Source: Streptomyces sp. NBC_01591
GTDB taxonomy: Bacteria > Actinomycetota > Actinomycetes > Streptomycetales > Streptomycetaceae
Reading direction: 5' to 3'
Length of the DNA stretch: 64,000 bases
NCBI RefSeq assembly: GCF_035918155.1
Contig: NZ_CP109327.1
Coordinates: forward strand, 1,922,001 to 1,986,000
Part shown: positions 1 through 64,000 of the stretch, piece after piece
How the letters are laid out: each line of letters starts with the position of its first letter
How positions within the stretch are numbered: the first letter of the stretch is position 1
Made by a program: the position numbers and the translations under genes
The notes under the pieces: model-generated
What the model was told of the DNA's origin: nothing
The model's input: the letters and a program-made list of their open reading frames with translations, nothing else
The model's database searches: none

Positions 1-2731
1 TCCCGGCGAGGGTCAGCGGGTGCCCGTCGGTGGCGCCCGACTCGCCGTTGCTGCGGTCCCGTTCGGCCGGTCCGTAGCCGTTGGCGGACTTCAGCCACAC
101 CAGATCGCTCGCCCAGGCCTCGCCGGTGGGCGGCGGTGGCATCACTCCGGCGGCGAACCGCTGCGTGGCGGTCCGGGATTCACCGGCCGACCGGTAGCGG
201 ACGAGTGCGGTGATCCGTGCCTCTCCCGCCGTGGCGTCCTTCGCGGGGGTGACGGACACCTCGACCCGTCGGGTGGTGCCCGCCGGGATCCGGTCCACCG
301 TCGCGGCCCGTGCGACCTGCCAGCCCTCGGGAACGTCCAGGCCGACCTGGGCGTCCGTCACATCGGCGCTGCCCGCGGTGACATCGACGGCGACGGTGCC
401 CTCGGCCCCGGCGCCGACCTCCTGCCCGGCCGGCGCGGAGACCACGGCGCTCGCCGCGGCGGCCCGCCCGCCGACCGCGCTGGTGTTCTTCAGCTCCACG
501 GAGAACTTCTTGCCGGTGGACAGCGGCGCGGTCTTGATCTTCACGACGCCGCCACGGTCGTCCCGGTCGTACCACCAGCCCTGCTTCGCGGCCTTGTACG
601 CGGCGGCGGAGCCCAGCCGGGGCAGCTTCCCGCCGAGCTCGACCGCGCTCGGGGCGGACCCGGTGTGCACGGTGAACTCGTACGGGCGCTTGCTCTGCTT
701 GCCCGTGAACTCCCCCTTGCTCGCGCCTACCCGCACGGTCACGTCGCCCGCGCCCCGGGCCGGTCCGTCCACATCGGCCCGCTGGGTGGCGTACTTGCCG
801 TCGCGGTGCTGCCGGGTGACGCCGTCGTCCTCGTACAGCGTGAAGGACGACTTGCCCTGCGGGTAGATGTCCCAGGCGAGCGGGGAGCCGGCGGTGCGGT
901 CCTTGTACGAGCGGATGCCCGGCCACATCGGCACACTGGCACCGCCCTTGACGAACAGCGGCAGGGTGTCGAGCGGGGCGCTGTAGTCGTCGAGGGTGAC
1001 CGGGCCCTGGTACGTCCGGCCGCTCCAGTAGTCGGTCCAGGTGCCCTTCGGCAGGTAGATGCCGTCGCGCTCGGTGCTGTCCTGGTAGACCGGCGCGACG
1101 AGGAAGTCCTCGCCTGACATGAACTCGTACTTCGCCGCGTCCGTCGCCGCCTTCGGGTCGTCCGGGTATTCGAGGACGAGCGGGCGGACCATGCCGACGC
1201 CGGTCTTCGTCGCCTCGTGCGCGTAGGAGTACTGGTAGGGAAGCAGCGACTCCTTGAGCTTGAGGTAGTCGCGGTTGATGGTGGTGTACGGCTCCCCGTA
1301 CCGGAAGGGCTGCTTGTCGCTGGCCGCCCAGCCGTCCATCGTCATCGTGGTCCCCAGGAACATCTTCCACTGGAGGTCACGGGTGTAGGTCTTGGCGCTG
1401 CCGCCGAAGATTCCGTCGACGTCGCCGGTGGTGTAGGCGAGGCCGGACATCGTGGCGCCCGCGTAGGTCGGGATCTGCCAGCGGATGTAGTCCCAGGTGC
1501 CGTACTGGTCGCCGGACCACTGCACACCGCAGCGCTGGGCGCCCGACCAGCTCTCGGGGGCGTAGGTGAAGCCGCGGGCGTCACTGTTGTCCTCGATGCC
1601 CTTGTACGCGTCCTTGCAGCCGTCCAGGGCGAACTTGTAGCCGGCGCCGATCCAGGCGACGTCCAGCTTGGCGACCCGCTGACCGGCCTTGACCTGCTCG
1701 GCGATCTTGTCGATGCCGTCCTGGGTCCACAGGCCGAGCTGCATGTCGCGGTCCTGGAGGCCCTTGGCGGTCTCGGCGAGGTCCTCGTGGCCGCAGCCGT
1801 AGCCGTCGTTGACGAGCATCCAGCCGTTCGGCATGTCGTGCTCCACGTAACCGTCGGCGACCTTCAGGGCGTCCAGGGTGTGGCGCTCACCGCGGTTGGC
1901 GTTGTGGAGATAGCAGTCGGCGTCGCCGATCTCCATTCCGTACACGGGCGGCAGGAAGGGCTTGCCGGTGAGCTTCGTGTACTGCCCGATGACGTCCTTG
2001 GCGCTGTCGCCCGCGAAGTAGTAGGCGTCGAAACGCTTCTCCTTCGCGCTGGTGGTCACCGGGTCGGTGAAGGCGTAGGTGTTCGGCGCGTAGGTGTTGC
2101 GGAAGACGCCGTAGCCGGCCGAGGAGAGGTAGAACGGCACCGAGTTGGGGTGGCCGCCGTCGTCCCAGTTGTAGTCGACGCCGACCTCTACGGTCTTGTC
2201 GCGGTGCGAGGTGTTGCCCCGTCCGTTCTGCATGCCGGCGCCGTAGAACTGCTCGTCCGCGCCGCGGGCCAGCGTCTGGGTGGTCTTCTCGCCGTTCCAG
2301 CTCAGCCCCTTGGCCTCGGACCAGACCTGGCTGCCGTCCGCCCGGTACAGGGCGAAGCGCAGGGGCGATTTGTAGGCGCGCAGGGTGACGCGCCCGGTGG
2401 AGAGTTCGTAGCGGTCGCTCCGCTCCTTCCACCGGGTGTGCGGCGGGGTGCCCTGCGGCAGCACTATGTCGTCGCCGGCCGGGTCCGAGAACGTGCCGTC
2501 CGGGGCGAGTTCGATACGGAAGGTCTCGGCGGAGACGAAGCTGACCCGCGCCTCGGCGGCACCGGCCTTCAGGTGGTAGACGGATCCGTCGGCGGAGAAT
2601 CCGGTGAGGTCGCCGACCGTGGTGTCCGGCTCGGCGGCGCCGGCCTGGGCCGCGCCGGGGCCCGAGAGGACGGCGAGCAGCCCCAGCAAGGCTGCAACTG
2701 CCGCCGCTCTGATGCGCGTTGATGATTGCAT
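1..2731 (-). CDS. Secreted GH31-family alpha-glycosidase, 3' end beyond window
   Basis: About 910 residues are visible and the gene runs off the window. The protein starts MQSSTRIRAAAVAALLGLLA and ends its signal peptide near AQAGAAE, so it is exported. A GH31 N-terminal domain and (beta/alpha)8 barrel follow. Candidate catalytic residues are D357 in KLDVAWIG (nucleophile) and D408 in WSGDQ (acid/base). The KLDVAW form differs from the WNDMNE signature of classical alpha-glucosidases and is closer to GH31 branches acting on other alpha-linked sugars, so the substrate is open. After the barrel come a beta-sandwich, a NEW-type domain (about 760-860) and the beginning of an NPCBM carbohydrate-binding domain. 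No Shine-Dalgarno precedes the ATG at 2731, and an AGCGC palindrome lies just upstream. Confidence 0.88.
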   Translation of the reverse strand, partial: MQSSTRIRAAAVAALLGLLAVLSGPGAAQAGAAEPDTTVGDLTGFSADGSVYHLKAGAAEARVSFVSAETFRIELAPDGTFSDPAGDDIVLPQGTPPHTRWKERSDRYELSTGRVTLRAYKSPLRFALYRADGSQVWSEAKGLSWNGEKTTQTLARGADEQFYGAGMQNGRGNTSHRDKTVEVGVDYNWDDGGHPNSVPFYLSSAGYGVFRNTYAPNTYAFTDPVTTSAKEKRFDAYYFAGDSAKDVIGQYTKLTGKPFLPPVYGMEIGDADCYLHNANRGERHTLDALKVADGYVEHDMPNGWMLVNDGYGCGHEDLAETAKGLQDRDMQLGLWTQDGIDKIAEQVKAGQRVAKLDVAWIGAGYKFALDGCKDAYKGIEDNSDARGFTYAPESWSGAQRCGVQWSGDQYGTWDYIRWQIPTYAGATMSGLAYTTGDVDGIFGGSAKTYTRDLQWKMFLGTTMTMDGWAASDKQPFRYGEPYTTINRDYLKLKESLLPYQYSYAHEATKTGVGMVRPLVLEYPDDPKAATDAAKYEFMSGEDFLVAPVYQDSTERDGIYLPKGTWTDYWSGRTYQGPVTLDDYSAPLDTLPLFVKGGASVPMWPGIRSYKDRTAGSPLAWDIYPQGKSSFTLYEDDGVTRQHRDGKYATQRADVDGPARGAGDVTVRVGASKGEFTGKQSKRPYEFTVHTGSAPSAVELGGKLPRLGSAAAYKAAKQGWWYDRDDRGGVVKIKTAPLSTGKKFSVELKNTSAVGGRAAAASAVVSAPAGQEVGAGAEGTVAVDVTAGSADVTDAQVGLDVPEGWQVARAATVDRIPAGTTRRVEVSVTPAKDATAGEARITALVRYRSAGESRTATQRFAAGVMPPPPTGEAWASDLVWLKSANGYGPAERDRSNGESGATDGHPLTLAG

Positions 2732-2734
2732 AGA

Positions 2735-2747
2735 GCGCTTTTAGCGC
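2735..2747. promoter_or_regulatory. Possible LacI-type operator at the GH31 start
   Basis: GCGCT-TTT-AGCGC is an inverted repeat 4 bases upstream of the GH31 start codon. It occupies the place where a ribosome binding site would be expected. LacI-family sugar regulators of Streptomyces often bind palindromes built on AGCGCT. The role is inferred. Confidence 0.3.
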
Positions 2748-2777
2748 AGCATCGAGCACTTGACCACGGACAAAACG

Positions 2778-2818
2778 GAACCGGCCCTGAACTTCGTCGA
2801 GAAGTCCAAGGCCGGTTC
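2778..2818 (-). terminator. Hairpin terminator after mshC
   Basis: Arms 2778-2795 and 2801-2818 are 18 bases each with two non-identical positions and a 5-base loop. In the leftward direction the stem is followed by CCGTTTTG. It lies between the mshC stop and the GH31 start and should end the mshC transcript. Confidence 0.6.
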
Positions 2819-2865
2819 ATCGGGAACGTCCGGTGGAGATCAGCGGGTTGCCACCATGCGCGGCG

Positions 2866-4095
2866 CTACAGGGCGACACCCAGCAGTGCGTCGACGGTGC
2901 GCGAGACGAGGCCGGGTGCGCCCTCGTCCGTACCGCCCTCCGCGTTCTGGCGCTCGGCCCAGCGGTCCACGGCGGCCAGCGCGGCCGGCGCGTCCAGGTC
3001 GTCGGCGAGGGCCTCGCGGACCTCCTCGACCAGGGCCTCGGCGGGCAGCCCGTCGGGCCGGGAGACGGCGGACCGCCACCGGGCGAGCCGCTCCACCGCG
3101 TCGGCGAGCACCTGGTCCGTCCACTCCCAGTCGGTCCGGTAGTGGTGCGACAGCAGTGCCAGCCGGATCGCCGCCGGATCCACGCCGTCGCGGCGCAGCT
3201 TCGAGACGAAGACCAGGTTGCCCCTGGACTTGGACATCTTCTCGCCGTCCAGGCCGACCATTCCGGCGTGCACGTAGGCCTGGGCGAAGGGGTGTTCGCC
3301 AGTCAGCACCTGGGCGTGCGAGGCGCCCATCTCGTGGTGCGGGAAGGCGAGGTCGGACCCGCCGCCCTGGACGTCGAAGCCCATGCCGAGGTGGTCCAGG
3401 GCGATGGCGACGCATTCGATGTGCCAGCCGGGCCGGCCGGGGCCGAGCGAGGCGCCGTCCCAGCTCGGCTCGCCCTCGCGGGCGGCCATCCAGAGCATCG
3501 GGTCGAGGGGGTTCTTCTTGCCGGGGCGCTCCGGGTCGCCGCCGCGCTCGGCGGAGAGCAGCCGCATCGCCTCGGCGTCGAGGTTGGAGACCTCGCCGAA
3601 GTGCGGGTCGGTCTCGACGGAAAAGTAGACGTCGCCGTCGAGTTCGTAGGCGGCGCCGGCGTCGCGGAGCCGTTCCACGAGCGGGACGATGCCGGGTATC
3701 GCCTCCACGGCACCGATGTAGTGCTTCGGCGGAAGCATGCGCAGGGCAGTCATGTCCTCGCGGAACAGGGCCGTCTCGCGCTCGGCGAGCTCGGTCCAGT
3801 CCTGACCGTCGCGCACGGCCCGCTCCAGCAGCGGGTCGTCCACGTCGGTCACGTTCTGGACATAGTGGACCTGCCGCTTGGTGTCGAGCCACACGCGCTG
3901 AACGAGGTCGAACGCGTTGTAGGTCGCCGCATGACCCATGTGGGTCGCGTCGTACGGCGTGATGCCGCAGACGTAGATGCGGGCGACGGGACCGGGGTCA
4001 AGAGTGATCCGTCCGCCGGTCGCGGTGTCGTGGATCCGAAGGTCGCGGCCCTTGCCAGGCAGGGCGGGGACCTCAGAAGCGGGCCAGGCATGCAT
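2866..4095 (-). CDS. mshC: Cysteine:glucosaminyl-inositol ligase MshC
   Basis: A 409-residue protein that joins L-cysteine to GlcN-Ins using ATP in mycothiol biosynthesis. It is a shortened class I cysteinyl-tRNA synthetase relative: [15 protein letters not shown] carries the zinc-binding Cys and HIGH-like motif, WHIEC and FPHHE supply further metal/substrate residues, and [10 protein letters not shown] is the KMSKS loop. The length is right for MshC and too short for full CysS, since the anticodon-binding domain is reduced. It is the last gene of a leftward group with the SCO1664, DUF3090 and histidine phosphatase genes, a neighbourhood I recall as conserved in actinobacteria. The copies of AACCGGATGC at 4107 and 4131 lie just upstream. 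Confidence 0.95.
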
Positions 4096-4249
4096 GCCAC
4101 GAGCGTAACCGGATGCATGTTCCGGATACGAACCGGATGCCGGATCTTGGCCGAAGAGGCGGTCTTGCGCCGTGTGGCCTCATCTGCTTCGGGGCGCGGT
4201 ACCGGCAACGCGGTCCGCCCCCTCGCCCAACCCGTATCCCCTGCTCCGC

Positions 4250-5122
4250 TCAGACCGGCGGCCAGGGGATCGACGGCCACTCCCCGCTCGGCTCCGGGTG
4301 CCTACCGGTCGCCCTCAGCCCCGCCACGCGGCCCCGCAACGCCTCGATCTCGACCTCGGTGATCAGCTCGCCCAGCCGGGTGACGAGCGGGGTCCCCGGC
4401 GCGAGTTCCGCCCCCAGCCGTTCGACGACCTCGACGGCCTCGGCCGTCAGCGGCTCCCCCGCCCACCCCCAGAGCAGCGTGCGCAGCTTGTCGTCGGAGT
4501 TGAACGTCACACCGTGGTCGATGCCGTAGAGCCTGCCGTCGGGTGCGGGCAGCAGATGGCCGCCCTTGCGGTCCCCGTTGTTGATCACGGCGTCGAGGAC
4601 GGCCAGCCGCCGCAGCCGCGCGTCGTCCGCGTGGACCAGCAGGGCCGTCCTCCCCTCGCCGACCTCGGCGTGGGCGACGGCCTTCCAGCCCTCCCCGGGC
4701 TCCTCGTCCTCGACGAGCGCGAGCAGCGGGGGCTCGCCCGCCTCACCGGCCTCGTCGTCCTCGCCGGCCGCTTCGTCACGGGGGACCGCGTCGATCCACA
4801 GCTGGCACATGCCCTCGCCGTACGGACCGTCCCGCAGCACGGTGGGCGGTACGAGGCCCCAGCCGGTCGCCTCGGAGATCTCGTACGCGGCCACCTCGCG
4901 CCGGGCGAGCGTGCCGTCCGGGAAGTCCCACAGGGGCTGTTCGCCGGCCACGGGCTTGTAGACGCAGGTCGCCTGCTCGCCGTCGCGCGCGACCGAGCAG
5001 TACAGCACCGCGTTGGACGCCCCGCGGATCTGTCCGAGGACGGTGAGCTCGCCCTCGGTGAGCAGAGCGACCAGCTCGGTGCCGGTCAGGCTCCGCGACG
5101 GTATCCGTTCTGGCGCGGGCAT
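4250..5122 (-). CDS. SCO1664 family protein
   Basis: A 290-residue conserved actinobacterial protein starting MPAPERIPSRSLTG. Its core reads like a minimal lipid/protein-kinase-type fold: YKPVAGEQPLWDFPDGTL near the N-terminus, then DAVINNGDRKGGH and GIDHGVTFN, which resemble the N/D catalytic and metal-binding segments of PI3/PI4-kinase-like proteins. Biochemical function is unknown. The start at 5122 overlaps the 3' end of the DUF3090 gene by 37 bases, which implies translational coupling. Family members cluster with mshC, so a role near mycothiol has been suspected; that is context only. Confidence 0.85.
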   Translation of the reverse strand: MPAPERIPSRSLTGTELVALLTEGELTVLGQIRGASNAVLYCSVARDGEQATCVYKPVAGEQPLWDFPDGTLARREVAAYEISEATGWGLVPPTVLRDGPYGEGMCQLWIDAVPRDEAAGEDDEAGEAGEPPLLALVEDEEPGEGWKAVAHAEVGEGRTALLVHADDARLRRLAVLDAVINNGDRKGGHLLPAPDGRLYGIDHGVTFNSDDKLRTLLWGWAGEPLTAEAVEVVERLGAELAPGTPLVTRLGELITEVEIEALRGRVAGLRATGRHPEPSGEWPSIPWPPV

Positions 5123-5676
5123 ACATGTCCTTCCGGGTCGAGCGGCAGGCTGCACAGCGGGCACGGCGGACGTCCGGCGTTCACCACGTCCAGGGCGCGC
5201 TTGGCGAAGGCCCGGGCCTGCGCGCCGCTGAGGCGGACCCGGAGCATCGGCGGACCGTTCTCCTCGTCCTGCAGCAGCCGTTCCTCGGCCTCGGCGAGAT
5301 CCTCGTCGGAGTCCACGTCCAGCTCGACCAGCGCCTGCGCCTCGACGATCATGCGCTGTTCCTCGCCGTCCCAGGCGAGCGCCATCGTGCCGACCCGGAA
5401 CTCCTCCTCGACGGGAACGTCCAGGGGCGCGGTGTCGGTGACGTCCATCGGCGCCACGGCGGGCACCGGGGAGTTTCCGCCGGTCCGCCGCACCACCTCG
5501 TCGAGCAGTTCGTCGATCCGCTCGGCGAGCGCGGCGACCTGGGTCTTCTCCAGGGCCACGCTGGTGACACGTCCGCCTGAGGATGCCTGCAGGAAGAACG
5601 TACGACGTCCAGGCAACCCGACCGTACCGGCCACGAAACGGTCCGGGGGGTCGTAGAGGAACACCTGACGGGACAC
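5086..5676 (-). CDS. DUF3090 family protein
   Basis: A 196-residue protein. The GTG at 5676 was chosen because AAGGGAGA lies 10 bases upstream and the family begins (V/M)SRQVFLYDPPDRF. It ends with a CPLCSLPLDPEGHVCP segment, a pair of CxxC-like motifs that could bind zinc. The middle is acidic. It is co-transcribed with the SCO1664 and histidine phosphatase genes on both sides and is part of the mshC neighbourhood. Function unknown. Confidence 0.88.
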   Translation of the reverse strand: MSRQVFLYDPPDRFVAGTVGLPGRRTFFLQASSGGRVTSVALEKTQVAALAERIDELLDEVVRRTGGNSPVPAVAPMDVTDTAPLDVPVEEEFRVGTMALAWDGEEQRMIVEAQALVELDVDSDEDLAEAEERLLQDEENGPPMLRVRLSGAQARAFAKRALDVVNAGRPPCPLCSLPLDPEGHVCPRQNGYRRGA

Positions 5677-5779
5677 GTCCTGTCTCCCTTGAAATTGACG
5701 GTGGATGAGGGGCGGCCGGGGCCCGGGAGTTCCCCGGGGCAAGGCGCCTACGGAGCGTCCACCCTACTGCGCGAAGCGA

Positions 5780-6496
5780 TCACGGCGCCCCAGCGCCGCC
5801 CCCGACAGCCGCGTCCGCGTCCGTCGCCGGGTGCGGGCCCGGCTCCGCCCCGCCGGTGTGCTCGCGCGGCGCCAGCGACGCGAGGTCCCCGGTGTCGCCG
5901 AGCCGCAGCAGGAAGGGCCGCAGCCTGGTGTAGCGGATCGCGGTGACCGAGCAGGGGTCGGCGTGGATCCGCTGGAAGAGGTCGAGATGCATGCCGAGCG
6001 CATCGGCGACGAGGGCCTTGATGATGTCGCCGTGCGAGCACATCACGTAGACGGCGTCGTCGCCGTGCCCCGCCTCGACGCGGGCGTTCCAGTCCCGTAC
6101 CGCGTCGACGGCGCGCGCCTGCATGCCGCGCATCGACTCGCCGCCGGGGAACGCCGCGGCCGACGGGTGCTGCTGCACGACGCCCATCAGCGGTTCGTCG
6201 GCGAGCTCCGCGAGCTTTCGCCCCGACCAGTCACCGTAGTCGCACTCGCTGATCCGCTCCTCGGTGTGCAGTTCCAGCTCCGGCCGGGCGGCGAGCAGCG
6301 GTCGCAGGGTCTCCCGGCAGCGCTGCAGCGGACTGCTGACGGCGGCGGCCAGGGGCAGCCCGGCGAGCCGTCCGGGCAGTGCCGCGGCCTGTTCGGCACC
6401 GCGCTCGTCGAGCGCGACACCGGGGGTGCGGCCCGCGAGCACCCCGGCCGTGTTGGCGGTGGAGCGTCCGTGGCGTACGAGGATCAGGGTGGGCAT
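5780..6496 (-). CDS. Histidine phosphatase family protein (MSMEG_4193 type)
   Basis: A 238-residue cytoplasmic protein of the phosphoglycerate mutase-like superfamily. It starts MPTLILVRHGRSTANTAG; RHG carries the phosphohistidine, and the second conserved His lies in the MCSHGDIIK segment. The ATG at 6496 puts the RHG motif at residues 8-10, as expected. It leads the block phosphatase-DUF3090-SCO1664-mshC; the gap to the next gene is 103 bases. The substrate is unknown. Confidence 0.88.
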   Translation of the reverse strand: MPTLILVRHGRSTANTAGVLAGRTPGVALDERGAEQAAALPGRLAGLPLAAAVSSPLQRCRETLRPLLAARPELELHTEERISECDYGDWSGRKLAELADEPLMGVVQQHPSAAAFPGGESMRGMQARAVDAVRDWNARVEAGHGDDAVYVMCSHGDIIKALVADALGMHLDLFQRIHADPCSVTAIRYTRLRPFLLRLGDTGDLASLAPREHTGGAEPGPHPATDADAAVGGGAGAP

Positions 6497-6564
6497 ACGG
6501 GCCAGCGTAGGCCGCCGACGCCGATGAGGTGCGCCGGGGACCGCGGCAGGGAAGAATGCGCGCC

Positions 6565-7551
6565 GTGATCGTGGACTGTGCCATCTACCGGGACGGGCGC
6601 CGCACCGACGGCCCCGCCGACTTGTCCGATGCCCTCGACGAGGCACGGGCCACCGGGGACGCGTTTCTCTGGATCGGGCTGCACGAGCCGACGGAGAAGG
6701 AGTTCGAGCTCGTCAGCAGCGAGTTCGGACTGCATCCGCTGGCGGTGGAGGACGCCCTGAGCGCGCACCAGCGCCCCAAGCTGGAGGTGTACGACGACTC
6801 GCTCTTCGCGGTCATCAAACCGGTGGTGTACGAGCAGGCGAGCGACACGGTCACCACCGACGAGCTGATGGCCTTCATAGGCGACTCGTTCGTCGTGACG
6901 GTCCGGCACGGGGAGGGCGCGCCGCTCGCCGCGGTGCGCCGCCGGCTGGAGGCCGAGCCGGAGGTGCTCAAGCACGGGCCGACCGCGGTGCTGTACGCGA
7001 TCAGCGATGCCGTCGTCGACCACTACATCGAGGTCGCGGGCGAGCTCCAGGTCGACCTGGAGGAGCTGGAGGCCGAGGTGTTCGCGCCGGCCGGGGTCGG
7101 TGACACCAAGAGCACCGCGTCCCGCATCTACACCTTCAAGCGGCAGATCCTGGAGTTCCGCCGGGCCACGGGGCCGCTGAGCGCCCCCATGGCCCGGCTG
7201 GCGAGCGCGGACGTGCCGTTCGTCCACGAGCACTCGCAGCCGTTCTTCCGCGACGTCAGCGACCATCTGACGCGTGCCAACGAGTACGTGGAGGGGCTGG
7301 ACCGGCTGCTCTCCGACATCCTCTCGGCCCATCTGGCCCAGGTGGGGGTGCGGCAGAACGACGACATGCGCAAGATCTCGGCCTGGGCGGCGATGGCCGC
7401 CGTGCCGACCATGGTGGCGGGGGTCTACGGCATGAACTTCGAGCACATGCCGGAGCTCGGCTATGTGTGGGCCTATCCGGTGCTGATCGCACTGATGGCC
7501 GCCGCGGTCTTCGCGCTGTACCGGCAGTTCAAGCGCCGCGGCTGGCTCTGA
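6565..7551 (+). CDS. corA: CorA-like magnesium/cobalt transporter
   Basis: A 328-residue divalent cation channel of the inner membrane. A long soluble N-terminal domain with coiled-coil helices is followed by two C-terminal transmembrane helices. The first ends at GMNF, the signature of the CorA pore, and the second is followed by a basic tail (QFKRRGWL). The GTG at 6565 is preferred over an ATG at 6556 because AGGGAAG ends 10 bases before it. It is divergent from the histidine phosphatase gene and convergent with the ferritin-like gene. Confidence 0.88.
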   Translation: MIVDCAIYRDGRRTDGPADLSDALDEARATGDAFLWIGLHEPTEKEFELVSSEFGLHPLAVEDALSAHQRPKLEVYDDSLFAVIKPVVYEQASDTVTTDELMAFIGDSFVVTVRHGEGAPLAAVRRRLEAEPEVLKHGPTAVLYAISDAVVDHYIEVAGELQVDLEELEAEVFAPAGVGDTKSTASRIYTFKRQILEFRRATGPLSAPMARLASADVPFVHEHSQPFFRDVSDHLTRANEYVEGLDRLLSDILSAHLAQVGVRQNDDMRKISAWAAMAAVPTMVAGVYGMNFEHMPELGYVWAYPVLIALMAAAVFALYRQFKRRGWL

Positions 7552-7576
7552 CGGACGGGCGGGCGCCCGGCCCGGT

Positions 7577-8365
7577 TCAGGCGAACTCGGGCTCCGGCGT
7601 GGCGGGACCGCCCAGCGCGTCGCGCCGCTCGGGCTGCTCCAGGCTCACCATGCGCCGCCACCCCACGAGCCGTTCGTACGCGTAGACGCCGTGGATCCCG
7701 GCGGCGAGCACCGCCGATCTGGCCCGGGACCAGCCCAGGATCCGGCCCATGTGGTCCATCACGGCGAGGCTGACGTCGCGGTACACCCGGATCTCGGCGA
7801 GCGCGCACTCGCGCAGGGTGCGCTGGATGGTGCGGCCGTGTCCGGCCCGGGCGAAGCGGAGCAGCTCCTCGTGGCAGTACGCCAGGTGGTTGTCCTCGTC
7901 GTTCGAGATCATTTTCACGGCGCGGCCGAGGCCGGGGTGGTCGCCGAAGTGCTTGCGCAGCAGGGCCATCTGCTCGGAGGCACGCTGCTCGGTGACCCGG
8001 CTGTGGGCGAGGTAGGTGATGATGTCGCGCTCGGAGAGCCGTTCCTCACCCCGCAGCTGCTCATGGGCGAGGCCGATGCCGTGCTTCTCCAGCAGCATCG
8101 TGTAGTCGGTCTCGTGCGGGATCTCCACCGGCTGGAGCCCGCGCTTCCTCAGCAGCACGTTGAAGATCCTGCCGTGCTTGTCCTCGTCGGCGCCGTGCCG
8201 GGCGATCTTGGGTGCCAGGGCGCGCTGGCTCTCGGGCACCAGGGCCGCGATACGGCCGTTCTCCCAGCCGCCCTGGGCCTCCCCGCCGGCCGCGATGGAA
8301 CAGAACAGCCGGAACGTATCGTCGTCGTCCAGAATCTCCTGGAACAGGTTCCTTGCCGAGAGCAT
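7577..8365 (-). CDS. Ferritin-like diiron domain protein
   Basis: A 262-residue all-helical protein. Acidic/His motifs ADEDKHGR (about residue 60) and NDEDNHLAYCHEE (about 150) fit the paired ExxH ligands of a four-helix diiron bundle. The ATG at 8365 is used since GGAGG lies 8 bases upstream; a GTG at 8374 would overlap that site. Members of this family in Streptomyces are annotated only as ferritin-like. A role in iron handling or an oxidase reaction is inference. Confidence 0.75.
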   Translation of the reverse strand: MLSARNLFQEILDDDDTFRLFCSIAAGGEAQGGWENGRIAALVPESQRALAPKIARHGADEDKHGRIFNVLLRKRGLQPVEIPHETDYTMLLEKHGIGLAHEQLRGEERLSERDIITYLAHSRVTEQRASEQMALLRKHFGDHPGLGRAVKMISNDEDNHLAYCHEELLRFARAGHGRTIQRTLRECALAEIRVYRDVSLAVMDHMGRILGWSRARSAVLAAGIHGVYAYERLVGWRRMVSLEQPERRDALGGPATPEPEFA

Positions 8366-8528
8366 CACTGCCACCTCCGTGCCGCATCCACCGAGCGACA
8401 GTCAAGTGCGGCACACCCACCCGGGCAACAGGAACGGGCCCCGGCTACGCCGGATGGGTCGCCCCGTTCCCGCCGGACCGCGCGCGTGCTTGCGTAACCG
8501 CCCGACCACGCGCGCGTTGATATGCGTG

Positions 8529-8569
8529 ACGGCCGTGGCGGGGAGGCCCCGAGCCCCCACCACGGCCGT
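8529..8569 (-). terminator. Hairpin terminator after the LLM oxidoreductase gene
   Basis: ACGGCCGTGG (8529-8538) and CCACGGCCGT (8560-8569) pair perfectly, and the stem can extend inward by a wobble pair and four G-C pairs. It lies 30 bases after the stop codon of the leftward LLM gene. Confidence 0.65.
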
Positions 8570-8598
8570 AGTGCTGCTCCCGGGGGCAGCAAACCCCG

Positions 8599-9648
8599 CT
8601 ATGCGAGCCCGGAGCGCTCCAGCGCGGCCGTGCCGGCCCTCAAGGCCGTGAGCCGCTCTTCGAGCGTGAACCCGGCCGGGGCGAGGGTCAGCGTCGTGAC
8701 ACCCGCGGCCGCGTAGGCCTGCATCCGCTCGGCGATCCGCTCGACCGGGCCGAGCAGCGTGGTCTGGTCGATCAGCTGGTGCGGCACTGCGGCGGCGGCA
8801 CCGCTCTTGTCACCGGACAGGTACTTGTCCTGGACCTCGGCGGCTTCCTTCTCGTAGCCCATGCGCTGCGCGAGCTGGTTGTAGAAGTTCTGCTTGCGGC
8901 TGCCCATGCCGCCCACGTACAGGGCGGTGTACGGACGGAACATGTCCGCGAGACCGTTGACGTCGTCACCGACGGCGAGCGGCAGGGTGGGGCAGACGTC
9001 GAAGCCGTCCATGGTCAGGCCGGCCTTCTCGCGGCCCGCCCGCAGATACTTCACGGCGGTGTCCTCCAGGTGCTCGGCGGAGGGGAAGATCAGCAGCGCG
9101 CCGTCGGCGATCTCGCCGGTCTGCTCCAGGTTCTTCGGGCCGATCGCAGCGATGTAGAGCGGGATGTGCTCGCGCTGCGGGTGGACGGTCAGCTTGATGG
9201 GCTTGCCCGGACCGTCCGGCAGCGGCAGCGTCCAGTGCTGCCCCTCGTACGAGAGCCGCTCGCGGGACATCGCCCTGCGGACGATCTCGACGTACTCCCG
9301 GGTGCGGGCCAGCGGCTTGTCGAACTTGACGCCGTACCAGCCCTCGGAGACCTGCGGTCCCGACACGCCGAGGCCGAGCCGGAACCGGCCGCCGGAGAGC
9401 GAGTCGAGGGTGGCGGCGGTCATCGCCGTCATGGCCGGCTGGCGGGCCGGGATCTGCATGATCGCGGAGCCGACGTCGATGGACTCGGTCCGGGCGGCGA
9501 CCCAGGCGAGCACGGTCGGCGCGTCGGAGCCGTACGCCTCTGCCGCCCAGCAGACGTCGTATCCGAGCCGGTCGGCCTCCTGGGCGACGGCGAGATTGTC
9601 GCCGTCCATTCCCGCGCCCCAGTAACCGAGATTGATGCCGAGCCGCAT
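8599..9648 (-). CDS. LLM-class F420-dependent oxidoreductase
   Basis: A 349-residue luciferase-like monooxygenase fold protein, starting MRLGINLGYWGAGMDGDN. The barrel segments WAAEAYGSDAPTVLAW, SLSGGRFRLGLGVSGPQVSEG and PLYIAAIGPKNLEQTGEIADG are typical of actinobacterial enzymes that use coenzyme F420 rather than FMN. Substrate unknown. It is a single leftward gene with its own terminator and is divergent from the aldo/keto reductase. Confidence 0.88.
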   Translation of the reverse strand: MRLGINLGYWGAGMDGDNLAVAQEADRLGYDVCWAAEAYGSDAPTVLAWVAARTESIDVGSAIMQIPARQPAMTAMTAATLDSLSGGRFRLGLGVSGPQVSEGWYGVKFDKPLARTREYVEIVRRAMSRERLSYEGQHWTLPLPDGPGKPIKLTVHPQREHIPLYIAAIGPKNLEQTGEIADGALLIFPSAEHLEDTAVKYLRAGREKAGLTMDGFDVCPTLPLAVGDDVNGLADMFRPYTALYVGGMGSRKQNFYNQLAQRMGYEKEAAEVQDKYLSGDKSGAAAAVPHQLIDQTTLLGPVERIAERMQAYAAAGVTTLTLAPAGFTLEERLTALRAGTAALERSGLA

Positions 9649-9788
9649 AGCCGCTCCCCTTACCGATCAGTAACGTCCCTGAGCTCCGGACTCTAGCGCG
9701 CGGCAACGGGATCCGGCAGGGGCGACTTGACCCCGGGTTGTCCACAGGCTTCCGCCGAGTGGGGTTTTGGCCAGTAATCTCAGCGCCC

Positions 9789-10772
9789 ATGGAGCAGAGG
9801 CATCTCGGCCGCACCGGCCTTCGAGTGTCCCGGATCGGACTCGGCACCCTCACCTGGGGCCGGGACACCGATGAGCACGACGCTGCCGAACAGCTGAAAG
9901 CCTTCTGGGAGGCGGGCGGCACGCTGGTCGACACGGCTGATGTGTACGGCGGCGGGGAGGCCGAATATCTGCTCGGGCAGCTCGTCGGCGGCCTGGTGCC
10001 ACGGCGCGATCTGGTCATCGCGACGAAGGCCGGCAGCGTGGCCGACCCGTACCGCCGGTTCGACGGATCGCGCGGGCATCTGCTGGACGCGCTGGACGCC
10101 TCCCTGGAACGGCTGGGCACGGACCACGTGGATCTGTGGCAGATCCACGCCTTCGACCCGGTGACTCCGCTGGACGAGACCCTTCAGGCGCTGGATCTGG
10201 CGGTGTCCACCGGGCGCGCCCGGTACGCGGGGGTGTCGAGCTTCTGCGGCTGGCAGCTGGCCAAGGCGGCGACCTGGCAGCTCGCCTCGCCCGGGGTGCG
10301 CACCCGGCTGGCGAGCACACAGATGGAGTACTCGCTGTTGCAGCGGGGGGTGGAACGCGAGGTGCTGCCCGCCGCCCTCGATCTCGGCGTCGGGCTGCTG
10401 CCCTCCTCCCCGCTGGGCCGTGGCGTCCTCACCGGGAAGTACCGGTCGGGCACTCCGGCGGACTCGCGCGGCGCCTCGGAGCTGCTGGCTCCGTTCGTCG
10501 AGCCGTATCTCGACGATGCGGCGAGCCGCATCGTGGACGGGGTGACGACAGCGGCGGACGGCCTGGCCACGACGCCCCTCCAGGTGGCTCTCGCCTGGGT
10601 GCGGGACCGGCCCGGAGTGGTGGCCCCGATCGTCGGCGCGCGCAACGCGCAGCAGCTCACGGAGGCATTGTCAGTGGAGGCGCTTAGTCTTCCTGACGAG
10701 ATCTGCCAGGCGCTCGACGATGTGTCGGCGCCCGTGCACCGCTATCCCGACCAGGACTGGAGCACGCTGTGA
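9789..10772 (+). CDS. Aldo/keto reductase
   Basis: A 327-residue NADPH-dependent (beta/alpha)8-barrel reductase. The catalytic tetrad is visible as D and Y in DTADVYGGG, K in IATKAGS and H in WQIHAFD. The C-terminal cofactor-binding part reads PIVGARNAQQL. The ATG at 9789 starts MEQRHLGRTGLRVSRIGLG, the usual family beginning. The stop overlaps the GTG of the downstream RecD2-like gene (GTGA), so the two are translated together. Substrate unknown. Confidence 0.92.
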   Translation: MEQRHLGRTGLRVSRIGLGTLTWGRDTDEHDAAEQLKAFWEAGGTLVDTADVYGGGEAEYLLGQLVGGLVPRRDLVIATKAGSVADPYRRFDGSRGHLLDALDASLERLGTDHVDLWQIHAFDPVTPLDETLQALDLAVSTGRARYAGVSSFCGWQLAKAATWQLASPGVRTRLASTQMEYSLLQRGVEREVLPAALDLGVGLLPSSPLGRGVLTGKYRSGTPADSRGASELLAPFVEPYLDDAASRIVDGVTTAADGLATTPLQVALAWVRDRPGVVAPIVGARNAQQLTEALSVEALSLPDEICQALDDVSAPVHRYPDQDWSTL

Positions 10773-13063
10773 CTGCGCTTCCCCGGGGGGAAACCCCCGG
10801 CTCCCCGGCCGCCGACGACGACGGCGTCGTCGCGCCCCCCTCCGCCGCCGCGCCCGCCCCGTCCGCCGGGGACGGGGCGGAGACGGACGGGGGAGACTCC
10901 GGGACCACCGGGGCGGGCGACGCGGAGCCGACCCCCGGGACCGGCGAACCGGCCGACGACGCGACGGACGTGGAGACGGACGCGGCCGACGATGACGGCG
11001 CCGGGGACGCGGCCGGGGAAGGGGCGGATGCCGCCCCCGCACCGCTCTCCGAGGCCGAGGCCGAGCTCGCTGCCCAGCGTGAGCTCAGGGAGCGGATCGA
11101 GAAGCGCAAGGCCGAGAAGGAAGGCCCCATCGCCGCCGGGGGGAAGCTGAGCGGCAAGGCGGCCGACCTGCTGGCGGCCGTGCGTGCGGTGGAGAGCGGC
11201 GAGCAGCACGCCACCTCGTTCTTCGACTCCCCCGCGCCCGCCGCCCCCCGCCGCACCGCGCCCGCGCCCGCTCCGGCCCGCCCACGCGCCCCCGAACCGT
11301 CCCGAGCGCCCCAGGGCGCCCCGCCGGAGGCCGTCGCCGCGACCGCCGCCGTCCTGGCCGAGGGCGGGGCTCCGGCGGCGCTGGCGGGACCGGCAGCGGA
11401 GGCTCTCGGGGCGCAGGCGGCCGACGCCCTGCGCGCGGACCCTTGGCAGTTGCTGGCCGTGCCGGGAGTCGGGCCCGAGCAGGCGGACGGATTCGCGCGG
11501 GCCCTGCTCGGTGACGAGTGCGGCCCGGACGACGAGCGGCGGACCGCCGCCCTGGTCGGCTGGCTGCTGGAACGGGCCGCGCTCCGGGGCCACACGGCGC
11601 TGGACGCCTCGGAGGTACGGGCCGCGCTCGCCGGGCGTTCGGTGACCGACCCCGACGCGGCCGTGCAGCACGCCATCGCCGAGGGAGTCGTCCTGGTCTT
11701 CCAGGACGGCCAGGAGGACCACGACGACCAGGGGTCCGAGGCACCCGCGGAACCCGGCGAGGACGCCGACGCGAGCACCGGGCAGGCCGGACAGGAACCG
11801 GTACAGGTGCTGCTCGGCCTCGACCGCTACGCACTCGCCGAGGAGAGCCTCGCCGACGGCCTGGCCCGGCTGGTCAACGCCTGCGAGAAGGACGCCGACT
11901 GGACGCAGGCGACCGCGGCCGCGAGCTCCCCGTCGGCAGCCGAGCTGATCCGCGCGGTCGCGGCCCACGGCCTCGTGGCACACACCGGGGGCGAGGCCGC
12001 CAGGGCCGAGCCCGCCGCCCTGATCACCGCGGCCCGCGGCCTCGGGCTGCGCGCCCTGGGCGCCGCGCACAGCGCCGACGGCAGGCGCCGGCTGGCCGAG
12101 GCGACCGGCGATCCCGAAACGGCTGTCACCCTCGCCGGTCTGCTCTCGGGCGAGCAGGGCCCGGGGCGCGACGAGGAAGGGGCGATCGCCGTCGACCTGC
12201 TCGTCGTGCTGGACGCCCCGCAGCTGGACGTCGAGACCGCCGCGATCCTGGTCGAGTCGCTGGCCGACGGCACCCGCCTGGTGCTCAGCGGCGATCCCGG
12301 TGTGCTGGGATCGGCCGGTGCGGGAAGGGTGTTCGCTGATGTGCTCGCGGCCCGCGCGTGCCCGCAGATCGTCTCCCGCACACCGGATCCGGGACCGATC
12401 GGCGAGCTGGTCTCCGGCATCGGCATCGGCGAGCTGAACCAGGTCGAGGCGCCCGGCAAGGAGGTGGTGATCGTCCCCGTACGCGATGCGGGCGAGGCGG
12501 TGCACCGCACCGTGCAGCTGGTGGCCGACTCGGTGCCGCGCGCCATCGGCGTACCGTCGTCCGACACCCAGGTGATCACCGTCGGCCACGGCGGCTCGGC
12601 AGGCACCCGGGCGCTGAACGCGGCACTGAAGCAGCGGCTCAACCCCGGTCCTGGCAGGTTCGGCGGCTTCGACCCGGGCGACCGCGTCGTCCACGTCCCG
12701 GCGCCCGGCAGGGCCGTGCCCGCGGTGGTCGTCTCGGCGGACGCCGACGGCCTGCATCTGGACTGCGCGGGCACGGAGGTCGTCGTGGCCCAGGAGCGGG
12801 TGGAGTCCTCCGTGCGCCATGGCTGGGCCCTCAGCGCCCACCAGGCGGCCGGGATGCGGTGGCCCGCAGTGGTCGTCGTGCTGCCGGGCGACGCGGTGCA
12901 GGGGCTGAGCCGCTCCTGGGTGTACACCGCCTTCAGCCGCGGGGAGCGGCATCTGTCCGTGGTGCACGGGGTGGATCAGGCACTCCAGCGCGCGGTCGCC
13001 CAGTCCCCGGCCCAGGACCGCACGACGCGGCTGCGCACCCTGCTGGAGACCCCGGCCCGCTGA
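10769..13063 (+). CDS. Helix-hairpin-helix, RecD2-like protein with degenerate ATPase motifs
   Basis: A 764-residue protein. The first 200 residues are low-complexity and rich in Ala, Pro, Asp and Glu. A helix-hairpin-helix region follows (about 220-290, DPWQLLAVPGVGPEQADGFA), then a body aligned by eye with RecD2 helicases: LVAHTGGEAARAEP where Walker A GGPGTGKTT is expected (about 400), LLVVLDAPQLD at Walker B (about 477), LSGDPGVLGSAGAGRV at motif III (about 505), and SAHQAAGMRWPAVVVVLPG plus VYTAFSRGERHL in the C-terminal RecA-like lobe. The Walker A Lys and Walker B DE are both gone, so ATP hydrolysis is unlikely. It may bind DNA without unwinding it. Translationally coupled to the aldo/keto reductase. 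Confidence 0.8.
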   Translation: MTALPRGETPGSPAADDDGVVAPPSAAAPAPSAGDGAETDGGDSGTTGAGDAEPTPGTGEPADDATDVETDAADDDGAGDAAGEGADAAPAPLSEAEAELAAQRELRERIEKRKAEKEGPIAAGGKLSGKAADLLAAVRAVESGEQHATSFFDSPAPAAPRRTAPAPAPARPRAPEPSRAPQGAPPEAVAATAAVLAEGGAPAALAGPAAEALGAQAADALRADPWQLLAVPGVGPEQADGFARALLGDECGPDDERRTAALVGWLLERAALRGHTALDASEVRAALAGRSVTDPDAAVQHAIAEGVVLVFQDGQEDHDDQGSEAPAEPGEDADASTGQAGQEPVQVLLGLDRYALAEESLADGLARLVNACEKDADWTQATAAASSPSAAELIRAVAAHGLVAHTGGEAARAEPAALITAARGLGLRALGAAHSADGRRRLAEATGDPETAVTLAGLLSGEQGPGRDEEGAIAVDLLVVLDAPQLDVETAAILVESLADGTRLVLSGDPGVLGSAGAGRVFADVLAARACPQIVSRTPDPGPIGELVSGIGIGELNQVEAPGKEVVIVPVRDAGEAVHRTVQLVADSVPRAIGVPSSDTQVITVGHGGSAGTRALNAALKQRLNPGPGRFGGFDPGDRVVHVPAPGRAVPAVVVSADADGLHLDCAGTEVVVAQERVESSVRHGWALSAHQAAGMRWPAVVVVLPGDAVQGLSRSWVYTAFSRGERHLSVVHGVDQALQRAVAQSPAQDRTTRLRTLLETPAR

Positions 13064-13088
13064 TCGGGTCCCGGCGGGGACGCCCTGA

Positions 13089-13118
13089 CCGGACGGGCTC
13101 GGTCGCGAGCCCGTCCGG
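13089..13118. terminator. Bidirectional hairpin terminator
   Basis: Perfect 13-base arms (13089-13101 and 13106-13118) with loop GTCG, between the convergent RecD2-like gene and the leftward hypothetical gene. Confidence 0.7.
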
Positions 13119-13155
13119 CCGGCGGATCAGGAGCTGTCCGCCGCAGCGGTGTGGG

Positions 13156-13806
13156 TCAGACGGGGTCGAGCCGGGCCGGTTCCTCGTCCGATTCGTCCTC
13201 GTCGAAGACGGCGCTGACGTCGAAGCGGCAGACCACAAGTTGCGGATCGGCGTCGTCGAAGGGCGCGCCGAGCCACTCCCCCGGCTCGGGGAGCTCCTCC
13301 GCGGCCGTGACCCAGAGCGTGGAGTCGCCCTCTTCCAGGCCGAACTCCGTGTGCCGGGAAGCGATCTCGTCGGGTTCGTACTCCCCGAAGAGCACTCCGA
13401 GCGCCGCATGGACGCTGGAGCCGACCACCGCGGCGCTCCCGCCGTGGTCGTCCTGGTCGAGGTCGGCGATCCGCTGGGCCTGTGCGAGCAGCCTCGGCGG
13501 CTCCACCACCGCGTAGTCGCGCCGGATGAGCACACTGAGTGCGTTCGGCTCCTCGGGGCCGGTGTACGGCGGCAGCGAATCCTCCGCACCCGGGATCTCG
13601 AAGGGGGTGACTTCGTCGTACCGGTCGTAGAGCAGTTCGTCGTAGAACTCGGCGGCAGCGGCCAGTGCGTTGAACGCGTCATAGACGGCCACGTCGTCGT
13701 CCCCGGTCCGGCGTTCGACGGCCGCGAGGTGGTGGTCGAGCGCGGCTTTGATCGCCTCGGCGGCGGCGCGTACCTCGGCAGCGGTGGGCTGCGCAGCATC
13801 AGACAT
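13156..13806 (-). CDS. Conserved hypothetical protein
   Basis: A 216-residue acidic soluble protein starting MSDAAQPTAAEVRAAAEA. No signal peptide, membrane segment or catalytic motif is visible. An N-terminal helical part (about 1-60) is followed by a mixed region ending in an acidic stretch (DEDESDEEP). It is divergent from the DUF5703 gene, 47 bases away. The position between the RecD2-like gene and the chaplins fits the conserved Streptomyces core. I do not recognise a function. Confidence 0.75.
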   Translation of the reverse strand: MSDAAQPTAAEVRAAAEAIKAALDHHLAAVERRTGDDDVAVYDAFNALAAAAEFYDELLYDRYDEVTPFEIPGAEDSLPPYTGPEEPNALSVLIRRDYAVVEPPRLLAQAQRIADLDQDDHGGSAAVVGSSVHAALGVLFGEYEPDEIASRHTEFGLEEGDSTLWVTAAEELPEPGEWLGAPFDDADPQLVVCRFDVSAVFDEDESDEEPARLDPV

Positions 13807-13853
13807 AGTGCAGACGCTATCCGTACACGGGCTCTGCCCGCACAATAGATGCG

Positions 13854-14042
13854 ATGCCGGAATACGAATTTGTCGATGTGTACGTGCCGCGCGGGGTGTC
13901 CCGGAAGGAGACGGCCCGCCTGCTGACCGACCATGCCGAGTACGGTCACTGGGAGTTGGACCGGCTGACGCTGCGCCGCGACGGCAGCCGCAGGGTACGC
14001 CTGCGGCGGCGGATCATCCGCCAGCTCCGGGCCACCTGGTGA
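13854..14042 (+). CDS. DUF5703 family small protein
   Basis: A 62-residue very basic protein, MPEYEFVDVYVPRGVSRKE followed by helical and Arg-rich C-terminal segments (RRVRLRRRIIRQLRATW). The composition suggests nucleic acid or membrane-surface binding, which is inference. The family is recalled as a conserved small actinobacterial protein of unknown role. It ends 67 bases before the convergent chpC gene with a hairpin between. Confidence 0.8.
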   Translation: MPEYEFVDVYVPRGVSRKETARLLTDHAEYGHWELDRLTLRRDGSRRVRLRRRIIRQLRATW

Positions 14043-14045
14043 CAC

Positions 14046-14077
14046 GGAGCGGGCCCCGCAGCCGCGGGACCCGCTCC
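14046..14077. terminator. Hairpin terminator between DUF5703 and chpC
   Basis: Arms 14046-14059 and 14064-14077, 14 bases with one mismatch, then CTTTCG on the plus strand. It can serve both convergent genes. Confidence 0.6.
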
Positions 14078-14109
14078 CTTCGTGGCGCTTGCTTCGCCGC
14101 CCCGGTCCG

Positions 14110-14850
14110 CTACGCGGACGTCCGGGCGCGGCGGTAGAGCACCGTGCCCGCACCCGCCAGCAGCAGGCCCGCGCCCGCCGGGATCAGCAGGTCGAGGCCG
14201 CCCGCTCCGGTGTGTGCGAGCTGCGCGACGTTCTGTGTCTCGGGCACGTTCGGTACGGTCCGCGGCCCGGGAGCCGGAGGTTCGGTCTCGGTGACCGGGG
14301 TGACCGGGGTGCCGACGGGCGGCGTGACGACATCCGTCCCGTTCCCGCAGTCGTTGCCGGAGGCCGGGTTGAGCAGTCCACCGATGGTGAAGCTGTTCCC
14401 GCAGACGTTCACGGGGATGTCGATGGGCACCGCGATGTTGTTGCCCGAGAGCACGCCGGGCGAACCCGTCGCGGTCCCCTCGGCCGTCGCCCGGCTCCCG
14501 TTGTCGCTCGTGGCGGCGCGGTGCTTGCCGGTGCCCGCACGGTGGGCCTGGGTCCGGTCGCCGGAGACCTGACTGCCCGAGGCGTGCCGACCCGAGGCGG
14601 TGCTCTGTGAACCGTTTCCGCAGGTGTTTCCCGCAGCCGGGTTCAGCAGCCCCACGACGCTCACGGGGTTGCCGCATACGTTGACCGGTACGTCCACCGG
14701 GATCTGTACCGAATTCCCGGAAAGCACCCCCGGGGAATTCGATGCGTCGCCGGCCGCTCCCGCGTCGGCATGCGCATAACCGCCACTCAGCGCGAGCACG
14801 CCGCCCGCGGCCGCCATGGTGATCAGGCCTTTACGCGTGACCTGTCGCAT
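14110..14850 (-). CDS. chpC: Long chaplin with two chaplin domains and sortase signal
   Basis: A 246-residue exported, cell-wall-anchored protein that helps make the hydrophobic surface layer of aerial hyphae. After the signal peptide (ending GGYAHA) it has two chaplin domains, each with SPGVLSGN and a PVNVCGN...NPAxGNxCGN core with two Cys, at about residues 38-80 and 122-165. A Pro/Thr-rich spacer leads to LAHTG (LAXTG sortase E motif), a hydrophobic helix and RRARTSA. The ATG at 14850 follows AGGAAACAACCT. The layout matches long chaplins, and placement next to a short chaplin matches chpC-chpH. Confidence 0.93.
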   Translation of the reverse strand: MRQVTRKGLITMAAAGGVLALSGGYAHADAGAAGDASNSPGVLSGNSVQIPVDVPVNVCGNPVSVVGLLNPAAGNTCGNGSQSTASGRHASGSQVSGDRTQAHRAGTGKHRAATSDNGSRATAEGTATGSPGVLSGNNIAVPIDIPVNVCGNSFTIGGLLNPASGNDCGNGTDVVTPPVGTPVTPVTETEPPAPGPRTVPNVPETQNVAQLAHTGAGGLDLLIPAGAGLLLAGAGTVLYRRARTSA

Positions 14851-14918
14851 AGGTTGTTTCCTGCCTTCTACCTTCCGGAAAACCCCCGGACTTGACCGTG
14901 CGGGGGCGGAGTACCCAG

Positions 14919-14953
14919 CGGCCCCGGAGTGCATGGCGTGCACTCCGGGGCCG
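14919..14953 (-). terminator. Strong hairpin between chpH and chpC
   Basis: Perfect 15-base arms (14919-14933 and 14939-14953) with loop TGGCG. It lies 36 bases after the chpH stop, so chpH can be made as a separate short transcript, and chpC would need its own promoter or readthrough. Confidence 0.8.
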
Positions 14954-14988
14954 ACCGGATTCAAACCCTTACGGGTTGACGCACAACG

Positions 14989-15222
14989 TCAGGCGTTGAC
15001 GCAGGTGTTGCCGAAGGCGGGGTTCAGCAGCCCGATCACGGAGATCGTGTTACCGCACACGTTCACCGGCACGTGCACGGGCACCTGAATGTTGTTGCCC
15101 GAGAGCACGCCGGGACTGCCGACAGCGGCACCCTGGGCACCGGAGTCCGCGACGGCCATGCCCGCACCCGCGAGCACCAGACCACCAGTGACAGCCGCAG
15201 CAGCGACGACCTTCTTGATCAT
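14989..15222 (-). CDS. chpH: Short chaplin ChpH
   Basis: A 77-residue secreted amyloid-forming surfactant protein. The signal peptide ends MAVADSGA and the mature chain is a single chaplin domain, SPGVLSGNNIQVPVHVPVNV then CGNTISVIGLLNPAFGNTCVN with the two conserved Cys. It has no anchor. A strong RBS (AGGAGGAACA) precedes the ATG. A probable BldN-type promoter lies at 15271-15298 and a strong terminator follows. Short chaplins lower surface tension so that aerial hyphae can grow into air. Confidence 0.95.
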   Translation of the reverse strand: MIKKVVAAAAVTGGLVLAGAGMAVADSGAQGAAVGSPGVLSGNNIQVPVHVPVNVCGNTISVIGLLNPAFGNTCVNA

Positions 15223-15270
15223 TGTTCCTCCTAGTTGGCAATGCGGTCCCAGCCGCGGACCGCATCACCT

Positions 15271-15298
15271 GTAACGAGGAAGAGGTAATCGGGCTACG
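15271..15298 (-). promoter_or_regulatory. Candidate sigma-BldN promoter of chpH
   Basis: Read leftward, CGTAGC (15298-15293), 16 bases, then CGTTAC (15276-15271). The consensus I recall for sigma-BldN, which controls chaplin and rodlin genes, is CGTAAC-16-CGTTGA; the match is 5/6 and 4/6 with exact spacing. It lies about 50 bases upstream of the start codon. Confidence 0.5.
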
Positions 15299-15386
15299 AG
15301 CGCTTGTCCCCTTTCACTCGTTCCGGTCAAATACGCACACGCTGACGATTGTTGGTGCGGGAAGTCGGCGGAAATCCGGCAAGGCG

Positions 15387-16712
15387 TCAGGAGTTGTCAA
15401 TGAAGCGGTCGAGCACCCGCACGCCGAACTTCAGACCGTCCACCGGCACACGCTCGTCCACACCGTGGAACATGCCCGCGAAGTCGAGCTCCGGCGGCAG
15501 CTTCAGCGGGGCGAATCCGAAGCAGCGGATACCCAGGTCGTCGAAGGACTTGGCGTCGGTGCCGCCGGAGAGCATGTAGGGAACGGCACGGGCGATCGGG
15601 TCCTCCGCCTTCAGGGCGACCTGCATCGCGTCGACGAGCGAGCCGTCGAAGCTGGTCTCCAGCGCCTTGTCGCCGTGCACGTCCTCGCGCTTCACGCGCG
15701 GGCCTAGGATCCGGTCCAGATCGGCCAGGAACTCGTCCTCGAAGCCGGGCAGGAAACGGCCGTCGACATGGGCGATGGCCTGGCCGGGGATGACGTTCAC
15801 CTTGTAACCGGCACCCAGCATGGTGGGAGCGGCGGAGTTGCGGAGCGTGGCGCCGACCATCTTGGCGATGCCGCCCAGCTTGGCGAGCGTGGCCTCCATG
15901 TCCTCCGGGTCGAGCGGGGTGCCGAGCGCGTCGGACAGCTCGTCCAGGAAGGACCGTACGGTCTTGGTCACCCGGACCGGCCACTTGTGCCGCCCGAGCC
16001 GACCGACCGCCTCGCAGAGTTCGGTGATCGCGTTGTCGTCATTGGTCATCGAGCCGTGGCCGGCGGTGCCGTCCACGGTGAGGCGCATCCAGTGCATGCC
16101 CTTCTGGGCCGTCTCGACGAGGTAGAGCCGCAGCTTCTCGTTCACCGTGAAGGAGAAGCCGCCGACCTCGCCGATCGCCTCGGTGACTCCCTCGAAGAGG
16201 CCGGGGTGCTTGTCCACGAGGTACCTCGCGCCGTACGTACCGCCCGCCTCCTCGTCCGCGAGGAAGGCCAGCACGATGTCGCGCGGGGGCTTGCGGCCGC
16301 TGCGCATCCGGTCACGGACGACCGCGAGGGTCATCGCGTCCATGTCCTTCATGTCGACCGCGCCGCGGCCCCACACGCAGCCGTCCGCGACCTCGCCCGA
16401 GAACGGGTGGTGCGTCCAGTCGTGGGCATTGGCCGGAACCACGTCGGTGTGGCCGTGGATCAGCAGCGCGGGCCTGGACGGGTCCTCTCCCTCGATCCGC
16501 GCCACGGTCGAGGCGCGGCCCTTGTGGGACTCGAAGATCTGCGGCTCCAGCCCGACCTCGGCGAGCTTCTCCGCGACGTACTCGGCCGCGCCCCGCTCCC
16601 CCGGTCCCGAATGGTCCCCGTAGTTGCTGGTGTCGATCCGGATCAGCTCGCGACAGAGGTCCACGACCTCGTCCTCGCCCGAGCCGGTCCAAGCCGTGTT
16701 GGTCTCGCTCAC
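15387..16712 (-). CDS. M20/M25/M40 family metallopeptidase
   Basis: A 441-residue cytoplasmic dizinc hydrolase. LLIHGHTDVVPA and WGRGAVDMKD carry the first metal ligands, FLADEEAGG holds the catalytic Glu, and the final His lies in GMFHGVDERVP. The dimerisation lid (about 200-310) includes GTAGHGSM. The GTG at 16712 is chosen because GGAAGGA lies upstream and the protein begins SETNTAWTGSGEDEVVDLCRE. Likely a dipeptidase or amidohydrolase of amino-acid derivatives; the substrate cannot be read from sequence. Confidence 0.9.
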   Translation of the reverse strand: MSETNTAWTGSGEDEVVDLCRELIRIDTSNYGDHSGPGERGAAEYVAEKLAEVGLEPQIFESHKGRASTVARIEGEDPSRPALLIHGHTDVVPANAHDWTHHPFSGEVADGCVWGRGAVDMKDMDAMTLAVVRDRMRSGRKPPRDIVLAFLADEEAGGTYGARYLVDKHPGLFEGVTEAIGEVGGFSFTVNEKLRLYLVETAQKGMHWMRLTVDGTAGHGSMTNDDNAITELCEAVGRLGRHKWPVRVTKTVRSFLDELSDALGTPLDPEDMEATLAKLGGIAKMVGATLRNSAAPTMLGAGYKVNVIPGQAIAHVDGRFLPGFEDEFLADLDRILGPRVKREDVHGDKALETSFDGSLVDAMQVALKAEDPIARAVPYMLSGGTDAKSFDDLGIRCFGFAPLKLPPELDFAGMFHGVDERVPVDGLKFGVRVLDRFIDNS

Positions 16713-16895
16713 GCTGCTTCCTTCCACTGTCGCTGTGGTGCTCCCCCTCATCCTCCCGCGCCGGGCCCGCACGCCCAAGGGCATCCACCCCCCGTCATGC
16801 GCCCTTCACACAGTCCGGCCGTGATCGAGCACCCCCGAATGTTTGCTATTGTTTTCCACGTCGGAACGGGCCGGAGCCCGCGAGACAGACACCTT

Positions 16896-16980
16896 GTCCG
16901 GGTGGCGGAATGGCAGACGCGCTAGCTTGAGGTGCTAGTGCCCTTTATCGGGCGTGGGGGTTCAAGTCCCCCCTCGGACA
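16896..16980 (+). tRNA. tRNA-Leu (anticodon GAG)
   Basis: Acceptor GTCCGGG pairs with CTCGGAC (one G-U), discriminator A at 16980. The anticodon arm is CTAGC-TTGAGGT-GCTAG, giving anticodon GAG, which reads CUC. A long variable arm (class II tRNA) and the T arm GGGGG-TTCAAGT-CCCCC follow. The 85-base length is normal for tRNA-Leu, and CCA is not encoded. Confidence 0.95.
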
Positions 16981-16992
16981 CAGAGCCAGAGC

Positions 16993-17026
16993 AAGTGCCG
17001 ATCAGGAGAAATCCTGATCGGCACTT
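16993..17026 (+). terminator. Perfect hairpin terminator after tRNA-Leu
   Basis: Arms 16993-17007 and 17012-17026 pair over 15 bases with a GAAA tetraloop, followed by TGTGTTG. It begins 13 bases after the tRNA. Confidence 0.85.
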
Positions 17027-17172
17027 TGTGTTGCGCCCTGCGCGGGCACGTATCGGCCGTGCAATCGGCCGCCCTTGTTGAATCGGTTCATCACTCGCTG
17101 GCGTCCGGAGCGCCGGCAGCACGGAGGGCTTTTACCCCGAGCGAGAAGTCCCATGAACCGCACACACACGCC

Positions 17173-17430
17173 GAGTGGCGGGTGCCGCTGCCCCGGCTGG
17201 GCATCCGGTTCGGGCTGCCCGCCATGTACGGCGGGGCGCGGTGGTTCGGCGGCGGGCCCGGTGAGGCGTACCCGGACACCCGGGCCGCTGCGGTGCTCGG
17301 CCGGTGGCGGATGTCCGTGGACGAGATGCAGACTCCGTACGTGCGGCCCCAGGAGAACGGCGCACGGGCCGACGTCCGGTGGGCGGAGCTGACGGACGCC
17401 GACGGTGCGGGGGTGCGGGTCGAGGGGGGT
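17173..17430 (+). pseudogene. Remnant of beta-galactosidase (lacZ) C-terminus
   Basis: About 86 codons in one frame read like the last domain (small-chain domain) of GH2 beta-galactosidases: PLPRLGIRFGLPA, WFGGGPGEAYPDTRAAA, GRWRMSVDEMQTPYVRPQEN and DVRWAELTDADGAGVRVEG. The catalytic domains are absent and homology stops where another frame takes over. It is a deletion remnant that should not yield an enzyme. Confidence 0.7.
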
Positions 17431-17794
17431 GCTGCGCACGACCTCGCCCTTCGTGACGGTCCCCGAGGACGCCGGGTCCGCCCGGAGCCCGCTGTGCCGG
17501 ATCCCCGGTGTGACGCTCGACTTCGGCAAGGGCTCCGGCTACCGGGAGCAGGTGGGTGTGGTCGACGAACGGCTCCAGACGTGTTCGGTGGTGTGGCGCG
17601 CGCGAGGCATGCCCGACGAGCCTGCGGCGCAGTACGTGATGGCGGCCGAGCCGCGCCTCGTCGCACTGTTCGACGGCCTTCCCGAGGGCGTCGGCAGCGG
17701 GCTCGTACGCACCGAGTGCGACGGGCGGCGGACGGTGTTCTACGCGAACCTCGGTTCCGGGCTGAAGGGTTGGGGCCCCGGCTGGACGGTCTGA
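17429..17794 (+). pseudogene. C-terminal fragment of a Cys-containing hypothetical protein
   Basis: Follows directly on the lacZ remnant in another frame. It reads CRIPGVTLDFGKGSGYREQ, then QTCSVVW, then MAAEPRLVALFDGLPEG and VRTECDGRRTVFYANLG, and stops at TGA 17792-17794. The Cys pattern and the (E/D)P-L-x-x-(L/I)F motif recur in the next gene (CGIKGFTLPEAH; DPALSEIFSSGT), so the two are paralogues. No signal peptide or plausible start is present, so it is a truncated copy. Confidence 0.5.
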
Positions 17795-18555
17795 TGGGCA
17801 CGGACGGGCGCGACTGGCCCGCGGAGTTCCTCGCGGCCGACATGGTGTCGCTCGGCGACGGGCTGCCTGGGCTGGCCTCGTCGTCGCGCGCCTGGCTGGC
17901 GCTGCCGCAGAGCTGCACCGGGCGGGACGAGTTCACCGGCCCCACCGTGGTGGACATCGGCATGGGGCCGACCGGACTCGACCTCTCCTCGGACTACGAG
18001 CAGGAGGACCGCGCGGCGCTGACCCGTGCGGTGGTGGAGGCCACCAACGGGGTCATCCGCGACTTCGGCTGCTCCGGCACGTACCGGGTACCGCGCGCCC
18101 TGCCCGCCCCGGTGGAGCGGAAGAAGACGGACGCCGATGCCTTCTGCGGCATCAAGGGCTTCACGCTTCCCGAGGCGCACCGCAAGGATCTGGCCCGCAC
18201 GCGCGTCGGTGGCGACGGTGGGCCCGCCCGGGTCTGCGAGGCCGGTGGCTCCTACAACCCCGCCGTGCGGCTGACGACGGTGACGGACCCGGCGCTGTCC
18301 GAGATCTTCTCCTCGGGCACACTCAGGACCGGTCTGCCCCTCAAGGGTTCCAAGGGGTCCGGCTCCATCGACGGAACCAGGGCCGTCTACCGGGCGAAGT
18401 GCCAGACCGGTCCGGTGGCCTTCGTGGTGGAGCAGCTGGACCACACGGAGCACTCGGTCGCCGGCCTCGCCCATGAGCTGCTGCCCGGCTATGTCGCCGC
18501 CGAGGCCGAGCGCATCGGCTGCGGTCCGGAGAAGGTGACGCTGCCCACCGTCTGA
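17794..18555 (+). CDS. Hypothetical protein, probably 5'-truncated
   Basis: A 253-residue reading frame from ATG 17794, which overlaps the preceding TGA (TGATG). It contains ADMVSLGDGLPGLASSSRAW, ALPQSC, VVEATNGVIRDFGCSG, CGIKGFTLPEAHRKDLAR, DPALSEIFSSG and RAVYRAKCQTG, a pattern of spaced Cys seen in secreted or membrane-anchored Streptomyces hypothetical proteins. Such proteins normally have a signal peptide or transmembrane helix; here none is encoded, because the upstream part has been replaced by the paralogue fragment. It may be decaying. Confidence 0.55.
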   Translation: MGTDGRDWPAEFLAADMVSLGDGLPGLASSSRAWLALPQSCTGRDEFTGPTVVDIGMGPTGLDLSSDYEQEDRAALTRAVVEATNGVIRDFGCSGTYRVPRALPAPVERKKTDADAFCGIKGFTLPEAHRKDLARTRVGGDGGPARVCEAGGSYNPAVRLTTVTDPALSEIFSSGTLRTGLPLKGSKGSGSIDGTRAVYRAKCQTGPVAFVVEQLDHTEHSVAGLAHELLPGYVAAEAERIGCGPEKVTLPTV

Positions 18556-18622
18556 GGGCGCCGGGCCGGTGACCGGCGATAATGTGCGGACACCCCGGGC
18601 AACGAGACGAGGAGCCGGCACC

Positions 18623-18658
18623 ATGAGCACCGCCGTAGCGGCCGGCGTTCCCCGGTGA
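18623..18658 (+). other. Possible 11-codon leader ORF
   Basis: ATG with GAGGAG upstream encodes MSTAVAAGVPR and its TGA overlaps the GTG start of the pseudouridine synthase (GTGA). It could couple translation of the downstream gene. No other support. Confidence 0.3.
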
Positions 18659-19590
18659 GGGGGCGCGCGAAGCCCCCGGCGTCACCGCTGCCGCAGCGGG
18701 ACGGGATCGATCCGGTCCGGCTGCGGCTCCCCGAGGATCCGGACGGGGCGTGGCCGACGGTGCGTGATCATCTGCTGGCACGGTTCGCGGGCGCGATCGG
18801 GGCGCGGCGGGTGGACGCCATGTTCGCCGAGGGGCGGTTCGTCTCCGTGCGGGGCCCGGTGTCCGCCGACGAACCGTACGCCGCGGGCCGGTACATCTGG
18901 TTCCACCGGGATTTCGCGCCCGAGGACCCGGTGCCGTTCCCGGTCGGTGTCGTCCACCGCGACGAGCATCTCGTCATCGCCGACAAGCCGCATTTCCTGG
19001 CGACGACGCCGCGCGGCCGGCACATCACCGAGACCGCGGTGGCCCGGCTGCGCCGCGAGCTGGATCTGCCGGAGTTGCAGCCGGCGCACCGGCTGGACCG
19101 GCTGACCGCGGGCCTCGTCCTGTTCGTCGTACGGCCCGGGGAGCGGGGCGCGTACCAGACGATGTTCCGGGACCGGCTGGTGCACAAGGCGTACGAGGCG
19201 GTGGCACCGTACGATCCGGCGCTGGTCCTCCCGCGGACCGTACGCAGCCGGATCGTGAAGGAGCGTGGGGTGATCGCCGCCCGTAAGGAGCCGGGCGAGC
19301 CGAACAGCGAGAGCCGGATCGAGCTGCTGGAGCACCGGGAGGGGCTCGGCCGCTACCGGCTGCTGCCCGCCACCGGGCGGACCCATCAGCTGCGGGTCCA
19401 TATGAACGGCCTGGGGCTGCCGCTCGTCCACGACCCGGTCTATCCGGTGGTCGAGGCGGAAGGGGCGCCGGACGACTTCTCGCGCCCGCTCCAACTCCTC
19501 GCCCGGGTCCTGGAGTTCACCGATCCGGTCACGGGCGAGCCGCGCCGCTTCGAGAGCGGGCTGCGGCTCTCCGCGTGGCCGGACCGGTGA
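18655..19590 (+). CDS. RluA-family RNA pseudouridine synthase
   Basis: A 311-residue enzyme converting uridine to pseudouridine in RNA. The catalytic Asp lies in QPAHRLDRLTAGLVLF (about residue 145), with the substrate-binding LVHKAYEAV and RTHQLRVHM segments typical of RluA. A divergent N-terminal part (about 1-100) stands in place of a clear S4 domain. Target RNA unknown. GTG 18655 overlaps the stop of a possible leader ORF. It runs towards the MBL hydrolase gene with only 13 bases between them. Confidence 0.9.
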   Translation: MRGRAKPPASPLPQRDGIDPVRLRLPEDPDGAWPTVRDHLLARFAGAIGARRVDAMFAEGRFVSVRGPVSADEPYAAGRYIWFHRDFAPEDPVPFPVGVVHRDEHLVIADKPHFLATTPRGRHITETAVARLRRELDLPELQPAHRLDRLTAGLVLFVVRPGERGAYQTMFRDRLVHKAYEAVAPYDPALVLPRTVRSRIVKERGVIAARKEPGEPNSESRIELLEHREGLGRYRLLPATGRTHQLRVHMNGLGLPLVHDPVYPVVEAEGAPDDFSRPLQLLARVLEFTDPVTGEPRRFESGLRLSAWPDR

Positions 19591-19603
19591 GTGTCCGCGG
19601 TTC

Positions 19604-20233
19604 TCAGTGACCGCGGGCGATCCACTCGTCCAGGTGCGGGGCCTCCGCGCCGATGGTGGTGGAATCGCCGTGTCCGGTACGGACGGTGGTCTCCGGCGGG
19701 AGCGCGAGCAGCCGGTCCCTGATCGACGCGACGATGGTCGGGAAGTGGGAGAAGGACCGTCCGGTGGCGCCGGGCCCGCCCTGGAAGAGCGTGTCCCCGG
19801 TGAAGACGGCGGCCTGCTCGGGGGCGTGGAGGCAGACGGCGCCCGGGGCGTGACCGGGGGTGTGCAGGACCTTGAGCGTCGTTCCGGCGATCTCCAGCTC
19901 CTGGCCGTCGGCCAGTTCGCCGTCCGGGAGGCGGTCCGGGTGGGTCTGCTTCCACAGCGGCAGGTCGTCGGGGTGCAGCAGGATCGGTGCGCCGGTCGCG
20001 TCGGCGAGGGCCGGGGCGGCGTCGATGTGGTCGTTGTGCGCGTGCGTGCAGACGATGGCGCGCAGCGTACGGCCGTTCAGCGCGGCCTCGATGGCGGCGG
20101 CGTCATGGGCGGCGTCGATGACGATCGCCTCGGTGTCGTCGCCGACGATCCAGACGTTGTTGTCGACGTCCCACTCCCCGCCGTCGAGGGCGAAGGTGCC
20201 GGAGGTGACGAGGTGGTCGATGCGGGCGGCCAT
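19604..20233 (-). CDS. MBL-fold hydrolase, probable S-formylmycothiol hydrolase
   Basis: A 209-residue metallo-beta-lactamase-fold protein of glyoxalase II type. THAHNDHIDA gives the HxHxDH dizinc motif; HTPGHAPGAVC, FTGDTLFQGG and RTGHGDSTT supply the other metal ligands. Its ATG overlaps the mscR stop (TGATG), so the two are made together. MscR produces S-formylmycothiol, and an MBL hydrolase follows mscR in other actinobacteria, so release of formate and mycothiol is the likely reaction. That assignment is contextual. Confidence 0.85.
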   Translation of the reverse strand: MAARIDHLVTSGTFALDGGEWDVDNNVWIVGDDTEAIVIDAAHDAAAIEAALNGRTLRAIVCTHAHNDHIDAAPALADATGAPILLHPDDLPLWKQTHPDRLPDGELADGQELEIAGTTLKVLHTPGHAPGAVCLHAPEQAAVFTGDTLFQGGPGATGRSFSHFPTIVASIRDRLLALPPETTVRTGHGDSTTIGAEAPHLDEWIARGH

Positions 20234-21318
20234 CAGAAGACCACCACCGAGCGCAGCACGTCGCCGTCGTGCATCCGGGCGAAGGCCTGCTCGACGTCGC
20301 CGAGTCCGATGGTCTCGGTGACGAACGCGCCGAGGTCGATCCGGCCCTGCTGGTGCAGGTCGATCAGCATCGGGAAGTCGCGCGAGGGCAGGCAGTCGCC
20401 GTACCACGAGGACTTGAGCGAACCGCCGCGCCCGAAGACGTCGATGAGCGGCAGCTCCAGCTGCATCTCCGGGGTGGGGACGCCGACCAGGACGACGGTG
20501 CCGGCGAGGTCGCGGGCGTAGAAGGCCTGCTTGTACGTCTCCGGGCGGCCGACCGCCTCGATGACGACATCCGCGCCGTTGCCGTCGGTCAGGGAGCGGA
20601 TCGCCTCGACCGGGTCGGTGGAGCGGGAGTTGACGGTGTGCGTGGCGCCCATCGTCTTTGCCGTCTCCAGCTTGCGGTCGTCGATGTCCACGGCGATGAT
20701 CTTCGCCGCGCCGGCCAGCCGGGCTCCGGCGATCGCCGCGTCACCGACACCGCCGCAGCCGATCACGGCGACCGAGTCGCCGCGGCCGACCTGTCCGGTG
20801 TTGATGGCGGCGCCGATGCCCGCCATCACACCGCAGCCGAGCAGACCGGCGACGGCCGGGGAGACCTCCGGGTCGACCTTGGTGCACTGACCGGCGGCGA
20901 CCAGGGTCTTCTCGGCGAACGCGCCGATGCCGAGGGCCGGCGACAGTTCCGTGCCGTCGAGCAGCGTCATCTTCTGCTTGGCGTTGTGGGTGTTGAAGCA
21001 GTACCAGGGGCGGCCGCGCAGACACGCGCGGCACTGCCCGCACACGGCACGCCAGTTGAGGATGACGAAGTCGCCGGGCTCGACGTCCGTGACGCCCTCG
21101 CCGACGGACTCCACCACGCCCGAGGCCTCGTGGCCGAGCAGGAAGGGGAATTCGTCGTTGATACCGCCCTGCTTGTAATGCAGATCGGTGTGGCAGACGC
21201 CGCACGCCTGGATCTTCACCACGGCCTCGCCGGGGCCCGGGTCCGGGATCACGATCGTCTCGATCCGTACCGGCTCGTTCTTCCCCGGTGCGATGACCCC
21301 TTGCACCTGCTGCGACAT
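20233..21318 (-). CDS. mscR: S-(hydroxymethyl)mycothiol dehydrogenase
   Basis: A 361-residue zinc- and NAD-dependent class III alcohol dehydrogenase that oxidises the formaldehyde-mycothiol adduct (also active as S-nitrosomycothiol reductase in the family). Catalytic zinc ligands lie in CGVCHTDLH and GHEASG, structural zinc ligands in [15 protein letters not shown], and the nucleotide site in [13 protein letters not shown] 21318 has AGGAG upstream and gives [17 protein letters not shown], the family start. The mycothiol ligase mshC is in the same window. Coupled to the MBL hydrolase downstream. Confidence 0.93.
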
Positions 21319-21589
21319 ACCGTGGTCTCCTGTTTCCGTCTTTTTGCGATGATCGAACGCGAACAACCGTACGCCCCGTGAGGGTGTCACGGCGGCGCGC
21401 CGCGTTGGCGGAAAACTACCGCCGTCCACCCGGTGGGTTGTACCGGTTTCGGTCAGATGATGCACACCGCTGAACTCCGGCGGTTTCCAGGCGGTCCTTC
21501 GATACACAGGGGCCACCGAATCAGTACCTGCGGGGGCAGGGGTCGCGTGGTCCACCAGCAGTGGAATTACGGATCATGGGGGAAGTACC

Positions 21590-23494
21590 TTGACCGAGAT
21601 CGCCGAGACCACGGAGAAGATCAGTCAGCGGACCGACGAGCCGGGACCGGGGCCCGAAGCGGCCGCGCTCGGGACGCCGGTCGGCGGACTCTTGCCGTAC
21701 ACCGACGCGTTGCCCGTCCCGCCGGTGCTCCGCCCGCAGAGCGGAGACGTGCTCCACGAGACCGAGATCGCCCTGTCACCCACCTGGGTGCGGCTGCACG
21801 CGCAGCTGCCGCCGACGCTGATGTGGGGGTACAACGGTACGGTGCCGGGACCGACCATCGAGGTGCGGCGCGGGGAGCGGATCAGGATCGCCTGGACCAA
21901 CCGGATCCCCAAGGGCAGCGAGTACCCGGTCACGGCGGTGGAGGTCGGTCCGGTCAAGCAGGGCGAACCGGCCCCGCACAACCGCCCCGGACGCGACGGC
22001 GTCGAGCCGAATGCGGATGTCGCCGCGCTGCCCGCCTGGACGGTGACGCACCTGCACGGTGCGCAGACCGGTGGCGGCAACGACGGCTGGGCGGACAACG
22101 CGGTCGGTTTCGGCGACGCGCAGCTGTCGGAGTACCCGAACGACCACCAGGCGGCCCAGTGGTGGTACCACGACCACGCCATGAACATCACCCGGTGGAA
22201 CGTGTACGCCGGACTGGTCGGCACCTATCTGATCAGGGACGACGAGGAGGACGCGCTCGGTCTGCCGTCCGGCGACCGGGAGTTGCCGCTGATCCTCGCC
22301 GACCGCAATCTGGACACCGACGGGGACGGCCGGCTCAACGGGCGGCTGCTGCACAAGACGACGGTGCTCGTCGAGGCCGATCCGGAGACCGGGAAGCCGG
22401 TGTCGCTGCCGTTCTTCGGTCCGTACACAACGGTCAACGGCCGTATCTGGCCCCATCTGGACGTGGACGACGCGTGGTACCGCTTCCGGCTGGTCAACGC
22501 ATCCAACGCCCGGATCTACGATCTGGTGCTGGTCGACGAGGAGAACAACCCGGTCCCGGGCGTGATCCGGCAGATCGGCAGCGACGGCGGGCTGTTGCCG
22601 CGCCCGGTGCCGGGCGACTTCGACGACGTGCTGCCGCAGCTGACGATCGCCCCGGCGGAGCGGATGGACCTGCTGATCGACTTCTCGGCGCTGGGCGGCC
22701 GACGCGTCCGGCTGGTCAACCGCGGCAAGCTCGCGCCGGGGGTGCCGGACCCTGCGGCAAACGTACCGTTCCCGCAGGTGATGGAGTTCCGGGTACGGGA
22801 GACGGGGCAGCGGGACGGTTTCGAGCTGCCGGAGGTGCTGTCCGGTTCCTTCCGGCGTTACGAGCACGGCCAGGTGGAGCACGGGCACCGGCTCGTGGTG
22901 CTGACGGTGCCGGGCACGGTCGGCGGCGGCGGTCACCCGGAGATCTGGGAGATGGCGGAGGTCGAGGACGCCGGTGAGGTGCGGGTGCCCTCGGACGGTG
23001 TCATCCAGGTTCAGGGCGAGGACGGCACGGTGCGCACGTACCGCAGGATCGCGCGGACCTTCAACGACGGCCTCGGCTTCACGGTGGGTGAAGGCACCTA
23101 CGAGCAGTGGTCGTTCCTCAACCTGGGCGGTCCGACGCATCCGATGCACATCCATCTGACGGACTTCCAGGTGATGGGCCGGGAGGCGTACAAGCTCGAC
23201 GGCTTCGATCCGGCGGTCGGCGGAACCCGCTCGCCCGTGGCGTTCGACCACGGCACCACGATTCCGACGGCACCGAACGAAGAGGGCTGGAAGGACGTCT
23301 TCCGGGTGCCCCCGGGGCAACTGGTGAAGGTGCTCGGGAAGTTCGACGGGGCGTACGGGAGGTTCATGTACCACTGCCATCTGCTGGAGCACGAGGACAT
23401 GGGCATGATGCGGCCGTTCGTCGTGATGCCGCCCGAGGCGGTGAAGTTCGACCACGGCGCCGGGCACGGCGGCCACCACGGGCACGGCGGCTGA
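21590..23494 (+). CDS. Multicopper oxidase, phenoxazinone synthase-like
   Basis: A 634-residue three-cupredoxin oxidase. Copper ligands are all visible: [21 protein letters not shown] and the type 1/trinuclear segment [14 protein letters not shown]. It resembles PhsA/CotA-type enzymes that couple aminophenols or oxidise phenolics and metals. There is no signal peptide or Tat motif, so it is cytoplasmic or released by lysis. The tail is His-rich ([10 protein letters not shown]) and may hold copper. The start is a TTG at 21590 after GGGGGAAG; no in-frame ATG or GTG fits better. Divergent from mscR, 271 bases away. Confidence 0.9.
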
Positions 23495-23516
23495 CCGGCC
23501 GGACCTGCTGAACCGG

Positions 23517-23547
23517 CGGCCCCCGCGGGATCGTTCCGCGGGGGCCG
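23517..23547. terminator. Hairpin terminator between convergent genes
   Basis: CGGCCCCCGCGG (23517-23528) and CCGCGGGGGCCG (23536-23547) form a perfect 12-base stem with a 7-base loop, between the multicopper oxidase and gntR. Confidence 0.75.
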
Positions 23548-23568
23548 TCGCGTGTCGCGGTACGGATC

Positions 23569-24270
23569 TCAGGGAGCGAGCACGTCCAGCTCGTGCAGCG
23601 CGCCCACCGCGATCTCCTTCGTCAGCCGCTCCGCCTCCACGGCGTCGCCCTCGCGCACCGCCTCGGCGAGCCGGACGTGGAGGGTGACCGCGGCCGGGTC
23701 CGGGTCCTCGAACATCACCTGGTGGTGGGTACGGCCCGCCAGGACCTCGGCGACGACATCGCCGAGCCGCGCGAACATCTCGTTGCCGGAGGCGTTGAGC
23801 ACGATCCGGTGGAACGCGATGTCGTGCTCCAGATAGCCCTCCAGCTGCTGGCCCCGCGAGGTGGCGACCATGCCGAGCGCGCACTCGGTGAGGGCCGCGC
23901 ACTGCTCCGGGGTGGCGTTGCGGGCGGCGAGGCCGGCCGCGACCGGTTCGATCGCCGAACGCAGCACGGTCAGGGAGCGCAGCTGGCGCGGGCGGTCGGC
24001 GCCGGCCAGCCGCCACCGGATGACCTGCGGATCGTAGACGTTCCACGCCTCGGTCGGCCGCACCGTCACGCCGACCCGGCGCCGGGACTCGACCAGGTGC
24101 ATGGACTCCAGGACGCGGATCACCTCGCGGACGACGGTGCGCGAGACGTCGAAGCGCTGGGCCAGCTCATCGGTGCGCAGGACCTGTCCCGGCGGGTGCA
24201 CCCCGGCGGCGATCTCCAGACCCAGGGTGTCCAGCACATGTGTATGCAGCCCAGGGCCCCGTGTGGTCAT
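23569..24270 (-). CDS. gntR: FadR-subfamily GntR regulator of gluconate genes
   Basis: A 233-residue repressor. The N-terminal winged helix-turn-helix includes LRTDELAQRFDVSRTVVREV; the C-terminal FCD ligand domain is helical with metal-binding His/Asp (EHDIAFHRI, HHQVM). It is divergent from gntK-gntP with a 144-base gap that holds an inverted repeat. I recall that the corresponding S. coelicolor gene (SCO1678) is next to gluconokinase and permease genes. Likely effector gluconate or 6-phosphogluconate. Confidence 0.88.
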   Translation of the reverse strand: MTTRGPGLHTHVLDTLGLEIAAGVHPPGQVLRTDELAQRFDVSRTVVREVIRVLESMHLVESRRRVGVTVRPTEAWNVYDPQVIRWRLAGADRPRQLRSLTVLRSAIEPVAAGLAARNATPEQCAALTECALGMVATSRGQQLEGYLEHDIAFHRIVLNASGNEMFARLGDVVAEVLAGRTHHQVMFEDPDPAAVTLHVRLAEAVREGDAVEAERLTKEIAVGALHELDVLAP

Positions 24271-24306
24271 GAGCACAGCCTACGGGGCACCCTTCCGGAA
24301 CAAAAA

Positions 24307-24345
24307 GTACGACGTTTATGTCACAACATCTTGAATAAGTCGTAC
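24307..24345. promoter_or_regulatory. Candidate GntR operator between gntR and gntK
   Basis: GTACGACGTTTAT (24307-24319) and ATAAGTCGTAC (24335-24345) form an imperfect inverted repeat with a 15-base spacer in the divergent gntR/gntK region. The region is locally AT-rich. Confidence 0.45.
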
Positions 24346-24414
24346 GTATAGGTTTCAGTAACGCGACGGACCGATGTCGAGGAAGACGTCGAAGAAGACT
24401 GCGAGGCACCACCA

Positions 24415-24924
24415 ATGAGCACCCCCCACGTCGTCGTGGTGATGGGCGTAGCAGGGACCGGCAAGACCACGATCGGCCCTCTGCTCGCCGCCGAACTCGG
24501 CGTTCCGTACGCAGAGGGCGATGACTTCCATCCCGCGGCGAACATCGCCAAGATGTCGGCCGGCACCCCGCTGGACGACTCGGACCGGTGGCCCTGGCTC
24601 GATGCGATCGGCCGGTGGGCGCACGGCCGGGCGGGGCTCGGCGGAGTGGTGAGCAGCTCGGCGCTCAAGCGCGTCTACCGGGACCGGCTGCGCGCCGAGG
24701 CACCCGGCGCGGTCTTCCTCCACCTGACCGGCGACCGGGCTCTGATCGAGCAGCGCATGGCGGAGCGCAAGGGGCACTTCATGCCCACCGCGCTGCTCGA
24801 CTCGCAGTTCGCCACCCTGCAGCCGCTGCAGGAGGACGAGGCCGGTGTCTCGGTCGACGTGTCCGGCACCCCCGAAGAAATCACCCAGCGAGCCGTCGCC
24901 GCGTTGCGCCGGCTCGATATCTAA
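24415..24924 (+). CDS. gntK: Gluconokinase
   Basis: A 169-residue P-loop kinase that phosphorylates D-gluconate to 6-phosphogluconate. MGVAGTGKTTIG is the Walker A motif, EGDDFHPAANIAKMSAGTPL is the signature of the family, and QRMAERKGHFMP contains the lid Arg residues. The length is typical. The stop is 11 bases before the GTG of gntP, with AAGGA overlapping the stop codon, so the two form an operon. Confidence 0.94.
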   Translation: MSTPHVVVVMGVAGTGKTTIGPLLAAELGVPYAEGDDFHPAANIAKMSAGTPLDDSDRWPWLDAIGRWAHGRAGLGGVVSSSALKRVYRDRLRAEAPGAVFLHLTGDRALIEQRMAERKGHFMPTALLDSQFATLQPLQEDEAGVSVDVSGTPEEITQRAVAALRRLDI

Positions 24925-24935
24925 GGATCACCACC

Positions 24936-26333
24936 GTGACCAGTCTCAGCGTCGAGATGTTGGCAGCGGACGCCGTCGAACCGATCACTTCGGCAGGCAA
25001 CGCGCAGTTGGGTATCGCCGTTCTGGCGGGCATCGCCGTCATCGTTCTGCTCATCACCAAGTTCAAGATGCACGCGTTCCTCGCGCTGACCATCGGTTCG
25101 CTGGCGCTCGGCTCGTTCGCCGGCGCCGCTCCGGCCAAGACGATCGCCAGCTTCACCGCCGGCCTCGGCTCGACCGTCGCGGGTGTCGGTGTGCTCATCG
25201 CACTCGGCGCGATCCTCGGCAAGCTGCTGGCCGACTCCGGCGGCGCGGACCAGATCGTCGACACCATCCTCGCCAAGGCGAGCCGGCGCTCCATGCCGTG
25301 GGCGATGGTCCTGATCGCCTCGATCATCGGTCTGCCGCTCTTCTTCGAGGTCGGCATCGTGCTGCTGATCCCGGTGGTGCTGCTCGTCGCCAAGCGCGGC
25401 AACTTCTCCCTGATGCGGATCGGCATCCCGGCGCTGGCCGGTCTCTCCGTGATGCACGGTCTGATCCCGCCGCACCCCGGCCCGCTGGTGGCGATCGACG
25501 CCCTCGGCGCCAACCTCGGTGTCACGCTGGCGCTGGGTGTGCTGGTCGCGATCCCGACCGTGATCATCGCGGGGCCGGTCTTCTCCCGCTACGCGGCGCG
25601 CTGGGTGGACGTCAAGGCTCCGGAGAAGATGATTCCGCAGCGTCCCTCGGAGGACCTCGACCGTCGTCCCAGCTTCGGCGCCACCCTGGCGACGATTCTG
25701 CTGCCGGTCGTGCTGATGCTGATCAAGGCTCTGGTCGACATCGTCGTGGACGACCCGGAGCAGAGCCTCCAGAAGGTCACCGACGTGATCGGCTCGCCGC
25801 TGATCGCGCTCCTCGCGGCCGTCATAGTCGGCATGTTCACGCTGGGCCGGGCGGCCGGTTTCTCCAAGGGCCGGCTCTCCACCACCGTCGAGAAGTCCCT
25901 GGCCCCGATCGCCGGTGTGCTGCTGATCGTGGGCGCGGGCGGCGGTTTCAAGCAGACCCTGATCGACGCCGGTGTGGGCCAGATGATCCTGGACTTCTCC
26001 GAGGACTGGTCGATCCCGGCGCTGCTGCTGGGCTGGCTGATCGCCGTCGCGATCCGGCTCGCGACCGGTTCGGCGACCGTGGCCACCATCTCGGCGGCCG
26101 GTCTGGTCGCCCCGCTGGCCGCCGACATGTCGACGTCCCACGCCGCTCTGCTGGTCCTCGCCGTCGGCGCGGGCTCGCTCTTCTTCAGCCATGTCAATGA
26201 CGCCGGGTTCTGGCTGGTGAAGGAGTACTTCGGCATGAGCGTCGGCCAGACGGTGAAGACCTGGTCGGTGATGGAGACCATCATCTCCGTGGTCTCGCTG
26301 GCCTTCATCCTGCTGCTGTCGCTAGTCATCTAG
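24936..26333 (+). CDS. gntP: Gluconate:H+ symporter, GntP family
   Basis: A 465-residue polytopic membrane protein with about 12 hydrophobic helices. PPHPGPLVAIDALGAN and ATGSATVATISAAGLVAP are GntP-family signatures. The GTG at 24936 follows AAGGATCACCACC directly after gntK. It supplies gluconate to GntK. Its 3' end overlaps the convergent cytochrome b gene by 12 bases. Confidence 0.93.
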   Translation: MTSLSVEMLAADAVEPITSAGNAQLGIAVLAGIAVIVLLITKFKMHAFLALTIGSLALGSFAGAAPAKTIASFTAGLGSTVAGVGVLIALGAILGKLLADSGGADQIVDTILAKASRRSMPWAMVLIASIIGLPLFFEVGIVLLIPVVLLVAKRGNFSLMRIGIPALAGLSVMHGLIPPHPGPLVAIDALGANLGVTLALGVLVAIPTVIIAGPVFSRYAARWVDVKAPEKMIPQRPSEDLDRRPSFGATLATILLPVVLMLIKALVDIVVDDPEQSLQKVTDVIGSPLIALLAAVIVGMFTLGRAAGFSKGRLSTTVEKSLAPIAGVLLIVGAGGGFKQTLIDAGVGQMILDFSEDWSIPALLLGWLIAVAIRLATGSATVATISAAGLVAPLAADMSTSHAALLVLAVGAGSLFFSHVNDAGFWLVKEYFGMSVGQTVKTWSVMETIISVVSLAFILLLSLVI

Positions 26334-26999
26334 CGCGCGGCCGCCCGCACGATCCTCCCCCCACAGCGCATGCTGTGACCGTGCCCAATGGCGCTCGACC
26401 GACCCGGTGCGCATGCCACGGCGTGCCTCCGGGTCGGCGAGCGCCATTGCCATGTGCCCGGCCAATACGATCCCGATCGCGAGCGCCAGCCAGTCGTGGA
26501 CGAAGGTCGCGCTCGTGCGCCACAGCAGCGGCGCGAGGCCGGTGAACCACATCAGCAGCCCGGTGCCCGTCATCACCAAGGTCGCGCCCGCGATCCATGC
26601 CGCGTAGAGCTTCTGCCCGGCGTTGAACTTCCCGGCCGGCCGGGCCCCCGGCCGGTGGTCGCGGCGGCGCACGGCCCGCAGCCACTGCCGGTCGTGCAGC
26701 CCGAAGCGGTTGAGCCGGGACAGGTCGGCCCGGAAGGCCCGGGACAACAGACCGGCCAGGAACGGCACCGGGGTCAGCAGCCCGGACCACTCGTGCACGG
26801 TGACCACGAGACGGCGGCGGCCGACGAGCTCGGCGAGCTGGGGTACGTACAGACAGGCCGCACCCGCCACGCACACCAGCATCAGTGTCGCGGTGGTCCG
26901 GTGCACCCAGCGCTCCGCGGCGCTGAAGCGCTGGACGCGCTCAGACGGTGGGGGCGTCGTCGCGGCCGTTGGACCGGCCGACCCAGGCGTCGACGTCAT
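26322..26999 (-). CDS. Cytochrome b-type membrane subunit
   Basis: A 225-residue membrane protein with four likely transmembrane helices. Candidate haem ligands are His in RWVHRTT, VHEWSG, FVHDW and AGHMAMA, as in di-haem b-type cytochromes of the b561/formate dehydrogenase gamma type. Its ATG lies inside the 3' end of the molybdopterin oxidoreductase gene (59-base overlap), so they form one translational unit. It probably passes electrons from that enzyme to the quinone pool. Confidence 0.8.
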   Translation of the reverse strand: MTSTPGSAGPTAATTPPPSERVQRFSAAERWVHRTTATLMLVCVAGAACLYVPQLAELVGRRRLVVTVHEWSGLLTPVPFLAGLLSRAFRADLSRLNRFGLHDRQWLRAVRRRDHRPGARPAGKFNAGQKLYAAWIAGATLVMTGTGLLMWFTGLAPLLWRTSATFVHDWLALAIGIVLAGHMAMALADPEARRGMRTGSVERHWARSQHALWGEDRAGGRALDD

Positions 27000-27666
27000 A
27001 GCCGAACTCCTCCCAGTAGCCGGGGCGCACGGAGTCGGTGACGGTGATCCCGGAGAGCCATTTCGCCGACTTGTAGAAGTACATCGGGGCCACGTAGAGC
27101 CGGACCGGCCCGCCGTGGGAGTGGGTCAGCGGCCGGTCCTGCAGGCGCAGCGCGACCAGGACGTCGGCGCGGCGGGCCTGCGCGAGGGTGAGGCTCTCGC
27201 TGTAGGCGCCGTCGAAGCAGGTGAAGCGGACGGCCTTCGCCCCGGGCCGTACGCCCGCCGCGTCCAGCAGCGCGGAGAGCCGTACCCCTTCGAAGGGCGT
27301 CCCGGGCACCCGCCAGCCGGTGACGCACTGGACATCACGGACCATGCGGGTCTGCGGCAGGCCCTTCAGGTCGTCCAGGGTGTACGTGGCCGGGTGGTCG
27401 ACCAGACCGTCGACGGTCAGCCGGTAGTCGTCGGCGCTCTTCTTCGGTACGGAGGAGGCGACGGAGTAGTAGCGGAAGCCGCCGCCGTTGGGGAGCAGGC
27501 CGGTCAGGCCGGTGGGGTCCTTGTCGGCGACCGCGCCCAGGCCGGATTCCAGCGTGCGTTGCAGCACGGGCGCCGCGACGACTCCGGCGGCGCCCAGTCC
27601 GAGCATGGCCAGGACGAGACGGCGGCCCACGGGGGTGCCTTCGGCGTCGGGAGGGCGACTGTTCAC
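26941..27666 (-). CDS. Sulfite oxidase-like molybdopterin-dependent oxidoreductase
   Basis: A 241-residue protein with an N-terminal hydrophobic segment (VLAMLGLGAAGVVAAP) that exports or anchors it. The mononuclear Mo domain has the Cys ligand in RDVQCVTGWRVPGTPF, plus FTCFDGAYSESL and HSHGGPVRLYVAPMYFYKSAKW. It resembles the MsrP/YedY and plant sulfite oxidase families, and pairs with a cytochrome b encoded in overlap. No typical RR Tat motif precedes the helix (only GRRLVLAML), which leaves the export route unclear. Start GTG 27666. Substrate unknown. Confidence 0.85.
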   Translation of the reverse strand: MNSRPPDAEGTPVGRRLVLAMLGLGAAGVVAAPVLQRTLESGLGAVADKDPTGLTGLLPNGGGFRYYSVASSVPKKSADDYRLTVDGLVDHPATYTLDDLKGLPQTRMVRDVQCVTGWRVPGTPFEGVRLSALLDAAGVRPGAKAVRFTCFDGAYSESLTLAQARRADVLVALRLQDRPLTHSHGGPVRLYVAPMYFYKSAKWLSGITVTDSVRPGYWEEFGYDVDAWVGRSNGRDDAPTV

Positions 27667-27824
27667 CCGGCTATTCGACCAGCTGCGGCCGCCGGTCACC
27701 AGGGTCGGGAGGCCGGCCGCCCGTATCGGTTCACAACTCGGCCCGTCCGGCGTGCAGTTGAAGACCCCTGCCGGGTGCCGGCGGCCCGGCGCCGCGCCCC
27801 GGCGGGCATGCCAGACTTGGCGCC

Positions 27825-28274
27825 ATGTCGAACCGTGAACCCCTCAAGCCCTTTCTGCTCGCCTTCCCCGGGCCACTGCGCGATCAGCTGGTGGGGGCGG
27901 TGCTCACCGGCGCGAAGGTGTCGACGACCGGGCTGCTCGCGGAGTACGAGGCGGAGAAGGAGGAGCTGCCTCCGGTGGGTGAGCGCTCCGCGCTGATCGA
28001 CTCGGCCGGCCGGGAGATCGCGGTGCTGGAGGTGACGGAGGTGCGGGTGCTGCGCCTCGGTGACGTCGACCTCCAGCATGCGATCGACGAGGGCGAGGGC
28101 GACACGTCGGTGGCCGAGTGGCGTGCGGGGCACGAGAAGTTCTGGCACGGCGAGGAGATGCGGGAGGCGCTCGGCGATCCGGGGTTCACCGTCGACGACG
28201 ACACCATGGTCGTCGCCGAACGGTTCCGGGTCGTCGAGCTGCTGGACCCCGCCACGGGCACGGACAGCCGGTAG
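27825..28274 (+). CDS. ASCH domain protein
   Basis: A 149-residue protein, starting MSNREPLKPFLLAFPGPLRD. The segments AVLTGAKVSTTGLL, LIDSAGREIAVLEVTEV and EWRAGHEKFW match the ASCH fold, a PUA-related RNA/nucleotide-binding domain; some members hydrolyse modified nucleosides. A single gene, divergent from the molybdopterin oxidoreductase. Function inferred only at fold level. Confidence 0.8.
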   Translation: MSNREPLKPFLLAFPGPLRDQLVGAVLTGAKVSTTGLLAEYEAEKEELPPVGERSALIDSAGREIAVLEVTEVRVLRLGDVDLQHAIDEGEGDTSVAEWRAGHEKFWHGEEMREALGDPGFTVDDDTMVVAERFRVVELLDPATGTDSR

Positions 28275-28306
28275 ACCGGGCGGGCGGCAGGGCCGGCTAC
28301 GGGGCG

Positions 28307-29527
28307 CTACGGACGTCGGGCGAGGATCTCGCAGCAGGTCAGCGGGGGCGCGACGGCACCGGGACGGCCGGTGCGGACAAAGGCGATCCAGGTGGCGCGC
28401 ACGGCCCTGCCCAGCTCGTCCACCTCCTCCCAGGGGGTATCCCCCAGCATCGGGGAGTCCCGCCAGGCGGCCCGGGAGCCGAGGAGCAGCGGCAGTTCCA
28501 CGCAGTGGGTGGCGCCGTACTCCGATCCGGCCGGGCGCCAGTCCAGCCGGTAGGCGTGCACCCGGGCTCCGGCCCGGACGAGCTGTTGCCCGAGGGCGGT
28601 CAGCGGTTCGGTGTACATCCGCCGGGTCGGCTCCGCCGGGTCACCGTTCCCGCCCTTCTCTCCGGGGAAGGCCGACATGTCGTCCGCGTTCCAGCCGTAC
28701 ATGATGTCCAGGCCGCGGACGTGCGGTCCGGGGGCGGCGCCGGCCGTGCCGACGGGGCCGAACGGCGGCTCCAGGGTGGAGGCGGAGCGTTCCCGGTGGG
28801 CGAGCCCGGTGTCCCGTTGCGCCGCGAGTACGGCTGCCTGGGCGGCGACACGCGGGCCGGCTCCGGGGGCGTGTACCGCGAGCCGCTCACTGAAGATCCG
28901 GCCGAGGACTTCGGCATCGGCCCGCGACCGGGTGGCGATCGCCAGCGGCGCGCTCTGCAGGATCGCGCGGCGGAACAGCCCCCGGGCCTCGGGCAGCTCC
29001 ATCAGCAGCCGGATGGAGAGCGCCCCGGCGGACTGCCCGAATACTGTGACATCGGCGGGGTCGCCGCCGTACGCGGCGATGTGCGTCCGCACCCAGCGGA
29101 GCGCTTCGAGCTGGTCGTACAGGCCGAGATTGCCCTCGGACACCCCGTCGAGGCAGAGGTATCCGAGTGCGCCGACGCGGTAGTTGACGGCCACCACGAC
29201 GACATCGCCCTCGGTGGCGAGTGCCCCGCCGTCGTACCAGTCCATGAGGCCCGCGCCGCTGCTGAACCCGCCGCCGTGGAACCAGACCATCACCGGCCGC
29301 GCCGCGCTGTCGCGGGCGGGTGTGGTGACGGTCAGGTTCAGACAGTCCTCGCCCTGCGGGTGCCGGTCGAGCGGCGGTCCCATCACCGCGTCGAGCCTGG
29401 ACGGCAGTTGCGGGCAGATCTCGCCGGTGGGCGGGCGGCCGTCGTCACGCACCGGGCGGGGCCGCGCGAAGCGCTCGGCCACGGCGTAACGGACCGGGCC
29501 GGACCGGACCACGGCGGGGCCGGTCAT
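28307..29527 (-). CDS. Type-B carboxylesterase/lipase family protein
   Basis: A 406-residue cytoplasmic alpha/beta hydrolase with EDCLNL, oxyanion loop WFHGGGFSSG, nucleophile FGQSAGA and a probable His in GATHCVELP. It is shorter than usual (about 500). Its ATG overlaps the stop of the MHS transporter (ATGA), so they are co-translated. It lies divergent from the 3-hydroxyanthranilate operon. It may cleave an imported ester or amide into an operon substrate; that is inference. Confidence 0.85.
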   Translation of the reverse strand: MTGPAVVRSGPVRYAVAERFARPRPVRDDGRPPTGEICPQLPSRLDAVMGPPLDRHPQGEDCLNLTVTTPARDSAARPVMVWFHGGGFSSGAGLMDWYDGGALATEGDVVVVAVNYRVGALGYLCLDGVSEGNLGLYDQLEALRWVRTHIAAYGGDPADVTVFGQSAGALSIRLLMELPEARGLFRRAILQSAPLAIATRSRADAEVLGRIFSERLAVHAPGAGPRVAAQAAVLAAQRDTGLAHRERSASTLEPPFGPVGTAGAAPGPHVRGLDIMYGWNADDMSAFPGEKGGNGDPAEPTRRMYTEPLTALGQQLVRAGARVHAYRLDWRPAGSEYGATHCVELPLLLGSRAAWRDSPMLGDTPWEEVDELGRAVRATWIAFVRTGRPGAVAPPLTCCEILARRP

Positions 29528-30876
29528 GCGCCGCGCCCGGAGAGCGACTCCGCCGGGGCGGCCCGCACCGGCTCCGGCGCCCCTTCGGGTACCAGCCGGA
29601 ACAGGGCGACCGCGCCGGCCAGGCTGACCGCGCAGATCCCGACGAGGTACCACGTCACCCCGGTCGACGAGCCCCCCGAGTTGAGCAGTGCCGTGGAGAT
29701 CATGGGGGCGAGTCCGCCGCCCAGGATGGCGCCGCCCTGCAGGATCACCGAGGAGCCGGAGTACCGGACGTTGACGGGGAAGGTGTCGACGATGATGCTG
29801 CCCTGCACGCAGTGGGTGACCGGGATGATGAGGCCCATGCCGAGCAGCGCCACCACGGCGAGGGCGGAGTTGCCGGTGTTGAGGAGCGGGAAGAAGGCGA
29901 CGCACCAGACGAGGATGGCGGCGGATCCGGCGATGAACATGGTCCGGCGGCCGTGCCGGTCGGCGATCTTCGTCCACACCGGAATGGTCACGAACCACAG
30001 GGCCGCCGCGACCGTGACGCTCACGATGAGGAACTGCTTGTCGTAGTCGAGGTGCTGGGAGCCGTAGGACAGCGTGAAGACCATGAACACATAGGCGACG
30101 GCCGAGTTGGCCACGACGGCGAGCAGGGTCAGCGCGAGCCGGGGGAAGCCGACCTTCATCGATTCGGCCAGCGGGAACCTGACCACCTGGTCCTGGGCCC
30201 GGACGCGGTCGAAGGACGGCGACTCGGTCACCCGCAGCCGGATCACCAGCCCCACGGCCACCAGGACGAAACTGAGCAGGAACGGGACGCGCCAGCCCCA
30301 CGAGGTGAACGCGTGGTCGCCCATGACCGCGTTGGTGACCAGGAAGATCACATTGGCCAGGACCAGGCCGCCCGGTGTGCCCATCTGCGGGAAGCCCGCA
30401 TAGAGGTTCTTCTTGCCCGGTGGCGCGTGCTCCATCGACATGAGCGTCGCTCCGGCCCCTTCGCCGCCGAGCCCGATGCCCTGGACGATGCGCAGCGTGA
30501 CCAGGAGGACCGGGGCCCAGAAGCCGATGGATTCATAGCTCGGGATGGCACCGATGAGGGTGGAGCCGATCCCCATCAGGACGAGGGAGACCACCAGCGT
30601 CGCCTTGCGGCCGATGCGGTCTCCGTAGTGGCCGAAGACCAGACCGCCGAGGGGGCGGGCGATGAAGCCGACGGCGAAGGTACTGAAGGCGGCCAGGGTG
30701 CCGGCGGCGGGGCTGAGCGCGGGGAAGAACTGCTCGTTGAAGATGAGGGCCGCGGCTGTTCCGTAGAGGAAGAAGTCGTACCACTCCAGCGTGGTGCCCG
30801 CGAGCGTGGCGAGGGCGGTTCTGCCGGCAGTGGCTCGGGCGCCGCCCGAGTGTTCTTCGTGAGGTGAAGTGTTCAC
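29524..30876 (-). CDS. MHS-family major facilitator transporter
   Basis: A 450-residue, 12-helix H+ symporter. TTLEWYDFFLYG in helix 1, RPLGGLVFGHYGDRIGRK in the first loop and RIVQGIGLGGEGAGA are signatures of the metabolite:H+ symporter group that carries shikimate, dicarboxylates and aromatic acids. GTG 30876 is taken as start with TAGGT upstream; a GTG at 30891 is possible. The gene is divergent from the 3-hydroxyanthranilate operon across a repeat-rich region, so it is the probable uptake system for that pathway. Confidence 0.88.
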   Translation of the reverse strand: MNTSPHEEHSGGARATAGRTALATLAGTTLEWYDFFLYGTAAALIFNEQFFPALSPAAGTLAAFSTFAVGFIARPLGGLVFGHYGDRIGRKATLVVSLVLMGIGSTLIGAIPSYESIGFWAPVLLVTLRIVQGIGLGGEGAGATLMSMEHAPPGKKNLYAGFPQMGTPGGLVLANVIFLVTNAVMGDHAFTSWGWRVPFLLSFVLVAVGLVIRLRVTESPSFDRVRAQDQVVRFPLAESMKVGFPRLALTLLAVVANSAVAYVFMVFTLSYGSQHLDYDKQFLIVSVTVAAALWFVTIPVWTKIADRHGRRTMFIAGSAAILVWCVAFFPLLNTGNSALAVVALLGMGLIIPVTHCVQGSIIVDTFPVNVRYSGSSVILQGGAILGGGLAPMISTALLNSGGSSTGVTWYLVGICAVSLAGAVALFRLVPEGAPEPVRAAPAESLSGRGA

Positions 30877-31013
30877 GGGGTGACCTATCACTTGGATGAC
30901 GGGCTGTGGGCGGTTCGCCCCGGACAGCCGCTACGACGGCCGGGCTTCACCCGTCGTTAACCGTGGATCCTGATGGTCTGAGAAATGACACACAAATACC
31001 GAATCCGGGACCT

Positions 31014-31035
31014 GCCATACCTGTTCGGGTATGGC
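31014..31035. promoter_or_regulatory. Candidate operator 1 (GCCATACC-N6-GGTATGGC)
   Basis: Perfect 8-base inverted repeat, arms 31014-31021 and 31028-31035 with spacer TGTTCG. The half-site recurs in the same intergenic region. Probable binding site for the regulator of the divergent transcripts; the LysR gene at 38324-39277 is the nearest candidate. Confidence 0.55.
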
Positions 31036-31106
31036 CGAACACCCACGCGAGCATACGGATGACCGTTCAGCGATGATCCCGCGCACACATCCGGCCCAGG
31101 CAACCC

Positions 31107-31128
31107 GGTATGCCATTTCAGGTATGGC
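31107..31128. promoter_or_regulatory. Candidate operator 2 (GGTATGCC/GGTATGGC)
   Basis: GGTATGCC (31107-31114) and GGTATGGC (31121-31128) are near-direct repeats 14 bases apart that match the half-site of the upstream palindrome. They lie just before the TTGACA at 31129, where a regulator would touch RNA polymerase. Confidence 0.45.
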
Positions 31129-31182
31129 TTGACACAAGAATCGCATTTGTCCGGCATGGCTATGCGAATCACAGTGGGACGC

Positions 31183-32658
31183 ATGACGGCAGAGACTGGG
31201 CGGTGGATCCGCAACTTCGTGGCCGGGCAGTTCGTGGAGCCCGACGAGAACCGCAGCTTCGACAAGACCGATCCGGCGACCGGCCGGGTGTTCGCCCGGG
31301 TGCACGAGGCGGACAGGGACCTGGTGGACCGCGCGGTGAACGCGGCCAGGCGCGCCCTGCACGACGGGTGGGCGACGACGCCGGTACGGGAGCGGGCCGC
31401 GCTGCTGCGCCGGGCCGCGGACCGGATCGAGGAGCGCTTCGAGGAGTTCGTCGCGGCGGAGGTCGCCGACACCGGCAAGCCGGTCACCCAGGCTCGGGAG
31501 CTCGATGTCGCACGCGCGCTGACGAACTTCCGCACCTTCGCCGACGTGGTGGCCGCCGCCGGCCAGGAGTCCTTCCTCACCGACCTCGCGGGCGGCCGGC
31601 AGGCGCTCAACTACGCGGTACGCAAGCCGCTCGGCGTCGTCGCGGTCGTCGTCCCGTGGAATCTGCCCCTCCTGCTGCTGACCTGGAAGGTCGCCCCTGC
31701 CCTGGCCTGCGGCAACGCCCTGGTCGTCAAGCCCAGCGAAGAGACCCCGGCCACCGCCACGCTGCTGGCCGGCGTACTCGCCGAGGTCGGGCTGCCCGCC
31801 GGGGTGTACAACGTCGTCCACGGCTTCGGCGGCGACTCCGCCGGTGAGTACGTGACCTCGCACCCGGGGATCGACGGGGTGACCTTCACCGGCTCGTCGG
31901 CCACCGGCTCGCACGTCATGAAGACCGTCGCGCCCCGCGTCCGTCCGGTGTCCTTCGAACTCGGCGGCAAGAACGCCGCCGTCGTCTTCGACGATGTCGA
32001 CATCGACGAGGCGCTGACCGGGCTGAGCAAGTCGGTCTTCACCAACACCGGCCAGGTCTGTCTGTGCACCGAGCGGGTCTACGTACAGCGCTCGGTCTTC
32101 GCCGATATCGCCGAGGGGCTCGCCGAGCGGGCCCGGGGCCTGCGGCTGGGCGACCCACTGGACGAGCGGACCACCACCGGACCGCTGATCTCCCGGACCC
32201 ACCGGAACAAGGTGCTGAGCTACTTCGAACTGGCCGAACAGGCCGGGGCGAAGGTGCTCACCGGCGGCGGCGTGCCGCAGCTCGGTCCCGGACTCGCGGG
32301 CGGCTCATGGATCGAGCCGACGCTGTGGACGGGCCTGACCAACGCCGACCGGCCCGTGCGCGAGGAGATCTTCGGCCCGGTGGCCGCCCTGATCCCCTTC
32401 GACACCGAGGAGGAGGCCATCGCCCTGGCCAATGACACCGAGTACGGTCTCGCGGCTTCCGTGTGGACCAACGACCTGCGCCGCGGCCACCGGGTGGCGC
32501 AGTCCATGAACGTCGGCATGGCCTGGGTCAACACCTGGTTCCTGCGCGATCTGCGCTCCCCCTTCGGCGGTGTCGGGCTCTCCGGCATCGGCCGCGAGGG
32601 CGGCGAGTCCTCCCTGCACTTCTACACCGAGCCGACGAATGTGTGCGTACAGCTGTGA
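31183..32658 (+). CDS. nbaE: 2-aminomuconic semialdehyde dehydrogenase (NbaE-like)
   Basis: A 491-residue NAD-dependent aldehyde dehydrogenase: PWNLPLLLLTWKVAPAL and KPSEETPATA at the cofactor site, catalytic Glu in FELGGKN, catalytic Cys in NTGQVCLCTERVYV. This sequence group contains 2-aminomuconate- and 2-hydroxymuconate-semialdehyde dehydrogenases. The operon also encodes 3-hydroxyanthranilate dioxygenase and ACMS decarboxylase, so 2-aminomuconic semialdehyde is the likely substrate. First gene of the operon; its TGA overlaps the next GTG. ATG 31183 gives MTAETGRWIRNFVAGQ; earlier in-frame ATGs lack an RBS. Confidence 0.88.
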   Translation: MTAETGRWIRNFVAGQFVEPDENRSFDKTDPATGRVFARVHEADRDLVDRAVNAARRALHDGWATTPVRERAALLRRAADRIEERFEEFVAAEVADTGKPVTQARELDVARALTNFRTFADVVAAAGQESFLTDLAGGRQALNYAVRKPLGVVAVVVPWNLPLLLLTWKVAPALACGNALVVKPSEETPATATLLAGVLAEVGLPAGVYNVVHGFGGDSAGEYVTSHPGIDGVTFTGSSATGSHVMKTVAPRVRPVSFELGGKNAAVVFDDVDIDEALTGLSKSVFTNTGQVCLCTERVYVQRSVFADIAEGLAERARGLRLGDPLDERTTTGPLISRTHRNKVLSYFELAEQAGAKVLTGGGVPQLGPGLAGGSWIEPTLWTGLTNADRPVREEIFGPVAALIPFDTEEEAIALANDTEYGLAASVWTNDLRRGHRVAQSMNVGMAWVNTWFLRDLRSPFGGVGLSGIGREGGESSLHFYTEPTNVCVQL

Positions 32659-33470
32659 CCGATCACGACACCCCCGACCTGCCCGCACGGATCGAGGCGG
32701 CCGCGGCACGCCTCACTGCCGCCGCCGACTCGCGCACCCCGTGCGCTCCCGTCCGGGAGTTCCTGGGCCGCGAGGACATCGACGCCGCCTATGAGGTGCA
32801 ACGCCGGATCGCGGCCGGCCGGAGCGCCGCCGGAGCCCGGGTGGTGGGCGCCAAGATCGGCCTCACCGCGCCCGCCGTACAGCAGCAGTTCGGCGTGTTC
32901 CGCCCCGACTTCGGGGTGCTCTTCGACGACATGATGTACGCCCACACCGAACCGCTGCCGCTGAACCGCTTCCTCCAGCCGCGTGCGGAGGGCGAGATCG
33001 CTTTCGTGCTCGGCCGGGACATCGACCGGCCCGGGGCCGGCGTCGCCGATGTGCTGCGGGCCACCGAGTTCGTGCTGCCCGCCATCGAGATCGTCGATTC
33101 CCGGATCACCGGCTGGGATCTGGCCATCACCGACACGGTCGCCGACAACGCCTCCAGCGGCGCGTTCGTGCTCGGCACCACTCCGCATCCGCTGAGCGGG
33201 CTCGACCTGTCCCGGGTCGGCATGGTGCTCCAGCGGGACGGCGAACCGGTCTCCTTCGGCGCGGGACACGCCTGCCTCGGCTCACCGGTCGTCGCCGTGG
33301 CCTGGCTGGCACGCGAACTGGCCGCCCGGGACCAGCCGTTGCGCGCCGGAGACGTCGTCATGTCCGGGGCGCTGGGCCCGATGGTGCCGATCGATGGTCC
33401 CGGCCGGTACCGGCTGGCGCTGGACGGGCTCGGCGAGGTCGAGGCAGTCATCGAGGAGGAGACCAAGTGA
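32655..33470 (+). CDS. nbaH: 2-oxopent-4-enoate hydratase (NbaH-like)
   Basis: A 271-residue member of the fumarylacetoacetate hydrolase-related hydratase/decarboxylase family. [17 protein letters not shown] and [11 protein letters not shown] (metal-binding acidic residues) and [14 protein letters not shown] are typical of the MhpD/DmpE hydratase, which adds water to 2-hydroxypenta-2,4-dienoate to give 4-hydroxy-2-oxovalerate. A related decarboxylase is encoded three genes later. Start GTG 32655 overlaps the upstream stop (GTGA), and the downstream start overlaps its own stop. Confidence 0.88.
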
Positions 33471-34423
33471 GTTCCACCGCATCCGGCACCGTCCCGGTGG
33501 CCGTCATCGGGTCCGGCAATATCGGAACCGACCTCATGATCAAGGTGCTGCGGCTCTCGAAGACGCTGCGCATGGGCGCGATGGTGGGCATCGACCCGGA
33601 CTCCGACGGCCTGGCCCGCGCCACCCGGCTCAAGGTGACCATCACGCACCGCGGTATCGACGGGTTGGTGGAGCTGCCCGGATTCGCCGACATCAAGGTC
33701 ATCTTCGACGCCACCTCGGCCAAGGCCCACGTGCGCAACGCCCGGATCGCCGCGGAGCACGGGAAGCTGATGATCGACCTCACTCCGGCGGCTCTCGGAC
33801 CGTTCGTGGTGCCGTCGGTCAATCTGGACGAGCATCTCGCCGCCGGGGACGTCAACATGGTCACCTGCGGCGGTCAGGCAACCATTCCGGTCGTCGCCGC
33901 GATCTCCCGGATCGCGCCGGTCGCGTACGGGGAGATCGTCGCCTCCATCGCCTCGAAGTCGGCCGGTCCCGGAACGCGGGCCAATATCGACGAGTTCACC
34001 GAGACCACCGGTGAGGCGATCCGCCTGGTCGGCGGCGCCGAGGTCGGCAAGGCCATCATCGTGCTCAACCCGGCCGAGCCCCCGCTCGCCATGCGCGACA
34101 CGGTCTTCTGCCTCGTCGAGGGCGGGCTGTCCGACGCCGACCGGGACCGGATCGTGGCCTCCGTCGAGCAGATGGCGCAGTCGGTACGGGAGTACGTGCC
34201 CGGCTACCGGCTCAAGCAGGACGTTCAGTTCGACCCGGTCGAGGACACCGTCGTCCCGGCCCTGGGCCGACGGGTCACCGGGGTCAGGGTCTCGGTGTTC
34301 CTGGAGGTGCTCGGCGCCGGCCACTACCTGCCCGACTACGCGGGCAATCTCGACATCATGACCTCCGCCGCGGTCCGCACCGCGGAGAAGATCGCCGCAC
34401 TCCGAGGATGGGTGACCTCATGA
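33467..34423 (+). CDS. nbaJ: Acetaldehyde dehydrogenase, acylating (NbaJ-like)
   Basis: A 318-residue CoA-dependent dehydrogenase that turns acetaldehyde into acetyl-CoA with [17 protein letters not shown] is the Rossmann motif, C134 in [12 protein letters not shown] the acyl-enzyme Cys. Enzymes of the DmpF/MhpF group form a channelling complex with the aldolase encoded by the next gene. GTG 33467 and ATG 34420 overlaps at both ends show strict coupling, as expected for complex partners. Confidence 0.95.
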
Positions 34424-35451
34424 AGCTGTACGTCCAGGACGTGACCCTGCGCGACGGCATGCACGCGATGGGGCACATGTACACCGTCGACCAGGTGCGC
34501 CGGATCGTCGCCGCGCTCGACCGGTCCGGGGTCGCGGCCATCGAGGTCGCGCACGGCGACGGTCTCGGCGGTTCGAGCGCGAACTACGGGTTCGGCGCGC
34601 ACAGCGACGAAGAGTGGATCGAAGCCGCGGCGGACGTCCTCGAACACGCGAAGCTGACCACCCTGTTGCTGCCCGGCATCGGCACCATCGACCATCTGCG
34701 CCGGGCCCATGCGCTCGGGGTGCGCAGCGTGCGCGTCGCGACGCACTGCACCGAGGCCGACGTCAGCGCGCAGCACATCTCCTGGGCCCGGGAGAACGGG
34801 ATGGATGTGTCCGGGTTCCTGATGATGAGCCATCTCAACTCCCCCGAGGGCCTGGCTCGTCAGGCCGCGCTGATGGAGTCGTACGGGGCGCACTGCGTCT
34901 ATGTCACCGACTCCGGCGGCCGTCTGACGATGCGTGAGGTCGCCGCCCGGGTCGACGCGTACCGCGAGGTGCTCGACGAGGCGACCGAGATCGGCATCCA
35001 CGCCCACGAGAACCTCTCGCTGTCGGTCGCCAACAGCGTGACCGCCGTGGAGCACGGCGCGTACCGCGTCGACGTGGCACTGGCCGGGCAGGGCGCCGGG
35101 GCCGGGAACTGCCCGGCGGAGCCGTTCGTCGCCGTCGCGGACCTGCTGGGCTGGGAGCACGGCTGCGATCTGTTTGCGCTCCAGGACGCCGCCGACGACA
35201 TCATCCGCCCGCTGCGCAACCGGCCGGTCCAGGTGGACCGGGAGACCCTGACGCTCGGCTACGCCGGTGTCTACTCCAGCTTCCTGCTGCACGCCGAACG
35301 TGCGGGGCGGCGCTACGGGGTCGACACCCGGGAGATCCTCCTGGAGGTCGGCCGGCGGCAGATGGTGGGCGGCCAGGAGGACCTGATCGTGGACATCGCG
35401 CTGGACCTGGCCGCGGGGCGCGCGGCCGGCACGGAAGGGAGCGGCAAATGA
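34420..35451 (+). CDS. nbaI: 4-hydroxy-2-oxovalerate aldolase (NbaI-like)
   Basis: A 343-residue class II aldolase with a DRE-TIM barrel that splits 4-hydroxy-2-oxovalerate into pyruvate and acetaldehyde. The signature [12 protein letters not shown] carries the catalytic Arg-Asp and His; [14 protein letters not shown] has the metal-binding His pair. The C-terminal helical part (about 280-343) contacts the dehydrogenase in the DmpG/DmpF complex. ATG 34420 (ATGA overlap) was taken; an in-frame ATG at 34408 is less likely. Confidence 0.95.
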
Positions 35452-36212
35452 TCTCGGCAGAGCTGACCGACGTACTGGCGCAGCGGCTGGACACGGCACA
35501 GACGTCCCGCAGGGACACCCCGAGCCTCGCCGACAGCCATGAGTTCGACATCGATGACGCGTACACGGTGCAGGCGGCGCTGCTGGAGCTGCGGGTGGGC
35601 CGCGGCGAGCGGGTCGTGGGGGTGAAGCTGGGGTTCACCAGCAAGGCCAAGATGGCTCAGATGGGTGTCTCCGACGTGATCGTGGGCTGGCTCACGGACG
35701 CCATGCGGATCACGGACGGCGACGAGGTCGATCTGTCGCGCTTCATCCACCCGAAGGTCGAGCCCGAGGTCGCCTTCCGGCTCTGCCGGGACGTGGATCC
35801 GGAGGATCCGCCGACGGACATCGAGTCGTGCGTGGACGCCGTGGCCCCGGCCATCGAGATCATCGACTCGCGTTACCGGGACTTCCGGTTCACGTACACC
35901 GATGTCGTCGCGGACAACACCTCCGCGGCCGGCTACGCGATCGGGCCGTGGCGGCCCCTGGCGGACGTCGCCAACCGCGCGGTGCGGCTGCGTACCGCGG
36001 CGACGGAGACGGTGGGATCGACCGCCGCCATTCTCGGCGACCCGGTGCACGCGCTGCACGCCCTGCTGGACATGTGCCGCCGCCGCGGCATTTCGCTGAA
36101 GGCGGGTCAGGTGGTGCTCGCGGGCGCTGCCACGGCGGCCGTGCCGCTGGTGGCGGGGGTCACCGAGTGCGATGTAGCGGGCATCGGGTCCGTCACGGTG
36201 AAGGGGTTCTGA
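35448..36212 (+). CDS. nbaG: 4-oxalocrotonate decarboxylase (NbaG-like)
   Basis: A 254-residue paralogue of the hydratase in the same operon. [32 protein letters not shown] and [14 protein letters not shown] fit the metal-dependent decarboxylases (DmpH, AmnE, NbaG) that remove CO2 from 2-oxalocrotonate to give 2-hydroxypenta-2,4-dienoate. These normally form a complex with the hydratase. ATG overlaps the aldolase stop (ATGA); its own stop overlaps the next start (TGATG). Confidence 0.88.
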
Positions 36213-36667
36213 TGAGCGGTTCACGGGTGATCGAGGGCAAGGCCACTCCGCGTGGGCGGTTCCCTCATGTGAAGGTCGTCGGGGACCTGGTGTTCGTCTC
36301 CGGCACCAGTTCGCGCCGGCCGGACAACACGTTCGTGGGTGTCGAGGCCGATGAGTTCGGCACCACGGAGCTGGACATCCGGGCCCAGACCCGGGCGGTG
36401 ATCGAGAACATCCGGGACATCCTGGCCGAGGTGGGCGCGGAGCTCTCCGACATCGCCCAGATCACCGCCTATCTGGTGTCCATGAACGACTTCGGCGGAT
36501 ACAACGAGGTCTACGGCGAGTTCTTCGACGAGCGGGGACCGACCCGGACGACCGTCGCGGTGCACCAGTTGCCGCATCCCCATCTGCTGATCGAGATCCA
36601 GGCGGTCGCCCATCTGCCGCGGCCCCGCCAGTCACACAGAGCGCACAGCACGGAGGTGTCCTCATGA
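36212..36667 (+). CDS. nbaF: 2-aminomuconate deaminase, RidA family (NbaF-like)
   Basis: A 151-residue protein of the RidA/YjgF fold: [39 protein letters not shown] and [14 protein letters not shown]. The RidA-type 2-aminomuconate deaminases (AmnD/NbaF) release ammonia from 2-aminomuconate to give 4-oxalocrotonate. This is the step that separates the amino branch from the catechol meta-pathway, and its presence defines the operon as a 3-hydroxyanthranilate or aminophenol route. Confidence 0.9.
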
Positions 36668-37185
36668 CCGCCATTCCCCCGGTCATCGATTTCCAGGGCT
36701 GGATCACCGAGCACGAGCACCTGCTCAAGCCGCCGGTGAACAACCGCACCATGTCCCTGGGCCAGGACTTCATCGTCCAGGTCGTCGGCGGGCCCAACCA
36801 GCGGACCGATTTCCACCTCGACCCGTACGAGGAGTGGTTCTACCAGGTCAAGGGCGATATGCACGTCAACCTCATGACCGAGGACGGACCGCGGACCGTA
36901 CACATCCGGCAGGGCGAGGTCTGGCTGCTGCCCGGCAATGTGCCGCACTCCCCGCAGCGGCCGGACGCCGGTTCGATCGGGCTGGTCATCGAGCGGGTCC
37001 GGGAGGAGGGCACCCTGGAGCAGTTCCAGTGGTACTGCCCCGAGTGCGCCACGAAGATCCATGAGGTCGAGCTCCAGGTGCGGGACATCGTCGCGGATCT
37101 GCCGCCGGTCTTCGCCGAGTTCTACGGCGACGAGAAGGCGCGTACGTGCCCCGAGTGCGGTGCTCTGCATCCCGGGAAGGGCTGA
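36664..37185 (+). CDS. nbaC: 3-hydroxyanthranilate 3,4-dioxygenase
   Basis: A 173-residue cupin dioxygenase that opens 3-hydroxyanthranilate to 2-amino-3-carboxymuconic semialdehyde using Fe(II) and O2. By direct count, iron ligands are H51, E57 and H95, substrate-binding Arg R47 and R99, and a second rubredoxin-like metal site has C125, C128, C162 and C165. These are the positions I recall for the Cupriavidus enzyme, with no gaps. ATG 36664 overlaps the deaminase stop. This gene fixes the entry substrate of the pathway. Confidence 0.96.
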
Positions 37186-37187
37186 GC

Positions 37188-38189
37188 GTGGACCGCACGA
37201 TCGACGTACACACGCATTACGTTCCGCGCGGCTGGCCGGATCTGACGGCCGAGGCCGGTCCGGACGCTCCCTGGCTGCGGATCGAGTCCGAGTCCGACGC
37301 CATGATCATGATGGGTTCCAGAGAGTTCCGGCGGATCCAGGCCGATGCCTGGGACGCCGAGACCCGGCTGCGGGACATGGACGCGGACGGGGTGCACCGT
37401 CAAGTGGTCTCCCCCACACCGGCGTTCTTCACGTACGGGCGCAGCGGGGCCGAGGCCGCCAAGGTCTCGCGGATCTTCAACGATCTCGCGCTGGAGATCA
37501 CCGCTCCGGCACCGGACCGGCTGATCCCGTTCTGCCAGGTGCCGTTGCAGGATCCCGACGCGGCCTGCCGCGAGCTGGAACGGAGCATCGCCAACGGGCA
37601 CCGGGGCGTGGAGATCGGCAATCATGTCGGGGATCGCGACCTGGACAGCGAAGGGGTCGTCACCTTCCTCCAGCACTGCGCCTCGCTCGATGTGCCGGTG
37701 TTCGTGCACCCCTGGGACATGGCGAGTTCGCCGCGGCTGGACCGGTGGATGGCGCAGTGGCTCACGGCCATGCCCGCCGAGACGCATCTGTCGATCCTCG
37801 CCCTGATCCTGGGCGGGGTCTTCGACCGGATCGACGACCGGCTGAAGATCTGTTTCGCGCACGGCGGCGGCTCGTTCGCGTTCTGGCTCGGCCGGATGGA
37901 GAACGCCTGGCACGGCCGGCACGATGTCATCGGCACCTCCGAGCGCCCTCCCTCGCATTATCTGGGCCGGTTCTACGTCGATTCGGTGGTATTCGACGAC
38001 CGTGCCCTGCGGCTGCTGGTCGACACGGTCGGTGCGGACCGGGTGATGGTGGGCAGTGACTATCCGTACCCGCTGGGGGAACGGCCGGTCGGCGAGGTGG
38101 TCCGCAAGAGTTCCTTCCTGGACGACCGCAGCCGGGAGCTGATCACGCACGGCAACGCCGAGCGTTTCCTGGGACTCACCGGTCCCTAG
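37188..38189 (+). CDS. nbaD: 2-amino-3-carboxymuconate-6-semialdehyde decarboxylase
   Basis: A 333-residue amidohydrolase-superfamily decarboxylase (ACMSD), zinc dependent. Metal ligands: H8 and H10 in IDVHTHYVP, His in FVHPWDM, His in FAHGGGSFAFW, Asp in GSDYPYPLGE. It removes CO2 from 2-amino-3-carboxymuconic semialdehyde before it closes to quinolinate, so it diverts carbon from NAD synthesis to catabolism. GTG 37188 follows GGGAAGGG and lies two bases after the dioxygenase stop. Last gene of the operon; a strong hairpin overlaps its stop. Confidence 0.95.
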   Translation: MDRTIDVHTHYVPRGWPDLTAEAGPDAPWLRIESESDAMIMMGSREFRRIQADAWDAETRLRDMDADGVHRQVVSPTPAFFTYGRSGAEAAKVSRIFNDLALEITAPAPDRLIPFCQVPLQDPDAACRELERSIANGHRGVEIGNHVGDRDLDSEGVVTFLQHCASLDVPVFVHPWDMASSPRLDRWMAQWLTAMPAETHLSILALILGGVFDRIDDRLKICFAHGGGSFAFWLGRMENAWHGRHDVIGTSERPPSHYLGRFYVDSVVFDDRALRLLVDTVGADRVMVGSDYPYPLGERPVGEVVRKSSFLDDRSRELITHGNAERFLGLTGP

Positions 38190-38223
38190 GGCCTGTCCGA
38201 CGGATCAGGGTCGGACAGGCCCT
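38188..38223 (+). terminator. Terminator of the 3-hydroxyanthranilate operon
   Basis: Perfect 14-base arms (38188-38201 and 38210-38223), loop GGATCAGG. It begins inside the TAG of the last operon gene. Confidence 0.8.
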
Positions 38224-38249
38224 GGACCCGTCGTCGAGATTGTCGTACG

Positions 38250-38289
38250 CCGTTCGGCGTCCGTCGCACACGCGCCGTACGCCGAACGG
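38250..38289 (-). terminator. Hairpin after the LysR gene
   Basis: CCGTTCGGCGT (38250-38260) and ACGCCGAACGG (38279-38289) pair perfectly over 11 bases. It lies 35 bases downstream of the leftward LysR stop. Confidence 0.5.
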
Positions 38290-38323
38290 TCGCCTTCGGA
38301 CGGCGGCGGTTCGACGGCACGAC

Positions 38324-39277
38324 CTACAGCGGACCGTCATCGCCGGCCGCGCCCTGCGACGCCATGCCGGCGGCGATGTCCTCCAGGCTCCGGATCAGCG
38401 CCTGCGCGGACGGGCCCAGCGCCCGGGCGGCCGACAGGGTCAGCCCGACGCTGTGCCCGATCGGGTCCAGCGGCACCGCCAGCCGGACGATACGGGTGTC
38501 GTCCCGGATGATCAGACCGGGCAGCGCCGCGACGACATCGGTCTCCAGCAGAAGCTGGCGCACGGTCAGGAACGAGGTCGTCTCGACCCGGTTCATCGGC
38601 AGCGGCATGCCGTGTCGGGCGAAGAACTCCTCGATCTCCCGTCGCAACGCGGTCTCCGCGCCCGGCAGGATCCAGGGATAGTCCGGCAGATCCGCAAGCT
38701 CCACCGCGCTCTGCCCGGCAAGCGGGTGCGAGGCCCTGACCACGAGTTCGACCGACTCGTCGTAGAGCTTGCGGCGCACCGTCCGCTCGTCGGAGGGGAC
38801 CGTGAGCCGACCGACGACGAAGTCGATGCGGCCGGCCTCCAGCTCCAGGAGCAGAGCCTCCGGCGACGCCTCCCGGACGATCACTGTCAGATAGGGGCGC
38901 TCCTTCTTGATGTCGGCGATGGCCCGCGGCAGGAGCACATTGGAACCGGCCAGATGGGTGCCGACGATGACCGTGCCGCGGTCGGCGTCGGCCAGTTCCA
39001 CCACATGGCGGCCCGCCTGCGCGAGCTGGGCGAGCACGGACCGGGCGTGCTCGGTGAAGGCCTCTCCGAACACGGTGGCGGTGACGCCCCGGGGCCCGCG
39101 TTCGTAGAGCGGGACGCCGAGGATGTCCTCCAGCTCGTGCAGACTGCGGGTGGCGGCGGGCTGGGTCACATGCAGCTCCGCGGCGGCGCCGACGACGCTT
39201 CCCTGCCGGGAGAGCGCGTCGACGAGAACCAGGTGGCGGAGCTTCAGCCGGCCGTCGAGGAGACGCGGGATCTTCAC
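38324..39277 (-). CDS. LysR-family regulator, probable control of the nba-like operon
   Basis: A 317-residue LTTR. The winged HTH (about 14-75) reads RHLVLVDALSRQGSVVGAAA and LHVTQPAATRSLHELEDILG; the ligand domain includes GTVIVGTHLAGSN and DFVVGRLTVPSDE. It resembles PcaQ/GbpR-type regulators of aromatic catabolism. It converges on the 3' end of the operon, about 7 kb from the repeat-rich promoter. I recall that nbaR of strain KU-7, also LysR type, follows nbaD; control of the operon is inferred from that and from position. Confidence 0.85.
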   Translation of the reverse strand: MKIPRLLDGRLKLRHLVLVDALSRQGSVVGAAAELHVTQPAATRSLHELEDILGVPLYERGPRGVTATVFGEAFTEHARSVLAQLAQAGRHVVELADADRGTVIVGTHLAGSNVLLPRAIADIKKERPYLTVIVREASPEALLLELEAGRIDFVVGRLTVPSDERTVRRKLYDESVELVVRASHPLAGQSAVELADLPDYPWILPGAETALRREIEEFFARHGMPLPMNRVETTSFLTVRQLLLETDVVAALPGLIIRDDTRIVRLAVPLDPIGHSVGLTLSAARALGPSAQALIRSLEDIAAGMASQGAAGDDGPL

Positions 39278-39395
39278 GCCACGACTCTATCCACGTCCGC
39301 CGGGGGCGGGTCCGGCCACCCCGGACCGTACGGAACGGGCTGCGGGCCGGTGCGGGCCGGTACCGGTGCCGTAGGGGCCGCCCCGGCCGACCGCC

Positions 39396-41051
39396 CTAGC
39401 CGACCGCCTGCGCCGCCGCGCGGCCGGCCGCGCGGCCGGAGAAGATGCAGCCGCCGAGGAAGGTCCCTTCCAGCGAGCGGTAGCCGTGCACCCCGCCGCC
39501 GCCGAAGCCGGCTGCCTCGCCCGCCGCGTACACACCGTCCAGGGGGGTGCCGTCCTCGGTCAGCACCCGGGAGGACAGGTCCGTCTCCAGGCCGCCGAGC
39601 GACTTGCGGGTCAGGATGTTCAGCCGTACGGCGATCAGCGGGCCGGCCTTGGGGTCGAGGATGCGGTGCGGCGCGGCCGTGCGGATCAGTTTGTCGCCGA
39701 GATAGGCGCGGGCTCCGCGGATCGCGGTGATCTGGAGGTCCTTGGTGAAGGGGTTGGCGATCTCGCGGTCGCGCGCGGTGATCTCGCGGCGCAGTTCGGC
39801 CTCGTCGATCAACGGTTCCTCGGTGAGCGCGTTCATGCCCCGGACGAGTGCGGCGAGGTCCTTCTCGACGACGAAGTCCGCTCCGTTGTCCATGAACGCC
39901 TTCACCGGGGCCGGTACGTCGGCACGGGCCCGGCCGATCACGTCGCGGATCGACTTTCCGGTCAGGTCCGGGTTCTGCTCGGAGCCGGAGAGCGCGAACT
40001 CCTTGCCGATGATCCTCTGGTCGAGGACGAACCAGGTGTGGTCGTGGCCGGACCTCATGATGTGTTCGAGGGTGCCGAGGGTGTCGAAGCCCGGGAACAG
40101 CGGGACCGGGAGGCGCTTGCCGGTGGCGTCCAGCCAGAGCGAGGACGGTCCGGGCAGGATCCGGATGCCGTGCTTGGCCCAGATCGGGTTCCAGTTCTCG
40201 ATGCCCTCGGTGTAGTGCCACATCCGGTCGCGGTTGATGTGGTGGGCGCCCGCCTCCTCGGCGATGCCGAGCATCAGCCCGTCGACATGGGCGGGGACAC
40301 CGGAGAGCATCTTCGCGGGCGGGGTGCCCAGCCGTGCGGGCCACTGCTTGCGCACCAGGTCGTGGTTGCCGCCGATGCCGCCCGAGGTGACGATCACCGC
40401 CTGGGCCCTCAGCTCGAACGTGCCGGTCGCCACCCGGCTGCTCGCGGTGCCCCGGGCGGCGGAGCTCGGCTCCAGCACCTCGCCGGTCACCGTGTCGACG
40501 GCGCCCGCGGTGCGGCCGAGGCCGGTGACCCGGTGACGGAACCGGAACCGTACGAGCCCCTTGGCGACGCCCTCGCGGACCCGGCGCTCGAAGGGCGCGA
40601 CGACGCCGGGGCCGGTGCCCCAGGTGATGTGGAAGCGGGGTACGGAGTTGCCGTGGCCGTTCGCGTCGTAGCCGCCGCGCTCGGCCCAGCCGACGACGGG
40701 GAAGATCCGCAGCCCCTGGGCGTGCAGCCAGGAGCGCTTCTCACCGGCCGCGAAGTCGACGTACGCCTCGGCCCACTTCCGCGGCCAGTGGTCCTCCTCG
40801 CGGTCGAAGCCCGCCGTGCCGAGCCAGTCCTGGAGGGCCAGTTCATGGCTGTCCTTGACCCGCATCCGGCGCTGTTCGGGCGAGTCGACGAGGAAGAGAC
40901 CGCCGAAGGACCAGTGCGCCTGGCCGCCGATGGACTGCTCGGGCTCCTGGTCGAGCAGGATCACCGAGCGGCCCGCGTCGACCAGTTCGGCGGTGGCCAC
41001 CAGTCCGGCGAGCCCTGCCCCGATAACGATCACATCAGCGTCGTACGCCAT
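39396..41051 (-). CDS. FAD-binding dehydrogenase (KstD/fumarate reductase-like)
   Basis: A 551-residue flavoprotein. It starts MAYDADVIVIGAGLAGLVA, a GxGxxG dinucleotide fold, with TSGGIGGNHDLVRKQWP, DLSSRVLTEDGTPLDGVYAAG and GGGGVHGYRSLEGTFLGGC. It belongs to the group that includes 3-ketosteroid-1-dehydrogenase-like and fumarate reductase flavoproteins. ATG 41051 has AAGGA at good spacing. It follows the LysR gene in the same direction but is 118 bases upstream of it, so its link with 3-hydroxyanthranilate catabolism is uncertain. Confidence 0.85.
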   Translation of the reverse strand: MAYDADVIVIGAGLAGLVATAELVDAGRSVILLDQEPEQSIGGQAHWSFGGLFLVDSPEQRRMRVKDSHELALQDWLGTAGFDREEDHWPRKWAEAYVDFAAGEKRSWLHAQGLRIFPVVGWAERGGYDANGHGNSVPRFHITWGTGPGVVAPFERRVREGVAKGLVRFRFRHRVTGLGRTAGAVDTVTGEVLEPSSAARGTASSRVATGTFELRAQAVIVTSGGIGGNHDLVRKQWPARLGTPPAKMLSGVPAHVDGLMLGIAEEAGAHHINRDRMWHYTEGIENWNPIWAKHGIRILPGPSSLWLDATGKRLPVPLFPGFDTLGTLEHIMRSGHDHTWFVLDQRIIGKEFALSGSEQNPDLTGKSIRDVIGRARADVPAPVKAFMDNGADFVVEKDLAALVRGMNALTEEPLIDEAELRREITARDREIANPFTKDLQITAIRGARAYLGDKLIRTAAPHRILDPKAGPLIAVRLNILTRKSLGGLETDLSSRVLTEDGTPLDGVYAAGEAAGFGGGGVHGYRSLEGTFLGGCIFSGRAAGRAAAQAVG

Positions 41052-41261
41052 GGGTTCCATCCTTGTCGGGGCGATCCGGTCACGGCCACGGTGCGGCTCC
41101 GGCACCGTCCCCGGCGCCGGAAGTTACTCGTGCGTCAGATCTTCTGCACCGGCCGCTGCGGCGTCAACCGCCCGGTCGGCGGCGCTCCGGCCGCACCCCC
41201 GGGGCACAGGCGCTATCGTCGATACAAATCACCCACTTCTGGCCTGACTTGAGGTAGAAGC

Positions 41262-42155
41262 GTGTCGGTGCTGGTCCTCGTGCTCGCCGTGAGTGCCGCC
41301 TGCTGTCTGGGATTCGGCTTCGTCCTGCAGCAGGCCGCCGCCTCGCACGCCCCGAGGAGCGACTACCTCTCGCCCCGGCTGCTGCTGGACCTGATGCGGG
41401 TGCCGAGCTGGCTGGCCGGGATCGGGCTGATGGTCTGCGGCATGGTGCTGGGCGCCCTGGCCCTGGGCAAGGGTGAGGTGTCCGTCGTCGAACCCCTCCT
41501 CGCGACCAATCTGCTCTTCGCGATGGCCCTGTCCCGCCACCGCACCGGCCAGCGCCTCGGCCATCAGGGCTGGGCCGGTCTCTGGCTGCTGGCCGGCGGG
41601 GTCACCGCCTTTCTGCTGGCGGGCCGGCCGCAGGGCGGCGAGGCGGTGACCAGCCCGCTGCGGCACTGGCTGGTGATCGGCGTGGTCGTGGGCACCGCAC
41701 TGCTGCTCACCGCCTTCGCCAAACGCTACGGGTCCGGGGTCGCCCCCGCGCTGCTCGCGGTGGCGGCCGGGCTGCTGTACGGGCTGCAGGACGCGCTCAC
41801 CCGGGTCAGCGGCCAGCGGCTGTCCGACGACGGGTGGGCGGCGCTGGTGACGGGGTGGCAGCCGTATGCGGTGGTGGCGCTGGGGGTGACGGGGCTGGTG
41901 CTGGTGCAGAGCGCCTTCGAGACGGGCCCGCTCCGGGTCTCGCTGCCCCCGCTCACCGCCGCCCAGCCGCTGGCCGGGATCGCCTGCGGGGTCGGCTTCC
42001 TCGGTGACCAGCTGCGTACCGACACCGCCGCGCTGGCCTGGCAGGCGGTCGGCCTCGCGGCGATCGTCGTCGGGATCGTGCTGCTCGGGCTGCATCCGGC
42101 GATGCCGGAGGGGCCGGTGGGCGGGCGCCGCGCGAAGAGCCTCCAGCCGAACTGA
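41262..42155 (+). CDS. DMT-superfamily membrane transporter
   Basis: A 297-residue protein with about nine or ten transmembrane helices. The first is LVLVLAVSAACCLGFGFVLQ, and GALALGKGEVSVVEPLLATN is typical of the EamA/NIPA-like group within the drug/metabolite transporters. GTG 41262 with GAGGTAGAAGC upstream. Substrate unknown; divergent from the flavoprotein gene. Confidence 0.85.
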   Translation: MSVLVLVLAVSAACCLGFGFVLQQAAASHAPRSDYLSPRLLLDLMRVPSWLAGIGLMVCGMVLGALALGKGEVSVVEPLLATNLLFAMALSRHRTGQRLGHQGWAGLWLLAGGVTAFLLAGRPQGGEAVTSPLRHWLVIGVVVGTALLLTAFAKRYGSGVAPALLAVAAGLLYGLQDALTRVSGQRLSDDGWAALVTGWQPYAVVALGVTGLVLVQSAFETGPLRVSLPPLTAAQPLAGIACGVGFLGDQLRTDTAALAWQAVGLAAIVVGIVLLGLHPAMPEGPVGGRRAKSLQPN

Positions 42156-42198
42156 GCGGGGCCCGCCCGTCACGGGAGGCGTCCGCACTGGATTTTAA

Positions 42199-42213
42199 TA
42201 ATGGCCAGCATTA
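42199..42213. promoter_or_regulatory. Candidate TetR operator
   Basis: TAATG-GCCAG-CATTA, a 5-base inverted repeat within an AT-rich stretch 11 bases before the TetR start. AATGGCC also recurs at 42215. Likely autoregulatory. Confidence 0.4.
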
Positions 42214-42223
42214 GAATGGCCGC

Positions 42224-43701
<1,478 letters not shown>

Positions 43702-43735
43702 TCATCCGCGGCAGGTCTGCTGTTGGATGAGGGAC

Positions 43736-44257
43736 ATGACTCCTTCTGACGAGATCCTGGACATCGTCGACGAGAACGACGTGGTCGTGGGGCGGGCCCC
43801 GCGCGGTGAGGCGACCGCGCGGGGCCTTCGCCATCGCTGTGCCTTCATCGAGGTCCGGGACGCGGAGGGCCGGCTCTTCGTCCACCGCAGGACTCCGGGC
43901 AAGCTGGTCTTCCCGTCGCACTACGACATGTTCGTCGGCGGAGTGGTCGGCGCCGGTGAGTCGTACGACAAGGCGGCGCTGCGGGAGGCCGAGGAGGAGC
44001 TGGGGGTGTCCGGGCTCCCCCGGCCGGAACCGCTCTTCAAGTTCCTCTACGAGAGCGCCGGGCACTCCTGGTGGTCCTACATCTACCAGGTACGGTGCGA
44101 GCTGCCGGTGAACCCGCAGGTGGAGGAGGTCGCCTGGCACACCTTCCTCACCGATGCCGAGCTGGCACGGCGGATCGACGACTGGGAGTGGGTGCCGGAC
44201 GGCCTGGAGGCGTACCACCGGCTGCGTGCCTTCCGGGCGGGCGGGACGGCCTCCTGA
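43736..44257 (+). CDS. Nudix hydrolase
   Basis: A 173-residue protein with the Nudix box GGVVGAGESYDKAALREAEE then ELGV (GX5EX7REUXEEXGU satisfied). The N-terminal ILDIVDENDVVVGRAPRGE and the overall form match the YfcD/isopentenyl-diphosphate isomerase-like group of Nudix enzymes. Function likely hydrolysis of a nucleoside- or prenyl-type diphosphate. GAGGGAC is close to the ATG. Confidence 0.9.
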   Translation: MTPSDEILDIVDENDVVVGRAPRGEATARGLRHRCAFIEVRDAEGRLFVHRRTPGKLVFPSHYDMFVGGVVGAGESYDKAALREAEEELGVSGLPRPEPLFKFLYESAGHSWWSYIYQVRCELPVNPQVEEVAWHTFLTDAELARRIDDWEWVPDGLEAYHRLRAFRAGGTAS

Positions 44258-44301
44258 GCCCGGCCGACGGGCGTCCACAAAGCGGCAGATAAGGTTCACG
44301 C

Positions 44302-44697
44302 GTGAACGAATTCGTACAGAGCCTGCGGCTTTGGTTCGCACCGCAGCGCATCCGCGAAGAGGGCGACACCCCCGACTACCGGTTCTCGCTCGCCAACGAG
44401 CGCACCTTCCTCGCCTGGATCCGGACGGCTCTGGCACTGATCGGCGGCGGGTTCGCCGTCGACCAGTTCCTGCCGGAGCTGGCGTGGGGCGTCCGCGCCG
44501 GTCTGGCGCTCGCGCTGCTGGCGGCCGGTGTGCTGTGCGCGCTGCGGGCGGTCAACCACTGGGTGCGGTGCGAGCGGGCGATGCGGCGCGGCGAGGACCT
44601 TCCGGTCTCGCGGTTCCCGACGCTGCTCGGTCTGGCCGTCGCGGTGGTCGCCGTGGTGATGGTGGTGGTGGTCCTCTTCGGCTGGGAGGGACGGTGA
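44302..44697 (+). CDS. DUF202 (YidH-like) membrane protein
   Basis: A 131-residue inner membrane protein with three hydrophobic helices. RFSLANERTFLAWIRTALAL is the DUF202 signature. The stop overlaps the GTG of a second DUF202 gene (GTGA), so the two are likely hetero-oligomer partners. Function unknown. Confidence 0.9.
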   Translation: MNEFVQSLRLWFAPQRIREEGDTPDYRFSLANERTFLAWIRTALALIGGGFAVDQFLPELAWGVRAGLALALLAAGVLCALRAVNHWVRCERAMRRGEDLPVSRFPTLLGLAVAVVAVVMVVVVLFGWEGR

Positions 44698-45005
44698 CCA
44701 CCGCGGAGCGCGACCCCGGGCTGCAGCCCGAACGGACGCGGCTGGCCTGGCGGCGTACGACACTGTCGTGCACGGTGGTGGCGCTGCTGGCGGTCAAGCA
44801 GGCGCTGCACGGCGGGGCGGGCCCGGTCGCGATCGTGGCGGTTTCGCTGAGCGCGCTGGCCTGGCTGGGTTTCCTGCGGGTGGCGCATCTGCGCGTGGTC
44901 GGGGTGGGGACCGCGCGGCCGCGCCCGCTGTCGGCACGCGGCGCGCTGACGGCGACGGCGTGCACGATCGCGCTCGCGGTGTTCGCCGCGGCCATGGTGT
45001 TCTGA
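44694..45005 (+). CDS. DUF202 membrane protein, second copy
   Basis: A 103-residue protein with three hydrophobic helices and the short motif LQPERTRLAWRRTTLSCTVV at the N-terminus. Translationally coupled to the preceding DUF202 gene. It converges on the quinone reductase-like gene 18 bases away. Function unknown. Confidence 0.88.
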   Translation: MTTAERDPGLQPERTRLAWRRTTLSCTVVALLAVKQALHGGAGPVAIVAVSLSALAWLGFLRVAHLRVVGVGTARPRPLSARGALTATACTIALAVFAAAMVF

Positions 45006-45023
45006 GCGCCGGATAAGGGGCTG

Positions 45024-45980
45024 TCAGGCGTCCGGCGGGATGTCCGGGATCTCCCAGGGGACGGTGACGACGATCTTTCCGCGGGTGCGCCCCTGCTCGT
45101 TCAGCCGGTAGGCGTCCGCCGCCTGTTCCAGCGGGAAGACCCGTTCCACATGGACCGAGACGATGCCCTGTTCGGCCAGTTCGGCCAGATGGGTGAGGTC
45201 CTTGGCGTCCGGGCGTACGTAGGCGTAGTGGCCGCCGTACGCGAGGACCTCGCCGTCCGCGATTGAGGCCAGCCGGCCCCCGGGCTTCAGCACTTCGGCG
45301 GAGACCCGGAGCGCCTCCTCGCCGACGGTGTCGAACGCGGCGTCGATGCCGTCCGGGGCCAGGGCCCGCAGCCGGTCGGCGAGGCCGTCCCCGTAGGCCA
45401 CCGGTTCCCCGCCGAGCTGCCGGACGTGCTCGTGATTGCGCTCGCTCGCGGTACCGATGACGCGGGCGCCGGCGTGCCGGGCGAGCTGGACGGCGAACGA
45501 GCCCACCCCGCCGGCCGCCGCATGGACGAGGACCGTCTCGCCCTCCCGGATCCTGAGGGTGCGGTGCAGGACCTGGTAGGCGGTGAGACCGGCCAGCGGC
45601 AGGCCGGCCGCCTCCTCGAAGCTCAGGCTCAACGGCTTGCGGGCGAGGGTGCGCACGGGTGCGGCGACGTATTCGGCGAACGTGCCGCGGCAGAGGAAGT
45701 CCTCCCGCACATAGCCGATGACCTCGTCGCCGACCGTGAACTCGTCGACGGCCATGCCGGGCTGCACGACGACGCCGGACACGTCCCAGCCCGGGATCAC
45801 CGGGAACACGGCCTCCAGAGCGGCGTCGAGGTAGCCCTCGCGGGCCTTCCAGTCGACCGGGTTGACGGCCGCGGCCCGCACCTTCACCAGGACGGTGTCC
45901 GGGCCGACCTTGGGGTCGGGCCGCTCCCCGTACTCCAGGACCTCGGCCCCGCCGTATCCGCTGTAGCTGATCGCCTTCAT
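45024..45980 (-). CDS. NADPH:quinone reductase-like MDR oxidoreductase
   Basis: A 318-residue zinc-free medium-chain dehydrogenase/reductase. It begins MKAISYSGYGGAEVLEYGER; cofactor motif VHAAAGGVGSFAVQLARHAG; LAGLTAYQVLHRTLRI is typical of quinone reductases. No structural zinc cysteines. Single gene. Substrate unknown. Confidence 0.9.
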   Translation of the reverse strand: MKAISYSGYGGAEVLEYGERPDPKVGPDTVLVKVRAAAVNPVDWKAREGYLDAALEAVFPVIPGWDVSGVVVQPGMAVDEFTVGDEVIGYVREDFLCRGTFAEYVAAPVRTLARKPLSLSFEEAAGLPLAGLTAYQVLHRTLRIREGETVLVHAAAGGVGSFAVQLARHAGARVIGTASERNHEHVRQLGGEPVAYGDGLADRLRALAPDGIDAAFDTVGEEALRVSAEVLKPGGRLASIADGEVLAYGGHYAYVRPDAKDLTHLAELAEQGIVSVHVERVFPLEQAADAYRLNEQGRTRGKIVVTVPWEIPDIPPDA

Positions 45981-46048
45981 GCACCGACCATCGGTGCGGG
46001 TCGGGGCCCCCGCAAGTCAGGCCGTCGCGCCCCGGGCGACGGGCGCCG

Positions 46049-47338
46049 TCACCAGCGCGGGATCGTCGGTGTCTCCCACCCCGGCTCCGCCTTGCGCATC
46101 GCGGCCGCGTCGTCGCGCTCGCGCATCGTGCCGTCGTCGTCGAGCCAGCGACGGTGCAGTACGGCCAGGCGCTCGCGGTCGAGTTCGACGCCGAGCCCGG
46201 GTGCGTCGGAGACGGTGAGCCGGCCGTCCCGGAAGACATGGCGGGCGGTGATGACGTCCTCGGTCTGCCAGGGGTAGTGGCTGTCGCAGGCGTAGTCGAG
46301 GTTGGGAACGGTGGCCGCGACATGGGTCATCGCGGCGAGGCTGATGCCGAGGTGGGTGTTGGAGTGCATGGAGAGTCCGACGCCGAAGGTGCGGCAGATC
46401 CCGGCCAGTTCGCGGGTACGGTGCAGCCCGCCCCAGTAGTGGTGGTCGGAGAGGACCACCTGCACGGCGCCACGGGCGAAGGCCTCCGGCACCTCGGCGA
46501 GGGTGGTCACGCACATGTTGGTGGCCAGCGGTACGTCGGTGCCGGCGGCGACCGAGGCCATCAGGTCCGTGCCGCTCGCCGGGTCCTCCAGGTATTCGAG
46601 TACGTCCTTCAGCTGCTCGGCGACGTACAGCGAGGTCTCCACGGACCAGGCGCCGTTGGGGTCCAGGCGCAGCGGCTGCCCGGGGAACTCCTCGGCCAGG
46701 GCGCGGATCGCGGCGATCTCCTGGTCGGGTTCGAAAACGCCGCCCTTGAGCTTGAACGAGGCGAAGCCGTGCTCGCGGGTGAAGCGCCGGGCCTGGGCGA
46801 CGACGCCGGCCGGGTCGAGGGCGGCGCCCCAGTCGTCCCGTTCGCCGCCCTCGGGGTGGGCGGCCCAGCGGTAGAAGAGATAGGCGCTGTACTCGACGCT
46901 GTCGCGGACCTTCCCGCCGAGCAGGGCGTGCACGGGGAGGCCGAGGGACTTGCCCAGCGCGTCCAGGCAGGCGACCTCGAAGCCGGAGACGACGGAGAGC
47001 CGGAGCTTGCCGGCGGTCTGGACGCCGCGCAGTCCGCCCGCCTCGACCCGGTCGTCGGCGGCGCGTGAATCACCGCACACCTCATCGGCGAGAGCGAACA
47101 GGCCGTTCAGATCGCTGACCGGGCGTCCGGCGAGCGCGGTGGCGAGCGGCCGGGCGAGTTCGAGGTACTTGCCGTCCCCGTACGTCTCGCCGATGCCGGT
47201 GACACCGCCGCGTGTGACGACCTCCACGATGAGCCGCGGGGTGTAGGGCTGGTGTACGCCCTGGGTGTTGAGCAGCGGCGGGTCGGCTATCAGGATCGGG
47301 GTCAGCCGGACTTCGTCGATCAGCAGCTCTGTATTCAT
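46049..47338 (-). CDS. gudD: Glucarate dehydratase
   Basis: A 429-residue enolase-superfamily enzyme that dehydrates D-glucarate to 5-keto-4-deoxyglucarate. ASFKLKGG is the KxK base, DPNGAWS, LEYLEDP and ATNMCVT contain the Mg ligands, and MHSNTHLGISLAAMTH the catalytic His. The length and start MNTELLIDEVRLTPI fit. No other glucarate gene is adjacent. It is divergent from the phosphotransferase operon. Confidence 0.93.
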   Translation of the reverse strand: MNTELLIDEVRLTPILIADPPLLNTQGVHQPYTPRLIVEVVTRGGVTGIGETYGDGKYLELARPLATALAGRPVSDLNGLFALADEVCGDSRAADDRVEAGGLRGVQTAGKLRLSVVSGFEVACLDALGKSLGLPVHALLGGKVRDSVEYSAYLFYRWAAHPEGGERDDWGAALDPAGVVAQARRFTREHGFASFKLKGGVFEPDQEIAAIRALAEEFPGQPLRLDPNGAWSVETSLYVAEQLKDVLEYLEDPASGTDLMASVAAGTDVPLATNMCVTTLAEVPEAFARGAVQVVLSDHHYWGGLHRTRELAGICRTFGVGLSMHSNTHLGISLAAMTHVAATVPNLDYACDSHYPWQTEDVITARHVFRDGRLTVSDAPGLGVELDRERLAVLHRRWLDDDGTMRERDDAAAMRKAEPGWETPTIPRW

Positions 47339-47392
47339 ACGTGAACTCTATTCAGGGATACGACTGAACGCCAGACTCCGGGCCAAGTAGGA

Positions 47393-47430
47393 CGCGAGCC
47401 CACCCGAAGGATTCGGGCGCGAGTCCACCC
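47393..47430. repeat. Direct repeat in the gudD/phosphotransferase intergenic region
   Basis: CGCGAGCCCACCC (47393-47405) and CGCGAGTCCACCC (47418-47430), 12 of 13 identical at a 25-base period, about 25 bases before the TetR-type palindrome at 47458. Role unknown. Confidence 0.6.
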
Positions 47431-47454
47431 AATGGATGCCGGGCGCGTACTGGA

Positions 47455-47477
47455 CGACATACCGACTGGTCGGCATG
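47455..47477. promoter_or_regulatory. Shared operator, copy 1
   Basis: CGACATACCGACTGGT (47455-47470) is identical to the complement of 58791-58806. Here it lies in a near-perfect palindrome, CATACCGAC-TG-GTCGGCATG (47458-47477), about 40 bases before the phosphotransferase start. Probable target of the TetR regulator at 55710-56303. Confidence 0.7.
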
Positions 47478-47517
47478 ATGGTCTCCGACCGTCTTTCACC
47501 CCCCGGAGGTGCACACG

Positions 47518-48540
47518 ATGAGCTCAGTCCACCCGCCAGGCCTCGACCTCGACCGGCTGCGCGGACACCTCGACCGCAAGCGGCCGGGCCTGGTGAGCGG
47601 ACCGCTCGAAGCCCGGATCGTCGAGGGCGGCCGGTCGAACCTGACGTACATCGTCACGGACGGAACCGGCCGCTGGGTCGTCCGCAGGCCCCCGCTGGGC
47701 CATGTGCTGGCCACCGCGCACGACATGAAGCGCGAGCACCGGGTGATCAGCGCCCTGCACCCGACGGCCGTTCCGGTGCCCGAACCGGTGCTGCTCTGCG
47801 AGGACGACTCGGTGATCGGGTCGCCGTTCTACGTCATGGAGTACGTCGAGGGCACCCCGTACCGCACCGCCGAACAGCTCGCCCCGCTGGGCGCCGAGCG
47901 CACCCGGGAGGCGGTCCTCGGGCTCGTCGACACCCTTGTCGCACTGCACGCCGTGGACCCCCAGTCCGTCGGGCTCGGCGACTTCGGGCGCCCCGAGGGC
48001 TTCCTCGACCGGCAGCTGCTCCGCTGGGGCAAGCAGCTGGACGCGTCGCGCAACCGCGATCTGCCCGGCATCGACGAACTGCACGCCGCGCTCGGGCGGG
48101 AGCTGCCCGTCTCACCCGCGCCCACCGTCGTGCACGGCGACTACCGGCTGGACAACGTCCTGATCGGCTCCGACGACCGGATCAAGGCCGTCCTCGACTG
48201 GGAGATGTCGACGCTCGGCGACCCGCTGACCGACCTCGGCCTGCTGGTGATGTACAGCTCCGATCTCGGCCTGGCCGATTCACCGGTCTCCACCACCAGC
48301 GGCGCGGCGGGCCACCCCTCCCCCGCCGAACTGATCGAGCGCTATGCCGCCCGCTCCGGCCGGGACACCTCCGCCATCTCCTGGTACACGGCGTTCGCCT
48401 GGTTCAAGCTCGCCGTGATCCTGGAGGGCATCCACTACCGCTACACGCTGGGCCAGACCGTCGGCGCAGGCTTCGACCGCATCGGCGACCTCGTCCCCGT
48501 CTTCATCGAGCACGGCCTCACCACCCTCCAGGAAGGCTGA
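47518..48540 (+). CDS. APH-fold phosphotransferase, ACAD10/11 or LvaA-like kinase
   Basis: A 340-residue aminoglycoside-phosphotransferase-fold kinase. VHGDYRLDNVLI is the catalytic loop and VLDWEMSTLGDPLTDLG the metal-binding motif; VRRPPLGHVLATAHDMKRE is the N-lobe typical of the group fused to acyl-CoA dehydrogenase in ACAD10/11. It is followed after 8 bases by an acyl-CoA dehydrogenase. In that family the kinase phosphorylates the 4-hydroxyl of 4-hydroxyacyl-CoA. ATG 47518 has GGAGGT at 7 bases. It is not expected to be an antibiotic-resistance gene. Confidence 0.88.
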   Translation: MSSVHPPGLDLDRLRGHLDRKRPGLVSGPLEARIVEGGRSNLTYIVTDGTGRWVVRRPPLGHVLATAHDMKREHRVISALHPTAVPVPEPVLLCEDDSVIGSPFYVMEYVEGTPYRTAEQLAPLGAERTREAVLGLVDTLVALHAVDPQSVGLGDFGRPEGFLDRQLLRWGKQLDASRNRDLPGIDELHAALGRELPVSPAPTVVHGDYRLDNVLIGSDDRIKAVLDWEMSTLGDPLTDLGLLVMYSSDLGLADSPVSTTSGAAGHPSPAELIERYAARSGRDTSAISWYTAFAWFKLAVILEGIHYRYTLGQTVGAGFDRIGDLVPVFIEHGLTTLQEG

Positions 48541-48548
48541 TCACCCCC

Positions 48549-49775
48549 ATGGACTTCGCATTCGACGCCCGCACCGAAGAGCTGCGCGGCAGGCTGCTCG
48601 CCTTCATGGACGAGCACGTGTACCCGGCCGAGAAGACCGCGGACGAGCAGCGCGCGCTGCTGGCCTCCCCGTGGGACACCCCGCGGATCGTCGAGGACCT
48701 GAAGGCCGAGGCGCGCAGGCAGGGCCTGTGGAACCTCTTCCTGCCCGATGCCGAGTACGGGGCCGGGCTGACCAACCTCCAGTACGCCCCGCTCGCCGAA
48801 ATCACCGGCCGTTCCCCGCAGTTGGCGCCGACCGCACTCAACTGCGCGGCCCCGGACACTGGCAACATGGAGGTGCTCTTCCAGTTCGCCACGGACGAGC
48901 AGAAGAAGCAGTGGCTGGAGCCGCTGCTCGCCGGTGAGATCCGCTCGGCGTTCGCGATGACGGAGCCCGGGGTCGCCTCGTCGGACGCGACGAACATCGA
49001 GACCCGGATCGTGCGCGACGGCGGTGACTACGTCATCAACGGCCGCAAGTGGTACATCTCCGGGGCGATGAACCCGGACTGCAAGATCTTCATCGTGATG
49101 GGCAAGACAGCGACTGCCGATGGCCCCGACGGCTCCGACATCCGCCGCCAGCAGTCGATGATCCTGGTCCCCCGCGACACCCCCGGCCTCGAAGTGCGCC
49201 GCGCCATGCAGGTGTACGGGTACGAGGACCACTACCACGGCGGTCACGCGGAAGTCGTCTTCACCGATGTGCGGGTGCCGGCCGAGAATCTGATCGGCGA
49301 GGAGGGCGGCGGCTTCGCCATCGCCCAGGCGCGGCTGGGACCGGGCCGGATCCACCACTGCATGCGGCTGATCGGCATGGCCGAGCGGGCCATCGAGCTG
49401 ATGTGCAGGCGGGCGGTGTCCCGTACGGCCTTCGGCAAGCCGCTCGCCCAGCAGGGCGTCGTGCAGAACTGGATCGCGGACGCGCGGGTCACGGTGGAGC
49501 AGCTGCGACTGCTGGTGCTGAAGACGGCGTGGCTGATGGACACGGTGGGCAACCGGGGCGCGCACACGGAGATCCAGGCCATCAAGATCGCCACCCCGCG
49601 CGCGGTGGTCGACATCCTCGACCAGGCGGTGCAGCTGCACGGCGCGGGCGGGGTGAGCCAGGACTTCCCGCTGGCCGAACTGTGGGCGTCGGCACGGACG
49701 TTGCGGCTGGCGGACGGCCCGGACGAGGTGCATCAGCGGTCGTTGGCCCGGCGGGAGATCAAGCGGTACGTGTAG
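48549..49775 (+). CDS. Acyl-CoA dehydrogenase, ACAD10/11 or LvaC-like
   Basis: A 408-residue flavoenzyme. AFAMTEPGVASSDATNIE binds FAD/substrate, GRKWYISGAMNPDCKIFIVM and HHCMRLIGMAERAIELM follow, and LHGAGGVSQDFPLAELWASA is the C-terminal helical part. It groups with dehydrogenases paired with APH-type kinases. In levulinate catabolism such a protein acts on the phosphorylated 4-hydroxyacyl-CoA to give, after loss of phosphate and rehydration, the 3-hydroxyacyl-CoA. Second gene of the operon under the shared operator. Confidence 0.9.
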   Translation: MDFAFDARTEELRGRLLAFMDEHVYPAEKTADEQRALLASPWDTPRIVEDLKAEARRQGLWNLFLPDAEYGAGLTNLQYAPLAEITGRSPQLAPTALNCAAPDTGNMEVLFQFATDEQKKQWLEPLLAGEIRSAFAMTEPGVASSDATNIETRIVRDGGDYVINGRKWYISGAMNPDCKIFIVMGKTATADGPDGSDIRRQQSMILVPRDTPGLEVRRAMQVYGYEDHYHGGHAEVVFTDVRVPAENLIGEEGGGFAIAQARLGPGRIHHCMRLIGMAERAIELMCRRAVSRTAFGKPLAQQGVVQNWIADARVTVEQLRLLVLKTAWLMDTVGNRGAHTEIQAIKIATPRAVVDILDQAVQLHGAGGVSQDFPLAELWASARTLRLADGPDEVHQRSLARREIKRYV

Positions 49776-49797
49776 GGCCGGACTCTGCGGACAGGCC

Positions 49798-52700
49798 CTA
49801 TTCCCCACCGGCCCTGATCCGGTCCAGTACATCCGTGTACAGGGTGCGCCGGTCGGGCCGGGCGCGGGCGGCGGCCTTGCGGAGGGCGGGGACCGCCGGC
49901 CCGCCCATCTCGACGAGCCCGTCGGCCGCCGTCTCGCGCACGACGGGATGCGGGTGCCCGAGCAGTCCCGTCACGGCGGGGACCGCGGGGTCCCAACCTG
50001 CCCGGGTGAGCGTACGGATGGCCATGCGCACCACGTCGGACCGGGGGTCGTCCAGCAGGAGCTCGGTGTGGCGCAGGTGGGTCGGCCGGCCGAGCATCAC
50101 CCGTGAGGTGCGGTGGGCGCGCAGGCGGACCTTGGACCGGGGATGCGTGAGCAACTCGCCCAGGAGGTCGAGGAGTTGCCGGTCCTTGTCCGGCTCCGGG
50201 CCGGTGTGCGTCTCGGCCAGTTCGGTGAGCGCCCGGCAGATCTGCTCCGGTGTGCCTGTTGCGGCCAGGTCCAGCAGTTCCCGCCGGGTCGGGCGCTGCC
50301 CGGTTCCGGCGGGTACCGCCGCGCCACGGTCACGGAGCGCTGCCAGAGCCGCCGCGTCCTGCCGCACGGCGTCCGGCCCGCGCAGTGGCCCCTCGACGAG
50401 CAGGAGCCGGTCCGCGAGTTCGTCGCGCCCTTCGGTACGCAGGCGTCGGCAGGTCCGCGTCAGTGCGGGGGTGCGCAGGAGCGGGCGGCCGACGAGCAGG
50501 TCCAGGAAGCCCCAGGCCCCGGCGGCGAGGCGGTTGTCCAGGGCCCCGGCCAGCGCGTCGGCGGGGTACGCGCGCAACGCGTCGGCGACCGCCGGGGCCA
50601 CGGCGGGCGGAGCGTGTTCCCACCACTCCAGCAGCAACGGGACCAGCCGTTCCAGTTCCCACGGGTCGAGTTGGGCGGCCGCTCGCGCCACCCTGTCGGG
50701 CCGGATGTCGTCGTCCCGGAGCTCCGTCTCGTCGAGAGCGCCCAGTGCGCGGGCCAGGTCGGCGCCGACGCGCAGGTCGACCCGGCCACGGAGGTACGCA
50801 CGCAGCACCGGCAGCCGGGCCTCCGGTTCGGGCCACCGCGCCAGCGCCAGGGCGGCGGTCTCCCTGCGGTCCGCGGCGGCCGACCTCAGCATCGCCAGCA
50901 GCCGCTCCCGCAGGGCCGCCGAACGGGGCTGGTCGAGGTCGTCGACGCGCACCCGTCGTGGTGACGACGGAGTCGGCGCGTGGGCGGTCTCGGCGATGGT
51001 CCAGGGCGGCGCGTCGATGGGCTGGAGCAGCGTCATCCAGTCGAGCAGTACGGCCCGGACCCCGGGGTCAGCACCCCGGTGGACCTCGATCAGGGCGGTC
51101 AGCCGGTCCCGCGAGGGGACCGCGCCGTCGTTCCGCCGGCGGAACTCCTCCAATGCGCCCGGTGTACGGACCGCATCGTCCAGCGCGGCCCGCCATGCCC
51201 GGGTCCCGGCCGACACGGGCACGGCGGCGGCCGTCTCCGGTACGGCGAAGGCCTCCCGCAGCACGGCGGTCTCGGCCTGCCAGGGGTCGGCGCCGAGCCG
51301 GGCGCCCGCGAGGGCCCGGTCGAGGTCGGCGCGGACCGGCACCGCACCGAGGCGGCGCAGCAGCGTCAGCACGGACCGGCTCGGCGTCGCGGGTGCGGGG
51401 CGCAGTGCCCGTACCGCGGCGACGGCGGCGGGCCTTTCGGTGGCCGTCAGCATCGGCGCGACCGCTTCGAGTACGGCGATCAGGTCGTGCCGGTCCCCGT
51501 CCCGGGCGTCGGCGAGCGCGTCCAGCAGGACCGGGGCGGACCGGGCGAACACCGTGAGCTCCGCGGCGTCCCGGGGCTCGGCGCAGATCCGCAGCGCGAA
51601 CCGCACCACCTTGATCCGGAGCGCCTTGTTGCGGAGCGCCTTGTTCGGCACCGCCTTGTTCCGGAGCTCCCCGCCCCGGAGCGCCGGCCGGGAGGCGGCG
51701 AGCCGGAGCCAGTCGGCCAGCATCGGCCGCAGCTGTGCCGTCCGGTCGGGGCCGAGCGGCTCGTCCCGTTCGACGACGCGCAGCGCGACCGCCGGGTTCC
51801 AGCCCCCGGCCACCAGCGCCCTGATGTCGCGGTCCGTCTCGCCGGCCACCGATGACGGCTGCTCGGCGGCCGATGCGGTGATCCCGTGCCTGGCCATGGC
51901 CGCCGCCAGGTCCTTCACGGTGCCGGAGGCCAGTCCGATCCGGCGGGACGCCACCAGCGAGAGCAGCGTGACCGCCACCGGTGACGCCTGGTCGTCCAGC
52001 GCGAGGGCCGAGCGTGCGGTGAGGGTGCCGTGGAGGCCCTCCAGCAGCAGCTCGCGGGTGCCGTCGTCCCGGCTGTGCTCGGCGGCGGCGACGATCGTGG
52101 CCGCGTAGGCGTCGCCGAGGACTGCGTACAGGGCCTCGACGAGGCTGTCGCGCAGACCGGGGTTGCCGTCGTGTCCGAGTCGGGAGAGGAGCTTCGGTAG
52201 CGCCGCCGGTGTGCCCGCGCGGACCAGCACCTCGGCCGCCGTCTTCCTGATGTTCATGTTCGGATGGTCGAGGCATGCGGAGATCGCGGCGCTCGCCCAG
52301 TGGGCGCGGGCGTGGCCGAGGGCGAGCAGCGCCTGCCGGACGGTCTGGATGTCCTGCGCGGTGGTCAGCGCGATCAGCGTCGCCGACAGGGCCCTGGCGT
52401 CCTCCCCCGAGGCGTCACGGGCGAGCAGGGCGATGACGTGCTTGCGTACGTGCCGGTCGCGGTGGCGCAGCAGCCGGTGCACCCGCGCACGGGTGCCCGT
52501 CCAGGGGGCCCTGAGCAGCAGTTCGAGCAGGATCGTCTGCTCACCGTCGGACACCCCTGGCCGGTCCAGCAGGTCCAGCGCCATCGTCGCGACGAGTGCG
52601 TGCCCCGCCTCCCGCGCGTCCGCGGTACCGAGCAGACAGACCGGCCGGATCGCACCCCGCTCGTGGAGCCGGCGGCCCAGGGCGCTCACCGCGTCCAGGA

Positions 52701-54540
52701 CCTCCTGCGGCACCACGGGCTCACCGGCCGGCTTTCCGTGTTCCCCGGTCCGGGTGGCCGCTCCCGGCTCCCCCGACGCGGCCTGCTCCGCCACGATGCG
52801 CAGCAGCAGGTCGGCGATGGCCGGGAAGGTGCCGGCGTTGCCGTGGGCCGCCAGCCGGCACAGCGCCGCCACCGGCTCGTCCGGGTCCAGGTGGGAGCGC
52901 AACAGGGCCAGTTCCCGCTCGTCCGGGCCGCCGAGGTCGGCCGCGATGCGCGGCGGCAGGTCGACGGGGTCGAGCCGTACGAGGAGCTCGTGGCGGAGCG
53001 CCGGATCGCGGTTCAGCAGCCACAGCAGTTCGAGGGCGCGGTTCCGTACGGGGCGCAGATGGGGCGCCGTCTCGTCCGTGGTGAGGCCCAGCCCTTCGCG
53101 CAGGGCCAGTACCGTCCGGTCCCCGCCGATCGCCTCCAGCGTGTCCAGGGCCGCGGCCGGCGCCGAGGGCAGCAGGGCGATCACGGCCTCTTCGGCGTCC
53201 TCGTGGCGCAGTTCGCGGATCGCGTCGAGGAACGGCCCGGGTGCGGGGGCGGAGGGAAGCATGTGTGCGATCGCGTCCCCGATCGGGAGCTCGCCGGCCC
53301 CCTGCCCGGCCAGGGCGACCAGCAGGGCGAGCCGTCGCGGCCAGCCGGGATCGTCGGCCGGCGCCTCCGTCAGTACGCGGAGCGTCTCCTTCCGGGAGGT
53401 GAAGAGGATGGTCGCCACGTCGCGGGGCGGAATCGAGTGGTCGGACAGGGCCAGGCCGATGACGGCGGGGACGTCCGGATCGTCCGGGAAGTGCCCGCGC
53501 CGGTGGAGACCGCGCAGGCAGGTCACGACCGGACCGCCGAACAGCAGGGGATCGCGTGCGGCGACGGCCGTCAGCTCACCGATGTCGTCGCGGTCCGCCA
53601 GGTCGCCGAGCAGTTCCATCCCACGTCGGCGAGGACCCGGCGGCAGTCCGGGGTCGTCGACGACCTGGCGCAGCAGCTCCCGGTGGCCGTGGCGCGCGGC
53701 GGCCGCGAGGGCGGCGTCGGCCACCGCGGGCCACTCCCGCACCGCACCTTCCACCGGTTCCCCGGCCGGCTCCCGCGCCGCATCCTCCGCCCGTGCCCCG
53801 GCCGACTCCCGCACCGGACCGGCGGCGAGGAACGGGGCGAGGAGGCCGGGCGGCAGCGGATCCGTCGCCGCCCACGGTTCGGCGAGTTCGCCCAGCGCGC
53901 CGGCGACCACCGGGGCGCTGTCGGCTCCCAGCAGGCCGATCAGGCCCTCCCGGACCAGCGCCGGGGCCAGCAGCCCGGCGTGCAGCCCCTGCCGGGCCAG
54001 CCGTACCGCCTCGGCCTGGAGCACCGGGTCGCCGCTGCCCGCCAGCTCGTCCACGAGCCGCGCCGGCCGGTGCGTAGCGGTGATACTCGTCTCCCGCACG
54101 GCCTGGTACAGGAGTTCATCCGGGGCCTCGTCGCGGAGCACCGTGGGGTCGTGGTGCACATCGGCGCGCAGCCAGGCGATCCGTACCCGCACCGGCAGTG
54201 GCCCGGCCGTGCGCCAAGCCGGCCGGAAACGGCCCCTCAGGTGGTGGCCGAGTTCCTCGTACAGCCCGGCCAGAAGGAGATCCGCCTCCGGCAGTCCCGT
54301 CAGCGATCGGGGCAGCAGCCCGGCGAGTTCGGCCGACTCCGCATCGTCGGACGGGCGGCACTCGGCGACACGCTCGGTGAGCAGGACCAGCCCCAGATGA
54401 CGCTGCCCGGGATCCTCGTGCCGGATCAGCCGCCGCAGGACCTCCGGTGTGCAGTCCCGCGCGTCCGGGAGCCCGCCCGGCAGGGCTGCTCCGGCCCGGC
54501 CCGCGGCGTCGTGGAACTGTTCGTCCGCCGGTGTCTGCAT
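49798..54540 (-). CDS. Giant HEAT-repeat-like protein (1580 residues)
   Basis: A very long, wholly alpha-helical soluble protein without signal peptide, membrane helix or recognisable catalytic domain. Repeating helix pairs of HEAT/PBS-lyase type are clear at HRDRHVRKHVIALLARDASG, HPNMNIRKTAAEVLVRAGTP, HPRSKVRLRAHRTSRVMLG, DDPRSDVVRMAIRTLTRAGW and HPHPVVRETAADGLVEMGGP. It is probably a scaffold. Residues about 958-977 are four 5-residue repeats (xNKAL-type) from a 15-base tandem repeat. Start ATG 54540 (MQTPADEQFHDAAG). The stop lies 22 bases from the convergent acyl-CoA dehydrogenase. Function unknown. Confidence 0.85.
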   Translation of the reverse strand: MQTPADEQFHDAAGRAGAALPGGLPDARDCTPEVLRRLIRHEDPGQRHLGLVLLTERVAECRPSDDAESAELAGLLPRSLTGLPEADLLLAGLYEELGHHLRGRFRPAWRTAGPLPVRVRIAWLRADVHHDPTVLRDEAPDELLYQAVRETSITATHRPARLVDELAGSGDPVLQAEAVRLARQGLHAGLLAPALVREGLIGLLGADSAPVVAGALGELAEPWAATDPLPPGLLAPFLAAGPVRESAGARAEDAAREPAGEPVEGAVREWPAVADAALAAAARHGHRELLRQVVDDPGLPPGPRRRGMELLGDLADRDDIGELTAVAARDPLLFGGPVVTCLRGLHRRGHFPDDPDVPAVIGLALSDHSIPPRDVATILFTSRKETLRVLTEAPADDPGWPRRLALLVALAGQGAGELPIGDAIAHMLPSAPAPGPFLDAIRELRHEDAEEAVIALLPSAPAAALDTLEAIGGDRTVLALREGLGLTTDETAPHLRPVRNRALELLWLLNRDPALRHELLVRLDPVDLPPRIAADLGGPDERELALLRSHLDPDEPVAALCRLAAHGNAGTFPAIADLLLRIVAEQAASGEPGAATRTGEHGKPAGEPVVPQEVLDAVSALGRRLHERGAIRPVCLLGTADAREAGHALVATMALDLLDRPGVSDGEQTILLELLLRAPWTGTRARVHRLLRHRDRHVRKHVIALLARDASGEDARALSATLIALTTAQDIQTVRQALLALGHARAHWASAAISACLDHPNMNIRKTAAEVLVRAGTPAALPKLLSRLGHDGNPGLRDSLVEALYAVLGDAYAATIVAAAEHSRDDGTRELLLEGLHGTLTARSALALDDQASPVAVTLLSLVASRRIGLASGTVKDLAAAMARHGITASAAEQPSSVAGETDRDIRALVAGGWNPAVALRVVERDEPLGPDRTAQLRPMLADWLRLAASRPALRGGELRNKAVPNKALRNKALRIKVVRFALRICAEPRDAAELTVFARSAPVLLDALADARDGDRHDLIAVLEAVAPMLTATERPAAVAAVRALRPAPATPSRSVLTLLRRLGAVPVRADLDRALAGARLGADPWQAETAVLREAFAVPETAAAVPVSAGTRAWRAALDDAVRTPGALEEFRRRNDGAVPSRDRLTALIEVHRGADPGVRAVLLDWMTLLQPIDAPPWTIAETAHAPTPSSPRRVRVDDLDQPRSAALRERLLAMLRSAAADRRETAALALARWPEPEARLPVLRAYLRGRVDLRVGADLARALGALDETELRDDDIRPDRVARAAAQLDPWELERLVPLLLEWWEHAPPAVAPAVADALRAYPADALAGALDNRLAAGAWGFLDLLVGRPLLRTPALTRTCRRLRTEGRDELADRLLLVEGPLRGPDAVRQDAAALAALRDRGAAVPAGTGQRPTRRELLDLAATGTPEQICRALTELAETHTGPEPDKDRQLLDLLGELLTHPRSKVRLRAHRTSRVMLGRPTHLRHTELLLDDPRSDVVRMAIRTLTRAGWDPAVPAVTGLLGHPHPVVRETAADGLVEMGGPAVPALRKAAARARPDRRTLYTDVLDRIRAGGE
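51608..51667 (-). repeat. In-frame 15-base tandem repeat within the HEAT-repeat gene
   Basis: Four 15-base units of GCCTTGTTGCGGAGC type (51608-51622, 51623-51637, 51638-51652, 51653-51667). Units 2 and 4 differ at one position. They encode short basic pentapeptides (NKALR, NKAVP) in a linker between helices. Copy number can change without frameshift. Confidence 0.8.
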
Positions 54541-54600
54541 CGTCGGATGCTAACCGCGCACGCTCCGGCCCCACCAACGGGTTTGGCCCCGTCCTCGCTC

Positions 54601-54765
54601 TCAGTAGCCGCCGAACCCCACGTGGTCCGCCAGCGCCAGGTCGCGGACGAAGGCCCTCACACGCAGCAGGCACCGGGCGGCGAAGCGTACGGCCGGCGCG
54701 TGGTGCGGTCCGTACGCCGCGGTCCAGAGTGCGGGGACATGCGTGGACGGCTGGATGTGAGTCAT
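54601..54765 (-). CDS. Possible small protein
   Basis: A 54-codon frame starting MTHIQPSTHVPALWTAAYGP and ending RDLALADHVGFGGY, divergent from the LysR gene and upstream of the HEAT-repeat gene. No domain recognised. The placement next to a divergent LysR gene fits a regulated small gene, but coding is not proven. Confidence 0.35.
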   Translation of the reverse strand: MTHIQPSTHVPALWTAAYGPHHAPAVRFAARCLLRVRAFVRDLALADHVGFGGY

Positions 54766-54839
54766 ACATCCAGCTTCGGCCCGCATCCGTGATCGGTCCA
54801 ACAGATGGTTCAGCTGGCTGCGATCGATAACGTGGATGG

Positions 54840-55771
54840 ATGGAGCTACGCCAACTCCGCCACTTCATGGCGGTGGTCACGCACGGCGGTTTCACCGCCG
54901 CCGCCCGTGCCGAGCTGATCGTGCAGTCCGCGCTGAGCACCTCCGTGCGCAACCTCGAACGGGAGCTGGGGGCCGAGCTGTTCGACCGGACCGGCCGGCG
55001 GGTGGTCCTCACCGAGGCGGGCCGGGCACTGCTGCCGTCGGCCCGGTCGGTGCTCGCCGGGACCGAGGCGGCACGGGAGGCGGTGGCGGCCGTGGCGGGG
55101 CTGGTGACCGGCCGGGTCAGGGTCGGCACGATCCAGACGCTGACCTGCGTGGATCTGGCGGCCGAGCTGGCCGCGTACCACCGGCCGGGGTGCAGATCTC
55201 GCTGCGCGAGGCGACGACGCCGGAGCTGGTCACGGGACTGCGGGCCGGTGAGCTGGATCTCGCCTACCTCGCGCCGGACTCCACCGAACTGCCCGACGGC
55301 ATCGTCGGGTTCGCGACCTGGCACGAGGACCTGGTGCTGATCACCGCGCCGGGCCATCGGCTGGCGACCGCCGGGCGCACCCTGATCAAGGACCTCGCCG
55401 ACGAGCCGTTCGTGGACTTCCGCGCGGGCACCGGTCTGGAGACCGCGGTGCGGAGGCTGGCCGCGCACTGCGGGCTGGAGCGCCGGATCACCTGTGACGT
55501 CACGCAGATCCGGCTGCTCGTCGATCTCGTGCGGGCGGGGATCGGCGTGGCGATCGTCCCGCGGCGGATCGGCGAGGACGCGGGGCTGCCGTGTGTGAGC
55601 ATCCGCCAGCCGGAGCCCGGCCGGACCGTGGTCCTCGCCGGGCGGGCACCCCGGCCCCGCAATCCGGCGGCGGAGGCGCTCCTGGACCGTCTGACAGATC
55701 CGGCAGGCTTCAGGGACGCAGCGCGCGCAGCAGCAGGTCGGCCAGGTGGTCGGCGACCTGCTGCTGGCTGA
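54840..55771 (+). pseudogene. LysR-family regulator with a one-base frameshift
   Basis: The first frame (54840 to about 55190) encodes a good LysR HTH: MELRQLRHFMAVVTHGGFTA, then IVQSALSTSVRNLERELGAE. The second, one base earlier in phase, continues VQISLREATTPELVTGLRAG through the ligand domain to 55771. They join at GGGG 55187-55190: one more G would give continuous HRPGVQISLREA. It is either a true inactivating deletion or a sequencing error in a G run. The intact protein would be about 310 residues and overlaps the convergent TetR gene by 62 bases. Confidence 0.8.
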
Positions 55772-56303
55772 GCGGGCCGTCGGGCCGGTACCAGGTGGAC
55801 AGGTGGTGGACCGAACCGAAGTGGTAGTCGACGATCAGGTCGGCGGGGGTGGCGGTGGAGAACACGCCGCTCCGCTGGCCCTCCTCCACCAGGGCCCGGA
55901 ACCGCTCGTGGTAGCGGCGCCGTTCCACCCGGACCTGCTTGTTCTTCTCCGGGCTCAGGTGGTGCATGGACCGGAAGAAGATCGAGGCGTCGTCGAGGTT
56001 CTCGATGGTCGTGACGACCACGTCCGCGGCGGCGTCGCGCAGCCGCTGTTCGACGGGGGCGTCGGCGTCGGCGAAGGCGTCGAGGCGCTCCTGCTGGAGG
56101 CGGAGCACCCGGGCGTAGACCTCCTGGAGGAGGTCCTCCTTGGAGCCGAAGTAGTGGTAGAGCGCACCCTTGGTGACGCCCGCCGCTTCGACGATCTCCT
56201 GGACCGAGGTGCGGTCGTAGCCCTGCTCGGCGAAGAGCCGGGTGGCGGCGGCCAGCAGCCGCTGAGGAACGGGAGCCGTGTCCCCGTCCGTCGCCTTGGC
56301 CAT
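55710..56303 (-). CDS. TetR-family regulator of acyl-CoA metabolism
   Basis: A 197-residue repressor with HTH LLAAATRLFAEQGYDRTSVQ then EIVEAAGVTKGALYHYFGSK, and a C-terminal helical domain of the type found near fatty acid and branched-chain acid degradation genes. ATG 56303 has AAGGAAGG 8 bases upstream; an alternative ATG at 56336 overlaps the ligase stop (ATGA). As the last gene of the SDR-ligase-TetR operon it would be under the shared operator at 58791 and regulate itself. Confidence 0.9.
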   Translation of the reverse strand: MAKATDGDTAPVPQRLLAAATRLFAEQGYDRTSVQEIVEAAGVTKGALYHYFGSKEDLLQEVYARVLRLQQERLDAFADADAPVEQRLRDAAADVVVTTIENLDDASIFFRSMHHLSPEKNKQVRVERRRYHERFRALVEEGQRSGVFSTATPADLIVDYHFGSVHHLSTWYRPDGPLSQQQVADHLADLLLRALRP

Positions 56304-56332
56304 TGCCGCCACCTTCCTTCCGCGTGATTCGG

Positions 56333-57991
56333 TCATCGAGGGGAACACAGTTCCCGCCTGAGGATCTTCCCACTCGCCGTCTTCGGGAGTTCGGTCAGGA
56401 TCTCGACCTCGCGCGGGTACTTGTACGCGGCAAGCCGTTCCTTGCAGTACGCACTGAGCTCTTCCGGTTCGGCCGAGGCGCCGGGCCGGAGGCTGACGTA
56501 GGCGCGGACGGTCTCGCCGCGGTAGGTGTCGGGGACACCGACGACGGCCGCCTCCCGGACCGCCGGGTGGGTGTACAGGACGTCCTCCACCTCACGCGGC
56601 CAGACCTTGAAGCCGGAGGCGTTGATCATGTCCTTCTTGCGGTCGACGACATAGAGCCAGCCCGCGCTGTCCATGAATCCGATGTCGCCGGTACGCAGCT
56701 CGCCGTCCGGGAAGGCGGCGGCGGTGGCCTCGGGCAGCCGCCAGTAGCCGGAGACGACCTGCGGTCCGCAGACCGCGATCTCGCCCTGCTCGCCGAAGGG
56801 CACCTCCTCGCCGTTCTCGTCCAGGATCCTGACCACCGTGTCGGGGCCGGGGACGCCGACGGACAGGGTCCCGGAGACCGGGTCGACGGGGGCTTCGCGC
56901 TCCGGCGGTACGGAGGCGCAGGGGGCGGTGCACTCGGTGAGGCCGTAGCCGTTGCGGATGTACGGGCCGAAGCCCGCCCGGAACTTCTCGACCAGTGCGG
57001 GCGGCAGCGGTGCGCCGCCCGAGGAGATCACCCGGAAGGAGGCGAAGTGCTCGGGAGTGACGTCCGGGTGGGCGGCGAGCGCCATGAAGGCGGTGGACGG
57101 GCCCACGGTGTAGGCGGGGCGGTGTTCGGCGAAGGCTTCGAGGACGACGCCCGGGTGGAAGCGGTACGCGAGGACGAGGGTGCCCGCGTTGGTGAGACAG
57201 GCGGCCAGCTGGCACACCATGCCGGTGATGTGGAAGAGCGGGGCGAGCGCGAAGTAGGAGGAGCCCTCGGCCACGGGGTGCCCGGTCCGCTGACGCTCGG
57301 CGTTGATCATGATGTTGCCGTGGGAGTTCATGGCGCCCTTGGGCGTGCCGCTGGTCCCGGAGGTGTAGCTGATCAGCGCCACGTCGGCGGCGGCCGGTTC
57401 GCGCCCCTCGGGTGCCTTGACGCCCTGCCGGGCGACGGCGACCAGGTCGTCGGTGTCCGCGGGCACGGGGAGCCGCTCGAAGCCGAGTACCCGTTCGTCG
57501 TTCTGTGTCTGGAGGTCGAGCTCACTGGTGGTGAGAGCGATCCGTACCGTCGGGGCGCCGGCCGCGGTGTCCCGCAGATACGCCTCCCAGGCCCGGTCCG
57601 CGCAGATCAGCGCGGTGACCTCGGCATCCTTCAGTACGTGGCCGACCTCGCCGGACTTGTACATCGGATTGAGCGGAACGACCGTGGCGCCGGCCTTCCA
57701 GGCGCCGAGCAGCGCGAGCACGAACTGCGGGGTGTTCTGCAGCATGATCGCGACCCGGTCGCCGCGCTCCAGGCCCCGGGCGGCGAGATGGCCGGCCACC
57801 GAGTCGGAGAGCTCGTCGGTCTCGCGGTAGCTCAGGCGTCCGTCGAAGTAGGCGAGCGCCGGGTGCCCGGGGCTGCGGGCGGCGGAGTCCCGGAAGGCGT
57901 GGACGAGGGTGGCGGCGGGGCTGACAGGGGCCCGCTGGGCCTCGCTGAGCAGCGGGATCCAGGGCTTGGCCGCGTAGATCGACTCGGTCAT
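56333..57991 (-). CDS. Acyl-CoA ligase (AMP-forming)
   Basis: A 552-residue ANL-superfamily enzyme that activates a carboxylic acid to its CoA thioester. P-loop YTSGTSGTPKGAMNSH, motif NGYGLTECTAP, hinge and adenylate motif GELRTGDIGFMD...VVDRKKDMI, and C-terminal catalytic Lys in PKTASGKILRREL. Chain-length specificity cannot be read. Its ATG overlaps the SDR stop and its stop overlaps a possible TetR start, so the three genes are tightly coupled. Confidence 0.92.
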   Translation of the reverse strand: MTESIYAAKPWIPLLSEAQRAPVSPAATLVHAFRDSAARSPGHPALAYFDGRLSYRETDELSDSVAGHLAARGLERGDRVAIMLQNTPQFVLALLGAWKAGATVVPLNPMYKSGEVGHVLKDAEVTALICADRAWEAYLRDTAAGAPTVRIALTTSELDLQTQNDERVLGFERLPVPADTDDLVAVARQGVKAPEGREPAAADVALISYTSGTSGTPKGAMNSHGNIMINAERQRTGHPVAEGSSYFALAPLFHITGMVCQLAACLTNAGTLVLAYRFHPGVVLEAFAEHRPAYTVGPSTAFMALAAHPDVTPEHFASFRVISSGGAPLPPALVEKFRAGFGPYIRNGYGLTECTAPCASVPPEREAPVDPVSGTLSVGVPGPDTVVRILDENGEEVPFGEQGEIAVCGPQVVSGYWRLPEATAAAFPDGELRTGDIGFMDSAGWLYVVDRKKDMINASGFKVWPREVEDVLYTHPAVREAAVVGVPDTYRGETVRAYVSLRPGASAEPEELSAYCKERLAAYKYPREVEILTELPKTASGKILRRELCSPR

Positions 57992-58752
57992 GCGCCGGTC
58001 TCCTCCCACTTCCGCTGAAGGTGGTTCATACCGCCGAGCCAGTGGTCGGTGTCCTTGGCGCGGGCCCGGTAGTACCCGGCGACCTCGGGGTGCGGCAGGA
58101 CCAGGAAGCGGTCCTCGGCCATGGCGTCGAGGAGCGCGTCGGCGACCGCCGCGGGCTCGATGGCGCCGGGGGCGAGGACGAGCTCCCCGGCCGATCCGGC
58201 GGCGGTGAGCATGTCCGTACGCACGCCCTGCGGGCAGATCGCGTGGACCTTGATGCCGCGGTGGCGGTAGGTGAGCGAGAGCCATTCGGCGAAGGCGACG
58301 ACACCGTGCTTGGTGACGCTGTACGGCGCGGCGCCGATCATCGTCAGCAGTCCGGCGGCGGAGGCGGTCGAGACGAAGCGTCCGCTGCCGCGCTCCAGCC
58401 ACTGGGGCAGCAGCGCCTTGGCCGCACGGACGTGGGCCATCACGTTGACGTCCCAGGCGGCGGCCCAGACCTCCTCGTCCGCGAAGACGTCGCCGGGCGA
58501 GGCGAGGCCGGCGTTGGCGCAGTAGATGTCGACGGTGCCGTCGAGCGCGTCCCTGGCCGCGTCCACGATCCGCGAGGCGTCACCGGCGACGGCAATGCCG
58601 CCGATCTCCTCGGCCAGCGGCTTGATCCTCGCCTCGTCGAGGTCGTTGACCACGACCCGCGCGCCCTCCGCGGCGAACCGGCGGGCCAGTGCGGCTCCGA
58701 TGCCGCCTCCAGCGCCTGTGACCACCACGCCCGCGCCCTGCACCGTACTCAT
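57988..58752 (-). CDS. Short-chain dehydrogenase/reductase
   Basis: A 254-residue SDR. TGAGGGIGAALARRFA is the cofactor motif, CANAGLASPG takes the NNAG position, STASAAGLLTMIGAAPYSVT then KHG gives S-Y-K. First gene of the operon with the ligase and TetR. In a levulinate-like pathway it would interconvert 4-oxo- and 4-hydroxyacyl-CoA; in a general fatty acid pathway it could be a 3-hydroxyacyl dehydrogenase. ATG 58752 with GAGGCGGGA upstream. Confidence 0.88.
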   Translation of the reverse strand: MSTVQGAGVVVTGAGGGIGAALARRFAAEGARVVVNDLDEARIKPLAEEIGGIAVAGDASRIVDAARDALDGTVDIYCANAGLASPGDVFADEEVWAAAWDVNVMAHVRAAKALLPQWLERGSGRFVSTASAAGLLTMIGAAPYSVTKHGVVAFAEWLSLTYRHRGIKVHAICPQGVRTDMLTAAGSAGELVLAPGAIEPAAVADALLDAMAEDRFLVLPHPEVAGYYRARAKDTDHWLGGMNHLQRKWEETGA

Positions 58753-58790
58753 CGGTCCCGCCTCTCTCAGCCGACTGCACCGGCAGACTA

Positions 58791-58806
58791 ACCAGTCGGT
58801 ATGTCG
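58791..58806. promoter_or_regulatory. Shared operator, copy 2
   Basis: ACCAGTCGGTATGTCG; its complement CGACATACCGACTGGT is 16/16 identical to 47455-47470. It lies about 40 bases before the SDR start, the same distance as copy 1 from the phosphotransferase start. The palindrome is weaker here (6 of 9 positions in the 9-base arms). Confidence 0.7.
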
Positions 58807-58904
58807 GAACGGAAGAGGCGGACACGGCTCTGGCGACGCTCCCGTCACAACTGTCCCGTCCGGCTCGTTCCGTATGGCCTGAACGCGCGCTAGCGTGCGT
58901 GACC

Positions 58905-58940
58905 ATGACAGAGGTCGCGATCATGGAGGTAGCCGAATGA
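58905..58940 (+). other. Possible 11-codon leader ORF
   Basis: Encodes MTEVAIMEVAE and its TGA overlaps the ATG of the NamZ-like gene (ATGA). It contains the RBS of that gene. Coding not proven. Confidence 0.25.
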
Positions 58941-60202
58941 GCCTGTCCAGACGTGGTTTGCTGGCCGCCGGTGGTGCGGTGGGTGCCCTCGCGGCGACGG
59001 CCGCCGGGACCGGGGCAGCGACCGCCGCCCCCGCTCCGGGCAAGGGGCACGGCCGAGTCCGCACCGGTTTCGACCGGCTGGCGGCGGACGGCTACGCGCT
59101 GCTGAAGGGCGAGAAGGTCGGGGTCGTCACCAACCCGACCGGGATCACCTCCGATGTGCGCCACATCGTCGATGTGATGCACCCGGACGAGCGGGTGGAC
59201 CTGATCGCCGTCTTCGGGCCCGAGCACGGTTTCCGCGGCACCGCACAGGCGGGCGGCTCGGAAGGACGGTACGACGACCCGGCGACCGGACTCCCGGTCT
59301 ACGACACGTACTTGAAGAGCGGGCAGCCGCTCGCCGATGTCTTCACCGCGTCCGGCGTGGACACGGTCGTCTTCGACATCCAGGACGCGGGTGCCCGCTT
59401 CTACACGTACATCTGGACGCTGTACGACTGCATGGAGGCGGCGGCTCTCGCAGGGAAGCGGTTCGTCGTCCTGGACCGGCCGAACCCGGTGACCGGGCGG
59501 GCGGCGCTCGGCCCGGTGCTCGATCCGGCGTTCGGTACGTTCGTGGGCCGCCGGGAGATCGCGCAGGCGCACGGCATGACGGTCACCGAGCTGGCGCTGC
59601 TCTTCAACGCCCGGTTCCTGGCCGAGCGGCCGGTGGACCTGCGCATCGTGAAGATGTCGGGGTGGAAGCGGTCGGACTTCTTCGACTCGACCGGGCTGCC
59701 GTGGGTGCCGCCGAGCCCCAACATGCCGACGCCCGACACGGCACTGGTCTACTCGGGGACCTGTCTGTTCGAGGGCACGAACCTCTCCGAGGGGCGCGGT
59801 ACGACCCGGCCGTTCGAACTGCTCGGAGCGGAGGGCATCGACCACCGCTGGGCGGCGGCCGCGAACGCGCTCGACCTGCCCGGGGTCGCGTTCCGCGAGG
59901 CGTACTTCGCGCCGACGTTCTCCAAGTTCCAGGGCAAGACGGTCGGCGGTGTGCAACTGCACGTCCAGGACCGCGAGGTCTTCGATCCGGTACGCACGGG
60001 GATCGCGCTGCTGGTGACGGCGAAGCGGACGTGGAGCGGGTTCGCCTGGCGCTCGGACAACTGGATCGACAAGCTCACCGGCAACACCCGGGTCCGCACG
60101 ATGATCGACGCGGGGGCGGACACGGACGAGGTGGTGGGGGCCTGGGCGGAGGATCTCGCCGCGTTCCGGGCCGTGCGGAAGCGGTATCTCCAGTACCGGT
60201 GA
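58937..60202 (+). CDS. Exo-beta-N-acetylmuramidase NamZ-like (DUF1343), secreted
   Basis: A 421-residue exported enzyme. The N-terminus SRRGLLAAGGAVGALAATAA is a Tat-like signal (RR followed by a hydrophobic stretch, ending near ATAAPA). The DUF1343/GH171 core has GVVTNPTGI, FGPEHGFRG, DIQDAGARFYTYIWT and NPVTGRAALGPVLD. Family members remove terminal N-acetylmuramic acid from peptidoglycan fragments, which suits recycling of the organism's own wall during hyphal growth. GGAGGT precedes the ATG. Confidence 0.9.
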   Translation: MSLSRRGLLAAGGAVGALAATAAGTGAATAAPAPGKGHGRVRTGFDRLAADGYALLKGEKVGVVTNPTGITSDVRHIVDVMHPDERVDLIAVFGPEHGFRGTAQAGGSEGRYDDPATGLPVYDTYLKSGQPLADVFTASGVDTVVFDIQDAGARFYTYIWTLYDCMEAAALAGKRFVVLDRPNPVTGRAALGPVLDPAFGTFVGRREIAQAHGMTVTELALLFNARFLAERPVDLRIVKMSGWKRSDFFDSTGLPWVPPSPNMPTPDTALVYSGTCLFEGTNLSEGRGTTRPFELLGAEGIDHRWAAAANALDLPGVAFREAYFAPTFSKFQGKTVGGVQLHVQDREVFDPVRTGIALLVTAKRTWSGFAWRSDNWIDKLTGNTRVRTMIDAGADTDEVVGAWAEDLAAFRAVRKRYLQYR

Positions 60203-60208
60203 GACGGC

Positions 60209-60243
60209 GCCGGGCGGGCCCGAGGAGTTCGGACCCGCCCGGC
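60209..60243. terminator. Hairpin terminator between NamZ and acylase genes
   Basis: Arms 60209-60223 and 60229-60243, 15 bases with one mismatch, 5-base loop, between convergent genes. Confidence 0.7.
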
Positions 60244-60259
60244 ACAGCGGTTCAACCCC

Positions 60260-63088
60260 CTACCGGTGGGCGGGGAACTCCACCACCTGCTGGTACGTCG
60301 GGCGGTTCTGCCAGTGGATGGACTTCTGGGCGATCCCGCCCAGCGGGCGGTGGACGATCGAGTCCGAGCACCACTGCTCGCCCGCCTTGCAGCTGTCGTC
60401 CCCGGGGTAGACCTCAGCGGCCGGCTGGGCCACGGCCTGCTTCAGGGACGCGAGCAGCGCGTCACGGCAGCTGCCCGCATCACCGTTGCCGCAGTACGTC
60501 CTGGCCAGCGGCCCCTTGACCGACTGCCCCAGGACCTGGCGCAGATCCTTGTCCACGAAGCCCCACCAGCCGTACTGGAACGCGGATCCGCTGTGCGCCC
60601 CGCTCGGCCCGTGGCTCGCCGCCGGGGACTCGTCCGTGGCGAGGTTGGCGGTCAGCGCTCCGTACAGGCCGTCGCCGAGCCCCGGCTTGAACTCGGCCTC
60701 GACCAGCTTCGGCCACCACGCGTCCATGATCCGTACCGCGTCGGCATGGGTGTACGTGTGCGATCCGGGGCTGCTCTCCCTGCGCTGCGACCCGGCCGCC
60801 TGCCATGACTCCAACTGCTGGACGGCGCCGTTCAGTTCGGGATCGGTCACCGGCTTGGAGCGGATCACCTTCAGCAGTTCGGGCAGCAGCTGCTCGCCGC
60901 GCAGATCGGTGACCGCGGCCTGGGCCATGGCCCGGGTGAGGGACGCGCGGGTCACCCCGCCCTCCTCGACCAGCGCCGCCACCCGGTCGTCCAGCAGATC
61001 GCCCCGGTGCACGGCACTGAGGCCGAAGCCCGCGGCGGCGTACCCCTTGGCCTGCCTGTTGTTCCAGGAGATGTAGTAGTCCTGCCCGCTGGAGTGCGGG
61101 TGCTCGGCGAACGGGGTGTACGCGGCGGTGTTGGCGGCCGGGTCGTACCCCTGCCACTCGTAGGCCCGCTCGGCCCGCACCGGCAGCGCCGGGTCGACGC
61201 CCGCCGCGCGCACCGGGTTCATGCCGCTGTTGTAGTAGGCGGCGGCGCGGGAGTCGGCGTAGAACCAGTTGAAGGCGTAGTCGATATTGCTCGCCGCCCG
61301 CTGGAAGGAGGCGGCGTCCTTGACGTACGACGGATCGTTGAGCATCTGGAAGCCGATGATCGAGTCGGCCTCGTGGCGGTAGGTGGTGCGCAGCGAGGTG
61401 TACGCGACGGGCTTGCCGCCCACGGTGGCGCGGTGGGTGACGATGCCGTAGTCGGTGCGCCGGACCTGCATCCGGTAGGAGCCCTTCGCCGTGGAGTCGG
61501 CGACGGTCGGCTTCCAGGAGTTGGTGTGCTCCAGCGTCTCCATGGCGGTGCAGGTGCCGCGGTAGAGGTAGTGCGTGGAGTCCTTGGTGGGCTTGGTGCC
61601 GTCGGGCTCGCACAGCTCGATGGCGTAGGTGTCGGTGATGTCCTGGCCGGCCGAGGTGGCGCTCCAGGCGTAGTCCTGGCCGCGGCCCATCTGGATGTAC
61701 ATGCCGACACCGGCGAAGGAGACACCCCGGGCGCTGATGCCCGGCCCCTGGAGTTCCTGGAGCATCATCAGCTGCGGGGCGAAGTAGCCGGTCTGCGGCC
61801 CGAATACGGCGATGGGGTTTCCGCTCGCGGTGTGCTTGCCGGAGACCAGCAGGGCGTTGGACATGCCGCGCTTCTGGGCGCCGGAGCCGGAACCGGGCAG
61901 CGAGCCCTCGGGGATGACGCCGTCGTCGTAGATGCCCTGGGCCTTCTTGAGCGCGGCGGGTGCCTTGACCGGGGCCTTCCTGTCGGTGCCCGCGGAGCCG
62001 GTGCGGTCGTGGATCAGGGGTTCGGCGGTGACGGACCCGGCGTCGGGCAGTGCGGCGCCCCGGGCCTCGGCGGGCTTGCCGGCGTACGGGAACGAGGTGC
62101 CGTCGTGGATCGTCAGCACGGCCTCGGGGTCCTCGCGCTGGCGGAACGACTCCCAGACCTTGGTGCCTTCGGCGACGCCGTACTTCTGCTGGGCGGCCAG
62201 CAACGAGAGCGCCGCCTGCACCTCCCCGCCACCGCCGCCGCCGAACTGGCCGCCGACGACCGAGGCGATGGAGATCAGGTCGGTCAGTTTGAAGGGCTGG
62301 ATCTCGCCGATGTTGGTGATGGCGTCGATCTTGCCGGTGAGGACGTACTCGCCCGGGAAGTAGCGGCCCTTCTTGGACTTCTCGCGGTAGGCGTTGATGC
62401 CGTCGACATACGCCTGGGCGTCCGCCATGGCCTGTTCGCCGCGGGCGCCCTCATGGGTCCTGATGTACTCGACCTGGGCTTCGAGATCCGCCTCCGTGTA
62501 CGGGGCCTGCGGCCAGAACTGCTGCTCCAGGCCCTGGTTGGCGAGGGCGCCACCGGCGAACGAGGTCAGTTCGCCGCGTCCTATGTGCCGGAAGAGGTCC
62601 ATCAGCCAGAGCCGGTCCTGCCCGGCGGCGAATCCGGCGCCGAACTCGGTGCCGTACCGGGTGGTGCCCTTGATGTGCGGGACACCGGACGCCTTGTCGC
62701 GGGTGATGGTGACGTCGTCGCGGGGCGAGGTGACGGACTCGACCTGGTCCTCGGGCACACCGAACGAGGCGTCGTTGAAGAAATCGGTCAGCTTCTGGTC
62801 GGTGAGACCGGTGTGTCCGGCCACCAGGCCGTTGTAGCGGTCGAGTTGGTCGTCGCTGTGCTTGGGGTGCGTACCGAACGCCTTGTTGCCGAGGATGTCG
62901 ACGAGGGTGGCGTTGCCGTTCTCGCCGGGCGGCAGGATGTCGTCGCACTGCCCCTGGCAGTAGTCGGTGACGGGGGCGGGTTCCGCTGCCGTGGCGCCGG
63001 CCTGCGGCGAGGCCGCCAGCAGGGTCGTACCGAGTGCGAGAACCGCCGCGACGGTGGCGGCTCTGAACTTGACGGTGCGTGGGGGCAT
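60260..63088 (-). CDS. Penicillin acylase family protein, secreted
   Basis: A 942-residue Ntn-hydrolase precursor. The signal peptide ends near AGATAAEPAP. The heterodimeric enzyme is made by self-cleavage before S410 (KRGM|SNALLVSGKHTASGNP), leaving an alpha chain of about 370 residues after signal removal and a beta chain of about 533. FGPQTGYFAPQ and the YAWSATSAGQD segment are conserved beta-chain parts. Homologues hydrolyse acyl-homoserine lactones, beta-lactams or lipopeptide side chains; which one applies cannot be told. Six or more Cys suit an extracellular protein. Confidence 0.92.
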   Translation of the reverse strand: MPPRTVKFRAATVAAVLALGTTLLAASPQAGATAAEPAPVTDYCQGQCDDILPPGENGNATLVDILGNKAFGTHPKHSDDQLDRYNGLVAGHTGLTDQKLTDFFNDASFGVPEDQVESVTSPRDDVTITRDKASGVPHIKGTTRYGTEFGAGFAAGQDRLWLMDLFRHIGRGELTSFAGGALANQGLEQQFWPQAPYTEADLEAQVEYIRTHEGARGEQAMADAQAYVDGINAYREKSKKGRYFPGEYVLTGKIDAITNIGEIQPFKLTDLISIASVVGGQFGGGGGGEVQAALSLLAAQQKYGVAEGTKVWESFRQREDPEAVLTIHDGTSFPYAGKPAEARGAALPDAGSVTAEPLIHDRTGSAGTDRKAPVKAPAALKKAQGIYDDGVIPEGSLPGSGSGAQKRGMSNALLVSGKHTASGNPIAVFGPQTGYFAPQLMMLQELQGPGISARGVSFAGVGMYIQMGRGQDYAWSATSAGQDITDTYAIELCEPDGTKPTKDSTHYLYRGTCTAMETLEHTNSWKPTVADSTAKGSYRMQVRRTDYGIVTHRATVGGKPVAYTSLRTTYRHEADSIIGFQMLNDPSYVKDAASFQRAASNIDYAFNWFYADSRAAAYYNSGMNPVRAAGVDPALPVRAERAYEWQGYDPAANTAAYTPFAEHPHSSGQDYYISWNNRQAKGYAAAGFGLSAVHRGDLLDDRVAALVEEGGVTRASLTRAMAQAAVTDLRGEQLLPELLKVIRSKPVTDPELNGAVQQLESWQAAGSQRRESSPGSHTYTHADAVRIMDAWWPKLVEAEFKPGLGDGLYGALTANLATDESPAASHGPSGAHSGSAFQYGWWGFVDKDLRQVLGQSVKGPLARTYCGNGDAGSCRDALLASLKQAVAQPAAEVYPGDDSCKAGEQWCSDSIVHRPLGGIAQKSIHWQNRPTYQQVVEFPAHR

Positions 63089-63313
63089 GCGCGCTCCTCC
63101 GAGAGGCTGTGCGCCGGAGGTTACTGGCGGTATGACCCGTCGGTAGGGTGAACAACCGTCACCTTTTCTGAATCGTCACATGACGCCGCCCACAGCGGCG
63201 TGGTGACGGACCGTATCGAATTCCGGACAACGTCAGTATTCGAGGGATCCTAATGGGGCAGCTGTACGTCCATTCCTTGACGCCGAAGTACGAGCGACGG
63301 AGGTGACGGTGCG

Positions 63314-63925
63314 GTGGCGGGATTCCGGAGTCTTGCGAGACAGGTGCGCGATCCGCGGAGCGACTTGGCACTGCGGCGGTATTCGCTGCGCAAGTGCCTG
63401 GAGAGGTTCGCCCCTTACGGACATCGGGCGACCTGGGACCATCTGTGCACCCTGCACGGTATCGGGCCGGAGGACCGGTCCCCCGATCCGGCGCGGCTGA
63501 TGCGCGCGCTGGACGAACTGGAGGCGGCGCGGGCGGTCTGGCTCGGTTACGAGGCGGGCTTCGCCGAACGCCGCAGGCGGGAGAAGCACGACGGGCTGCG
63601 CCGGCCCGGCGCGTTCGACGACTGGCACCGGCGCACCTGGGGCGGCTACGGGGTCGCCCGCTGCGAGGACCCGGCGGTGCATCCGTCGGCGCCGCTGGCC
63701 GAGGTCCTGCGCCGGCTGATCGCGGCGCTGGAGTCGGAGCCCGGCACGGCCTGCCCGGTGTGCGCGGGCGCCGAGATCCGCTGGCGGCAGGATCTGCGGT
63801 GCGAGCCGTGGTCGGGGCCGGTCTGCGCGGGGTGCGGGATCGTGGTGCCGCAGCCGGTGCTCACCCCGGGGGCGCTGGCGAAGGCCCGGGGCGCGCTGCG
63901 GCGGGACCTGGCATCGGTGGCGTGA
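63314..63925 (+). CDS. Hypothetical protein with C-terminal zinc ribbon
   Basis: A 203-residue protein starting with GTG 63314, GGAGGTGA upstream. The N-terminal part is helical and basic (FAERRRREKHDGLRRPG). Near the C-terminus ACPVCAGAEIRW and GPVCAGCGIVVPQP form two CxxC pairs about 24 residues apart, a probable zinc ribbon. I do not recognise the family. Confidence 0.75.
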   Translation: MAGFRSLARQVRDPRSDLALRRYSLRKCLERFAPYGHRATWDHLCTLHGIGPEDRSPDPARLMRALDELEAARAVWLGYEAGFAERRRREKHDGLRRPGAFDDWHRRTWGGYGVARCEDPAVHPSAPLAEVLRRLIAALESEPGTACPVCAGAEIRWRQDLRCEPWSGPVCAGCGIVVPQPVLTPGALAKARGALRRDLASVA

Positions 63926-63941
63926 CGGGCGACGAGCCATC

Positions 63942-63984
63942 CGGCATGCCCGCGGCCGCCCGGCATGCCCGCGGCCGCCCGGCA
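63942..63984. repeat. 19-base GC-rich tandem duplication
   Basis: CGGCATGCCCGCGGCCGCC occurs at 63942-63960 and 63961-63979, exact, with the first five bases of a third copy at 63980. It follows the last gene by 16 bases. No role assigned. Confidence 0.85.
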
Positions 63985-64000
63985 CCTCGCGCGTCAGGAC

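Follow-up and report, generated by a model that had tools for sequence, protein, structure and literature searches.

A putative PfmR-type TetR regulon joins an ACAD10/11-like kinase–dehydrogenase operon to an SDR–ligase operon in Streptomyces

In Streptomyces sp. NBC_01591, the same 16-mer, CGACATACCGACTGGT, precedes two operons about 11 kb apart, which raises the question of whether one repressor governs both and what pathway their enzymes would form. The copies lie at 47455-47470 (plus strand) and 58791-58806 (minus strand) of the window, by which we mean the whole analysed stretch of 64,000 nucleotides (contig NZ_CP109327.1, positions 1,922,001 to 1,986,000). The first-pass annotation had proposed an APH-type kinase with an acyl-CoA dehydrogenase (ACAD) in one operon and an SDR, an acyl-CoA ligase and a TetR regulator in the other, and Pfam matches and gene spacing confirmed both sets. 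The kinase, an APH-fold small-molecule kinase of the LvaA/ACAD11 kinase-domain type (47518..48540, plus strand; Pfam APH, 5.5e-58; motifs HGDYRLDN and DWE), is followed after an 8-base gap, with no gene between, by an ACAD of the ACAD10/11-LvaC type (48549..49775, plus strand). On the minus strand, the SDR gene comes first (57988..58752; Pfam adh_short, 2.5e-37), the ligase gene second (56333..57991; Pfam AMP-binding, 2.6e-91), and the gene for the PfmR-type TetR repressor third (55710..56336); they are coupled by two ATGA overlaps, one of which joins the ligase stop to the TetR gene.

The 16-mer ends 47 bases before the ATG of the kinase gene (47518; an alternative GTG start lies at 47509) and 38 bases before the ATG of the SDR gene (58752). 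No further copy with up to three mismatches was found in the window. The first-pass annotation had called for a whole-genome scan, and the 16-mer proved not to be common: across 10,251,772 bases in three contigs it occurred exactly only twice, once at the front of each operon, with one copy at one mismatch and two at two mismatches. A 240-aa ORF begins about 80 bases downstream of the one-mismatch copy. The 16-mer forms the core of a 20-bp imperfect TetR-type palindrome, with halves CATACCGAC-TG-GTCGGCATG at the kinase operon and CATACCGAC-TG-GTTAGTCTG at the SDR operon. When a degenerate 20-mer built from both sites was scanned across the whole genome, the predicted SDR operator (CATACCGACTGGTTAGTCTG; 58784..58803, minus strand) ranked best with no mismatch and the predicted kinase operator (CATACCGACTGGTCGGCATG; 47458..47477, plus strand) second with one mismatch to the two-site consensus; one other position had two mismatches, and positions with up to three mismatches numbered 24, versus 25 for a reversed-pattern control.

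We compared the promoters of 60 fetched clusters together with the window. The core CATACCGACYRGTCGG was present in all 61 APH promoters, and the SDR-type site in all 59 scorable SDR promoters (58 exact and one variant). In letter-shuffled versions of these upstream pieces, no sequence attained the APH score of 13 of 14, and approximately 0.65 of 59 per set attained the SDR score of 11 of 14. Among 80 named loci, the exact pattern was found in 74 of the 75 with an APH gene and 72 of the 79 with an SDR gene. Operator conservation is thus far above chance. Conservation by column also pointed to promoter-like elements at the kinase operon (47450..47479, plus strand), namely a −35-like CTGGAC (at least 60 of 61 aligned promoters) and a −10-like CATNAT (55 of 61), 17–18 nt apart; the operator occupies the spacer and extends into the −10-like element. 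The right half of the SDR operator contains TAGTCT, a −10-like element of the form TANNNT. A strict sigma-70 scan (9 of 12) called no promoter at either operator; it gave one minus-strand pair (58949-58920), which precedes the SDR operator by about 117 bases.

The two operons are usually tail-to-tail neighbours in the genus. TetR was matched in 144 and APH in 143 of 150 same-genus genomes, and among 135 pairs on one contig, 132 were convergent, all of them less than 10 kb apart and 79 less than 1.5 kb. TetR and kinase co-occurred with a Fisher p of 2.5e-5 for all matches and 1.5e-8 at the ortholog level, the genomes being related and not independent. Three genomes with the TetR had none of the enzymes, and no site with up to two mismatches was found in the 9 kb fetched from them. 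The conserved operator at both promoters and this synteny support the proposal of the first-pass annotation that the two operons make up one regulon. The palindrome was also present within two mismatches in four of five further clusters with related TetRs (48% or more), these four belonging to other actinobacteria: ahead of APH in G437 (TetR 68%), ahead of APH as a perfect 16-bp palindrome in G440 (57-59%), ahead of the ACAD in Nonomuraea (64%) and ahead of APH-ACAD-ligase in G367 (49%); it was not found by the scan in the second cluster of G098 (L162, TetR 54%). Outside Streptomyces, the kinase is common (109 of 287 sampled phylum genomes), whereas the operon TetR is rare (1 of 287; E 1e-35).

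Among solved structures, the nearest relative of the TetR is PfmR of Thermus thermophilus HB8 (PDB 3vpr, 2.5e-24), which TTHB023 matches along its entire length. PfmR and the operon TetR were mutual best matches within the sets searched (the PDB and this genome); PfmR retrieved the operon TetR first (E 1.3e-24). The two proteins are about 35% identical overall, with nearly identical HTH regions. The published PfmR binding site is TACCGACCGNTNGGTN (PMC7022988), PfmR-type sites are located upstream of TTHB023, and the same operator type, TACCGAC-N2-palindrome, lies ahead of both Streptomyces operons. The PfmR operon itself encodes, besides the TetR, a phosphotransferase, ACADs, SDR-type reductases and a protein related to acyl-CoA ligases (PMC7022988), and so resembles the Streptomyces set. 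The likeness in operator and operon, together with the conserved operators, argues that the SDR-operon TetR is the likely binder of both sites, as had been suggested. As a regulatory precedent, Thermus PfmR, which the first-pass annotation did not name, is closer than the Pseudomonas lva operon and its sigma54-dependent LvaR. In PfmR-deficient Thermus, TTHB014 (phosphotransferase) rose by log2 1.86 and TTHB015 (ACAD) by log2 1.68 (adjusted p ~0.02), and the other operon genes listed, for the ACAD TTHB022, a reductase, MaoC, a ligase and an SDR, were above an adjusted p of 0.05 (PMC7022988). Unlike those of Streptomyces, the Thermus genes form a single operon of ten genes, among them MaoC, PaaI and a second ACAD that does not have the HCMR residues described below. 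Downstream of it come the small DUF6285 gene, which adjoins the Thermus kinase gene, and histidine-phosphatase genes; the AMP-binding protein has only 314 aa.

The kinase matched PDB 9o56 (4e-70) and ACAD11 8v3v (4e-51), and the catalytic motifs HGD(Y/F)RLDN and DWE were present in all 60 clusters. In G043, the kinase alignment was without the catalytic loop, yet the cluster and sites were retained. The best solved match of the ACAD was ACAD11 8v3u (3.7e-139), with RLGPGRIHHCMR and ADGPDEVH identical. Its R262, H270-C-M-R273 and D389 make up the ACAD11 signature, namely, an arginine at −8, HCMR and a catalytic Asp in place of Glu, and correspond to R626, H634-R637 and D753, which are conserved in mammalian ACAD10/ACAD11 (8v3u, 8v3v, 2wbi). 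The mammalian enzymes pair the same kinase and ACAD but fuse them in a single polypeptide, unlike the separate genes of Streptomyces, and are not known to share an operon with a repressor of their own, an SDR or a ligase. The residues have been reported in ACAD11 for 4-phosphoacyl-CoA (PMC12440821, PMC11342911). The signature was present in all 60 clusters and in TTHB015, an ACAD of the PfmR operon; 16 of 17 further scored loci had it in their best ACAD, the exception being L170, with HVMR. Because these residues are so widely kept in the clusters and in TTHB015, phosphorylation followed by elimination on a putative 4-hydroxyacyl-CoA is well supported, and the earlier reading of a split ACAD10/11, LvaA/LvaC-like pair appears sound. 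The SDR resembles many SDR families with no specific assignment; relatives lie immediately ahead of the kinase in L154 (54%) and in Deinococcus L169 (43%). The ligase completes the enzyme set proposed by the first-pass annotation at this locus, but it is an optional rather than a fixed member of the pathway, with no match in 9 of the 60 clusters and a match in 54 of the 80 named loci.

The sequence itself shows both operators, their promoter-like setting and their conservation throughout the genus, as well as the linkage of the genes, the kinship of the TetR with PfmR and the ACAD11 active-site residues. From these we infer binding, repression, an inducer, the reactions and a substrate, and consider it very probable that the two operons form a regulon under a PfmR-type TetR, released by an acyl-CoA of a pathway in which a 4-hydroxyacyl-CoA is phosphorylated and the phosphate then eliminated. 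When no substrate is present, a TetR dimer on the palindrome overlapping both promoters would keep APH-ACAD and its own SDR-ligase-TetR operon from being transcribed (autoregulation). A 4-hydroxy (or 4-oxo) carboxylic acid entering the cell would be converted to its CoA ester by the operon ligase or another ligase, and a pathway acyl-CoA would release the repressor. The SDR may interconvert 4-oxo- and 4-hydroxyacyl-CoA or carry out a nearby oxidoreduction, the APH kinase would phosphorylate the 4-hydroxyl, and the ACAD would eliminate phosphate with the help of its catalytic aspartate and of the conserved histidine and arginines close to FAD; the resulting 2-enoyl-CoA would enter beta-oxidation.

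A real regulon could instead serve levulinate catabolism, as does lva (LvaE, LvaD, LvaA, LvaC) of Pseudomonas putida, which has the same four enzyme classes (kinase, ACAD, SDR and ligase) and a proposed 4-phosphoacyl-CoA route (PMC6692424). The kinase and ACAD are of the LvaA/LvaC type, and the region analysed in P. citronellolis yielded no lvaB homologue. We nevertheless regard levulinate as unlikely: the ligase is often missing, and the Streptomyces operon encodes a TetR and not an LvaR-type regulator. Levulinate is the substrate of lva, which also includes the 12-kDa LvaB (PMC6692424). Pfam DUF6285, which is only presumptively LvaB, was absent from this genome and its 20 relatives (0 of 21), and none of the literature matches listed, by title and abstract opening, concerned levulinate catabolism in Streptomyces.

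The operator regulon could also control ordinary beta-oxidation or phenylacetate-related enzymes, with APH acting on another substrate. The SDR and ligase are generic, and PfmR, named after phenylacetate and fatty-acid metabolism, has been assigned to these and not to 4-hydroxy acids (PMC7022988). This is improbable given the ACAD: six paralogous ACAD matches (four aligned across the full residue set and two in part) do not have the arginine, HCMR and aspartate set, the four showing TLAAGE, AVAAGE, GVAARE and RHCPTT instead, and recombinant ACAD10/11 were inactive on the ordinary acyl-CoAs tested (PMC12440821, PMC11342911). Moreover, an ACAD match adjoins the kinase in all 60 Streptomyces clusters and in Thermus, and lies near it in 9 of 15 further loci, with none near in the other six. 

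A second PfmR-like TetR adjoins another ACAD about 11 kb away and was matched by PfmR almost equally well (E 6.4e-23), so that likeness to PfmR is by itself not enough to identify the binder. It is nonetheless very improbable that this or another TetR is the main binder of the common operator, since no PfmR-type palindrome within three mismatches was found in the 10 kb around the second TetR, whereas the operon TetR is tied to the SDR and ligase by the ATGA overlaps, its presence tracks the kinase and its relatives accompany the palindrome in four of the five further clusters. An origin of the 16-mer by chance or as a repeat can practically be dismissed: nothing was found in its favour, base composition predicts about 0.002 exact copies in a genome of this kind, and the site is conserved at both promoters throughout the genus.

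Under the preferred reading, a PfmR-type repressor probably controls an ACAD10/11-LvaA/LvaC-type module in Streptomyces, and the comparison suggests that the Thermus PfmR operon may also contain a 4-hydroxy-acid module. More speculatively, PfmR-type TetR, TACCGAC-type operator and kinase-ACAD module might be one unit across Deinococcota and Actinomycetota that senses a pathway acyl-CoA; the Thermus operon would then really be a 4-hydroxy-acid regulon, and the Streptomyces unit would handle 4-hydroxy acids derived from gamma-lactones, possibly including its own butanolide signals. We offer this wider view only tentatively, because the TetR is so much rarer than the kinase in the sampled phylum. 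The finding connects a bacterial TetR family, that of PfmR, with ACAD10/11 chemistry that was solved only recently, and points to putative removal of hydroxyls from unusual fatty acids by phosphorylation and elimination, akin to a mammalian lipid pathway. Because the TetR and kinase are matched in 144 and 143 of the 150 genus genomes, an unassigned, near-core catabolic pathway of Streptomyces can be tested along with its switch, through two promoters, one repressor and defined enzymes. Should the repressor turn out to respond to 4-hydroxyacyl-CoA or to acids derived from gamma-lactones, it would yield a biosensor for these compounds along with an inducible promoter.

The 16-mer CGACATACCGACTGGT, which the first-pass annotation had proposed as a shared operator of two separate operons, occurred exactly at both claimed places in the window, 47455–47470 and, on the other strand, 58791–58806; no other copy with up to three mismatches was found in the window. 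A scan of the whole genome (10.25 Mb) returned two exact copies, one copy with one mismatch and two copies with two mismatches, the one-mismatch copy (locus L003) standing upstream of an ORF. A chance origin of the shared 16-mer is rejected by the two exact copies versus approximately 0.002 expected from the base composition, together with the conservation at promoters described below. The gene content claimed for the operons also agreed with the Pfam classes of all five proteins. One operon contains an APH-type kinase gene (47518–48540, forward strand) and, 8 bases after it, an acyl-CoA dehydrogenase (ACAD) gene (48549–49775, forward strand). The other, on the reverse strand, runs from a short-chain dehydrogenase/reductase (SDR) gene (57988–58752) through an acyl-CoA ligase gene (56333–57991) to a TetR gene (55710–56336), and both junctions are ATGA stop/start overlaps. 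The 16-mer ends 47 bases before the kinase ATG (47518) and 38 bases before the SDR ATG (58752). A mandelate racemase/muconate-lactonizing (enolase superfamily) gene (46049–47338, reverse strand) is divergent from the kinase operon.

In both promoters, the 16-mer forms the left portion of an imperfect palindrome of 20 bp, which reads CATACCGAC-TG-GTCGGCATG for the kinase operon and CATACCGAC-TG-GTTAGTCTG for the SDR operon. When the genome was scanned with a degenerate 20-mer derived from both sites, these two were the best places (one and zero mismatches), and one additional place had two mismatches. The number of places with up to three mismatches was 24 versus 25 for the reversed pattern used as a control; a wider regulon was therefore rejected, and the regulon of this genome appears to consist of two sites because only the two operators exceed this background. 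A perfect 16-bp palindrome, TACCGACCGGTCGGTA, lies on contig C1 of this genome (7742020–7742035), neighbored by a helix-turn-helix (PF21863) gene and an AraC-type gene. On contigs C1 and C2, identical variants of the motif and TetR fragments recur at corresponding distances from the contig starts (approximately 148 kb and 163 kb), as if two linear replicons had common long terminal repeats.

Conservation of the arrangement was examined in 150 genomes of the genus, among which 144 had a TetR match and 143 had a kinase match. Of the 143 genomes in which the APH had a match, 141 entered the pairing of kinase and TetR; from the 144 TetR genomes, four without a usable APH entry and five with the genes on separate contigs were removed, leaving 135 pairs. 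The genes were convergent and less than 10 kb apart in 132 pairs, and the three other pairs (genomes G060, G088, and G138) were not convergent, with both sites present in all three. The kinase-to-TetR gap was less than 1.5 kb, little beyond the length of the ACAD gene, in 79 pairs. The two operons are usually tail-to-tail neighbors in the genus, and the 7 kb gap between them here is therefore probably due to inserted genes. This stretch holds a gene for a 1580-aa HEAT-repeat protein (49798–54540, reverse strand), which matched only HEAT models in Pfam and no model in PADLOC, and a LysR-type regulator gene (54840–55768, forward strand). The latter appears to be interrupted by a frameshift near 55190, either real or an assembly error, with its DNA-binding and substrate-binding halves in different frames.

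For the operators themselves, a random draw took 100 of 129 eligible clusters (the window's genome, G041, and G050 being excluded), of which the first 60 were retrieved. The kinase-type site was present at 61 of 61 kinase promoters, including that of the window, and the SDR-type site at all 59 scorable SDR promoters, in one case as a variant; two loci (L084 and L112) whose SDR was not scorable were dropped from the latter count. Column by column, both sites were nearly invariant, and most of the flanking DNA was variable. In letter shuffles, the score of the kinase site was never attained and that of the SDR site was attained by approximately 0.65 of 59 per set, the SDR site scoring lower on account of the asymmetry of its right half. 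In 80 named loci found via TetR alignment, where a site was counted anywhere within the locus and some strains are possibly identical to those of the genus genome set, the exact pattern was present in 74 of 75 loci with a kinase match and 72 of 79 with an SDR match. Among the one APH and seven SDR loci lacking it, the SDR sites of L192, L210, L225, and L231 and the APH site of L210 were off by one base, the sites of L184 and L253 were off by three and four bases, respectively, and L255 starts too near a contig edge. One cluster copy (L167) lies on Streptomyces cathayae plasmid NZ_CP121683.1, adjoining IS3-family transposase genes; it has no ligase match, its TetR aligns in two separate pieces, and its sites have one and two mismatches, so that it is possibly a decaying second copy.

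The kinase promoter contains conserved CTGGAC and CATNAT blocks, spaced like −35 and −10 elements with the operator between them, and an invariant TAGTCT in the SDR operator resembles a −10 element. We infer that these are promoter elements; a putative −10 element at TAGTCT would explain the loss of symmetry in that half-site. At neither operator did a strict sigma-70 scan call a promoter, so the elements are predicted from conservation only. Approximately 117 bases 5′ of the SDR operator, the same scan detected a promoter-like pair (TGGACA, 18, CATGAT; 58920–58949, reverse strand) that is similar to the blocks flanking the kinase operator.

The likely binder of both sites is the TetR protein encoded by the SDR operon. 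Its nearest solved structure is 3vpr, which Thermus thermophilus HB8 TTHB023 (PfmR) matches over its whole length. When PfmR was searched against this genome, this TetR was the first hit (E = 1.3e-24), and a second TetR approximately 11 kb away was the next (6.4e-23). The latter (C1, 1988811–1989350) lies approximately 2.8 kb past the window end beside another ACAD gene, and no PfmR-type palindrome with up to three mismatches was found in the 10 kb around it. The recognition regions of the cluster TetR and PfmR are nearly identical (TKGALYHYF and SKAALYHHF). The PfmR site has been published as TACCGACCGNTNGGTN, and the operon as TetR, ACAD, reductase, MaoC, an acyl-CoA ligase-related protein, gluconate 5-dehydrogenase, ACAD, phosphotransferase, and two hypothetical proteins (PMC7022988). 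According to the Thermus plasmid record, the gluconate 5-dehydrogenase is an SDR, and TACCGACCGGTCGGTG and TACCGACCGGTTGGTT are present 5′ of TTHB023. A strain deficient in PfmR was reported to show upregulation of the phosphotransferase TTHB014 and the ACAD TTHB015 (log2 1.86 and 1.68, respectively; adjusted p ~0.02), and the remaining operon genes miss an adjusted p of 0.05 (PMC7022988). The predicted regulation here appears to be like that of the PfmR regulon.

In five further clusters beyond the core set, the TetR was at least 48% identical, and a palindrome with up to two mismatches preceded the APH or ACAD gene in four of them (G437, G440, Nonomuraea, and G367). The scan found no palindrome in the fifth, a second ACAD-APH-SDR-TetR cluster of genome G098 (L162, 3673–8199; TetR 54%), which may rely on another operator. 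Across 15 further loci, an operator was found near the kinase in L151 (from G367) and L165 (from the window's genus), and L164 carries a two-mismatch palindrome within the kinase gene itself; no operator was found in the other 12, only one of which (L162) has a TetR relative. In L151 of G367, a genome from another actinobacterial family, further palindromes at positions 2387 and 6192 of the locus precede genes for a permease of the sugar-transporter family and an ABC ATPase of the branched-chain amino-acid type. The regulon there may thus be larger and include uptake genes, which hints that a small acid is taken up. Three genus genomes (G035, G051, and G094) have the TetR with no SDR, kinase, or ACAD nearby, and no site with up to two mismatches was found in the 9 kb fetched for each (L172, L174, and L175); these TetR genes are orphan regulators. 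TetR and kinase co-occurred with a Fisher p of 2.5e-5 for all hits and 1.5e-8 at the ortholog level, values that are optimistic, since the genomes are related and hence not independent. Three genomes whose only APH matches were weak or at paralogue level were not counted in the ortholog-level table; one of these, G043, has the cluster after all, with a degenerate kinase (L173, 6926–7687) whose alignment lacks the catalytic loop, and its ACAD, SDR, TetR, and both sites remain.

A role of the APH protein in aminoglycoside resistance was rejected since curated resistance models scored far under their cut-off (35 bits versus 205). Its strong matches were 9o56, a solved protein of this type named as an aminoglycoside phosphotransferase, and ACAD11, and the motifs HGD(Y/F)RLDN and DWE are kept in the kinase of all 60 clusters. 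For the ACAD, the best match was ACAD11 (8v3u, E = 3.7e-139), in which RLGPGRIHHCMR and ADGPDEVH are unchanged; at the D of ADGP, the two solved ACAD11 chains disagree. R626, H634, R637, and D753 are described as the residues enabling ACAD11 to handle 4-phosphoacyl-CoA (PMC12440821), and their equivalents here are R262, H270, R273, and D389. The ACAD of every one of the 60 clusters shows this R/HCMR/D signature, as does the best ACAD at 16 of the 17 further loci that were scored, Thermus TTHB015 among them; L170 has HVMR instead. Six paralogous ACAD hits, from these loci and from this genome, do not carry it: four aligned across the set, with TLAAGE, AVAAGE, GVAARE, and RHCPTT, and two aligned in part only. 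The proposal that the pair acts like a split ACAD10/11, with phosphorylation by the kinase and subsequent elimination, thus gains support, because it rests on residues that matter in a characterized enzyme. The predicted mode of action would be like that of the ACAD10/11–LvaA/LvaC module.

Identity with the Pseudomonas levulinate (lva) operon was ruled out, since its regulator is of another class than the TetR encoded here. With respect to LvaB, there is no gene between kinase and ACAD, and DUF6285, a kinase neighbor in Thermus, was absent from all 21 genomes searched; for P. citronellolis, no lvaB homologue is reported in the region analyzed. The SDR is a classical one for which searches gave no specific family match, and relatives directly precede the kinase in L154 (54%) and in a Deinococcus locus, L169 (43%). 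The latter cluster, on a plasmid of Deinococcus sp. NW-56, includes SMP-30/gluconolactonase-family and histidine phosphatase genes, a set fitting lactone-derived hydroxy acids. No ligase match was found in nine of the 60 clusters or in the S. atratus locus, the closest named locus by TetR (99%); CoA activation can therefore probably be supplied from elsewhere, as reportedly happens in P. putida when lvaE is deleted. Among the literature matches listed (titles and abstract starts, with subscription journals mostly outside), no paper treated this cluster in Streptomyces, and the main text of a study of TetR targets in Streptomyces (PMC3511530), as far as available, does not contain TACCGAC or GTCGGTA.

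In a sample of 296 genomes of the phylum, the TetR was detected (E 1e-35) in 10 genomes, nine of them from the window's genus, and the kinase (E 1e-40) in 118. Outside the genus, these numbers were one versus 109 of 287 genomes, and within the same order outside the genus, the TetR was found in two of 15 genomes. The enzyme module is thus far more widespread than the regulator, and its control in most relatives must be of another kind.
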